Shown in pieces: positions 1 to 64,000 of a DNA stretch of 64,000 bases (position 1 is the stretch's first letter; every line of letters begins with the position of its first letter). The DNA is from Odiellus spinosus. Its lineage: Eukaryota; Arthropoda; Arachnida; Opiliones; Phalangiidae. The position numbers were made by a program, and so were the translations under genes. The stretch spans positions 7,306,001 through 7,370,000 of the forward strand of contig OY987233.1 in the NCBI GenBank assembly GCA_963920705.1, given 5' to 3'. The notes under the pieces were generated by a model. That model was not told where the DNA came from and ran no database searches. It was given only the letters and a program-made list of their open reading frames with translations.

Positions 1-584
1 ATTGTAAGCGAGTTCATAGAACCGTGAATAAAACCGTACACCATTTCCTGCCATTTTCAAGGAGACAACCACGTGTACAGTGAGAGAATCTTGGGTTCTT
101 GAAGCAAAACAGGTTTACATTTAATTATACTAGTCTATAGTTGACCGAGTTATAAAAAAAGGGCTAGTGATGAGTTGGCATTAAATTAAGGCCGTCATTA
201 GCATAATATATAAACTAATCATTACCATGGGCTAATTAATAAAAAGTATCAAATTTTCAAGGATTTATAGGCAAGTCTAGTGAGTCATAGGTTATATAAA
301 ATATGGGCGTCACACGTGCTCCATTGTAAATTTATTGCGCAGTTAAACGATATCGCGAAAAATATATCCTTTCAATATATACTCATAAATTATTAATTAG
401 TTTACGTATGCAGTCTTGGGCCTTCATCGAAAACACTAATTTTATATATTTTTCAAGTACGAGTAGGTACACGGGAAGGTCACGCAGCCTTTAAAGCTAA
501 CTGCCTTCTTGGTTATGGCCAAGGCTTAACTACTAATAGGTATATCACCAATATTATGCAATAAAATTGAAATAAAGGACTTAC
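1..584. other. Start of the downstream intron of the exon at 585-1392
   Basis: AT-rich sequence after the donor at 584-579 on the minus strand. I see no further exon or recognisable repeat before the window edge. Confidence 0.5.
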
Positions 585-1392
585 TTGGTGACCACGGACA
601 TCCAGCGGAGGTCGCGGGTTTCGATGACGATACTTCGGTGCTCATGGCGTTGGTCTTGGTGTGTTTTTCGTGAGTTGAAGGGGATTTTTTGGGTTCCTCG
701 CGATCTTTTTCGACTATGGTGTCGAGCTTGTCGGAGGAGAGGAGGTTGTCGACTGAATCCACGAAGGGGGTTATTTTTAGCCCCGAGGGTGCGGCGGCGG
801 TTTCGGCTGCTGCTGGCTTATCCTCTTTGATTTCGACGATATTTTCTTCGGCCGGGCTTGGAACGTAGCCCGAATCGCTCGGCGGATGAACTAGTTTTCC
901 CGAATTATTTGAAGTGGTATAATCGTCGCCTAGTAATCCAGCTTCGTCAAATTGAAGTAATCTTTCGCTAGGCCTAGTCGGCTTTTCGTAAGCTTCCTGA
1001 GTGTATCTGGGTAAATGAGAGGTTTCCGAAAAGGCCTCTCCTAATAGATCAGCCGAAGATTGTTCGTACGAAGGCGGGGCGTCGTTCGAGCTAGGAATGT
1101 CGGCTTTCCCTCCGTTATTACTGTTAAAATCCTCTAACAAATTGTGGCGATTGTTTTCGGTGTCGGTCATTTTAGACTTCTCGTAATCGTTATCATGTTT
1201 TTCGGGTTTGTTTACGCCTACCAACAGTTCGTTGTCTGCCAGTAAATCCCGCGGTTCGACGGCCGCTTCCGGATTTTTGTCTTGAATAATAAAATTCTCC
1301 AATTTTTCGAAATCGTCCAAACTAGGGTCCCTAGCTGGCATTCGAAACTCCTCTAGTTCGGCGATAGGCGAATTTTCTTTGAAGTCAGCCAT
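585..1392 (-). CDS. First coding exon of an acidic, disordered protein (possibly reticulon-like N-terminus)
   Basis: An open frame starts at an ATG at 1390-1392 and runs 269 codons plus one base to a good donor (GTAAGT, reverse complement of 579-584), so this is a first coding exon and the rest lies left of the window. The product is rich in D, E, S and P with no membrane segment or folded domain. It starts MADFKENSPIAELEEF and has a PPSY motif at residues 106-109 that could bind WW domains, plus DLL/NLL-type acidic clusters (for example DLLADNELL, NLLSSDKLD). Reading past the donor adds only a short intron-like tail. Long insect reticulon isoforms have an acidic N-terminal exon spliced to the reticulon-homology domain, which prompts the tentative name, but no diagnostic domain is present here. 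The exon looks real; its identity is weak. Confidence 0.6.
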
Positions 1393-4300
1393 TGATATTA
1401 GTGTAGTGGGATAAAAACTTTAAGCTCCCGTACACTGTAGTGACGGTACACAAATCGACCGGCGCTGCGCGGTAGGGGTCAAGGCTTAGAAATTTCTGCA
1501 AAAATCACCGGAAACGATCGATAAATAATTTTAATACGGGGGATTTAACTATACACTTAGTTAGGTTAAAATGTAGCGTAAATACCTGGGAATATTGGAA
1601 GGAAATATAATACGCGTATTTAAAAGGTCCGAATGACGTACGTTGGGCCTTACAGAAGCGGCTTCCGGAGCTGTTTGACAGTTCTCGCTCGCGGCGTAGA
1701 CTCAAACGTGGAATAAGAGGCTAGCCGATTCACTAGGCTGTGCAAATGTGGGGGTGGCATTGGACGGGGAAACATATATTTTTTTTCTTTTTTAAAATGA
1801 GCGAGCAACGATGACTCACAGCCTCAACTGAGACAGGAGGAAAACGCGCGCCCGCAAAAATTTTGGCCTAAAAAAACTTTTTGTATTTATAGATGTTGAG
1901 AAAACGGTTTCTACCAATTATAATGTTTGAATCTTTGTTGGAAATTGAATTTGGAAGGCTTGTAAATAGGGATAAACTGCTAGGGCACCCAAAAAAATAT
2001 TTTGGACGAGGGTTCGGTACTACCGAGATACCCGTACCGAGGTACCCTGAAGACGTAATCAAGAGTAGACAGAGGGCTTCCCTAAAAATTGTACTCGAAG
2101 GGTGGGGGGGTTTGGTCTGAAGCCCTCAAGTCTCTGTGAATGATTTTCATTATTTGCAAGTCTGCAAATGGGGCCATTTATTTGTTTTTATAATGATTTT
2201 ATTTTCCAAGTATGATTATCTTTGTGTAAACAATGGTACAGTAACTTGTTGAAAACCTAATGTCTATGCGGCAATGTTTAAGAAAATAATCATTTCGCTA
2301 GATAATCAAATTTGCCGTTAAACTGAATATATTATGAGCTTCTAAGCCATCTTGGGGTGGGTCAATATACAAAGAATTCTTCCAGTTACAAGAAAAAATT
2401 CCATACTGAAAAGAGAGACTTTAGTATTGTGACGCACCCTTATGAGTTGTGTAAAAGGGAGTAGATAAGGAATTTTGGTATGGTGAAATCGCGCATGTCA
2501 CAACATCATTAAGCTAGTACAAATCAACCATAACCTATAAATATACCAGAAACGTATGGAAATTATAGTTTCCAAGCGCTTCTGAAGATACTTTTAAATG
2601 GAGGTCAATGTTGGAGATAATCGATGTCTCACATTTAATTTGATTGGGACATGAATATTAAATAAGCTTCTCCTCCTGTCCGTACCCAAAGAAACAGACC
2701 CTGGCTGGGTATCACAAAAAAAAAACCTGTAAATATTTTTGGTATAGCGAGGGAGGAGGGCAAACCTCCCCCCTCCGCATATTGATATTGAAAAAAATTT
2801 GAAGGGAAGGGGTAAGCAAATGTTGACACGCCCCTGAACCATGGGTTCGACCACAAGTTTATAACTTCATCCAAGTTAAAATTTTATGGTTCAAGATATG
2901 AACAGCATGAATTTACACATTTCAAACATGAATATATAAATGTGTAATATGCTGAAGTGTCCAGTGGGCTAGTGTTTATTTTTTTTCTGCAGAAGAGGTA
3001 TCTTCAGTGCTGCTATAACTACTATACATGTGGTTTTAAAGAGTGTCGCAAACTAATCCAGATTATGTCATTATCATTAAAGATTCAAAGTTACATTTAT
3101 GAGCAACCTACTGACAAAACTTATTCTAAAGTTGTATATGCATACAATCTTGTTTTTTTCTTGTGTTAGGTTACAAATGCCCCCAGCCTTGAAAAAGATG
3201 ATGGGTTACCACGGGTCAGGGAAATTTTGAAAATACTTTACAAACTAGATCAATAAGGGAAAGGGGATATTTTTTACGCAAGTAAATTATTTTAACATAC
3301 AAAAAAGAATCTGAGCAATTCGGTTATCATCTTTACTGATACAAATCTTTTTAATGTCGTTAAATGATTTTGGTAAATTTTGGGTACCAGCATTAAATTT
3401 TAAGCAAACAATTTTTACAAAACCCACTTGAGATGAAAACAACTTAAAAGGCTATTACAACTATTGATAACCGAATGAAATAATTTGCTCGTAGTAATTT
3501 GAAGAGTGCTATAGTGAAAATTATAAAATTGTACGCGTAACTTTTATCAGGTTATATAAGGGATGTAAGTTTTTTGAACAACAAAAGGTTTCTCTTTATT
3601 TGACGAGAGAATTTGTTCCTAGATCCACTACGATACATATTCTTATAATTTCTTTAATTATAAGCATTTATTTAAAAATTAACATTTTGAAATTGACTCT
3701 CGCTTCTTTTAAGTTATAAATTTCAGTTAATTTACACAGGTTCTTGCGTTGTGTATATTGTGGGCGTAACAATTAGCAACAATTTTTTTTTAATAGAAGT
3801 GAATAACAGAATATAATGACGTCTAATAAGGGCATCTATATAAAATTAATATATATTATAAAGAGAAAAAAATTAGTATTAAAGTCCTAAATGAAAATTA
3901 AAACAAATGTCCCTTTTTATTTCATATCGGGTGTTTCCCATCACTGGCATTTTTGTGTTTTAAGCATAGATATGGTATTAATGGGCTACATATTGAATAT
4001 TTTTACCCCTGCTTTCCGCTTTACAAATTTCACGCGCGACAGAGGAATGCATCTCTCTGTGCCGCCTAAGACTATTAATAATGGACACCCTATCTTAATA
4101 GATAAAGATGAATAAAAAACTTGACATTCGTAAGCGTCATCTAACAGCAAACATTGTCAAAAGTAGGAACAAAAATCTACACGCGTGGCTGCTATGGATA
4201 GAGAATTGGCTCGTGGTTTTATTAGTTCCTACTTTTGCCTGCATTGCTGGCCGTTAGTTTGATTATTCATCTTTTAAGATAGATTCATAATTTTGGTGGC

Positions 4301-4543
4301 GCCTTAGGTTTTTTTACAGCAATAAGCGAGCATTAGTGCGAGAAAATACTTTCTATTACTTAAGATTTGTGCACGAGACTTAGGTAGGGTAGTTTATGTA
4401 GCCCAATTAATACTATATCTATGATTTTATATAACCTAAGAGCAACAAGCAAAAGTTTAGTAAAATCACAAGAATATGAAAAAAAAAAAAAAAAATACTG
4501 GCAAGTTTTGTCATGCAGAGCTGAAAAGCTATGTTACAGTCAT

Positions 4544-4605
4544 ATCCAGAAGAAACTTTCTTTGTCTATGGTGACTCCAAAGAAGAAGGAAAGTTTCTTC
4601 TGGAT
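4544..4605. repeat. Perfect 17-bp-stem hairpin
   Basis: ATCCAGAAGAAACTTTC at 4544-4560 is repeated as its exact reverse complement at 4589-4605 with a 28-bp loop. It lies in gene-poor sequence. It could be a small foldback remnant; nothing shows it is an RNA gene. Confidence 0.75.
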
Positions 4606-5884
4606 ACAATTATTCAAAATTATGTGTGGGCTCGGGAAATACAACGTTATTAATTTTAGTGCCGTAAAACTTCCGGAATATTTTATTTCGCAGGAAAATA
4701 TTATTTTTAGTAGTAGAAACGATTTACTAACTACCTTCATCAAAAATAGGGAAAGCTTTGTAGAATGTTTGTCATCACTAGATGTCGCTAGGTCCAAATA
4801 TTTAAACCTTCGTACACTCTTCAGTTGATATATTTCTGGTTTGGTTATCATCGTATTAAAACAAACCAAAATCAAACACCAAGATCGTATTTACACAAAC
4901 TTCTTGATAAATTAGATTAAACTCTGATTGTTGCTCTAGGTAATACGATTGTCAAAAAGGTGTAACCAAGCGCAATTAGTAAGGTAAACTAGCTAGCGTT
5001 ATCTATAAAGTTGGTAAATTAAATACCCTTAGTGTATATTTCTGGTAGTATTGTGCTTACCACTTAATCATTGATCTATATAAATTATACCCTTATACTT
5101 ATAAAACCAGCGATAGATTCTTAGCTCGAAGCAAAACATCATCGTTAATTAAATATGTAATATATATTGACAAAAAATATATATAACTAATAATTTTGAT
5201 TTCAAAGAGTGCGCAAAAATTATACTATACAAACATTACAGGAAAAAAAAAAAAATTGGATGCCAATGATGATGTAATAATATTGTACACTTTGTAGAAA
5301 CGACGTTAAAATAAAACGGAAAGTCAAAAATAAGACAATATAAACTGGTTAGCCTACTGAAGTCAGTATTGCTTTGATAAATATTTTTGCCGAAATTGAA
5401 AATGTAAAGAACAAATTCAAGATAATGATATGGGGGATTAAAAATTGTAAAATTTGCGAGCATTTTTATATAATGTCATTTGTTTTTTCTCGCTCCTGTA
5501 GTCTGGACGTGTTTTTTTTTTAATTCTTTCTTTTCTTGAAATAGTTACGACGTTTATCCTAGGATTTGTGTTGACCAGAAGTTTATAGTCATTATCTTAA
5601 GAGAGAAATGTGTTTCTAAAAAAAAAAAAAAAAAATAAACTATACCCGCAATGTTTTTTTTACATCAAACTTCTTAAAGTCCTAATTTATTTGGTTTAAA
5701 GGAATTTTAATACCATTAAACTTATATATATCTAAGCCTAATTATTTGAATACTTCTGATTTAGAAGTATGGGTTTCAAATATTTTACAGGAATCTAACG
5801 GATTAATCTGAAATTCAAACATTGCCACATTTCAATATTCTTCAAGTTTAATTCACTTAACTATGAAGTCGCTAAGCCTAAATG

Positions 5885-6740
5885 TTTTCGAATCTATAGT
5901 AAAATAAGCAATGTTCGTCCGCTAAAACGAGGCCTATATTTAACTAGATATAATAATAATAATAAAGAATTGAAAAATTCTTCTTCTTAGTGATTATTCA
6001 TTATATCAAGGTTTTAATGTATTTCTTAAAGGTTACAAAGCTCTTATCTAACTGCTAATTTTAGTTCTAATCGAGACAAAACTATTGGTCATGGTGCGCA
6101 TTACGCTTCATTGACCAGAACCACGGTACTTCTAGATATCACAGCCGATACTACTCAGAAAACTCTCAAAGCTCGCTCAAGAATGTTATGAGCCTCAGCC
6201 CTCGAAGACAAGCGATTTTTCGTTATAACGAGGTTTGCTGTACTTGATAGGTTTCAAGCTCTTACTAAGCCTTAACTATTAGTAGATAGTTCTAATTAAT
6301 CTTTTGTTTATTGAGACAAAACTACAGGTCATGGTGCGCATTACGTTTCGTTGATTGGTCACCATGGTTCGTCCGTAAAACTAGGCCTATGTTTAACCTG
6401 AAATAACGTAAAAGGCCTCCAAAAATTAGTTATAAGCGATTTTTCGTTATAACGAGGTGTTACTGCACTTCCTAAAGGTTTCAAGGCTGTTACTAAGCCT
6501 AACTGTTAGTATTTAGATATAACGCAAAATATTGCAAAGACAAAACTACTGGTCATGGTGTGCATTACGCTTCATTGACTTTTCCCGGGAACCACAGTAC
6601 ATCCTGATATCACAGCCAATACAACTCTAAAAACTATCAAAGCTCATTCAAGAACGTTAAAAAGTTTGGCGTTACGGACCTCAGCTAGCCCCTCGAAGAC
6701 AATCGCTATAAACTTCCGATAAAAGACTCGTATCGTTATT
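5885..6740. repeat. Divergent tandem repeat, ~225-240 bp period
   Basis: A block containing GAGACAAAACTA, GGTCATGGTG and GCATTACGCTTC recurs near 6073, 6313 and 6538. GTTCGTCCG...AGGCCTAT recurs near 5913 and 6367, and CGATTTTTCGTTATAACGAG occurs near 6211 and 6436. The copies differ by substitutions and indels, so the duplication is old. No coding frame runs through it. Confidence 0.7.
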
Positions 6741-8139
6741 GTCATATTATTTTTTATACTACGGTGCAAGTAGGGTTGGGGGTTAAATTTACCTAAATGA
6801 TATTTCAACTGGGTAAGAGGTTTATTCTTAATAGTATTATTAATATATGTACAATCTACAAATAAAGGAATATAGACGTCTATATCGAAGAATTCTCATT
6901 TGACTCTTTCTTCCAAACTGCACCTTTTTTTTTTTTTTTGTAATATAAATCCGTCTTTCTTTCGTATTAATTTTATTTTTTTCGGGGAGTAAAATACGCT
7001 ATACACAATGACATCGAAGCACTGCAAAGAACAATCCTCTTGATGGCGTTAAAAAAAAGTTTAAGAGCATTTATACCCCCGTTATTTTTTTTATTTTTCA
7101 TAGTATCATCGTTATTATTCTTTTTCCCCGATTCGTATCCGCGATATAATTAAAGCTTACGGTATAGACAAATATATGAAACTAAGATTATATCGTACAA
7201 TTTTTTGGTGCGTTTTGTTGCATCCTAATTTTTTTTCTTAATTTGTAAATTTTTTTGTATTTTTTTTTCTCATTAAATGATAACACAGTGAGCAACACAG
7301 CCTGCAATATCCACTGGAGGGTTTTTTTACGTCGCACGTCTGGAAGTCTCCCATTTTATAATAATTATAATCTATAGATGGTTTGCCTCCTGAAAACAAA
7401 TTTACAATCATTTTGAAATGAGAAATATTGGGTTCTCAGACAAAACTTGTCAAAATCTACGCTGAAAAATCATGTAAGATTCAAAACATCATCGCGAATA
7501 CAAGGTTAATGCTAATATGACAATGCAAAGGTCTATATTTTGAACGTAGAAATGCAATTCTTGATTCGGGCCTTGTCAAATTGATCTCGAGGTCAATCGC
7601 GAAAATGGTACATGTATTTGTTCACTAAATTATCGAATAAAAACTTACATTTGGTGAATTTGGCATTAGCCTCCAATATACCTCCTCAATCACAGCTCGT
7701 CTAAAAAACAGAACCAAATCAACGATTAGACTGAGAAATATAAATAAAAGGTAATTATACATTGATTCTTTTTATAGTTAACATAGGAATGAACTAACGC
7801 TAAGGAAAGATGCTGAAACACAGGGAACATCGTAGCCAAATGTTTTTCTGAACTATAGTTATACAGTATGGTTCAGATCAAAAAACTCAATACAGGGCCT
7901 CAACTCGTTAAGCGAATTTTTTTTATAGGAAAAATTGGATTCTTCTGTCAAAATTATAGGATTTTATAGGACCATTTTCATGAAATTATAGAATTATATA
8001 GGACAATATTTTAATAAAGTTCATCAGTTTTAAACAAATTTATTGAAATAATTTAATATTTAAAATCTAAAAAGGAGCAAGGATGGCATTGGACGATAAT
8101 ATGGACTACCAAGAATTGATTCTCCTGTCTACTTTATAA

Positions 8140-11100
8140 TTATCCTGCCAATTTTAAAACTCTCCTGTCTATTTTAAAACTCTCCTGTCTATTTTAAAAC
8201 TCTCCTGTCTATTTTAAAACTCTCCTGTCTATTTTAAAACTCTCCTGTCTATTTTAAAACTCTCCTGTCTATTTTAAAACTCTCCTGTCTATTTTAAAAC
8301 TCTCCTGTCTATTTTAAAACTCTCCTGTCTATTTTAAAACTCTCCTGTCTATTTTAAAACTCTCCTGTCTATTTTAAAACTCTCCTGTCTATTTTAAAAC
8401 TCTCCTGTCTATTTTAAAACTCTCCTGTCTATTTTAAAACTCTCCTGTCTATTTTAAAACTCTCCTGTCTATTTTAAAACTCTCCTGTCTATTTTAAAAC
8501 TCTCCTGTCTATTTTAAAACTCTCCTGTCTATTTTAAAACTCTCCTGTCTATTTTAAAACTCTCCTGTCTATTTTAAAACTCTCCTGTCTATTTTAAAAC
8601 TCTCCTGTCTATTTTAAAACTCTCCTGTCTATTTTAAAACTCTCCTGTCTATTTTAAAACTCTCCTGTCTATTTTAAAACTCTCCTGTCTATTTTAAAAC
8701 TCTCCTGTCTATTTTAAAACTCTCCTGTCTATTTTAAAACTCTCCTGTCTATTTTAAAACTCTCCTGTCTATTTTAAAACTCTCCTGTCTATTTTAAAAC
8801 TCTCCTGTCTATTTTAAAACTCTCCTGTCTATTTTAAAACTCTCCTGTCTATTTTAAAACTCTCCTGTCTATTTTAAAACTCTCCTGTCTATTTTAAAAC
8901 TCTCCTGTCTATTTTAAAACTCTCCTGTCTATTTTAAAACTCTCCTGTCTATTTTAAAACTCTCCTGTCTATTTTAAAACTCTCCTGTCTATTTTAAAAC
9001 TCTCCTGTCTATTTTAAAACTCTCCTGTCTATTTTAAAACTCTCCTGTCTATTTTAAAACTCTCCTGTCTATTTTAAAACTCTCCTGTCTATTTTAAAAC
9101 TCTCCTGTCTATTTTAAAACTCTCCTGTCTATTTTAAAACTCTCCTGTCTATTTTAAAACTCTCCTGTCTATTTTAAAACTCTCCTGTCTATTTTAAAAC
9201 CCTCCTGTCTATTTTAAAACCTAGCTGTCTATGTTAAAACCTAGCTGTCTATGTTAAAATTCTCCGGTCTATTTTAAAATTCTCCGGTCTATTTTTAAAA
9301 TTCTCCGGTCTATTTTTAAAATTCTCCGGTCTATTTTTAAAATTCTCCGGTCTATTTTTAAAATTCTCCGGTCTATTTATAAAATTCTCCGGTCTATTTA
9401 TAAAATTCTCCGGTCTATTTATAAAATTCTCCGGTCTATTTATAAAATTCTCCGGTCTATTTTTAAAATTCTCCGGTCTATTTTTAAAATTCTCCGGTCT
9501 ATTTTTAAAATTCTCCGGTCTATTTTTAAAATTCTCCGGTCTATTTTTAAAATTCTCCGGTCTATTTTTAAAATTCTCCGGTCTATTTTTAAAATTCTCC
9601 GGTCTATTTTTAAAATTCTCCGGTCTATTTTTAAAATTCTCCGGTCTATTTTTAAAATTCTCCGGTCTATTTTTAAAATTCTCCGGTCTATTTTTAAAAT
9701 TCTCCGGTCTATTTTTAAAATTCTCCGGTCTATTTTTAAAATTCTCCGGTCTATTTTTAAAATTCTCCGGTCTATTTTTAAAATTCTCCGGTCTATTTTT
9801 AAAATTCTCCGGTCTATTTTTAAAATTCTCCGGTCTATTTTTAAAATTCTCCGGTCTATTTTTAAAATTCTCCTGTCTATTTTTAAAATTCTCCGGTCTA
9901 TTTTTAAAATTCTCCGGTCTATTTTTAAAATTCTCCGGTCTATTTTTAAAATTCTCCGGTCTATTTTTAAAATTCTCCGGTCTATTTTTAAAATTCTCCG
10001 GTCTATTTTTAAAATTCTCCGGTCTATTTTTAAAATTCTCCGGTCTATTTTTAAAATTCTCCGGTCTATTTTTAAAATTCTCCTGTCTATTTTTAAAATT
10101 CTCCGGTCTATTTTTAAAATTCTCCTGTCTATTTTTAAAATTCTCCTGTCTATTTTTAAAATTCTCCTGTCTATTTTTAAAATTCTCCTGTCTATTTTTA
10201 AAATTCTCCTGTCTATTTTTAAAATTCTCCTGTCTATTTTTAAAATTCTCCTGTCTATTTTTAAAATTCTCCTGTCTATTTTTAAAATTCTCCTGTCTAT
10301 TTTTAAAATTCTCCTGTCTATTTTTAAAATTCTCCTGTCTATTTTTAAAATTCTCCTGTCTATTTTTAAAATTCTCCTGTCTATTTTTAAAATTCTCCTG
10401 TCTATTTTTAAAATTCTCCTGTCTATTTTTAAAATTCTCCTGTCTATTTTTAAAATTCTCCTGTCTATTTTTAAAATTCTCCTGTCTATTTTTAAAATTC
10501 TCCTGTCTATTTTTAAAATTCTCCTGTCTATTTTTAAAATTCTCCTGTCTATTTTTAAAATTCTCCTGTCTATTTTTAAAATTCTCCTGTCTATTTTTAA
10601 AATTCTCCTGTCTATTTTTAAAATTCTCCTGTCTATTTTTAAAATTCTCCTGTCTATTTTTAAAATTCTCCTGTCTATTTTTAAAATTCTCCTGTCTATT
10701 TTTAAAATTCTCCTGTCTATTTTTAAAATTCTCCTGTCTATTTTTAAAATTCTCCTGTCTATTTTTAAAATTCTCCTGTCTATTTTTAAAATTCTCCTGT
10801 CTATTTTTAAAATTCTCCTGTCTATTTTTAAAATTCTCCTGTCTATTTTTAAAATTCTCCTGTCTATTTTTAAAATTCTCCTGTCTATTTTTAAAATTCT
10901 CCTGTCTATTTTTAAAATTCTCCTGTCTATTTTTAAAATTCTCCTGTCTATTTTTAAAATTCTCCTGTCTATTTTTAAAATTCTCCTGTCTATTTTTAAA
11001 ATTCTCCTGTCTATTTTTAAAATTCTCCTGTCTATTTTTAAAATTCTCCTGTCTATTTTTAAAATTCTCCTGTCTATTTTTAAAATTCTCCTGTCTATTT

Positions 11101-13114
11101 TTAAAATTCTCCTGTCTATTTTTAAAATTCTCCTGTCTATTTTTAAAATTCTCCTGTCTATTTTTAAAATTCTCCTGTCTATTTTTAAAATTCTCCTGTC
11201 TATTTTTAAAATTCTCCTGTCTATTTTTAAAATTCTCCTGTCTATTTTTAAAATTCTCCTGTCTATTTTTAAAATTCTCCTGTCTATTTTTAAAATTCTC
11301 CTGTCTATTTTTAAAATTCTCCTGTCTATTTTTAAAATTCTCCTGTCTATTTTTAAAATTCTCCTGTCTATTTTTAAAATTCTCCTGTCTATTTTTAAAA
11401 TTCTCCTGTCTATTTTTAAAATTCTCCTGTCTATTTTTAAAATTCTCCTGTCTATTTTTAAAATTCTCCTGTCTATTTTTAAAATTCTCCTGTCTATTTT
11501 TAAAATTCTCCTGTCTATTTTTAAAATTCTCCTGTCTATTTTTAAAATTCTCCTGTCTATTTTTAAAATTCTCCTGTCTATTTTTAAAATTCTCCTGTCT
11601 ATTTTTAAAATTCTCCTGTCTATTTTTAAAATTCTCCTGTCTATTTTTAAAATTCTCCTGTCTATTTTTAAAATTCTCCTGTCTATTTTTAAAATTCTCC
11701 TGTCTATTTTTAAAATTCTCCTGTCTATTTTTAAAATTCTCCTGTCTATTTTTAAAATTCTCCTGTCTATTTTTAAAATTCTCCTGTCTATTTTTAAAAT
11801 TCTCCTGTCTATTTTTAAAATTCTCCTGTCTATTTTTAAAATTCTCCTGTCTATTTTTAAAATTCTCCTGTCTATTTTTAAAATTCTCCTGTCTATTTTT
11901 AAAATTCTCCTGTCTATTTTTAAAATTCTCCTGTCTATTTTTAAAATTCTCCTGTCTATTTTTAAAATTTTCCTGTCTATTTTTAAAATTCTCCTGTCTA
12001 TTTTTAAAATTCTCCTGTCTATTTTTAAAATTCTCCTGTCTATTTTTAAAATTCTCCTGTCTATTTTTAAAATTCTCCTGTCTATTTTTAAAATTCTCCT
12101 GTCTATTTTTAAAATTCTCCTGTCTATTTTTAAAATTCTCCTGTCTATTTTTAAAATTCTCCTGTCTATTTTTAAAATTCTCCTGTCTATTTTTAAAATT
12201 CTGTCTATTTTTAAAATTCTCCTGTCTATTTTTAAAATTCTCCTGTCTATTTTTAAAATTCTCCTGTCTATTTTTAAAATTCTCCTGTCTATTTTTAAAA
12301 TTCTCCTGTCTATTTTTAAAATTCTCCTGTCTATTTTTAAAATTCTCCTGTCTATTTTTAAAATTCTCCTGTCTATTTTTAAAATCCTCCTGTCTATTTT
12401 TAAAATTCTCCTGTCTATTTTTAAAATTCTCCTGTCTATCTTAAAATTCTCCTGTCTATCTTAAAATTCTCCTGTCTATCTTAAAATTCTCCTGTCTATC
12501 TTAAAATTCTCCTGTCTATCTTAAAATTCTCCTGTCTATCTTAAAATTCTCCTGTCTATCTTAAAATTCTCCTGTCTATCTTAAAATTCTCCTGTCTATC
12601 TTAAAATTCTCCTGTCTATCTTAAAATTCTCCTGTCTCTTAAAATTCTCCTGTATCTTAAAATTCTCCTGTATCTTAAAATTCTCCTGTATCTTAAAATT
12701 CTCCTGTCTATCTTAAAATTCTCCTGTCTATCTTAAAATTCTCCTGTCTATCTTAAAATTCTCCTGTCTATCTTAAAATTCTTCTGTCTATCTTAAAATT
12801 CTCCTGTCTATCTTAAAATTCTCCTGTCTATCTTAAAATTCTCCTGTCTATCTTAAAATTCTCCTGTCTATCTTAAAACTCTCCTGTCTATCTTAAAATT
12901 CTCCTGTCAAATTTAAAATTCTCCTGTCAATTTTAAAATTCTCCTGTCAATTTTAAAATTCTCCTGTCAATTTTAAAATTCTCCTGTCAATTTTAAAATT
13001 CTCCTGTCAATTTTAAAATTCTCCTGTCAATTATAAAATTCTCCTGTCAATTTTAAAATTCTCCTGTCAATTTTAAATTTCTCCTGTTTACTTTATAATT
13101 CTCCTGTCTACTTT
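8140..13114. repeat. ~5 kb minisatellite of 20-21 bp units in stratified variant blocks
   Basis: Blocks in order: 8161-9200, 52 in-register copies of TCTCCTGTCTATTTTAAAAC (20 bp) that look identical; 9201-9259, transitional units with CTAGCTGTCTATG; about 9260-10100, 21-bp units with TCTCCGGTC and a five-copy TATTTATAAAAT sub-block near 9370-9450; about 10100-12428, over 100 copies of the 21-bp TCTCCTGTC unit with five T's; about 12429-12900, 20-bp units with TATCTTAAAAT, including shortened units at 12636-12700; 12901-13080, units with GTCAATTTTAAAAT. Block-wise homogeneity indicates successive local amplifications. There is no spacer diversity, so it is not a CRISPR array. Confidence 0.98.
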
Positions 13115-13115
13115 C

Positions 13116-13302
13116 CCTTACCGAAAAAAGTTAGTCCGATCTGAAGAGGTCCTCAAGAATACTACAAAAGTCTTAGGGAAGTCTTTAAGACTTCCACAAG
13201 TCTTCTTGACATAATGAAGACTTCCCCAAGACCTCTTAAGACTACATAAGACACCCGAAAAACTTCCCCAAGACCTCTTAAGACCGATTTTTTTTGGTAA
13301 GG
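13116..13302. mobile_element. Short MITE with CCCTTACC ends (family copy 1)
   Basis: It begins CCCTTACCGAAAAAAGTTAG and ends with the near-inverse TTTTTTGGTAAGG. Internally it repeats GAAGACTTCC/AAGACCTCTTAAGAC motifs in both orientations. Minisatellite-type sequence resumes on its right (TTTATAATTCTCCTGTCT), so it inserted into the edge of the array. Related copies are at 18729-18882, 32642-32852 and 60348-60534, with a fragment at about 39994-40051. Confidence 0.8.
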
Positions 13303-14317
13303 TTTATAATTCTCCTGTCTTTAACCAAAAGGTTTCTCCCAAAAGGTTTCAAGGGTTTCTCCCCAGCAGGAAGTAGGTTGGGAGAAATTATCTAGGAGCT
13401 GGATTGATTTTCGTAGCTAATATTCTCCATTAGGTGGTGTTCAATTCAGAATCATCGAAACAAGGAGGGTTTAGTCTTATTATAATAGTCCTGTGGAGTC
13501 TAATGGTCTTAGTTAAAAAACTGCAATCAAAATGCTAAAATATTATTTTTTTTGCAATTAATTATGTATATTTACAGAGAATTAAGCTAAAAAATATAGG
13601 ACTATATAGGACCATTTGCGAAATTAAAGGATTATATAGGATACTTTAAAAAATATAGGATTTATAGGAATTGCAGGACCAATTGAAGCACTGTCAATAG
13701 CTCAAATTAACATTGAGCACGTGCTATTCAAATTCATTTTTTCAAAACTCTTACGCTTGAGTTTTAATCAGTTTAACACGCGCTTAATCTAAATTCGAAT
13801 AGAACGCGCTCAATGTTAAATTTATAATTCCATAGAACCAATTGAGTTTTTTTGATCTAAACTACCATGCATGTAAATACTAAATCTCGTTATTTATTCA
13901 TAAAAGGGATACTAGACTGTGAAAACCAGTTAAATTTAATCAATGTGGACAGTAAAATATGCATGAAAACTATATCAAAACTCACAACAAAGGTAATTAT
14001 CAAAGTCGCGAACTAAACTTGCTAAGCCTTAATCTGTTGAGAAAATATTTAAGACTGGAAAAACTCAAAAGTTACTTGGTGATGCCAAAGAAATATAGTA
14101 GATAAAAATGGTGCGAGAAAAAACTCTAAAACGCTATTCAAATTTTGAATCACTGGCCCTTAGTACCTACTTACTTTACTAATAACTTACGAAAGTTTTT
14201 TTTTTTAACTTTTTAAGAAATATAAGCAATATTATTGTTTCATTGTTTGTCACATGTCAGTGATAGACAGTGCAAAGTTTAAAAAAAGAAGGTTAAAGAG
14301 CTAAAGTCTGTTTCAAT

Positions 14318-16095
14318 GCTCCCAGAGCATAGCCCAAAAAAAATTATACGTTTTAAATGCCAAAAATATAGGTTATTTATAGGTCCAAAAATAGCCATTT
14401 ATAGGACTTTTTATAGGATTTTAGTGTAAAAAAAATAGGGGTTTTGTAGGTAGGTTAGGCTGACATGTAATGTAGGTTCTTTAGCCTCTAAACCTGTCCC
14501 TCTGCCTTTCTTTGGCACTACTAGCTACTTACGCCCCTCTTGAAAGTCTACCTAACCTCTAATAATATAGAGTAATAATTTCCAGTGACCTAGGAGAGGA
14601 AACGTTTCTGCCACAGCTTTGGTTTTTGCGAACATTTGCATTTTTTCAAGCAAAAGTATAATTTTTATAGTTAAATGGATCATTCATTTTGAATTTTATC
14701 AGCGAAATTGAACAAATTACCCAAAAAATAGCTATTATACGTTTTTATAGGATCACTTCAGAATTATAGGTATTATAGGTGGTGACTGCCCAAAATTGTG
14801 AAGGCATGCATCGAATCTTCTTTACACGGTTTTCAATGAGAAATATCCTAATAATTGAAGATTCTTTATTTTTGATGTAACTACTTCTGGTTAAAACTAG
14901 TCATATGACGTCATTCCTTACTATTTACAGTACGCGTGTTAAAAGTTATCCATAAATCAGTCTATCCAGAATTATGTTCTGTGCAAAATTGTAATGGCAT
15001 GCATCGAATCTTCTTTACATGGGTTTCAAAGACAAATATCCTAATAATTGAAGATTCCTAATTTTTGATGTAACTACTTCTGGTTAAACTAATCATATGA
15101 CGTCATTCCTCACTATTTACAGTACGCGTGTTAAAAGTTATCCATAAATCAGTCTATCCAGAATTATGTTCCAGGGCTCCCAGTACATAGCCCAAAAAAA
15201 ATTGTATTATAGGTTTTAAGGCGGAAGGAAAAGGTTATTTAGTACGGTGAAAATAAAATAGATGGCGACCTTGTACTATTATTATTTTCTAATTTTTGTT
15301 AGTCATGGATTAATTGTAAGCGCACTCCATGTATTAGTGTTCCCTCGCCTTCCCTCCTTTTTCTTTTCCTCGATAGGGGAAACATCTATTCTTCTCTCCT
15401 GTTCAATCGTCATCATAAAAGTCGCATTTGGGCTTTGCCTTTTTAGCCAGAACATGGATTAATTATACGTATAATTAATCCATGGCCAGAAGACCAAAAA
15501 TTTTTTTTTATTTTGCTTAGGGTGACATACTTGGGGAAATTAGGAACTAACACCAAATCATGGTTTTTAATCGATTTCTTCTCGGATTTCAAACAGATTT
15601 AAATGAAATTGCTTTATGTCACGTAAGCTTGAAATCCTCGTCGATTAATGTTCATTTCAATTTTTTCGGACTACTAGTTCGCTCTAATCAACGGAAAAAC
15701 AATTTAAAAACCTACTCGTACAAATTAATAGTTTTCTTAAGTAAGGAGTACTACATTTTTTTTTCATATTACTTCATGTCACAGAGGATAGGTGACGACT
15801 AATTATCATGTAAACCATGATTTGATAGGTGTAGCGGTTTTTTCTAATCAACGTCAGAAAAAATGTCATTTTTCGCCTTTTCTGAATGAGGAATTTTCCT
15901 TCCACCTTAAAAGCCAAAATCTAGGTTATTTGTAGGTCCAAAAATATCAATTTAGGACTTTTTATAGTTTTTTAGTGTCCAAAAATATAGGTTTGGCTGA
16001 CATGTAATGCAATATAGGGTCTATAGCCTCTAGATCTGTCCCTCTGCCTTTCTTTGGCACTACTAGCTACTCACGCCCCCTCTCGACAGTCTAGG
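14318..16095. mobile_element. Degenerate copy of the composite TATAGG-rich element
   Basis: The segment opens GCTCCCAGAGCATAGCCC without an intact CAGG start, then has the TATAGG-rich body. From about 14790 it has two ~190-bp monomers (each with ATGACGTCAT, near 14900 and 15090), followed at 15173 by a second unit start CAGGGCTCCCAGTACATAG, which is interrupted by the foldback at 15226-15903. The order matches the intact element at 34397-36577. The right end near 16095 is eroded. Confidence 0.75.
15226..15903. mobile_element. Foldback element nested in the composite element
   Basis: Ends are GGAAGGAAAA (15226) and TTTTCCTTCC (15903). It contains a perfect 32-bp palindrome at about 15454-15485, CATGGATTAATTATAC followed by its inverse. 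The host element's sequence, ending TTTTAAGGC on the left and resuming CCTTAAAAGCC on the right, indicates insertion into an existing copy. Two open frames inside (66 and 80 codons) have no supporting motif. Confidence 0.6.
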
Positions 16096-16457
16096 GCTAC
16101 TCCTGTGATCTGCTCCTGATAGACTTTTTTTTTTGAAAATACTCCAAATATCTTTGATTTAAATCAATGATTTAAATCAAACTGATTTAAATCACTAACC
16201 CTGACGCATTTATAACAAACACCTCTTTCAGTTCAAGCACCATTTCAAAGACAAACTCTCATTTTCATTAGTAATTGAATCCTTTCGAAATAAATCTGAA
16301 ATTCTTAAGAGTCTAATTTTGCAAATATGATTATGTTCTAAGGCATATTGCATGCCTAAATTGATTGAAAATAGCCTTTTTTCAGTGTCTAGTATCACTT
16401 TAAGAAATGGGATCTTTTTTTAAATCCAAACAAGTCAAGAAATTGTTAAAAACTCAC

Positions 16458-17865
16458 TTGGCACACAGACCTCCTCCAGGAGGAAGATCAGGTATCTCTT
16501 CTTCTCCTAAATGGTGCATGACGTCATTCAAGTCCAACTCGCTCTTGTTTGTTACGATATCTAAGTTATAAAACTCTTATTATAACTTTCATTCTTTTAA
16601 CATTTAGCTTAAAGGCGCATTTTCAATCAAGATTTTTTTTTGTTAAAGAATCAAACTTTTGCGTCAAAACAAAGATGAAAATTAAATCAAGCTTTTTGTT
16701 TAATCAGATATAAAATTGAATTTGATATTATAAGCTTATCTCCGAAAAGATAAAGCTTTAAAAATGTTGATTGAAAAAGGGTTTTACGACAACCCGATAT
16801 TCTTACCTCTGATTTTCTTTTCCAATAAAGAGTTTAATTCCTGATCCTTATTTCGGGCTTCCTGACTAATGCCGGGTGAACCTGGCAAAGTAACGAGTAC
16901 GATACTCATATTATCTTTACTTCCCTGTAAAAAGGATATAAATAATTAGCGATGAGGTAGGTTTTCGGGTGGCTTGAATCTAAATGTAAATATGAGACTT
17001 TTTAAGGTACCTTATAAAGACAAGTGTCAATGACGAGACTACATATCTTCTCTAAATCATTGGTGATTCGCAACATGTGACGCACAAAATCACAAAGTTC
17101 CTCATTAATCATGAGGTCCCAAATGCCGTCGCAAGCCAACGCAAAGAATTCGTCATTCTTATTGTCCCGCTCGTGAACCAAAATCTCTGGTTCGGGAGAG
17201 ACCAACTGCTCGCAAGGCCCTTTTCCCTCCACTTGCTTGTATTCGTAATCACCAAGCGCTCGAGAGACCGCGAGAGAACCGTTGACTCGCTGGATCATGA
17301 CGCTTCCTCCCGCCTTCTGAATTCTTTCCTTTTCAGTCGGATTGACTGGTTTGTGATCTTGAGTCGAAAAGTAGGCTTTCAAAGATCGGGAAAGGACGGC
17401 CCGAGAGTCACCGCAGTTAGCGAAAAAAATATGAGTAGGAGATACTAGCGCGCAGACAGCGGTGGAACCGCTTCGATCCTCTCCCGATTCCACTTCGGGA
17501 ATAGTTTTCATTTTTTCGTCCAAACGCAAGAATCCGTCGCGAATACCGCTTTTAACACTATCGATAACCTCGGGGGTTACCGAACTATTTGTGGCCAAAG
17601 CGCTAACTTTAAATTCTTCCGTTTGTATGATGGAATCTATAAGATTCTCCGCACAGTGCGCGCTAACTCGAGCTCCGGCGTGACCGTCGAAAACCGCGAA
17701 AAAACTCCACTGGCTTAGTCCGTGAGGAAGTCCGATCCTAGCGCAATGAGCGTCTTCCATCTCAATGCGCCATCCTTGCATGCTTGCCAAACCATAAGAG
17801 AGCCCATTGCCAGCCCCCTTTTCTGTGTGCTTTTCAGTTTTAGGAGTGTCTAAAAAAGCTCCCAT
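16458..17865 (-). CDS. PPM1A: PP2C-family Ser/Thr phosphatase, PPM1A/PPM1B (alphabet) type, 3' end missing
   Basis: Mg/Mn-dependent phosphatase of the cytosol and nucleus; the vertebrate and fly family members dephosphorylate kinases in stress (p38/JNK, TAK1), TGF-beta and Ras pathways. Three phase-compatible exons: 17011-17865 (285 codons, start ATG at 17865), 16807-16924 and 16458-16560. Catalytic motifs are intact: R33, E37/D38 in [11 protein letters not shown]60-G61 in [18 protein letters not shown] at 132-136, NCGDSRAVL at 150-158, D246 in ACDGIWD, and D289-N290 in [10 protein letters not shown]. The PPM1A/B-specific C-terminal helical region follows, ending with the signature [12 protein letters not shown], then a GTGAGT donor. 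At least one more exon must lie to the left; I could not identify it. Nearly the whole catalytic domain is in one exon. PPM1A versus PPM1B cannot be separated; insects usually have one such gene. Confidence 0.96.
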
Positions 17866-18040
17866 AACGACGAGACTCTGAAAGAGCCACGCAGCCAGTG
17901 GATTAGATTTATTTGGGAAAAAAATATGGCTAGTTGAAATCTTGACTGATATTCTATTAGCCAGTGGTTAAGAGGGATTTTGCGTAGGTTGCGCAAAAGT
18001 TTATATTAACATCATCATGTGAGTTTGAGGATATTATGAA

Positions 18041-18391
18041 CAGGCTTGGAAATAAGGCACTAGTCACGGCATTTGACTACTAAAATAAATGCCCTGACTA
18101 CTAAAATTAATAAAAATCAATTTTTACTAGTGAAACATTTACCTCAATTCTAATATTCATCAAACCCAAAAAGGGAAAAAACGAGATTATACACAAGTGA
18201 GAAAAGCTTAAATTCAGTCCTCTCGAATACGACTTACGAGATGGATAAAGCATTATATTAATACGGTCTTCCCTTCTTGTTTCATACCTCTATTTTTACC
18301 CCCAGTAGTCAGTGACTACTAAAATAAATAAGGAGAGGGGGCTCACTAGTCAGTCTGACTACTAAATAAAATATCCTCATTTCCAAGCCTG
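18041..18391. mobile_element. hAT-type MITE with perfect 8-bp target duplication
   Basis: Termini are CAGGCTTGGAAATAAGG and its near-inverse CCTCATTTCCAAGCCTG. Both sides carry ATTATGAA (18033-18040 and 18392-18399). The 8-bp duplication and CA..TG ends fit a hAT-derived non-autonomous element. Internally, short ACTAGTCA/GACTACTAAAATAAAT motifs recur. It has no coding capacity. Confidence 0.88.
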
Positions 18392-18728
18392 ATTATGAAA
18401 CATGGCAGCATAGAGAATAAAGGGTGAGGAGTTGAAAGTCAGGCGAAACTTGCTTCCTTATACTTAAGCTTAGGTAAATACACTCGCAGTAATGAGAAAC
18501 TTCCAGTTCTGATTCTAATAAGCTAACCAGAATCGCTCGTGGAGCAAAATTATTTTAAAGCTTGTCGAGCATGGAAACTTGTACTACTCCACTTCATTCT
18601 CTATGATGTCTGTTGTCACCTAATCTTGAACCTATTCAGCACAGGAGTATTTAAATCTCAAGGGGTCTGACTCTTGCCATTTTTGTGTACGTCTTTTCAG
18701 GATTTTCAGTCCTGATCTTACAACATCA

Positions 18729-18882
18729 CCCTTAACGAAAACAGTTTGATCTGAAGAGGTCCTCAAGAACACTACAAAAGTCTTGGGGAAGTCATTACGA
18801 CTTCCACAAGACCTCTTAAGACTACATAAGACACAAGAAAGACTTCCGAAAGACCCCTAAGACTAAATTTTTTGGGTTAGGG
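18729..18882. mobile_element. CCCTTACC-type MITE (family copy 2)
   Basis: Starts CCCTTAACGAAAACAG and ends TTTTTTGGGTTAGGG. The internal GATCTGAAGAGGTCCTCAAG and AAGACTACATAAGACAC blocks are shared with the copy at 13116-13302. Confidence 0.75.
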
Positions 18883-21800
18883 CAGTACCTCTTAGCTCGG
18901 TGTCATCCCTCATTAGGTACACTACAACATCCACACTTCTTACCCAGACATCCTCCTCTTATCTGCCTAACTATTAGCTTCCTATAAAGAAATTTTAGAG
19001 ATTTTGGCCAAAGTGTGTGGAAACTAGGCACATGTCCTCATTAAATCCTAACTGTTTCAAGTTACCCATTTAAAAGCTTGTTACTTTGATCTTAATTTCT
19101 TCTAACTACACCACCAGGCTTTTATTCCTCCTCAGCCAGGGACTAAAATACTCCTTGATCTTGTCCAGTTGGACTTGTAAATTTTTTCCTCTACCCTATA
19201 CATTGGACTTGTAAATTTTTTCCTCTACCCCTATACATGGTTCATTTACTAAGATTGTGACACGAGGAGCATTGAAAATATCCCTGCCAATTCAGCCCCC
19301 AAAATGGCGAATTGAACACCGGATTAACACTTGTAAAACGTCACCACCTAGTGAACATACTCCTAGCCCCATTTTCCCCACTGTCTTGGTACTCGTGATA
19401 AATCTGCCATTTGGTACTGAAATAGTGGGGATCTTTTCGAAACTCTTCCACTGTTTTACAACACGAGTTTAAGGACTCTGCTCTAACACTCCAAGGTGTT
19501 AATGCTTTTCCCTTCTATCCCCAAATTTCATGACCTATTGTGTAAAATATTAACACACAGCAAAATAAATGTAATTTCCTCTTCAAAAGCAGGAAAAATT
19601 TGTTTTCTACTCTTAAAAAGACAGAACAAAAGCTCTGTGATATTTTGTGGGGGTCTTTTTCAAAAAATTTGAAAAATAATTGGAGCTATCATGAGATTTG
19701 GCGCACACTTTTGAAAAAATGAATGCAATCAAGATTGGAGTTAGCACTTTGATCTAAAAATGGCTACAATTCTGGCAATCATATGGTTACCTCCTTTTTC
19801 AGTTAAATTTTGATGAGGCGCTTTTTAGACAATATCTATTTCAAGAGATTTGGACAAAATTTACTTTGCTGTATGTCATCATCATTTAAGAACTAAAGAA
19901 GCAAGTCTAAATTCGAATAAAGAAAGCCTAGCACCATCTAGTGATGCTCTAACATTGGGGAAAAGAATAATAACTATTTAAAACAATTATTCTGCCATAT
20001 CTCCACATTTTAATTTAGTAAAACTTACCACTTAAAACGTGAAGAATTCCTTAAAAATTGTCCAATTTCTAAGCAAAAAAAGAAGAAAAAAGTTGGGTCT
20101 TTAAAATTGTCACGCGACAAATTGTGTAAAAATAACTTGATCCCGCATAAGACCCAGAGGGTTAATTTCCGAGACATTTTCAATTGTATTTGGCTTCATT
20201 TTGATGTACATTATCATTAAAATATTTTGATTCTTCTAAGGGCTTTTTTCTGAAGAATAACCGTGGATTAACATTTTGAATTAAGACCACTTCCCCTTAC
20301 TAATTTTAATAAGATTTTCCTTATAACAACTAGCATAAATTGAATTTTATGCGAAAATCTGAATGTTTTATGGTTTTTGAATAACTTTGAGAAATTTGTT
20401 TTTCCTCTTCATCACCCGTTATTTTAAATAGTTTAGTTTTTGATCACTTGACCAAAACGCTACCGCATTATATTCTATATTTAAACTAAGTTCGCTATTA
20501 GATGCATTTGGTCTATTTCAAAGTACTTACCAGCTTGTAGAAAGTTTCATAAAAGACCAATCAATGTTCAGATGATAGTCCACTCTTGAATTTCAGTCAT
20601 CCGAAAGATACAACATGGTAAAAACCATTCTGTAATGATAGAATATGATTGGAACTAACCTTAAAATTTTACATAGATTCCATTTCATTCAATTATTGGG
20701 AGAATATTCTTCATCACTTGGATATAGATTTTATGTAATATCATGATTTAGGCTGGTATGACTGTAAATAGGCTGTAAGTATCTCGAATATATAATTTTT
20801 AACTCTTAAAAAAAGTTGTCAACGGTTCTCACGCAGAAACATATTAATGTTTAGAATGCCCACTTCAATGGTGCAAATCATTTCGAAACAGAAGGGCAAC
20901 CCCTAGATGAAAATCAGAAATAATGACTTAACGTGTTCAAAACAGGGGCTACGTAGACACACTTTCTTTCATTCTGCCTGTCTAAAGCCCTGCCTTATAG
21001 CTAATTTATTTTTAAAGGAACCACCAATTACTCAATTAGTATCAAATTCAGAAGTTTAAAGTAAATGTATTTTTAACCATGGGCCAAGGCCCAATTTGGT
21101 TTATACGGAGGCCAGTGCGCGACTCGCGAGGCTCCATAACTTCCCAGCCGTTTAGGCCTAGCTTTAATTTATAGAAAAATAGAGAAACTAACCAGATTGA
21201 TTTTCGTTATCTTTTATCCCAAAGATTCAGATCACATGATATTTTAACCAGTATCAGAGATGGTTTATAATAATTAGGCAAAAATTGGTATCTTCTATTT
21301 CTAAAAATGATCGAAACAACGGCCCAATTTATAAAATTCAACGAAAAAAATTCACTATCGCTGGGCCTTTGGATTTTCCTCTTCCTGCCTTTCCAGTTCC
21401 AGAATCCGGCAAGTTCGAGAAAATGTACCAAGGAGAATTTATTAGGGGATGCGAAGTGTGTTCAGCCTCTTCAATTATCGAATATCGGGAATTTTATATT
21501 TTCTTCTAGAGTACCATTTAGATTCTCGGTGCGCGAATAAATTACTTAAAAATCGAGCAATGTAGATTCGCTCTTTTGAACATATGTAAAATATAGAAAA
21601 ACGTTGAAAGTGAATTTGCAATTTCGATCGCAAGCTAGTATTTGAATGATTACAGATTAGGACCCTGCGACAGTGCCAAACTTTGAGAGAGCCATAGGCT
21701 ACTACAGTGATAGAGTTGCCTATGTTTGAAAAAAACTGAGTCGCTAGATTCAATTATCATAAAATCAAAAAGGAACTCTACTTGAAATATTTCCAACTCA

Positions 21801-22518
21801 ATGAATGAGATATCGCAAGGGATTAAAATCATGGCTAAGTGGCTAACTACATCGAAGCATACTGTAACCTATCGAAGGTTTCGGTATGTGACACTGAATA
21901 TGGCTATTTCTTTTTGTTTTTTTTTTTTTTCTTCAATTTTGTCTGCTACTGATTATTTTGTTAATTGTCCATTGTGATCTCACGCTTAGTTCAAGAGTTC
22001 AGAACGCTTACGTCGGCCTAAGAATGTAAACTACTCTTGATGCATTCTTAGGGGTGAAAAAATTCAGGGATCACCGAGAGATTCTGACCCCTTGAAGATA
22101 ATATTTAGGCCAGGTATCCGAATATCCAGACTACCAGAGAAGTTCATTCTCGGGCGGCTCACCCAAAATAAAATTTTCATGCTACCTGGAGAGTACTCAG
22201 CCCCTTGCTCAACCCCATCATAGTACCCTTATTTACAAGTCTGCTCTGGAGCTTTTGGTCTGAATATTACATAACCTTGTGAATGTTGTGTAGTTGTAAA
22301 CCAAAGGAATAGAATAGTAATGGAATTCGTTCATGAAATTCGAATGAAAAACAAGATTTGATATTATCACTATCCCAGTGGAATAAACCACTCCATTCTA
22401 AACTAGTAAATTAATTCGTTATAAACATAAAACTTAAACCACTAAATATATTGTTTCTAAGTGAAATATCAGGTGAAAGACTGAATAATAGACATATGCC
22501 AGACTATATGTCCAAGAA

Positions 22519-24896
<2,378 letters not shown>

Positions 24897-27619
24897 GTAA
24901 GTTTTAAAAGGCCTGCAATCTGTCTTTTAGATTGTTAAATTACTGTTCTTAGTTGAATATTAGTCTGCAACCATTTAAAAATAACTAGTTTTTCTAAGGC
25001 TGGGCGAGTACTTGTTTTTTCAAGTACTAAGTCGATTGGATTACTCGTTACCACAGATTTTGCTACTCTTGATGAGTTATCGAGTTTTCTATTCAACCTA
25101 CTACTCGATAAAACAGTCCAGTTTTCCTTTAATGCTCTGAAAATTAAAATCTCTGTTTTCTTTTACCATCAGAAAGCCAAAAAAGAAGACCCCAATAACA
25201 ACATCTATGATCATGCATTCATCGAGACTTAAATATTACCGCCGAAAATAATTTTGCCTATACCAATCTGCCTGCTTTTTGTTCATTCCCAGCTATACCT
25301 CCCTTCACCCAATTTTATAATATCTGGCCCATGGTGGATGAAAGCCGTTGAAACGATGCTTATGTTATAATAGAAGCTCAGGGGTAGATAGGTTTATACC
25401 TTTAACCAAGATACGGATACTTTCTCAAGATTATTAGAATTAAAAATGATTTGATATGAAGATGGAATATATCATAGTACAATTTTTATATTTAATAATA
25501 TCCCTGGTACTTAAGTAAAGAAGTTTTATAATGTGAAACACGGAGAGCGGGTTATTTGTTTACCAGTAACTAGTCAAGGCCTGTCAATTATGCTCGTAAG
25601 GCATTATAAACAGTTATTTTAAACGAGGGGGAACCCACGAAGAATACATTGCTTTAAGTGGTTTAAAATTTACTATGAATCGGTTTTTAGAGAGACCAAA
25701 TGAAAAATTTGATTGGAATATGTCTGGGTATGAGTGAGAGGGCTTTAGTATAGCAAATGTTCCCATGACATATCGTTTGCTTCAGGAACAAATAAACAAT
25801 CATGATTAGTCAAAGAGATCGTAATCAAGATTGGCTTGCATGGACATTCATGCTCTTTGTTCGAAAGATATACAGATACAACAATTCCGTCGCGAGATTC
25901 TAATAGCTCGAAAATTTGGCCACTCCATTTTTCTGAAAATTAATTTCTCTCGAAAAAAATCAAGGTAAAAATCCCAGTTTCAAATCTTTTGCGAGAAAAC
26001 GGTTGAATACTTTTAGGGAAATTTTGTTTGGACGAAATTTATTTTGGCTGCGTACCACCTATTCTGCCACCCACCTCAGCTATTTTTTGAAGTCACATAA
26101 TGCTTAAGAAACATTTTAGGTCTATGATGCGTGATGTTATTGTTCAAAAATATCCTTGGTGGTCTGAGACCTTACTCTCTGACTAAACATTAGATAAGAA
26201 ACACCAATTGGTTGCTATTACGCAATTTACGGGCCTTGATTAGTGGTTATATATTTAGAAGAAAAAAACTACAGGGTTCGTACAAGATTTCTTAAATGAA
26301 TTTCCAGGTTTTCCAGAATACTTTCAGAAACGCATGGAAACTGTTATAAGTCTGGAATGTAAGCTCTACGGCACTTTATGTAATAGGTGTACCCTTATTT
26401 CTAACCTACCCCCTTTGGCAGATGCTTTCGATTGAGGGGCGTAGTACAAGGAACACTCTTGAATAGGCACCTAAGAGATCGTTTGGAACGCTGGTGTTCG
26501 ACCATAGTTCCGTGGTTATTTGTAACCATGGTAACGGTCACCCAACTCTTCTCTTATTGACCATCTTTTAAGTGAAGTGATGGGATGATATTTTTGCCAT
26601 AACGATTTCAAGGTGGCTACAGCCAAAGTTGGGGAAGGGCTAATGTCGCAGACTTCTTATAATTTCCATCCTCTTCTGCTACTTTTGATAAATTTTCCTG
26701 TGTATATTTTAACACTAAAGGGGTCTTTTAAAGCAAAAATATTAGATATATAGGTCTGAAAATAAATTAGAGCGACACAGTTTGGTGTTCAGGTGCTATA
26801 AAATTTGGTTTGTAACAGTTTATAAATTTACCTGATTTTTGTCACATAATTTTAATTTTCTCTTATTTCTCAGAGTTTTTTTTATTCAAAATCAAATCCA
26901 CAGATATTATTCCCTGATAATGCTTGCTTTTATTCAATATGTTAAATAATATGGAAATTAACCTAAGTTACTTCTCGATAGCTTTTAATTTAATTTAGGA
27001 ATATATATATACAATTGTATAAACAAGTGCCAAGAAATGACCAGACTTTCTGAACACGGAGTTGGGTTAAAGGGCGACGCAGATGGTTCAAAATGGGGGA
27101 AAAAAACCATACATAAATATCAGGCCTGATACTAAGTCACTTTTTCTGATCTTTCTGATCTAAAGCGTGGACGAGTTTAAAAATGGTTGAATATTAGGTT
27201 AGTGTTCGCGATTTCTAGACCAAGGTCCATTCTATTCCACATGGTGGAGCCACTCGCTAGAAATGCGACTACTACCTTTTCCTATGGCCAATTTTCATTG
27301 GCTCCTTGGTCACTGCTACTTAAGGCTCTATAGCTGGTACAAATAAATTTGGATTTTTTTTTTTCACCTTTTAGTCGAAAAAAGGCACTATATTTCGACT
27401 TTTTTTTAAAATGTTTAGTAACTTTTTAAACTCAATTTTAGGGTGTCAATGAGTATCAGGCCTGAAATATATACGTATTAGATTCTGGCCCGATAGAGAC
27501 CCAACCTTATTCAAATTTCCTGAGATATTGGAGGGCCTTCAACATAAATCTCTGCTTGGTAATTACAAAATTTACTGATGTCCGTTTCATTTCATCCCAT
27601 TCTCCGTGTTATAAATTTA

Positions 27620-27785
27620 GAGCCAAATTCGTGAGCACAGCGTATTTGCTTTTAATTAAAAAATCGTATTGTCAAAGGTAGCTATCTAAAAAAAGTTGCG
27701 ATCCATGCTTTGCCTTTGATGGTATGTTTGACGAAAAAAAAATTGTCATCAAATGCAAATACTCTGTGTTGATGAATTTGGTTCT
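27620..27785. mobile_element. Small inverted-repeat element
   Basis: GAGCCAAATTCGTGAGCACA...GTATTTGC on the left pairs with GCAAATACTCTGTGTTGATG...TTTGGTTC on the right, and TCAAAGG...GATCCATGC...CCTTTGA lies inside. Arms are about 30 bp and imperfect. No target duplication was established. Confidence 0.5.
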
Positions 27786-29896
27786 TAAACCTCAAAAGTA
27801 ACTAGAGTCAGAAGTCTATAAAATCCCTTAAGGGAAAGTACGCAACTCCCTATTCTTGTTACGTTAAAAAAGTGAAACAGAAGAAAAAGGTTATGAGCTC
27901 GTGGACTAGCAGCAACTATTGCTAAAATTCACAGTGAAGAATGCAACATTTCTCGCACTACATACTGATATTTTGTAGGTCGTGAACTACATTTAATTGT
28001 AAACAAAATTGTAACATTGTCAGCTAGATAAGGAGAACCTCTTGTTTCATATTAAAACTCAAGAGTTTGATTCTAATTCCCTCCAAAGGGGGGTTTTGTA
28101 GACTTCCAATAAATAAATTTGTGGTTAAATTATTTGAAGCCTTTTTTTTTTTTTTTTTTTTTTTTTGTCAGAATGTTTTGGATACACTAATATTATTTAA
28201 AAAAATATTTGTTTCAAAATTTTAAGATAGATTTACTCCCAATTTATATTTTGGGGATTATTATGTTTGAAATATACTTTTTACACTTAAATAACCCATT
28301 TGATATTTAGTTAGCAAACTAATGGTTTTAATTTATAATATGGACCAGAATGCCAAGCCTAAAACGAGCATTGGCACTCTCTTAAGCTGGATGCACACAG
28401 GTGGCGCGTGAGTGAGCAGATTGAGGCACCGAAGTTGTATAGATATTTTTATCTGTTTGCGAGATAACTTACAAAAATTGATTATCTCCCCAATTTTGCC
28501 ATTGACTTTAATAAGTAATGTACACTGGAAATCCAGCTTTTCAAGCGACTATTAGGTGTGGATTAATCATGCTAGAAACCCACGAAATCTAAGGGCACAT
28601 GAAAGTTTTAAGTGTACGTGATTGCTCAAGCGACTTCAGTATGCATCCACCTTCTCTTCAAGAAGAGTTTTAAGAAAATAAATACTAACCATGTGAGGAT
28701 TAACCCAAGTGTCGGCTCTCATAGAGTCACTTAACCAAGTACGTAAGTAACTAGCATTATTTGGTTAAGTTTAGCTGGAAAAACAACAATGAGTCATGAA
28801 AGGTAGCGTGAGAGTCTGGTGCGAAAGAGACAAACACCAAAGCAATCAGAACGGTCACAGTCAAGACTTGCTTTAACATTATAAATGCGTTATTTTGCAA
28901 ACAGTGCTTGATGAAGAGTGTACATTCACTTTGCAAAGATAGCGGAAAAGGTGGAAAAAAATTGTTTGTTGAAATATTTCAAGTCTTGATGTGTTAACTA
29001 CAGGGTCAAGTTTCATGCTCATGATAAGCGGGGATTGTGAATCTTACGCTGAGAGTAATTATACTTATGTTCCTGGTTCAATTGTGAATAAAATAATAAT
29101 TGTAACTTAGTCCTATTGTATTGATTTGAGATATAATATGGAATATAATAAATTGTTGAACATTATTATTGTTGGTTTCTTTCAAATATCCGATATCAAG
29201 AATAAGATAATTACACAAGTAATGCTCGTGATTCCATAATGCCTTTAGCCCTAAATTGAACAACCTATTGTGGGGGAGGTTTCTTTTGAAGCCTGTTAGG
29301 CGGAGTGACCTTAGCAAAATGAGCTAAATTTTTTGCCTCCACCAATGTTCATACAACATTTTAAAAAGGAATTTCCCTGATATTTCCAGGAATGGGATAT
29401 TTTCTACCTAGTGTCATAGTCCATATCCAGAAGTGGATGCCAAAGAATACATTCTCAAAGCTATTGACTAAAGTTATTACTAGGGGTGTGCGAGTACTCG
29501 CAAATTGCGAGTACTCGGTCGCGAGTCCGAGTCCGAGTACTCGGACTCGCAACACGTTTTTCCAGGACTCGCGCGAGTACCCGAGTCCTCCACCAAGGCT
29601 AAAAATTACTCGCATAGGACTCGCAATAGGTATAAAAATCGGACGAGTCCTAATTTTTGGGGGGAGTTTATATTTTTACAGCAGTTTCTATACATTTAGT
29701 TAATTTACTTTACCTTTTAGCACTTTTACTACTTAAAAAATCCTTTATCACCGAAAATTCCAATACAGTAGTAAATGGTATAGGTGGGTAAACTTCATCT
29801 TTGATTTGCCACAGCCAACTTTGATCCCTCTTATTTTGTGCCGCCCTGGCTTCAAAATATAGAAATCAAAGTTGGCTGTACATATAAATAGGCATT

Positions 29897-30008
29897 AAAG
29901 GCGGATGCACACTGATTAATCTAGGGAAATTTTAGATAACTTGCCCATATAGATCTATTGTAAAACGACCTTGAACCACAGAAGATTTTTCAGTGTGCCT
30001 CCAGCTTT
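29897..30008. mobile_element. 112-bp MITE nested in the hAT element
   Basis: Ends are AAAGGCGGATGCACACTGA and the near-inverse TCAGTGTGCCTCCAGCTTT. TTAA overlaps both boundaries (29895-29898 and 30007-30010), suggesting a TTAA target. It is related to the GGATGCACAC pair near 28.4-28.6 kb. Confidence 0.7.
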
Positions 30009-30121
30009 AAATTTCCTCTTGGCGACGCCTTGTGATTGGCTATTTCAGTTTCAACAATCCATCCCAAAATAGTTCAATGTGTTCAAGCCGTAGTTGCGGT
30101 TTAGAAAACGTGAAAATCTAG

Positions 30122-30254
30122 GCTTCTCTATGGAATTTTAATACAGAGACTTCTCTCTACAAAATGTGATTGGCTGGTTCAAACTGAACCAGCCAATCAC
30201 ATTTTATGTAAATGTAGAGAGAGAAGCCTCTGTATTGTAATTCCATAGAGAAGC
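30122..30254. repeat. Near-perfect long hairpin (~130 bp)
   Basis: GCTTCTCTATGGAATT...GATTGGCTGGTTCA pairs with TGAACCAGCCAATC...AATTCCATAGAGAAGC with a minimal loop. It lies inside the hAT element. Transcribed, it would give a stable long hairpin RNA; no evidence of expression is available. Confidence 0.85.
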
Positions 30255-30469
30255 ATTAACTAAAACATTTAAAAATTTGGGACTCGTCTTGGACTCGGCT
30301 AGAAATTTTGGACTCGTATTGGACTCGAAACCATTTCTTAAGGACTCGAAGACTCGTCGAGTCCAGTTTTTCAGGACTCGGACTCGGACGAGTCCAGTTT
30401 TCCAGGACTCGGGACTCGACTCGAAACCAAAAAAACAGGACTCGCACACCACTAGTTATTACAAATTAC

Positions 30470-30662
30470 AGCAACTGGCGGCTCTAGAGTTTCTCCTAAA
30501 TTCCCACTTTTCTGCTACACAATTAATTTACCTTACCGAAGGCAGGAGGGAGGTGTTTATAAGTGTGTGTGTGTCCTATTGGCTCCTGCCTTTGTCAAGG
30601 CATATTTGGCGTGCATCAGGGAAGAGACTTTTACAGAGGCTCCTCCAGAGCCGCCAGTTGCT
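30470..30662. mobile_element. ~190-bp MITE with AGCAACTGGCGGCTCT ends
   Basis: AGCAACTGGCGGCTCTAGAG at the left is matched by CTCCAGAGCCGCCAGTTGCT at the right (one mismatch). It lies 15 bp right of the hAT element. The target duplication is not clear. Confidence 0.75.
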
Positions 30663-30786
30663 TTAAATTGTGTTATAAAACTAGAAATTTTGAATAGTCA
30701 TAGAAAAATTTAGGACCCAAATTGGTTGGAATTCTCCCATATTTGAGGACAAGTCCAAAGAGTGGAAAATAAAAAGATTTACTCAC

Positions 30787-30860
30787 CCATGTACAGTTTT
30801 TCTCTTCAAGATGATTTATCTGTTCAAAATAATTGTCATCTACCATTTCAAAACAATTTG
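30787..30860 (-). CDS. Possible isolated exon, unassigned
   Basis: On the minus strand, an acceptor GCAG at 30864-30861 and a donor GTGAGT after 30787 bracket a frame reading NCFEMVDDNYFEQINHLEEK followed by NCTW, which looks like coiled-coil protein. The required incoming phase (1) does not match the end of the last assigned PPP1R21 exon (phase 0). A later internal acceptor (GAACAG, giving INHLEEKNCTW) would match. It may be an extra PPP1R21 exon, part of another transcript, or chance. Confidence 0.2.
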
Positions 30861-31855
30861 CTGCGGTATTAATTTAAAGAGTGTTTTTTACTCGAACCTT
30901 TGGCTTGGTATACTTTGCATCAGTTAACAAAAATTCACATAGAAATTGGTTATATTATTTCATAGCTTAATCAAAAATTGGTCCCTTATAGTTTTTTTTT
31001 ACAATCACCACACGACCAGTCGCGCTATTTGTAACTTCATTTACTTTTGGACTTTTTAACATTCTGAAACATTTTAAAATAAAATTAATGAACTTAAATA
31101 CGATTCTTTACTCTTAAAATATTGTATAATAGCCCCCCATCCCACAAAGAAAGATTAGAAAAGGTAATTTCTCAATTTGCATTCAAAAATTTAAAATTGC
31201 CCATTCCAGTCTTCTGTACAAATACTTTGTAGTTCAAGTCAGTATTTCGATACAATGATTTCTATCAACTTCGAAATCGTAAAAGTAAATGATTGAAAGG
31301 TTATTCTTAAGTTTGATATCGAGAAAAACTCAGTTTTAGTATTCCTGATATGATTCCCTTTGAATCACGAAGGCTCAATTGTGAAAACGCGAGGGTACCG
31401 ATACTTTTTCCGATTTTAGATGGTAACACTTTTATTACTATGCCATGGGCTCCAGCCAGTTTTGTCAGATGTGGTTTGAAAACATTCTTAATTTATTTAG
31501 CCTGGTTAAACTAATACACGCATGTGATGAAAGAATTTATCCCTTCAAAGTTGCTGTACCCAATCAAATCACAAAACTATAACCATAGAGAGGGCACACT
31601 GAGGGTTCTTACAACTTTTACAATATATACCGATTTTCCTGAAATCTGCTGGTTTTTCCACAAATATTTCCAGGTTCAAGACCATCGAATATATTAAGAT
31701 AAACTCAACCCACTAAACTATCCATTTCCGTCAATAAAATGTAGTAATAACACTGGGACACCTTGGAGTGGTTTTTAGTCTATTTGATGAAATAACACCA
31801 TTTGGACCAAAATATGCCCAAACCTTAAATTTCCCTCAATTTAAAAAAAACTTAC

Positions 31856-34800
31856 CGAATGTCTCAAGGAGTCGATTTCCTCCTTTTGAGTGGTAAGTTT
31901 ATCATTCATGATGGAGAGATGCTCAGTCATAGAGCTCAATTGATCTTCATACCCGCTAATAGTGGTTTCCAGTTTTTCCTGAAACATTTAAAGTATAATC
32001 TTTTGAAATTAATATACAGTGATAAAACTTCGGTTAAAAAATAAGTTCATTGCGTACCTTTAGTTGATGAATAGTATTTTTGGCTTCAGTCAGTTCTTTT
32101 CCATATACGGCACACTGTTCTTCAGTAACTTTTAATTTTTGATAAATAGCAGTGCACTGTAAGAAGAATAAATCAAATAAGGCTGTTTCTATTTGGGCCA
32201 AAATAGCCATAACGTCTATTCAGGTCCTAGTTTTGGGCAGCTATAGGCCCAAACATTGAGCCGAAATAGCAAGTAAAAGGGTTATGGCTATTAAGGCCCA
32301 ATTTTTGGGCCTAAATAGCCACTTCGATCAAGGAAACTTAAAAGGAATGATAAAAAATGACGAAACAGTTTCTTGATAGATTTTACATTTTTATTTATCT
32401 ACGTTATAGATTCTGATCAACCTTTTCAGTTTCCCGCTACAAAATCAAACTATCCTAGGTGGAGCTATTTAAACTACTTTCTTGTATTAAAATTCCTAAC
32501 TTTTAACGCTTGATTACAAGGTGACTATATCTTCTATAAAGATATCAAATATTCCTTGAAAGTCAGTTTGAGACACTCATTCTGTCTATAATACAAACAG
32601 GTCAAGTGACGCGTTCCCGCTTGGAACATGTTTGGGATTAACCCTTACCAAAAAAGTTAGTCATAAGAGGTCTTGGGAAAGTCTTTCGGGTGTCTTATGT
32701 ATTTATAAGAGTCTTGGGGAAGTCTTTCGGGTGTCTTATGTATTCCTAAGAGGTCTTGGGGAAGAATTCTTGGGAGATCTTAAAGACTTCCCCAAGACCT
32801 TTTTAGTGTTCTTGAGGACCTCTTCACATCAGACTAACTTTTTTGGGTAAGGATAAGACTGTCAGGGGTCACGCTCATTTTGTGGAATCATGAAAAGTAA
32901 TTTCAAACACAAGCAGTCAACTAAGTCAAACTTTTTAAAACAATTTCTTCAAATCAAGACAATACTTTTTCATCATTTTTCATTTTATACCTGCACATCC
33001 CCACTAATATAAGTCTTTAAATAGTAACAAACCTCATTCTGAAAGGCAAGAGCTTTTGTATCAGCAAGTTGTAACTTAATAACCAAGGTTTGAATATGTT
33101 CTCTGACGCAAGCTTCCATATCAGATTCATTTACGTCATATTTATTAGCTTCGAACTGGAAAATTTATGCCAATAACTTGAGACTATAGTACTTTCTAGT
33201 AACCTTGATTCTAGTAAAGTTTATGTAAACGAGAATTGGCACTTTCTCCCTTTACTAGGATCAAGTTCATTCCCAAGGTTACAAAAGACAGAAGCAACAA
33301 GAACCGATAGTTGATATTAAATACAAGATCAATTAGGAGTTTGAGTCTGCGTAGTGCGTAGCAGACCAACCTATTTAACATATAAAGCTGAAAGGCACAG
33401 AGTCTATCACCATAATAACTTGAGCCTTTAAGAATCTTTAATCAATTTTAGGATCTCTAAATTTAACACTAAAAATTTCCATTATGACCGTTCCAAAAAG
33501 GTTTCAAAGTGTCTAGTGCGAATGAGGATATTGTCTTAAAACATCAAAACTGCAAGAAAGGATTGTGAAATTAAGCTCGAAGAAATTTCAGATTTATATC
33601 AACTGGACTCAATCGAGCTTTGAAATGAGTGAACCGAAAGCGTTTGTTAGTTAGAAATGTGAGATTTAGAGTTAAATTTGTTCTCGAACGATATTTCATT
33701 GGTATAAGCAACTAACTTTTCTCATGAATTTTTAGTCTTAATATTTCTTTGAAAAGGATTTAGGCTTAGTTATCTTAGTTCACGACTTAGATAATTAACT
33801 ATAAATTACAGCTACACCTTTTGTCAGTTTTTATATCGTTTCATGCATATTTTAATAGTCCAAATAACTTTGTATCAGAGCCTAGTATCCCCTTATTTTG
33901 ATCTTTGTCAATTTGAACTCTCACCAGTCACCAAACATGTGAATTTAATTTCCAAGAATCTAAAGAATTAGCTGCATGCTGAGGTAAAACATTTTTTGAC
34001 AGAATTTGAAAACAAGACTATTCCTCAGCTTCTACACGCGTGAAAGGAAGGTCGGGGTAGAAGATTCAGGGTCTCCACTGAGTTCTACACTCCCAATTGA
34101 TCACACTCTTATTACTGATTAAATTAAACCAGATTACCTTCATCTCTCGTTTTTGTTTTGTTTGTAGTAACTGACATTCTAGCATCCAGTGTTCCTTTTC
34201 CTAACATTAACAAAATTATATTAAATTTGAGAGTCAAACTGGGAACTAGATAAATTTCTTAGTCGCAAGATGTGTTTCGATGTGATGGATTAATGTAAGT
34301 AGCTAAAACACAACCAGTAGAAATCAAGCCTTGGTTTATTTTGAAACACACCTTGAAGGGTTCAGGAAACCCGTCTTCAAGATTTTCAAGATACTGCAGG
34401 GCTCCCAGAGCATAGCCCAAAAAAATTATAGGTATTATAGGTTTTAAAAGCCAAGAATAAAGGTTATTTATAGGTCCTAAAATATCCATTAATAGGACTT
34501 TTTATAGGTTTTTAGTGTAAAAAGATTGGGGTTTTATAGGTAGGTTAGGCTGACATGTAATGCAACATAGGTTCTTTAGCCTCTAGACCTGTCCCTCTAC
34601 CTTTCTTTGGCACTGCTAGCTACTCACGCTCCCTCCCGAAAGTCTACCTAACCTCTAATAAAATAGAGTAATAATTTCCAGTGACCTAGCGGAGGATTAA
34701 ACGTTTCTGCCACAGCTTTGGTTTTTGCGAACATTTGCACTTTTTCAAGCAAAAGTATAATTTTTATAGTTATATGGATCATTCATTTCGAATTTTATCA

Positions 34801-37800
34801 GAGAAATTTAACAAATTACCCAAAAAATAGGTATTATAGGTTTTTATAGGATCACTTCAGAATTATAGGTAATTATAGGTATTATAGGTGGTTTGGGAGC
34901 CCTGACTGCCCAAATTGTGAAGGCATGCATCGAATCTTCTTACTTTGGTTTCAATGAGAAATATCCTAATAATTGATGTAACTACTTCTGGTTAAAACTA
35001 ATCATATGACGTCATTCCTCACTATTTACAGTACATATGTTAAAAGTTATCCATAAATCAGTCTATTCAGAACTATGTTCTGTCCAAAATTGTGAAGGCA
35101 TGCATCGAATCTTCTTTACATGGGTTTCAATGAGAAATATCCTATTAATTGAAGATTCCTAATTTTTGATGTAACTACTTCTGCTTAAAACTAATCATAT
35201 GACGTCATTCCTCACTATTTACAGTACGCGTGTTAAAAGTTATCCATAAATCAGTATATCCAGAATTATGTTCTGTCCAGAATTGTAATGGCATGCATCG
35301 AATCTTCTTTAGATGGGTTTCAATGAGAAATATCCTAATAATTGAAGATTCCTAATTTTTGATGTAACTACTTCTGGTTAAAACTAATCATATGACGTCA
35401 TTCCTCACTATTTACAGTACGCGTGTTAAAAGTTATCCATAAATCAGTCTATCCAGAATTATGTTCTGTCAAAAATTGTAATGGCATGCATCGAATCTTC
35501 TTTACATGGGTTTCAATGAGATTCCTAATTTTTGATGTAACTACTTCTGGTTAAAACTAATCATATGACGTCATTCCTCACTATTTACAGTACATATGTT
35601 AAAAGTTATCCATAAATCAGTCTATTCAGAACTATGTTCTGTCCAAAATTGTGAAGGCATGCATCGAATCTTCTTTACATGGGTTTCAACGAGAAATATC
35701 CTAATATTTGAAGATTCCTAATTTTTGATGTAACTACTGGTTAAAACTAATCATATGACGTCATTCCTCACTATTTACAGTACGCGTGTTAAAAGTTATC
35801 CATAAATCAGTCTATCCAGAACTATGTTCTGTCCAAAATTGTGAAGGCATGCATCGAATCTTCTTTAGATGGGTTTCAATGAGAAATATCCTATTAATTG
35901 AAGATTCCTAATTTTTGATGTAACTACTTCTGCTTAAAACTAATCATATGACGTCATTCCTCACTATTTACAGTACGCGTGTTAAAAGTTATCCATAAAT
36001 CAGTATATCCAGAATTATGTTCTGTCCAGAATTGTAATGGCATGCATCGAATTTTCTTTACATGGGTTTCAATGAGAAATATCCTAATAATTGAAGATTC
36101 CTAATTTTTCTTGTAACTACTTCTGGTTAAAACTAATCATATGACGTCATTCCTCACTATTTACAGTATGCGTGTTAAAAGTTATCCATAAATCAGTCAA
36201 AAAATATGGGTTTGGCTGACATGTAATGCAATATAGGGTCTATAGCCTCAAGGCTAGTCCCTCTGCCTTTCTTTGGCACTACTAGCTACTCACGCCCCCT
36301 CCCGAAAGTCTACCTAACCTCTAATAAAATAGAGTAATAATTACCAGTGACTTAGGAGAGGAAACCTTTCTGCCACAGCTTTGGTTTTTGCGAACATTTG
36401 CACATTTTCAAGCAAAAGTATAATTTTTATAGTTATATGGATCATTCATTTTGAATTTTATCAGTGAAATTGAACAAATTACCCAAAAAATAGGTATTAT
36501 AGGTTAAAAAGTGAAATTATAGGTTTTCATAGGATCACTTCAGAATTATAGGTAATATAGGTGGTCTGGGAGCCCTGGATACTGTTTTAATGGTAGAAAA
36601 TAGCGTAAAAAATGGACAAAACATTAAATTTGGTCATAAATGGATCTACTTAAATGGATCCATAAAATGGTGGTTATCATCATCTTGAAAAGCAATTCAA
36701 TATTCAATCAAGGAACAGCTAGAGCTAGTCACGTGAGCTTAACGAGTTAAGCTAGACAAGTTAATTTTTACATATTTAATCATGAATAAACAATAACTAA
36801 AAAAAAAATTACCTATACCCTATCCTATACCAATTAAACAATTTCACTCCGATAAGATCTTTCCAATTGCTTTTACGCTAAGACTAATTCAGGACTAAAT
36901 ATGATTGAAAGTAAAGAGCTTTGGAGGAGTGTCTAAGGGTGCCATAGTTACACTCTAATGAAACAGGTGTTTCGAGTGCGATGAGCCAATCCTTATTTGG
37001 CTGGAAACAATATTTTTATGGCGACTGGCCATTGCATTGCTTTGTTTTGAACTAACATATACTGGAGATTTGTTCAAAATGACCTTTTTTAATTAGATTA
37101 AGAATATTTTTCCATTTTGAAAACTGATTTTCTGGTCCCGTTGAAGGGAAAATAATCGGAATATTAATTATACGCTTACCTGTTCAAGTTTAGTGACTTT
37201 AGATTCTAAGGATTGCAACTTAAAATTGAGAGGAAATTAAGAAACTTTGTTGAATTACCAAATTAAATTAACTTGTAATAGTAGAGCTTACTTGATGTCT
37301 TATCATATCTTGGTTATCCGTGAAGTAATTAATAGATTCTTGATTCTTTATCGCTAAACAATACGGAACTTCCTTAGGTTGGTCCTTCAATAATTTAAAT
37401 TTGATTACTATCCTATATAAGTAGAAATAAATTTACTACGAACCTCTTCTATGGAATTTAGATATTTTTTAGCTCTAATTCTGAAACCAGTGACTGCACC
37501 ATTCACCGAAGCTGTTTTACGCAATGGACCAAACAGTTTTGTAGGGTTAAAAATATTTTTCTTTGGAAGATCTGAAAGCAACTATAAAACGAAATATATT
37601 CGAGAATGTTCCTTCTCAAATATTTTGCATTGATCAAAATTACCTTATCTAGAATATTAACTATAGAAACTAGGCAAGATAGTAAACATTCGTCGGTATT
37701 TCTAGTTTCAGTGTTGACAGTCGGTAATTCATGTTCAACCGCTATTTTGAAACTAAACTGTTTTCTAGCCTCTGAATTAAAAATTTTATGGTTAAACTCC

Positions 37801-40800
37801 ATTCACAAATGACCATGTTAAAGAAGACGGGCAGTTCCTGACTCAATTCGAGTCTTGTCAAATTGATCTTGGGGCAAGCTCGTGAATTTAATCTTTAGAA
37901 AATTAAAGTTCGGGAGACTAATTTTACTTACGTGTGATGTCGGTTTTATTTCTCATTTCAACGTGCTCCCATAGAAAATGGAAAAAAATCGCCTAATTTG
38001 ATCAAATGGCTCAAATCAAACTTATGCAATAACCTGCGAATTCAACCAGAGTGGGCCAAAGGCATTTTAAAATTTGGTCCACTATTTTTTAATTTGGGTT
38101 ATGTCACTTGGTCTATGTCTATTTGGTCAAATTCTGCTGAAATTTACCAACTTAGATCTTTTTTGACCAAATTATATTTTTCCGAATTTGGATGGGAGAG
38201 CACTGAAGTAAAACCAGCCCGGGGAATTTTTAAATTTCTAAAGATTAAATTCGCGACCTTGGCACGAGATCAAGTCGACAAGGCCTGAGACGGGTTGCGC
38301 GTCAGCTTAAAATGCATTTCTTACCGTCAAAGGTCTCCAATAAAAATTGAACAGATGCAATAAGTTTCTCAAAGACAAAATTTAGACTGTCAGTAATTTT
38401 ACCGTCAGTTCTTAAAAACGCTGAAAATGGGAATCTTACGTTAAACCAAGTTAAAGTGGAGTTTGAGAAATCGGACGAAGAACCAGTTCCTTCAACAATA
38501 TATATTGGTCACATGTCAAGATTAAAAGAAGCCAATATTTGTTATGGTTACAAATGTGTTTGAATTTCCCATAGTTACCAAAGGACCAATCAGAGCAAAG
38601 AGTTTCCCCAATAACATTGTTGAACAGTAACAAAACGAACCACTTTAAGCAGATTACACTGATTTAATAGATTAAAATTAAGACTGGGATGATGAATATG
38701 TTGAAGAACAACAAAAAGAAGGGCTAGCAAACAACAATTAGGAAACAAAGAATGGCTTTTAGGCGAAATATTGTTTTAAAAGTGCCAAAGCCCTTTGATT
38801 AAGCTAATTTTTCATTTTTTTGTCAGTGTACGGAAACCGTTGCTTCAACTATATTCGTGTAAACAATTCAGAAAGACGATGCTTTTCAAGGCTGAAATTT
38901 GATTGGCCTGTTGGTAATGGTAGTGAAATTCAAATACGTTTTTAAGATATAAAACAGAAATGTAGCCTACGCGAACAAGTATGCGTTTTTCGTTTGATTT
39001 CTCTAATATTTTTGGGAGAGCGATCTTAGAAAGTTAACGGGTAAAATATCAAGACAGCAAGCAAAATTTACTTTTAAAGATAGTTTAGAGTAATTTATAA
39101 AATGAAATATCAAGGATAGAGTCATGATAAGCTTGAGATATAAATTTTAACAGCACTACAAGAAATGATTGTTATTTAAATATGAAGTAGAAATAAAACT
39201 AACTGTAACTGCTGAGAAGAAGCAGCCATCTCTCGACTCGCGTAAAAGCTCTTACTATTTGAACAGTTAGTTTTTCTAATAACTGTAAGGAATCGGCGAG
39301 CCGAGGAATGTTTTCGGACATCGTTCGCTTCATCTGCAAACTAAAAGATTATTACTGAAACCTCGAGAAGCTAGCAGACTGGCATGTTTTGCGTAGTTAG
39401 AAATAATACGTTTCTTATCTCACCTTATCAAAATATACGGCAAAATTTTCTCAAGATAGGAAACGTAGCTGGAGACGCAACCCACGAATAAAGAGCATTT
39501 AAAGGCATCGGACTAAAAAAAATTCAGTTTGGGTCAATTTCTATTTTTTAACTGGCTGACATACCTAACGGGGTGATACTCAAAGTTTGCCATAATTTTA
39601 GTGAAAATGGTAACAAAATATTTTAAAAGTAACTAAATACTGAAGTAACTAAAAATGAGTTGCTTTGGCCAAATTTTATGAAATACTGTATATTTTATCG
39701 CCAGTAAATGTTAATTATGTTTCCTAGGTGGCCCAACGCCAGGAAATGTTAATTGCAGGGAGCCCAGCAATAAATTTCAATTCCTTATAGCTAATATAGG
39801 ATTATTTCCAAAATATAGGATTATACAGGATAAAAATTAGGTTTCATAAGATAATATAGAACAAATTATTTCAAATAAAGGAATTTGCAAGGCAAATTTA
39901 TTTTAAAAAAGGCTATTTTATTTTCCAGTTATACGGAAATTTAGATATTGAACTCACATGAAACAGTTAATTGCGAAAAGCAGTATACAACCCATCCTGA
40001 AAAAAGTTAGTCTGATCTGAAGAGGTCCTCAAGAACACTACAGTCTTGGGGTCTGCTTAAGCAAATCATTCAAGTTTTTGACAGCCCAGCGATATTTTTT
40101 GATTCAAAAATGTCTATTAACTCAAACTACTAACACTTTATAGGACATTTCAAGGAAGTACATCATAATATAGGACCACTGGGCTCTATGTAATTATGTT
40201 TCCTAGTGGCCATTGCCAGTCAATGTTAATAATGCTTCCTAGGTGGGCACTAACTAAAAGAAAGATGTAATTGATGCATGTCTCAAGATTGTAAGAGTGT
40301 AGATTTGGGTTTCGGTGCCGAGAGACAACACGTTTTTTCCCACACCATATTCACGCTTTAATCTTATCTACCCTTAAGCTTAAAGGGAGGATGCAACCTA
40401 ACAACAAGTGATTTTTTATTGATTCCTTATTGTTTAAATAGGCCTAATGCACTATTTAAAAAATTTACAAACAAATATTTATCTAGAAATAAATTTTAAA
40501 CTAACCCAAAAAATAGGCTTAGCGGGATTCATGGAGATCCTGACTTCCTCGCGTGTAAGGTCTAGCGACCAATCGAACGCGATTGTAGGTCTCACGCTAA
40601 CGTCGGGCCTTGGCTCATTGGTTGCTAGACCTTACACGGAGGCAATTCAGGTTCTCCATGAATCCCACTAAGCCTATTTTGGTGGTAAGTTTTAAATTTA
40701 TTTCTAGTTTACTATTTGTTTTGTAAACTTTTTACTGGTGGATTAGGCCTATTTAAACGGTAATTAATTGATAAAAAAATCACTTGTTATTAGGTTGCAT

Positions 40801-43800
40801 TCTCCCTTTAAAGTACTTACAAATTTATATACTGAGAGAAATACATTGGCATAAAAACAATCATGGGAAAAAGATTTTTCAAATATAATTGATGGGAAAA
40901 ACAATGATGTCGTGGAACTATAAGAACCATTTCATACTTTCTAGGGTCAGATATGGGTTCTTGTTAAAAATTATATCGAGATTCAAATTAAAAAAACTTA
41001 CCCAGAGCAGAGTGGAGTTTTTTTGCTGCCTTGTCTGAAAAATGTGAAAAGATTCCTCAATCTTCTTAAGGTACGATGGATGTTCATGTAGGTATTCGAT
41101 AAACTGTAAAAAAAGTCAAGAAAACATTTGCCATTTGTGCGTCGAAGGCAGAAACATAACCCAATATCAAAGGGAAACTAGAGCTAAAAATGTAACTACT
41201 TTATTTTCAGGATGGAACACAAAATTGTGAATAAAGTCATATTTCCACAATTTTTGGGAGATATTTTCGCACTTAATTTAATTCTGAACTTGGGTTAGGT
41301 TTGAATTTCAATGTAAGGTAAATTCGGCCAATCATATTATTATTTCAGCTTTCAACAGCTATGCTATCGCAATTGAGTTTCTTAAAAAACCCTCCAGATG
41401 GCGCGAGCGCGACGCCATCACAGGGCCTCAACTCGTCAAGCGAATTTTTTTATAGGAAAAATAGGGATCTTCTATCAAAATTATAGGATTTTATAGGAGG
41501 ACCATTTCCATGAAATTATAGGTTTATATATGACAATATTTTAATAAAGTTCATCGGTTTTAAACAAAAATCAAACAAATTCATTGAAATAATTTAATAT
41601 TTAAAATCTAAAAAGGAGTAAGGTTGGCATTGGAGGATAATATGAACTACCAAGAATAGATTCTCCTGTCTATTTTAAAATTCTCCTGTCTATTTTAAAA
41701 TTCTCCTGTCTATTTTAAAATTCTCCTGTCTATTTTAAAATTCTCCTGTCTATTTTAAAATTCTCCTGTCTATTTTAAAATTCTCCTGTCTATTTTAAAA
41801 TTCTCCTGTCTATTTTAAAATTCTCCTGTCTATTTTAAAATTCTCCTGTCTATTTTAAAATTCTCCTGTCTATTTTAAAATTCTCCTGTCTATTTTAAAA
41901 TTCTCCTGTCTATTTTAAAATTCTCCTGTCTATTTTAAAATTCTCCTGTCTATTTTAAAATTCTCCTGTCTATTTTAAAATTCTCCTGTCTATTTTAAAA
42001 TTCTCCTGTCTATTTTAAAATTCTCCTGTCTATTTTAAAATTCTCCTGTCTATTTTAAAATTCTCCTGTCTATTTTAAAATTCTCCTGTCTATTTTAAAA
42101 TTCTCCTGTCTATTTTAAAATTCTCCTGTCTATTTTAAAATTCTCCTGTCTATTTTAAAATTCTCCTGTCTATTTTAAAATCCTCCTGTCTATTTTAAAA
42201 TTCTCCTGTCTATTTTAAAATTCTCCTGTCTATTTTAAAATTCTCCTGTCTATTTTAAAATTCTCCTGTCTATTTTAAAATTCTCCTGTCTATTTTAAAA
42301 TTCTCCTGTCTATTTTAAAATTCTCCTGTCTATTTTAAAATTCTCCTGTCTATTTTAAAATTCTCCTGTCTATTTTAAAATTCTCCTGTCTATTTTAAAA
42401 TTCTCCTGTCTATTTTAAAATTCTCCTGTCTATTTTAAAATTCTCCTGTCTATTTTAAAATTCTCCTGTCTATTTTAAAATTCTCCTGTCTATTTTAAAA
42501 TTCTCCTGTCTATTTTAAAATTCTCCTGTCTATTTTAAAATTCTCCTGTCTATTTTAAAATTCTCCTGTCTATTTTAAAATTCTCCTGTCTATTTTAAAA
42601 TTCTCCTGTCTATTTTAAAATTCTCCTGTCTATTTTAAAATTCTCCTGTCTATTTTAAAATTCTCCTGTCTATTTTAAAATTCTCCTGTCTATTTTAAAA
42701 TTCTCCTGTCTATTTTAAAATTCTCCTGTCTATCTTAAAATTCTCCTGTCTATCTTAAAATTATCCTGTCTATTTTAAAATTCTCCTGTCTATTTTAAAA
42801 TTCTCCTGTCTATTTTAAAATTCTCCTGTCTATTTTAAAATTCTCTTGTCTATTTTAAAATTCTCCTGTCTATTTTAAAATTCTCCTGTCTATTTTAAAA
42901 TTCTCCTGTCTATTTTAAAATTCTCCTGTCTATTTTAAAATTCTCCTGTCTATTTTAAAATTCTCCTGTCTATTTTATAATTCTCCTGTCTACTTTATAA
43001 TTCTCCTACCTACTTTATAATTCTCCTACCTACTTTATAATTCTCCTACCTACTTTATAATTCTCCTACCTACTTTATAATTCTCCTACCTACTTTATAA
43101 TTCTCCTACCTACTTTATAATTCTCCTACCTACTTTATAATTCTCCTACCTACTTTATAATTCTCCTACCTACTTTATAATTCTCCTACCTACTTTATAA
43201 TTCTCCTACCTACTTTATAATTCTCCTACCTACTTTATAATTCTCCTACCTACTTTATAATTTGCGAAATTATAGGATTATATAGGATACTTTAAAAAAT
43301 ATAGAATTTATAGGAATTATAGGACCAATTGAAGCCCTGCCATCAGAATATATTGGTAAATCTGTATCGTTGAAGGCGCTTCGGGAGCCATTGGGTTTAT
43401 CCAATTAACTGGCCGATTTTATACTTCACTTACATTCAAACTTAATAACACAACTGAAAACGAGTCAAATAATTGTTTGAAACTTCTTGAATACGTTTTT
43501 TGTTGTCATGTATAGGAAAATAATTGAAACTAGAGTTTCATTTTTAACTCCTATTTTCCCTCTAAACAGAGAACACAACCTAGCAAGTTTTTTTACCGAT
43601 TCCTTATCGTTTAAATAGGCCTGATTCACCAGTAAAAAAAAATACAAAAATTAAACTAAAAATCAATTAAAAATTACCCGGAAAATAGGCTTAACTGGAT
43701 TCATGGAGATCCTGAATTTCTTCGCATTGAAGGGACATCAACCAATGAGGAAAGGCCTGTCATTAAATCGAGATCTCCATGAGACTTTCAATAACATTGG

Positions 43801-44637
43801 TCACTGTGCCTTCAGTGCAAAGAAATTCAGGATCTAAATAAATCCAGCTAAGCCTATTTTCGGGGTACGTTTTAAATTTATTTCTTGTTTATTATTTGAT
43901 TGTAATTTTTGTTCCTGGTGGATTAGGCCTATTTAAACGATGAGGTACCGATAATAAAAACACTTGTTGTTAGGTTGAATTCTCCCTCTAAGGGATGGAT
44001 AACTTACTTTAGTCAAAACGTTTGATTCTAATCTAGAGGAAAGGCCACTTCTTAAAAAATTCTGCATCTGCTGCTCCATATACATATGCAAGTCCGATAG
44101 CTTTCGAAGTAATTCAGTCAAATTTGTCCCAAAGGCTGACAAGTAAGATATCACGTCTTTCCAGTATTGTAACACAAAAACTGGAGGTTCTAGCCTCATA
44201 AGCTTTAGATTTTCTTTTAAAGTTAATTACAAAGGTTCAAAATTAATTGTTTTAACCTTACAAACATCAATGGGAGTATACAACCTGACAAAAAGTGATT
44301 TTCTATCAATTAACGTTTGAAAAGGCTTTAATCTATAGTAAAACAATAAATATTAAAGCAGATTTACAGCCTAGATTCGGACCTTGTCAAAGTAATATAC
44401 CACCAAGCTCGCAAAATTTTATCTTTAGAAATTGAAAAAAAGAGCAAGGCTGTTTTTACATACGGATGACTTCACTTTTACTTTTCATTTCAATATGCTC
44501 TAATAGAATAGCCAATGAAATTGGCTTTCACTATGAGGAATATTCTTATTTGGTCAAAAATGGTCCAAATTCGAAAATTTCAACAGAATTTTACGAAATA
44601 AGTGGAATAAAAACCAAAATTCAACAAAATAAAAAGC

Positions 44638-44713
<76 letters not shown>

Positions 44714-47700
44714 AAACCATTTTAAATTTTGGTCCACTTTTGTTGAATTCAGGAATTTTCCAATTTGAACCATTTTTGACCAAAATAGGTTCTTGCTCAT
44801 TGTTTTAGCCGATTTCTTTCGTTAAACTATGGGAGCACATGGAAAAGTAAAAAAAAGTCACGCATATGTAAAAACTACAGTTATTTTCCATTTCAGAAGA
44901 TTGAAATAGTGAGCTTGGTGGGAGATCAATTTGACATGGCCCGATTTGAGTCAGTTTGCGCCTCTACTTTAAGGCTGCTTTCTGGCTTTGATTTCTAGCT
45001 AAATATTGGTTCGAATTTTTTTAACTAGCGGATTAGGCCTATTTACGCGATGAAGAATCAATAGAAAATCACTTATTTTCACGCTTCATTCTCCCTTGAA
45101 AACAATATCTATATCTTCGGAAATGACTTACTAGAATCAACAAAAGGCAATTTATCTTCTAAAATGACTAGAGCGGATGTAAGTTTTTCCCCAAGTTCCG
45201 TTTCAACCCTTTCTAAATCTTCTCTACTACAATCATTCGAAAGAGAAGATTGCGAACGTGTTACTCGCTAAATTTCATTTCAAAACTCTTTTCTCGTGAA
45301 AATACTAGCCTACCATAGAGTCTCTTGTTCCTTGCTTTCAATTAATTCTTTCTCTAAGTTTCTAATTCGTATCTGCGTTAGATTATTAGCGGACACGCGT
45401 TAGATCAAATAGATGACTTAGGCGATGGTAATTAAGAACTCACTTCAATTTTGGCACGTTCTTCTGCTAATTTTTGTATAGTTTGTTCACGGGCATTTAG
45501 GTTTTCATTCCACATAGCTTCTTGTTGAGTCGCTTCAGCTTTTAATTGCATTAGTTCTTTAGAAAGATCTTCAACTAATTTACGCTGTTCCATTTCAGTA
45601 TTATATACCTAATACGTTTAAACGTGGGATGATGCCCCATTATTTTGGATATAGGATGACATCATAGGTCAAAGGATTTAAAAGTATGATTTACAATTAG
45701 CAATCATATCCCAAAACCTCAAAGTTCGAAAATAAGCTTCAAATCTTAAAAATCTCTTCAAAATTCCATACACATTATCCGAATTCTCTAGAAATTCTTT
45801 TTGGAGATTATACACGAAATCTCAAAATCTCGTGGTCCAAAATTTAGCTTCAGGAATCCAAAAAAACTCTAAATTTTCTCTACAGGAGATTGGCATTGAT
45901 AATCCAAAATCTTGGAAACAAAAAAAATTCCAAATATCTTAAAAAGTATCGCAATTGGCTGATATCCAAAAATCTTTAAATACTCTCTAACGCAAAATCG
46001 CATATACTTGGCCTGAAATTCAAAAATCTCAATTTTCTCTATAGAAAAATAACATTTATATCCTAAAATCTTGAGATCAAGAATTTAGCTTAAAACCTCT
46101 GCCAAATCCCATAAACTTTGCTCGATATCTCAAAATATAGGTTAAAATTTACAAAATTTTGTCCTAGCTTTGCGCTTAATTGCTTTCAACTTGGGGATGG
46201 TAAAAATCTCTACATTCTCTATGAGATTCGTAGAAACTTTCAATATAGGAAATTAATTATGTTTCTTAGCCCAAAATGCTCCTCAATCTTTTCTAGTTAA
46301 ACAGAAGGTCAAAAAGAAGCCCTTACTTGTTGATGAAGTTTTTCATTTTCTTCAATCCGATTCAACAACTCTTCATCTAAGATGCTCTTGTCTTCCACTT
46401 TGGGTGAAGACTGTCCTTTGACCTAAAAAATATTATATAAAAGGAATTGTTATATCAATGACGTACATTATCAATAGGGAGAAGAACAGCAATCTGACCC
46501 CCAATTCATTTAGAATACGTTATTGCCCAAAGTTTTTGTTAAAGTAGACACGCAACCTGACTCGATTTGGTCAGATTTACCTCACGGTAAGCTTGACGTG
46601 AATTTAATCATATGAAATTGAAAAACAATTTAGAGATAGTTTTATGACATTGATTTTACTTTTAATGTGCTTACATAGAATAACTAAAGAAAAACTAAAG
46701 AAATCTGCTTTCCTAATGAGAGAAAATCTTCCAATTTGGCCAAAAATAGTCCAAATTTGAAAATTCCAAAAGAATTCGGACAAACAGACCATACGAAATA
46801 ACCTGAATTCATCAAAAGTGGACCATGAAAATTTTGGTCCACTAGAGTTGTTTTATTTCATATTATTTGGTCGAATTCAGTTGGAATTTTCCAAATTGGA
46901 TGATTTTGGACGAAACTAGAAGATTTTTCCTCATTTGCGTCGAAAGTCAATTTCTTTGGTTATGGGAGATGGTAATGCCAGAAATAATTAAATCCAACGG
47001 CTCTTCCCTGTACACATGCTTTGATTATAATGAATATAGGGTCAATTTTTGGGGGTCTCATAGGGGCCAAATTTGAGACTTGAGCGTCACCTTCAAAAAT
47101 TCTGAAATTTTAATATTTTTGGCCCAAGAGGCTATCTGAATTGAATTATAAACGGGATCAATGAGAAACAGTTTTAAAGTGCAAAAATATTTTTTTTAAT
47201 TTTTCGAAATTATACTATATTATTTATGTTGAATTTCTTAAAAACATATTTCACGTCAACTCAAACATTTGTTTTTTGAACTGGTACTTCTTCCCATTTG
47301 AGGTTTTTGGGCAATCTACTCTAAATTCATAATTAAGGCATAGAAAAGGGGCTCAATCCTAATTTTAAGACTAAAATCCTGGTCAAGGGGCCAAAAATAT
47401 TAAATTTTCAGAGTTTTCTAAGTCTCAAATTTGGCCCGACCCCACCCCCTTCCTAAGTTTATTAATCTGTCTTAGTATTTCTTAACCAGGGTTTTAGGTT
47501 TCAAATTAGGATTGAGCCCCTTTTCTATGCCTTATATATGAATTTAGAGTAGATTGCCCAATAACATCAAATGGGTAGAAGTACCAGTTAAAAAAACAAA
47601 TGTTTGAATGACATGAAATATTTTTTTAAGAAATTCAACATATATAGTATAGTATAATTTTGAAAAATAAAAAATTAAATTTTGCACTTTAAAACTGTTT

Positions 47701-48505
47701 CTCACTGATCCCGTTTATAATTCAAAGTAGATAGCTTGTTGGGCCAAAAATATTAAATTTTCGGAATTTTTGAAGGTGACGCTCAAGTCTCAAATTTGGC
47801 CCCTATGAGACCCCCAAAAATTGAAATTATCTCGTTCTGTAATTTTTTACCAGTGTTTTCGTCATCAAATTGATATTCAGCACCATTTTTTCGTCTATTA
47901 TATGAATTTTTATTAATTTAAGGCTATTAATTCTAAAGATATTAGAGAAAACCCAATTTGAAAATTTAAAACCCAAATTTATGCAAAAAACTCGAGAAAT
48001 AATTTTTTTTGGAGTCTGAAACTTGGTATATATCAGTTTCTACCGCTTAAATCTCCGTAGAAAAATAATGGTTGAAATTTAAAATTAGGCCCTTTTTCAT
48101 CAAGTCGAATTCACATGGATTGACCCTATAAGTAACGATTTTTACCTTTCTGTTTTTAGTTTTATCATCAGAGACGGTCAATAGGTCTTCCTGTAGTACT
48201 CCCACCCGCTTCGTGAGTTGTATGTTGCGAAAATTGAGACATTCTATCTCTTGTTCGAGCTTTCTCGCAATCTGCTCCTTTTCTTTCAGAAGATCTTTAA
48301 GATCATTATTCTTTGACTGTTCATCAGAGACAGCTTTCTTCAAAACTGAGGTATGAGTACGAAGCTTAAAAGAAATTAAGACTAAATGAATCCAACTGGC
48401 AAGGCTTAGGGGATTTCGTGGCAGTTTAGAGCTAACCTTAGAGTATTCAGCTGCTAATTTTTGATATTTACTAGCAAAATCAGCTGGACTTCCAGAGTTT
48501 TCCAT
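31856..48505 (-). CDS. PPP1R21: PPP1R21 (KLRAQ/TTKRSYEDQ coiled-coil protein), nearly complete
   Basis: PPP1R21 is subunit Fy-2 of the FERRY complex, a Rab5 effector linking early endosomes to mRNA; it is also listed as a PP1 regulator. Exons: 48437-48505, 48146-48364, 46327-46422, 45444-45608, 45314-45372, 45132-45226, 44008-44189, 41002-41103, 39424-39512, 39204-39340, 38325-38420, 37644-37771, 37444-37560, 37292-37384, 37180-37218, 34138-34200, 33033-33155, 32058-32156, 31856-31978, about 698 codons in continuous phase. Diagnostic stretches: YQKLAAEYSK|LRTHTSVLKKAV (KLRAQ motif), DEELLNRIEENEKLH, YLEKILPY, AVEHELPTVNTET, EKEHWMLECQL, KLQLADTKAL and YEDQLSSMTEHLS...KEEIDSLRHS. Start is ATG 48505 (MENSGSPADF). 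The donor after 39204 (GTTAGT) was chosen because it keeps phase; an earlier donor at 39255 would not. A short terminal exon is unassigned. Confidence 0.94.
32642..32852. mobile_element. CCCTTACC-type MITE (family copy 3), between PPP1R21 exons
   Basis: CCCTTACCAAAAAAGTTAGT and its near-inverse AGACTAACTTTTTTGGGTAAGG bound it. Inside, a GGTCTTGGG-AAGTCTTTCGGGTGTCTTATG unit is tandemly repeated. It sits in the intron between exons 32058-32156 and 33033-33155. Confidence 0.85.
34397..36577. mobile_element. Composite CAGGGCTCCC element with internal 190-bp array
   Basis: The outer termini CAGGGCTCCCAGA (34397) and TCTGGGAGCCCTG (36577) are exact inverses, and the 7-bp repeat GATACTG flanks both sides (34390-34396, 36578-36584). 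Structure: a complete TATAGG-rich unit (34397 to about 34905, ending TTTGGGAGCCCTG), seven ~190-bp monomers, then the right two-thirds of a second TATAGG-rich unit. It lies in the PPP1R21 intron between 34200 and 37180. No transposase frame was found. Confidence 0.92.
34910..36195. repeat. Seven ~190-bp tandem monomers, each with a TGACGTCA palindrome
   Basis: Each monomer runs from TGTGAAGGCATGCATCGAAT through ATCATATGACGTCATTCC to AAAAGTTATCCATAAATCAG. Seven GACGTCATTCC sites are visible, near 35008, 35202, 35395, 35567, 35757, 35950 and 36145. Some monomers have small deletions. Two further monomers lie at about 14797-15170. Confidence 0.95.
37826..38310. mobile_element. Foldback element, family B (PPP1R21 intron)
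   Basis: The left arm has CTGACTCAATTCGAGTCTTG, GCTCGTGAATTTAATCTTTA and CAACGTGCTCCCATAGAAAA. The right arm carries inverse counterparts TAAAGATTAAATTCGCGACC and GGCCTGAGACGGGTTGCGCGTCAG. Similar arms occur at about 44372-44975, 46550-47000, 55787-56050 and 61660-62044. Confidence 0.75.
40380..40811. mobile_element. Foldback element, family A, with TTAA boundaries (copy 1)
   Basis: AAAGGGAGGATGCAACCTAA at the left and TTAGGTTGCATTCTCCCTTT at the right, with arms continuing for roughly 200 bp (shared TTTAAATAGGCCTA, AAAATAGGCTTAG, GATTCATGGAGA motifs in inverse order). TTAA overlaps both ends (40380-40383, 40808-40811). The 74-codon frame inside is fold-back sequence, not a gene. Confidence 0.88.
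41421..43339. mobile_element. Minisatellite-bearing TIR transposon (copy 2), PPP1R21 intron
   Basis: CAGGGCCTCAACTCGTCAAG begins the element (41421) and GGACCAATTGAAGCCCTG ends it (43339). The flanking 6-bp repeat CCATCA is perfect (41415-41420 and 43340-43345). Left flank (about 240 bp) and right flank (about 80 bp) match those of 7893-13693, so the two are one family. It lies between PPP1R21 exons 41002-41103 and 44008-44189. Confidence 0.93.
41663..43260. repeat. 20-bp minisatellite, about 80 units in two blocks
   Basis: About 66 units of TTCTCCTGTCTATTTTAAAA (with rare TATCTT or single-base variants) are followed by a switch through TACTTTATAA units to 13 identical copies of TTCTCCTACCTACTTTATAA at 43001-43260. 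The terminal block type is absent from copy 1, so it amplified after the copies separated. Confidence 0.98.
43558..43992. mobile_element. Foldback element, family A (copy 2)
   Basis: GAGAACACAACCTAGCAAG...TTTAAATAGGCCTGATTCACC on the left mirrors GGTGGATTAGGCCTATTTAAAC...GTTAGGTTGAATTCTCCCTC on the right. Central inverse motifs are GGATTCATGGAGATCCTGAA and TTCAGGATCTAAATAAATCC. It is more diverged than copy 1. Its right end almost abuts the PPP1R21 exon at 44008. Confidence 0.8.
44265..45110. mobile_element. Nested foldbacks with a (TTA)n core, PPP1R21 intron
   Basis: Outer remnants resemble family A (ACAACCTGACAAAAAGTGAT on the left; GATTAGGCCTATTTACGCGA and CATTCTCCCTTGA on the right). A family B foldback occupies about 44372-44975. 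Its centre is a pure TTA/ATT trinucleotide tract at 44638-44713, which makes an artefactual poly-leucine frame. Confidence 0.7.
47042..47824. repeat. Long inverted repeat, ~370-bp arms, PPP1R21 intron 2
   Basis: TCAATTTTTGGGGGTCTCAT at the left edge and ATGAGACCCCCAAAAATTGA at the right edge are exact inverses. Further pairs include GACTTGAGCGTCACCTTC/GAAGGTGACGCTCAAGTC, AAACGGGATCA/TGATCCCGTTT and CAATCTACTCTAAATTCATA/TATGAATTTAGAGTAGATTG. The centre is near 47430. The high arm identity implies a recent foldback element or local inverted duplication. Confidence 0.9.
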
Positions 48506-50769
48506 GGAAAAAAATCTATTAAAGTACAAGTTTGAATAAACATAAATTTTTTGATTGATACACTAGTTTCAATTCAGAGCTATAGGGAAATAGAAATAGA
48601 GCAAATTGTACAAATCTCTATGTTTCTAATTCTTTTATAGAAAGAAAGGCTCATATCTAATGTTTGCCTGTCTTTGGGTACGACTTTACTTTGTGTTTCC
48701 CATGCCAAAAACCATGGTTTCTGATAGATTCGAGCATGGGAGATGGAAAGATGACAATTAAAATTTTTTTTTTAACCTAAGGCAGTTTTAACATAAATGG
48801 CGCCTAATACGTCTAATAAATGAGATTTGAATAAATCTTCACAAGTTTATTGAGAGATTGAGGATTGTTTCTGAGTTTTTCATTATACATAGTTTTTACT
48901 AAAAGAGGGTAAATGGCATTCTCCCAGTGTTGCCAACCACTTGTGTGCACAAACGCCCTGAATTTCGTTCGCGAACTCCTGGCAATCCTGGAAAACTAGG
49001 TGGAATTAAAAAAATAATTCATCTAAGGGTGTACGGTGGGTGAAAGAGATACGACAATCTGATGATCAGCCTATTCTAAACTAGATTACATTATGCTAAA
49101 CTTGGGGCTTTGAATAATAGTGGTTGGTTTTGTAATCCTCATAATAGTAGTGGCACTGACCAGGGTATGTGTTTATTCGAATTGAGACTGCTACAATGGC
49201 GTAGAGGCTAACGTCACCACTAAGTCCATTTTCCCATGTTTTGGCACTGAAATTTCGGAGATCTTTTCAAAGTTCTTCCTTCTATCCCCAGCCCAAGTAA
49301 ACGGACCCTGACACTTACTACGGTGTTATAGCTGTAGTCTTTAACAGAGTGAAGTATAGAGTGGGGAAAAGAACGTGATTGGATCACGTAACTATTGCCA
49401 GTTTTTAGTTCTACTGTTTGTCACTTGGTGAATGGAATTCTTATCCCGGTAGAGCCTCATGGATTCAGGCATTTAATTCCTACTGTTGTTTATTTGCAGA
49501 AATATTCTAGCTAGTGTAATATCATATCTTTCTCCTCACTCATTCTTTATTCCTCTCTGGTCATTAAATGCGGTCTTAAAAGTGAGGATCAGACCCTGCC
49601 TTAAACTGGGAGAAAAGTTCCTTTGGCTTGTATTATTATTGGAATAACAACTTTGCTCTATACCATAAACTAAAGTGGCCCCTGTAATTCCCGTTCACAT
49701 ACACCAATTCATTGTGGAAAATGAAATGATTCAAACAAGAAGCCATGTATTTTAATTCATTCACTCATTCATCAATGTAATTAATCATTCGAAATTCATT
49801 AAATACTTACAATATTTCTTTAAACAATTTAGCAATGTATATAAAGAGCTTTCTTGACAGCTTTCGACATGTTTATCAATGGATTTAAAGAATCAAGGTT
49901 GATAAGGGGTGTAAAACTGTAAATACTTTGATTACTGTATCAGCGCCTACTAAGTAGCTCAGGTATATACAAATGCAATTTTTTCGGTACCCTAGTCCAA
50001 GAAGGATCAGATAAGGAGAGGAAAAGTGGGAACGGCGCGCCTCCTACTGCGTTGGCCTAAACTCCCACTCTGGGAGAACGGGGGACAGACGGGGGTAGAG
50101 ATGCTTCGTGGTAAATTGTTGTCACGTGGGTAAAACGAATCCTTTATGAGACGCGCTAGCTAGCGACCACGTGACAACAGTTTACCTCGAGAATTTCCTA
50201 TCCCCCCTTTCCACCCGAGTGGGAGGTCGGCTCTTCTCTCTCTAACTCAACGCAGCCCCACTTTTCGTCTCCTTATCTGATCCTTCTTGCCTAGTCCTAA
50301 AACTACCACTTTTTTCATGCTATCTCCACCAAATTCGTCTGCTAAAAGTCATAATGAACTTCAATATAATGGGCCCAACATCATCTGTAATGCATAAGCA
50401 TAATGACCTAAGAATTTAAACCTACTTTTAAAAAGCCACATAAGAAATCCACTACATTAAAAATTTAGGTTTTAATATTATTAAAAATTTACTGAATATT
50501 TATAATAATTAAATATTTTTTCACAAACCTTATAGAGAAACGCTTATCAACAGCTCAGTTTTGAGATGGAGCTACTCTAACTGATGTCTGCTCCGCTGTC
50601 TGCTTTCAAAAAATTCAGTTCGAACTTATGAGGGTTAAACATGCGTTGTTTGTATCTGTGAAAATAGATATTATAAGTGGTTTCTACTATTATTTTTACC
50701 AATATATACATTGAAATAGTGATAAAGGCTTAAGTGTAAATCCTGGATATTCAATTAAAAACTAAGAGT
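48506..50769. other. Divergent intergenic region, PPP1R21 / BRMS1
   Basis: Both 5' flanks lie here. No clear TATA box or CpG-rich core could be assigned by eye. A foldback element sits at 49999-50288 and a repeat remnant at about 49190-49300 resembles 19330-19450. No other gene was seen. Confidence 0.5.
49999..50288. mobile_element. Foldback MITE in the divergent promoter region
   Basis: AAGAAGGATCAGATAAGGAG (49999) pairs exactly with CTCCTTATCTGATCCTTCTT at the right end. Inner pairs include AAAAGTGGG/CCCCACTTTT, and GTAAATTGTTGTCACGTGG/CCACGTGACAACAGTTTAC around GCGCTAGCTAGCG. It is GC-richer than its surroundings and carries CACGTG E-box motifs on both arms. Confidence 0.88.
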
Positions 50770-52493
50770 ATGCCAGGAATTGGTTTGAAGGACGATACCA
50801 ACGATAGTGAAGTCGAAGATATGGATCAAGAAACACCAGAAAGTGAAAAATCATCGAACGATTCCTCTTCATCGGGATCAGATGATGACGATGACGACGA
50901 CGATGATAGTTCAGGTATGATTTAATCATCAAAGTGTTATTTAGTCTAGTTGCGGGGTAGTATCTGTGATTTGGGTCATGGTGAATGCCACTTTGCTAAG
51001 AGTAGTTAATCTCCCAAAAACCTTAAGTCTAAGCTATGTGCAAACAGCCCAATCAACTTCAAACTGTGTAAGAACCTCTTTTAAACCCATGGAAAGAAAT
51101 CCAATATTAAAAGGTTTTTCTTCGGGGTGAAGCTCCCCACCATTCAAATTTTTACCATGTCTTTGTAATTGCATCACTTGCGAGTAAATGAGTAATAGTG
51201 GAAACCTTTCTTACTTTCTTCACTAAAATGTTGTTCTTCAGAAATGGATGAAGTGGATTGTGAGAGACGCCGTTCAGAATGTTTGGACGATATGGCAGAT
51301 TTAGAAAGACAATTTATGCACCTGAAAGAACAGTAAGTTTCAGAGTTGTTGAACTTTAGTAATCTGGAAAATTCTAACCCATCCTCTTCAGATTGTACCG
51401 AGAAAGGGCAAACCAAGTTGACCTTAAGCTAGATGAGGTGAGGGCAGGACGAGCTGTTGAATATATACAACCTTTAGAGGAACTTCAAGTTAACATGAGG
51501 ATACGAACAGAAATTGCTGGTAAGATGAGAATAAATTGAGGGGTTCTTTGAAACCTGAATATTCAAGGGGAGATATCTATATTACTGGTTATTTTGCAGG
51601 TATTTTAAGAGAATACAAATTAGCTAATATCACAAACAAGAATACGGCAGAAAAACTGGCATCATTTCAGAACTTTGAGGTAAAACGTCAATACTGACAA
51701 AAAGATGACAACGAATCTTTAATTTCAAAATTTGCAATATCTTTCAGAGTGAAAAAGCTCTGCTTTGGGACTCTATTAAAAGCGACTTGGAGGAAAAAAT
51801 TAGACGACTTGAAGAAGATAGAAATAATGTTGATATTACTTCGGGTAAGTTTTAATTTAATGTTTTTGTCTTAATTTTTTTTTTGTTTTAATAATTGTGT
51901 TATCATTTGCTTTATTTTATTGTAGATCTTTGGACTGAACAGGTAAACTACAAAAAGAGAGACAGGAGACCAGAATCTGTTACTAATGATAAGAGGAAAA
52001 AACCTGTTACCGTGTCTGATATCCTTTTTCGCTTGTCATTGAAGGTGTAGGGTCAATTTGGGGAAGGGATAGCGTGAAGAGATTTGCCAGAAGGTTTATC
52101 GTCAAGGTAGTAGATGCAGGAAACCCAAAAATAGTCTAGAATTAGAGGAATCTATGAAGCTATTTTCTTTTTGATTTGAAAGATGGTGCTACTTTACTTT
52201 AGCTAGTTAGATGGAGCTACTATAAGCTGATTTTTTTCATTTAGCTACTTAGATGGCGCTACTTTTAAGCAGATTACGTTTAGATGGCGCTACTTATAAG
52301 TTGTACTTGCAGAATAATTGTCTTTAACTATATATTTTACGACCCTTTGTGGTTTATATGCTACATGAAAATGAGATTCTTGAAGATTGGACGTTGATAC
52401 GTAAAGCTCTCAAGGTACTGGTAACAAAAACCCATTCTGAATCTGGAGTTTTAAATAATTTTTTGCTTTTTTCAGTGTACATCAGAATTTTGA
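50770..52493 (+). CDS. BRMS1: BRMS1/Sds3-family Sin3-HDAC co-repressor subunit, complete
   Basis: Nuclear Sds3-like protein that stabilises the Sin3-HDAC complex. Exons: 50770-50914, 51242-51332, 51392-51519, 51600-51679, 51748-51844, 51926-52018, 52341-52414, 52476-52493; all phases join, giving about 241 residues, close to the 246 of human BRMS1. An acidic leader ends in a poly-D tract, followed by [39 protein letters not shown], the coiled coil [18 protein letters not shown] and RRLEEDRNN, the basic stretch [10 protein letters not shown], and [20 protein letters not shown]. The short C-terminus (CTSEF) is BRMS1-like, lacking the long BRMS1L tail. The last intron (52415-52475) is optional: reading through it stays open to another stop. 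The sixth intron, 52019-52340, has AT-AC ends. Confidence 0.95.
52019..52340 (+). other. U12-type AT-AC intron in BRMS1
   Basis: The intron begins ATATCCTTTT directly after exon base 52018 and ends TATATTTTAC before 52341. The first eight bases match the U12 AT-AC 5' splice consensus ATATCCTT exactly. TCTTTAAC at 52321-52328 matches the U12 branch consensus TTCCTTAAC closely and sits about 13 bases from the 3' end, the spacing typical of minor-class introns. Removal joins VTVS + G + PFVVYML exactly as in the conserved protein. No GT-AG pair gives this junction. Inside, AGATGGCGCTACTT-like units repeat about four times (52182-52292). Confidence 0.92.
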
Positions 52494-52586
52494 TCAGAAA
52501 TTAGCATTACCATCATCGTCACGTCATTTAATTCAATTTTTAAAGTGTAAATATACTATATATGGATAAATATTTTAATATTTTAA

Positions 52587-52592
52587 AATAAA
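52587..52592 (+). terminator. Polyadenylation signal for BRMS1
   Basis: AATAAA lies 94 bp after the predicted stop, in AT-rich sequence. Stop codons of the convergent BRMS1 and FANCD2 genes are about 860 bp apart, leaving room for both 3' UTRs. Confidence 0.6.
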
Positions 52593-53355
52593 TAACGTAA
52601 AATCTTAACACAGTCACGGATTGTATATGTTCTATAAAAAATAATAATCATAAGTTATACCTAAAATGTATAATGCAAGTTTCTCCGTAGAGATTAGCAA
52701 TAACTCAGGGAACTCTATGCTGGCACTTGATTGGTTTTAGTGACCTTCTTCTCAAGCTCTACCACATTTCTCCACCGACTAAAACTAAACTAACACTCCC
52801 ATTAGATAGTTTCCATTGCTTTTCACGAGTCCCCAAGCGATTTCAGGGGGTTATAAATTTGTTCTTAGTTTTACCAATTATTATGGCTGGACAAAACTGA
52901 TTACTTTTAAAAGTAATTTCCAAGATCCGGTAATTGAGTTTACACACTATATTGACGATTACTTGCGCACGCCAACTTGAATCATGCTAATTTGTCTCTG
53001 CATAATAGTCGTGTGACCTTTTCCATCTTTAGCTGCCGCATTAAACTCTGTTGATTACTTTACTCAGTAATTGTAATCTGATCCACCAAGCACCAACTGA
53101 TCATCAAGACAATATATATACATGCTGATTTTAACAAAACCAAAATTGATGACAGATTTTTCATTGCCAGAGGATACTGTCATTGTATTTATCGTTTCCC
53201 CATATGGGTTGATGTGCAAATATATAAGCCCAAAACGATATACTATTTAAAATAACAGACGCTAAAGATAGAAGAGTGAAAAATTTTATATTTCGTTTTC
53301 TTTTAACGAGTCAAAAGGTTTTTAAAATAACCTTTGCACGAGACTTGAAAAAAAC

Positions 53356-53755
53356 TCAGTAATCTTCACTTTGACCTCCAGAATCAGAGCTATTTTGGTC
53401 AACTTCCTGCAAACACATCAAGTCAAGTTTCAATTTTAAATACCCAATCGTGTACTGTTAAATACTAATTTTAGGTTTTATCATCATACCATATCACTTC
53501 CACCTAACTCCTCTTCACTGTCGGGTATTTCTTCTCCCTATAAGTGTAAAAGCCTCTTAGTTACAAATCTTTTCTATTTATAGATTCAAATTTTCCATCG
53601 GCTAAAAATTTTGCCCGAGAGATGGCTGGGAAAAGAAAATGAAGCTGATTGGCCAAGTTTGGTCATGCGGTGATCGCCGTATTAATCGCGATTTATTTTG
53701 ATTTCAGGATTATTAATTTTAACTGAATTTTTTTAGGGGTAAAAATATGCATTTC

Positions 53756-53791
<36 letters not shown>

Positions 53792-56700
53792 CATTGCGAA
53801 AGTGTTAAAAACCATGGTCTTCCTTTACATGGACTGACCCTGGCGACTAAAAAATATGGTTGCCAAAAAGTTTCAGAGTTCGCGGGTTTATGACGGATTT
53901 TGTGGCTTTATAACTTGCTTCTCGCAAAAAAATTTTACTTCACAATATGCGTTTCACTACGGTAAACATTTAATATTGGTCTCATGACTGATTAATAATA
54001 GGTTGTTTTCAAGTAAAATGTCATGTTCAAAGCCCTTTTGCCCTTATTTTCAAACATTTTCTTACCTTCAAGGTTCTGGTTTTCAAAATGCCAACCCAAA
54101 ATGCGTCTCCACATTTGTTGCTGGCAAGAATGGCTTTTACGTCACACAAGACCATGCCAAAATACTTTTTAATAATCGGAACATGTTTAGCAATTGCTGT
54201 ATCACGCAAAACTTGCTAACATTGAATGAAATTTTATCATTATTGTAACATTTAGTTTCTCCGCAGTTTTAAATTTACCTTCGTATGGTAGCAGCAATTT
54301 TGCAAGAAACGAGTGCTTTGTTGTATGTTTCTTAAAAAAGCTACGACATCGTCGGTATGATCTTTGAAAAGAGCTTGTAACAGGGGCATACAATGTCGTA
54401 GAAAAAGTTCCAAGAACCTTTTTGAGTGCTAAAAAACCGTTTAAATAAACTAAGCTATTGCAAAAATAATTTAACTTTTAGTAAAATCAAAGAAACTTAC
54501 CACTAAACAAGCTTTCAAATTAGGTCGACTCTCGAAAACCTGAAATAAATTTATCGAAAGGAACGTGAAAACTAAAATTTTTACTCTTAAAAAGTAACAA
54601 TAGATTGGAATTTAATTAGAACCAAGAAACCATTGCTGACTCGAGATCAAAGGTTTTATAACACCATATTCCCTCCTCTTTTAGCTCCTCTCTAATGATA
54701 AGTTCATATCGGCTAATCTCGAGTCATTCTATTTCATTTTTACCAAACTTAACACAAAATTATTTAACGATATCCTAGTTTTTTTAAGTTTTTGACTCGA
54801 TGCTAATATGTTACTTTTAGAATTTTTTTTAGAAACCAAAAAAAAAAGGCTGCGTCACAATGAGATAAACATCAAAATGACAGAAATATTTGTAGAAAAC
54901 AAGATGGCTGCGTAACAAGGACGAATTTTTTTCATGAAACAAGAGGGCTATGTCTCAATGACAATATTTTTGGAAATCAAGTGCATCACAATAACAGAAA
55001 TATTTTTTAGAAAACAAGATGGCTGGGTATAACATTATGGAGGCAAGATTAGCATTCGTACATTCTCTGTTTTCATAAATGGGTTCTTGGTACAACCAAA
55101 AAGATTATCTAATGTGCTCGCGCTATAAAAACTAAGAAAGTTGACTGTACCTTAATAAGTGTGACTAGTTCTTTCCAAACAAAAGCTGCCTTATTCCACT
55201 TTGCGAGAATAGCTGGCGCTTCATCGTGAGAACTGGCTCTATAGTTTTCAATACCTTGAATATATTTGACTAAATATTTCAAAACGCATGAATAATACGT
55301 AGGTAGTGATAACCTAAAGAAAATTCTAATTTACTTCACTTCCTTATCTAAAATATCGTGTTTCAGAAACTCACTTGTTTAGAGTTGGAAAATCTTCAAC
55401 TTCAGCATTTCTATCTTCGGCATTTCTTAGTTTCTCGATAGGATTGTTGGTCAAAAATTCGAGGCAGTTTAACACATCGCTACTATACGTGATATACGCT
55501 TCAAGTAATTTATCAATCTTAGCGTTATTTTTGGCTCCTTTATCTTTGATATCGGACGCAGATTTCCAATGACGTTGCAAAAACATTTCTGCCATTTCTG
55601 ATACTTTAATTTTAAGAGCTTCATCTAAACTATGTTTGGCGACGGTTTCCAATAAATCCACTAAGGCTACTGCGCAGTCAAGAGATGGTAAACCTTTTTC
55701 GAATTTAGATAAATAACCGAAACAAGACCTTGGGAGTACGTAAAAGTAAAGTTTGCAAAACATGGCAAACTAAAAGATTCAGATTTAAAGTAGACAAGAA
55801 ACTTGACTTAATTTTGGGTCTGGTCAAATTGAATTTTAATTATTTGGGACATCGGTTTTGCTATTCATTTTAGTAGTGTGGCTTACTAGTATGATGTTTA
55901 CTATGGAATGAGCCACATGACTAAAATTTAAAGTAAAACCAAGTCATAAATTATTCAGTTTTTTTTTTCTATTTTAGAAAAATAAAGTAATGTGCAAGTT
56001 CAATTTGACAAAGGCTTGAAATAAGTCAGTTTGCACATGCACTTCAAGGCTTAATAGAAGCATACTTAGTTTTTTCAATGCTGGAAGCTTTTGCGTTAAG
56101 ATTAATCGTTAATCTTGATCCAATTTTGAACATTGCTTGTTCAAGCATTTCAAAGTGATCAATATCGTGAAAACCATTCCACGATAAGATAGCGTTGAGA
56201 ATATTTATAAGGTACAACATGCAACGAGATACGGTTAAAGTCATATCCGAATCCAAACCAGAATCACCGTTGATTGAAGTTTCATTCATATTTTCATTCA
56301 ATGACTTTATGACGGAGAAAATAAGGATTTGAATGCCGATATATGTTAGAAAAGGGCCTTATTTTGTAAGAGTTACCTCAAAATATCCATTGCAATCTTC
56401 AAACAGAGTACAAAAAGAAGGTAACATGTTGACCATGCAACCACATACGTCTGTCGTGGAATAAAGTTTCAAATTTGAGAAACCCGCATCTTTCCTTGAA
56501 TTAACAGTCTGAAATTTTGTTATATAAGACATGCGGATGAGTAATTCCTACAAATAATATATAATTCTCAAAAATATATATACCTTCAACGAGGAAAGAC
56601 GTTTTCCTACACTTTGAGGTAGAATGTGCTTAAGTTTTAGGTATAAATCATCCAAGAGAAATTCTAAATGCTCTGGTTCTAATTTACAATTGCTTTCATC

Positions 56701-59700
56701 CTTAATATAAGTTATATTTGTTATTTTCTACCTTAGTTCGTTAATTAAAATGAATCAAATACAGAGTCGAGTACAGAGTACTCGTCTAGCCGTATTATTT
56801 TTCTATATACCGTGTTTTCTTTTTCTTTGTCAGAATACACTTTTAGTCCACATTCCAGCAACACGAATGTGGTTAGGTCTAGTTCTCTGTTAGTAATAAT
56901 TTTTCCAATAAAACTGTAACGAATTGAAGAGTGAATATTTAAAGATTAGCTTACCGAAAGAACGGTCTAAAAAATGACAAGTCAACTTCTCCATTTTTTA
57001 TCATTGGTTTGTCCTAAAAGAGAAATTTTAAAATACAATGGCTGAATTTGGTTGAAAATGGAAAATCAAATAAGTCTTTCACATACTGCGGGATTCGATG
57101 GAGTAGGAAGAGCTGTAAGTGAAACATATGTACTTTCAGGGTCATTTTCTTTGTCATTTCCATCTAGTTTTCTCTTTCGTCCTCTTCAATGAGATAGAAT
57201 ACATTTAAGCTTAGTAAAAATATAACAGAAATGGCAAAGAGTAAATCCTAAGCCTACTTTTTTGGTTTGGCAGCGGCTGCTTTCTTAGGCGCCGAGATGG
57301 AAACAATTGAAGCTGATGATGTAGGCGTAACATCGTTCAAGTCAAAATTAGCTTTCGGTGGTTTAAAATCTGGGTAATCTGAAAACTTTAAAAGTTAGAC
57401 CAAGATACGCCTACCACGAGAAAAAAAAAACTTACATAGCAAAAACATCTGAAGTTTCTTTTGTAGTTCAATTACATTTCCGATTCTCTGAACAACTTTA
57501 GATCGATTCTCGTCGTTATTAATCGGAGCAAATGCGTTAATAATCTTTCAATATTAAAATAATAAAAAATTTTGTAACCAAATTTAAATTTAGAATGCGT
57601 GTACGCTTACTTCTCGAAACCAATTAATACAATGAAAAGTAGCGGTGCAAAGTAAATTTATTTTTTCAGTAGAAAGACAATTTAAACCACTCGCATCATG
57701 GTGAAAAGTTTTGGGCAAAGCAACGCCACATACTAAAAGAGCGTCTATCTCTTCCAAATTACCTTCTTCTCTAAAATGAACGCACATGCGTAACAAACGA
57801 AAATGGGACGAGAGAGTTCGTCTAATGAAATTTCAGAAAATGTGTCAGTATTATTAACACAGTTGATTTTGAATGGTAATTACTCACGATAAATGATTCC
57901 CCCCTCTAGCTTCCAATTCACCCTTATTCAATAAGTCATCTTTAATGACTAATGCGGTCAAATTAAGAATAATAGAGTCTTCAGTTAACGGTTCCAAATT
58001 ATAGCAGATGACAATCTCCGTACCAAGACTAAAAATAAATTTTGCGTCACGTACTCTCAGGAATACTCTATTACACAGTGGCGCCGCCAAGAATGCTTAG
58101 TGAGTGGGCTAAGAGATAATTTAGGGCTCCTTAAGCTTAATTTCAGAGGCGCCTCAAGCTTGATTTTGGGGTCCTTCTAACTTGATTTTGGTTTTTGGAG
58201 GCCCTAAAGGTTGATTTCAGGGCTTTTCAAGCCCAATTTCAGAGCCCTTCTAACTTGATTTTGGTTTTTGGGGACCCCTAAAGCTTGATTTTGGGGACCC
58301 CTAAAGCTTGATTTTGGGGACCCCTAAAGCTTGATTTTGGGGACCCCTAAAGCTTGATTTTGGGGACCCCTAAAGCTTGATTTTGGGGCCCCCTAAAGCT
58401 TGATTTTGGGGCCCCTCAAACTTCATTCCAGGGCCAGCCTCTCTTGCCTGATTATAGGGTGGGATCCGTACAAAATTTTCAGGTGCCTTCCTTCACCACC
58501 CCTGGCGTTGCTGCTTCTATAGTCAACCTTTACCATTCTTTTAATTCGGGAGTGTAGTCTGCAACGTATTCTGTCTCAAATGTTGACCCAATCTTAACAT
58601 CGACCCAGTTCTAATTAAAACAAAAATTCATGTTAATTTGTAATTTTTTATCGATTTATGCCAGTCAGACATTGTCTCAATTACTTCTATTTTTTCTGAG
58701 AGTTCACCCATTTGAATGGCTCTGGCTATCTCGTCCCAAAAAAGGCCTTGAACTTCGGGATTTACATTATCTTTATTCTGAAGAATGTCTAACAGAGATA
58801 CGGCCACTGTAGACAGCCCGCTTAGTGGATTATTTTTCGACATTCTTCTCGATGTTAGATTATTAAGAGATATGTTGCTCGCGTTTAAGGTTGATCCATC
58901 CGTAGTTACTTGGTCGGCACTTATTTCTCTAGCTGCCATTAAACAACCAATAACTCCCATTTTTTGATAGCTAAATCACGAAACATCCAATGATTTCACA
59001 ACAAAAAATTGGCTTGTGTGGGTATCAGAATATGAATAAATACAAATACACATACCTAATTTTTACATTGGTTAACTGTTTAGTTATCATAATGTGAAGA
59101 TTATCCTATAAGAATAAGATATAATACTATCAAAACTCAATTAGGTAAAAAACTAATCCTTACCTGTCCCAAAGCTCCTTGATCCCCTCCTTGAAAAGCA
59201 ATTCTTGTAAGCACAAAATATACCTTACGTATTTGTGTCAAATTAAAAGTTTCCAGTTTGTCGAGCAAAAACTGGAAAGATTAGAAAAAGTTTTAATTTT
59301 GTCGCTGAAATAATAAGAAAAATTAAGATGGAACAAGCAACCGCATCCATAATCTACGTCACACTTTCAAAAGCAGGGAGAGATGTAGTATTTCCTGAAT
59401 TAATATTTTCAAATTTATACTTGAAAAATGGTTGCTTTTAAAATTTTAAAAAATAGAGAAGTGAAAAAAGTGTGGAAAAGGCAGTTAAGGTTCGTGTTTT
59501 ATAACTTGATTCTTTGTGAAGATTTATTGAGATTCATTTCAACATAGGATAGGTTATAAATAAGATGTCAACATTACACTTTGAAGTGTAAAAAACTACG
59601 CCATGATTATGCATTAAATACAACAATGGGGATGGAGATGGGACACAAACCTAAGAGGGTAATACTTTAATTTCCTGTGACGAGGGGAAAGAAGGTGTAT

Positions 59701-62348
59701 AATAAACCATGACATGCCCAATGACTGATATCTGTGGTCCCAATTAAAACTAAAATCTGAGGTCAACAATACGTTTTAAATGTTTGTGGTACACGCTTAA
59801 AATACGACAATGGCGACAGAGATATGATTCAAATCCACTCATACAATACCCTAATTTCCCGTGACAAGGGGAAAGAGAGTCGGTATTATGATGCGCGACG
59901 TCATATCTGACGACGGTTTTTGGGTTGTTCCAAGTTAACAAAAAATTAAATAAAATAGAATAACCTACATTTATGAAGTTTGAAAATGAAGCTAATGCAA
60001 CGGCATTTTTTGTCACTAAGGTACATAAGGCATCAAGTCCAGCATTTTGCGCAGGTATGTTTCCGTAACTAATTAAATTAATAAGCGAGCTGACAACTTC
60101 CTACAGTAGAAAAAGTGGTTATTTTTTATTGTTATTGCGAAAATATATAAAATAATTAATATTCATAATGTCCTACCCTTTTATGTATATTTTCCATGGA
60201 TAGGAAAGCATTAATATATATTGAAGAACCAAATTCTACAATCGAAGGTTCCATACTTCGTAAGAAACAATTACCGAGACTAAGAACAATGTCTAGTTTT
60301 TCTCTTAAAAACTGGGAACAATATAAGTTTAAAATTTTATATAATATCCCTTACCGAAAAAAAGTTAGTCTGATCTGAAGAGGTCACAAAAACACTACAA
60401 AAGTCTCGGGGAAGTCTTTAAGACTTTCCCAAGACTTCTTGACATAATGAAAGACTTCCCTAGGACCTCTTAAGACTACATAAGACACCTGAAAAACTTC
60501 TCCAAGACCTCTTAAGACTAACTTTTTTTTTAAGTGGTTTATCAAATACGAGGGGTCCAACACTTCTACAAAATTCATTACTGTGGAAGATTTGAAATCT
60601 TTAATATACCCGGAAACAAAATCTCCTTATTCCCGGACAAAATCTCCCTAATCCCGGACAAAAATATCCCTATGGCCGCACAAACTCTTCCAAATCATCA
60701 AATCCTCTTAATCTCCAACAATTTTCCCAATTCCCTAATAAATCTTCCACAATTCCCCAACAAATCTCAAATCTTGTACACGTTTTTCGAGTGTCAGATC
60801 CCTAGAATAAATCTGATAACAAAATATTTCTAACATACATTTGGATGTCTTTTAAACGTCTTTTGAATAAACGAAGCTGAAAAATGTCCAGTTTTAATTT
60901 TGCTTCTGAAAACACCTTCTACGTATTTACTACATCTTTCGTCCGGAAATAAACCAATCAGGACCAAAATATCCAAAGTCTAGGGGTTCAAAAACAAATA
61001 AAGAAATTAATGTTGAATTTATTAATTACAAACCTTCACTAACCTTATGATCAGATGCAGTTTTCACTTTTTCTATAGCCTTTTAAATTAATTTAAATTA
61101 ACTTTAAGTTTAAAAACTTAACTATTAACAGGTTACGTACTTTAATCCAAGCATTCCTAATGGATTTTTCCCTTACACAATATTGTATAATTACTTCCAA
61201 AACCAGAATATCTACTTCTTTTTTAGAACTTTGTGACAAGCTTTTGTCGCAATAGAATTTTTTATAATTTACTTTAATCAGTCAAATTTATTACCGGTAA
61301 GCAAAGTTGAAATAGTTTTACCTCCCTCGGTTAGAAAAGGGTGTTGAGGACAATTCTGGTACTTCAAGACCCAAGTCAATAGAAGAGCGAAGTTCAGAAA
61401 CTGTCTATTGCGTGAAAAATTTCAATCAGTATGTTTTAATTTCTTAAGAAGGGGATACGTGTATTTTAAAACTAAACGTACAAGAAATGCCTCGAGGGCA
61501 TCAAGGTCTTGTTGCAGGAAATTTAAAAGAACCGGTAAATCATCAGGATACGCTGATTTCACAGACATGAGAACGGTTCTTTTCACCTGACAATAATCAA
61601 AGTTAAACCACAATTGATCACTTTTCTCTAAGAGAAAAGAAAACGCCGCAAAGAGTAAAGCAGACACGCAACCGGGCTCAATTCGGGCTTTGTCAAATTT
61701 ATTCTATAGAAATTGTGAAAATTCCCAAGGCTGTTTTTACATTCGTGTGACGTTAGTTTTACTTTTCATTTCAATGTGCTCCTGTAAAGAAAACTACTTT
61801 CCCAGAGAAAAATTGGTCCATTTGGTTTAAATTTTCTAATTCAGACCATTTTAACCTAATTGGAAGATTTTTTCCTCATTGGGAGAGTGAATTTCATTCG
61901 ATATTCTATGGAAGAGCATTGAAATGCAAAGTAAAACCAGCATCACGTATATGTAAAAAAAGCCTCACAATCTTTTTAATTTCTAAAGATTAAATTCACG
62001 AACTTGGCGCGAGGGTCCCCAGATCAAATCAGGTGGCATGTCTACTTAAATGATTCGCAAGTACGTACCTCCTCAAAAGCTTCAGTATTAATTTGCAAAT
62101 TGGCAAATGTATCTACAATGGCTACACTAAGTTCTTGTTTTTCCATTAGTAGTCGACTTAAGTGATAATTTTGTTTATTAAAAAATAATGTTCAAGTTGC
62201 GGTTAAATTAATCGAAAATTTACCTTAGTTTTTTGGCAAGTTCATTATGATAAGAAAATCCTAGCATTTCAGGTAAAAAACAAATTAAATCTTTTTGAAG
62301 ATTCAGTGGAAGCACCGTTAGGATTTCCATCAATTTTGCGCCAACATC
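53356..62348 (-). CDS. FANCD2: FANCD2, Fanconi anemia core effector (5' part outside the window)
   Basis: FANCD2 pairs with FANCI as the monoubiquitinated clamp in interstrand-crosslink repair. Thirty phase-joined exons: 62224-62348, 62069-62156, 61482-61586, 61322-61404, 61141-61240, 61044-61079, 60839-60979, 60177-60311, 59969-60100, 59164-59271, 59056-59105, 58685-58970, 58534-58610, 57888-58028, 57611-57821, 57436-57544, 57258-57378, 57087-57183, 56955-57013, 56811-56913, 56584-56700, 56377-56508, 56066-56304, 55375-55728, 55151-55313, 54501-54539, 54279-54428, 54066-54215, 53490-53537, 53356-53406 (stop TGA). About 1,249 residues. Signatures: DNLHIMITKQL (ubiquitinated lysine, codon 59079-59081), GNLEEIDALL, INWFRE, LLSWNGF-like helix AILSWNGFHD, RHCMPLLQALF, KCGDAFWVGILKTRTLK and an acidic GEEIPDSEEEL tail ending SEDY. 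The paralogue FANCI lacks these. About 200 N-terminal residues are missing at the right edge. Confidence 0.96.
55787..56050. mobile_element. Foldback family B copy in a FANCD2 intron
   Basis: AAACTTGACTTAATTTTGGG and GTCTGGTCAAATTGAATTTT on the left; AGTTCAATTTGACAAAGGCT and TGAAATAAGTCAGTTTGCAC on the right. It fills most of the intron between 56066 and 55728. Diverged and shortened. Confidence 0.6.
58130..58430. repeat. 23-bp tandem repeat in a FANCD2 intron
   Basis: GATTTTGGGGACCCCTAAAG plus CTT is repeated about six times with near-perfect identity at about 58258-58410, preceded by degenerate units (GATTTTGGTTTTTGG, GATTTCAGGGC). Each unit carries GGGGACCCC, itself a short palindrome. 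It lies between exons 58534-58610 and 57888-58028. Confidence 0.9.
60348..60534. mobile_element. CCCTTACC-type MITE (family copy 4), FANCD2 intron
   Basis: Begins CCCTTACCGAAAAAAAGTTA and ends AAGACTAACTTTTTTTTTAAG. The internal GAAGAGGTC, AAGACTTCTTGACATAATGA and AAGACTACATAAGACACC blocks match the copy at 13116-13302 closely. Confidence 0.8.
61660..62044. mobile_element. Foldback family B copy in a FANCD2 intron
   Basis: GACACGCAACCGGGCTCAAT, TTGTCAAATTTATTCTATAG and CATTTCAATGTGCTCCTG on the left arm; GATTAAATTCACGAACTTGG and GATCAAATCAGGTGGCATGT on the right. It fills the intron between exons 62069-62156 and 61482-61586. Confidence 0.75.
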
Positions 62349-62523
62349 CTGCAATGTTTCATGTATTGATTTTGAAGGGGTAGTAGACTCTGATGAGTTA
62401 TTTTTAATAAATTTTGGACTGTTAAAATATGCTTAAAGCCTTTTGAGGGTTTTAATGTTTTTATATATATTTTAAGTCAAAATCGATTAAAACTATTTGT
62501 TTCCAGAGGCTAGTCTTTTCCCT

Positions 62524-62921
62524 TGAAAGGGAGAATGCAACCTTACAATAAGTGTTTTTTATTGATTTCTTAACGTTTAAAATAGGCCTATTCCACCAGT
62601 AAAAAAACCTAAAAACAAATATTAAACTAAAAATAAATTTAAAACTTACCATCAAAATAGGTTTAGCTAGATTCATGGAGATCCTGTAACTCCCAATATA
62701 AGGGCCATGGATCAATGTAATTGGCCGATAGACCTTATATTGGGAATGCAGGATCTCCATGAATCCAGCTCAGCCTTTTTTCCCTGTAAGTTTTAAATTT
62801 ATTTCTAGTTTAATATTTGATTGTAATTTTTTTTTTTTTTTTTTACTGGTGTGCTAGGCCTATTTAAACGATTAGGAAGCGATAAAAAAGCACTGGTTGT
62901 TAGGTAGCATTCCCCCTTTTT
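62524..62921. mobile_element. Foldback family A (copy 3)
   Basis: GAAAGGGAGAATGCAACCTT on the left and TTAGGTAGCATTCCCCCTTT on the right. Central inverse arms are GATTCATGGAGATCCTG...CCAATATAAGG and CCTTATATTGGGAATGCAGG...CTCCATGAATCC. The minus-strand 99-codon frame across it is foldback sequence. Confidence 0.87.
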
Positions 62922-64000
62922 TTAAGCCTTAATGAGTTAAATAAGCCTTAAATGAGACAATTAAGCATTATATAAGACTTAAACGTTACTCCAAAATTAA
63001 GCATTAAATTAGTCTTAAATGAGACTCAAAATATAACACTGGGTCATTCCATACAGTTTCACCTAGGCATGCAACCATGAATCAGCAGATCTAATGAAAT
63101 TTGGTACACTTGTTTCTATGCTTAAAAAACTAGTATTCATTGATTTTAAGATGAAAATAAGAATAATTGGATTTTTGGCGAAATTTAGAGTAAACTCCCA
63201 AGATTTTTAGAGCGTCAGCAAAAAAAATTATACTCTTGGGAAAATACCAATATCTTACTGGCGCTTCAGTTGATTCTTTGGAATCTACTCATGTTTATAG
63301 AGTAAAATTCAAGGAATTCGATGGTCATCTCGAAAATGGTCTACCTCTTTTAGTTTTTTGTTTCTAATTTTTTAAAATTTCGCGGGGGGTCCTACAATGT
63401 GACGTGTGACGTCATGAGGCCCAACTTTTAAAATTTTTATTTTCGCTTTATTCAAGACCCCAAGGGCACATCTTTCATCTAGTATATGTTTGGTTCTTGG
63501 TATTTGTTTCGTATTTAACTGATAATCAAAAACAAAAGTTTCAAATTTTTGGAATTTTTATATTTTATTATACATACAGGGTGTTTCGAAAATGGTGGTA
63601 GGACCGAGCTACAGGGGTTCTATGGGTCATTTTAAGACAAAAATGTTCTGTGACGTTTTGTCATACGGGGCGCCGTTTAAGAGTTACGAAATGAATCATG
63701 TGAGTATGACCCCTTAACGTACTTTAATAAATGTATACTCAATGATAAAATACGTTTAATTATTTGCAGGTATTTTAAAAGCACGAGCTTGATAAAAAAT
63801 TGATTTTAGCATTGAGTATACGGGTCACCCTTACATAATTCATTTCATAACTCTTAAACGGCGTCCCGTACGAAAAAAGTCATAGAACCCCTGTAGCTCG
63901 GTCCTACCACCATTTTCGAAACACCCTGTATGTATAATAAAATATAAAATAAATATAAAAATTCCAAAAATTTGAAACTTTTGTTTTTAGATTACCAATT
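62922..64000. other. FANCD2 intron or 5' flank
   Basis: No exon matching the missing FANCD2 N-terminus was seen. 62940-63040 is degenerate AAGCCTTAA/GACTTAAA-type repeat. The right end is occupied by the inverted repeat from about 63517. Confidence 0.5.
63517..64000. mobile_element. Foldback element with ACAGGGTGTTTCGAAA arms, cut by the window edge
   Basis: The left arm AACTGATAATCAAAAACAAA...ATACATACAGGGTGTTTCGA...GGACCGAGCTACAGGGGTTC is mirrored by GAACCCCTGTAGCTCGGTCC...TCGAAACACCCTGTATGTAT...TTGTTTTTAGATTACCAATT. A second inner pair flanks the centre (ACGGGGCGCCGTTTAAGAGTT / AACTCTTAAACGGCGTCCCGT). Pairing reaches the last base, so the element continues outside. ACAGGGTGTTTC termini are common in arthropod repeats. 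Confidence 0.85.

Follow-up and report, generated by a model that had tools for sequence, protein, structure and literature searches.

Analysis of a 64,000-nucleotide stretch of Odiellus spinosus contig OY987233.1 (the window) indicated that intron 6 of a BRMS1/BRMS1L-type gene belongs, with a probability of roughly 93% judged from the sequence, to the AT-AC subtype of U12-type introns. We consider a U12-type AT-AC intron strongly indicated because the reading frame leaves no GT-AG or GC-AG alternative and the AT-AC ends are accompanied by both U12 signals, a coincidence expected by chance at about 1e-5.

Structure and family of the BRMS1-like gene

The gene model comprises the following features.

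50770-52493, plus strand: BRMS1-like gene with eight predicted coding exons and a product of 241 residues
50770..50914, plus strand: exon 1, coding part from the ATG, followed by GTATGATTTA, phase 1
51242..51332, plus strand: exon 2, flanked on both sides by GT-AG introns; the BRMS1 coiled-coil match starts here
51392..51519, plus strand: exon 3
51600..51679, plus strand: exon 4
51748..51844, plus strand: exon 5
51926..52018, plus strand: exon 6, ending in ...KKPVTVS and the first base of a Gly codon
52341..52414, plus strand: exon 7, starting with GACCCTTTG and encoding (G) plus 24 residues
52476..52493, plus strand: predicted last coding exon (CTSEF-stop), placed by splice-site form only and the least certain exon

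The predicted product is of BRMS1/BRMS1L type, within the Sds3/BRMS1 family. A Pfam search matched Sds3 (PF08598) to residues 63-191 (E 1e-19), and a search of PDB sequences matched the human BRMS1 coiled coil, 2xus_A, to residues 54-100 (E 1.7e-11). Identity to provisional human sequences, not drawn from a database, was 49% for BRMS1 and 59% for BRMS1L. Introns 1 to 5 and 7, six of the seven, have GT and AG ends, and their 5' sites share between 2 and 5 of the 8 bases of ATATCCTT.

The Sds3 match stops short of the C-terminal block encoded by exon 7, and the last 48 residues of the product had no match in the Pfam or PDB searches. It resembles an SGPYIVYML...ILEDWT block that is conserved in the provisional human BRMS1 and BRMS1L sequences. 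When the provisional human BRMS1L block was scored against all six frames of the window, it reached 82 at exon 7 and 24 at the next best place, and V-S-G-P and I-L-E-D-W-T were invariant in the alignment with the provisional human BRMS1 and BRMS1L. Pattern searches for relatives gave 2 and 201 matches in viral contigs and 597 and 23 in prokaryotic genome contigs, none of them confirmed, and no match in phages with a query of 150 bases from the exon 1 region only; these searches say nothing about animals, since the collections hold viruses and prokaryotes.

Elsewhere in the window, seven other long open stretches were compared with Pfam, yielding four matches above the curated cut-off (PP2C, MYND finger, KLRAQ and FancD2), one FancD2 match below it and two stretches with no Pfam match, a gene set that we presume to be animal-like. 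The two FancD2-matching stretches lie on the minus strand at 55371-55769 (E 3.3e-17) and 58628-58975 (E 0.0062, the one below the cut-off), downstream of the BRMS1-like gene and convergent to it. A short element at 49991-50297 has 33-nt terminal inverted repeats that are 97% complementary and sits between two CCTAGTCC copies; its layout resembles that of a non-autonomous DNA transposon flanked by a 7-8 base target duplication, and its 21-base end had no other copy in the window at up to 4 mismatches. Tandem arrays occupy 8119-13114 (period 21, about 243 copies) and 41660-43262 (period 20, about 80 copies), with the near-identical unit ATTCTCCTGTCTATTTT(T)AAA, and a further array of a 193-base unit (6.5 copies) spans 34964-36198. 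The stop-free stretches of about 1000 codons in the array at 8119-13114 arise because its period of 21 is a multiple of three.

The reading frame at the junction of exons 6 and 7

The segment between exons 6 and 7 carries the following features.

52019..52340, plus strand: intron 6, AT-AC, predicted U12-type, 322 nt, phase 1, laid out as ATATCCTT...TCTTTAAC-N10-AC
52019..52026, plus strand: 5' splice site ATATCCTT, 8/8 against the U12 AT-AC consensus quoted in an excerpt of PMC2831892
52048..52050, plus strand: in-frame stop TAG, following ten open codons in transcripts that retain the intron
52321..52328, plus strand: branch-site-like TCTTTAAC, 7/8 against TCCTTAAC, with the motif end 12 nt from the intron end
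52339..52340, plus strand: 3' splice site AC

We enumerated all joins from donors at 51945-52159 to acceptors up to 52429 that lay at least 25 nt apart, with any dinucleotides at their ends, and kept a join if exons 1 to 6 and the exon-7 frame stayed stop-free. The 1352 joins that passed led from exon 6 into the frame of exon 7 and included no GT-AG and no GC-AG pair. When six dinucleotide classes were tallied among them (GT-AG, GC-AG, AT-AC, AT-AG, GT-AC and AT-AA), only AT-AC, with nine joins, and AT-AA, with one, occurred. The initial annotation had claimed that the frame can be completed only by an intron with AT and AC ends, and the enumeration agreed in leaving no GT-AG or GC-AG alternative to the join of 52018 with 52341.

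The AG dinucleotides near exon 7 were mapped as well. They start, within 52280-52419, at 52282, 52299, 52311, 52374, 52384, 52405 and 52413, while a TAA stop in the exon-7 frame (52325-52327) sits within the branch motif, and the next AG appears only at 52374, in the coding stretch. No AG acceptor can therefore yield PFVVYML, since the first three AGs precede the TAA and the others fall inside the coding stretch of exon 7.

Donors at 51986 and 51989 also gave frame-keeping AT-AC joins and were set aside, as they match ATATCCTT at 2/8 and 3/8 positions compared with 8/8 at 52019. From the donor at 52019, the acceptor at 52340 produces VSGPFVVYML and is the only one to produce S-G-P-F; 52343, a second AC that is also in range of the branch site, drops Gly-Pro to give VSAFVVYML, and 52328 gives a stretch of 14 residues. 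The intron limits proposed earlier, 52019..52340, were exact, with the AT donor at 52019, the AC at 52339-52340 and exon 7 running from 52341. The accompanying claim that the joined protein matches the conserved family block is in line with VSGPFVVYML at the junction and with the match to the provisional human sequences.

GT-AG splicing that skips exon 7 or takes a cryptic site, leaving a protein without the C-terminal block, would have some material to work with, as the intron contains GT-like sites, 52045 and 52107 among them, and an AG lies at 52311-52312. No GT-AG pair among the enumerated joins reaches the exon-7 frame, however, and skipping exon 7 would discard a block conserved in the provisional human sequences, so that we regard splicing of this kind as very improbable. 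Slightly less improbable, though still a slender prospect, is that the gene is a decayed copy or that the segment is never removed, in which case translation would run from exon 6 to the stop at 52048-52050 and terminate. Exon 6 does stay open for ten further codons, as retention would have it, whereas the remaining exons join in frame by ordinary GT-AG sites and exon 7 keeps both the family block, as defined by the provisional human sequences, and an open frame that directly adjoins the AC, arguing against this reading.

U12-type signals and their chance expectation

PMC2831892 quotes ATATCCTT as the U12 consensus at the 5' site and TCCTTAAC as that at the branch site. The first annotation had described the 5' end as an exact match and the branch motif as lying at the right distance from the AC end, and both statements agree with our measurements: all eight positions of 52019-52026 match, and the second A of the 7/8 motif TCTTTAAC, at 52327, is 13 nt ahead of the last intron base. 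The ten bases that follow the branch motif, TATATATTTT, are T-rich (7/10 T), so that the lack of a pyrimidine tract expected of U12-type introns is not evident here. A table in PMC7367187 shows the same TCTTTAAC core for Monodelphis RNF121, in an intron of U12 type.

AT-AC ends may also be handled by the major spliceosome, as in a few sodium-channel introns, and U2-dependent AT-AC introns do exist according to PMC2831892. Those sodium-channel cases, however, have G at +5 (same paper), whereas here a C occupies +5 within a 5' site that fits the U12 consensus at every position, and the intron also has a U12-like branch site. Both features make major-spliceosome use highly unlikely and favour the U12-type assignment.

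Across both strands of the window and with the real site counted, 4 of the 11957 AT sites carry ATATCCTT, and 23 of the 5974 AC sites are preceded by a motif resembling the branch site whose end lies 8-20 nt from the end of the intron. The chance of both signals was 1.3e-6 per pair, or about 1.2e-5 over the nine frame-keeping AT-AC pairs, an estimate in which the branch patterns were picked after the site had been seen. A joint motif scan allowing introns of up to 2000 nt and five branch variants returned intron 6 and one more candidate, 16939..16434 on the minus strand. We rejected the latter as a U12-type intron, as 16939 stands, by eye, just before the AG acceptor of an ordinary GT-AG intron of the PP2C gene. 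Because the scan also picked this site, the case for intron 6 rests on the frame evidence and not on the motifs alone.

Besides 16939 (minus strand), exact copies of ATATCCTT occur in the window at 364 and 26150, both on the plus strand. The copy at 26150 was rejected as a second U12-type intron, with stops in the one frame translated, and that at 364 was covered by the joint scan, which did not return it. GTATCCTT was absent from the window.

When duplex energies were computed with provisional human snRNA segments, the sites did not stand out from background: random window segments paired at least as well in 612 of 2000 cases for U12, 222 of 2000 for U11 and 146 of 2000 for U6atac. A search of the window against Rfam at the gathering threshold had no hits. 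As a separate observation, a motif near TAGATGGCGCTACT is present four times within the AT-AC intron (52180-52294) and once upstream of the gene (50563-50576), with no further copy on either strand of the window at up to 2 mismatches.

Proposed splicing route and relation to known minor introns

In the minor spliceosome, U11 and U12 recognise the two sites, U6atac then takes the place of U11, and the two exons are ligated. For intron 6, we propose that U11 and subsequently U6atac would pair with ATATCCTT, while U12 would base-pair in the region of TCTTTAAC, where the probable branch point is the adenosine at 52326 or 52327. The minor spliceosome would then join 52018 to 52341 and restore Gly-Pro-Phe. 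If splicing failed, translation would be expected to add ten residues from the intron and stop at 52048-52050, so that the protein would lack the C-terminal block; it follows that a slow minor spliceosome may limit the amount of full-length protein. An intact minor spliceosome in the host is a fair inference from the perfect 5' site.

Intron 6 resembles known U12-type AT-AC introns in its ATATCCTT 5' site, in a TCCTTAAC-like branch site near the 3' end and in its AC end, and also in being one such intron beside six GT-AG introns in a single gene. It differs in that its branch site, TCTTTAAC, is one base off the consensus, and its removal by the minor spliceosome is predicted from sequence. PMC7367187 puts the AT-AC fraction of U12-type introns at 8.6% for Apis, 47% for Drosophila and 26% for human, and according to PMC10639083 Diptera, springtails, ticks and mites have strongly reduced sets of minor introns. 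BRMS1 is absent among rows 7 to 19 of the fly table in PMC2831892.

The initial annotation had left aside whether BRMS1 or BRMS1L genes of other animals carry a minor-class intron at this position. This was answered in part, as an excerpt of PMC3728624, the one paper on minor introns in BRMS1 or BRMS1L that searches of the available library returned, counts human BRMS1L among minor intron-containing genes. It does not state the position or subtype of that intron, and the likeness to the gene described here is one at the level of the family. The AT-AC intron is accordingly a further example and not very novel, since human BRMS1L is already on record as minor intron-containing. The same excerpt reports suppressed expression of human BRMS1L in HeLa cells and an increase with anisomycin, findings that its authors considered consistent with limiting U6atac. 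A tentative extension, to which we give clearly less than even odds, is that the common ancestor with vertebrates already had the AT-AC intron at this position and that it was retained as a point of minor-class control over a SIN3/HDAC corepressor subunit, with the full-length protein tracking the U6atac level in both lineages.

Intron 6 offers a clear case of a minor intron with AT-AC ends, one that gene predictors restricted to GT-AG ends would miss, truncating the end of the protein. If its position proves to be that of the minor intron in vertebrate BRMS1L, it would be a further case of long minor-intron retention, and minor splicing in this organism could be followed with the gene as a simple reporter.
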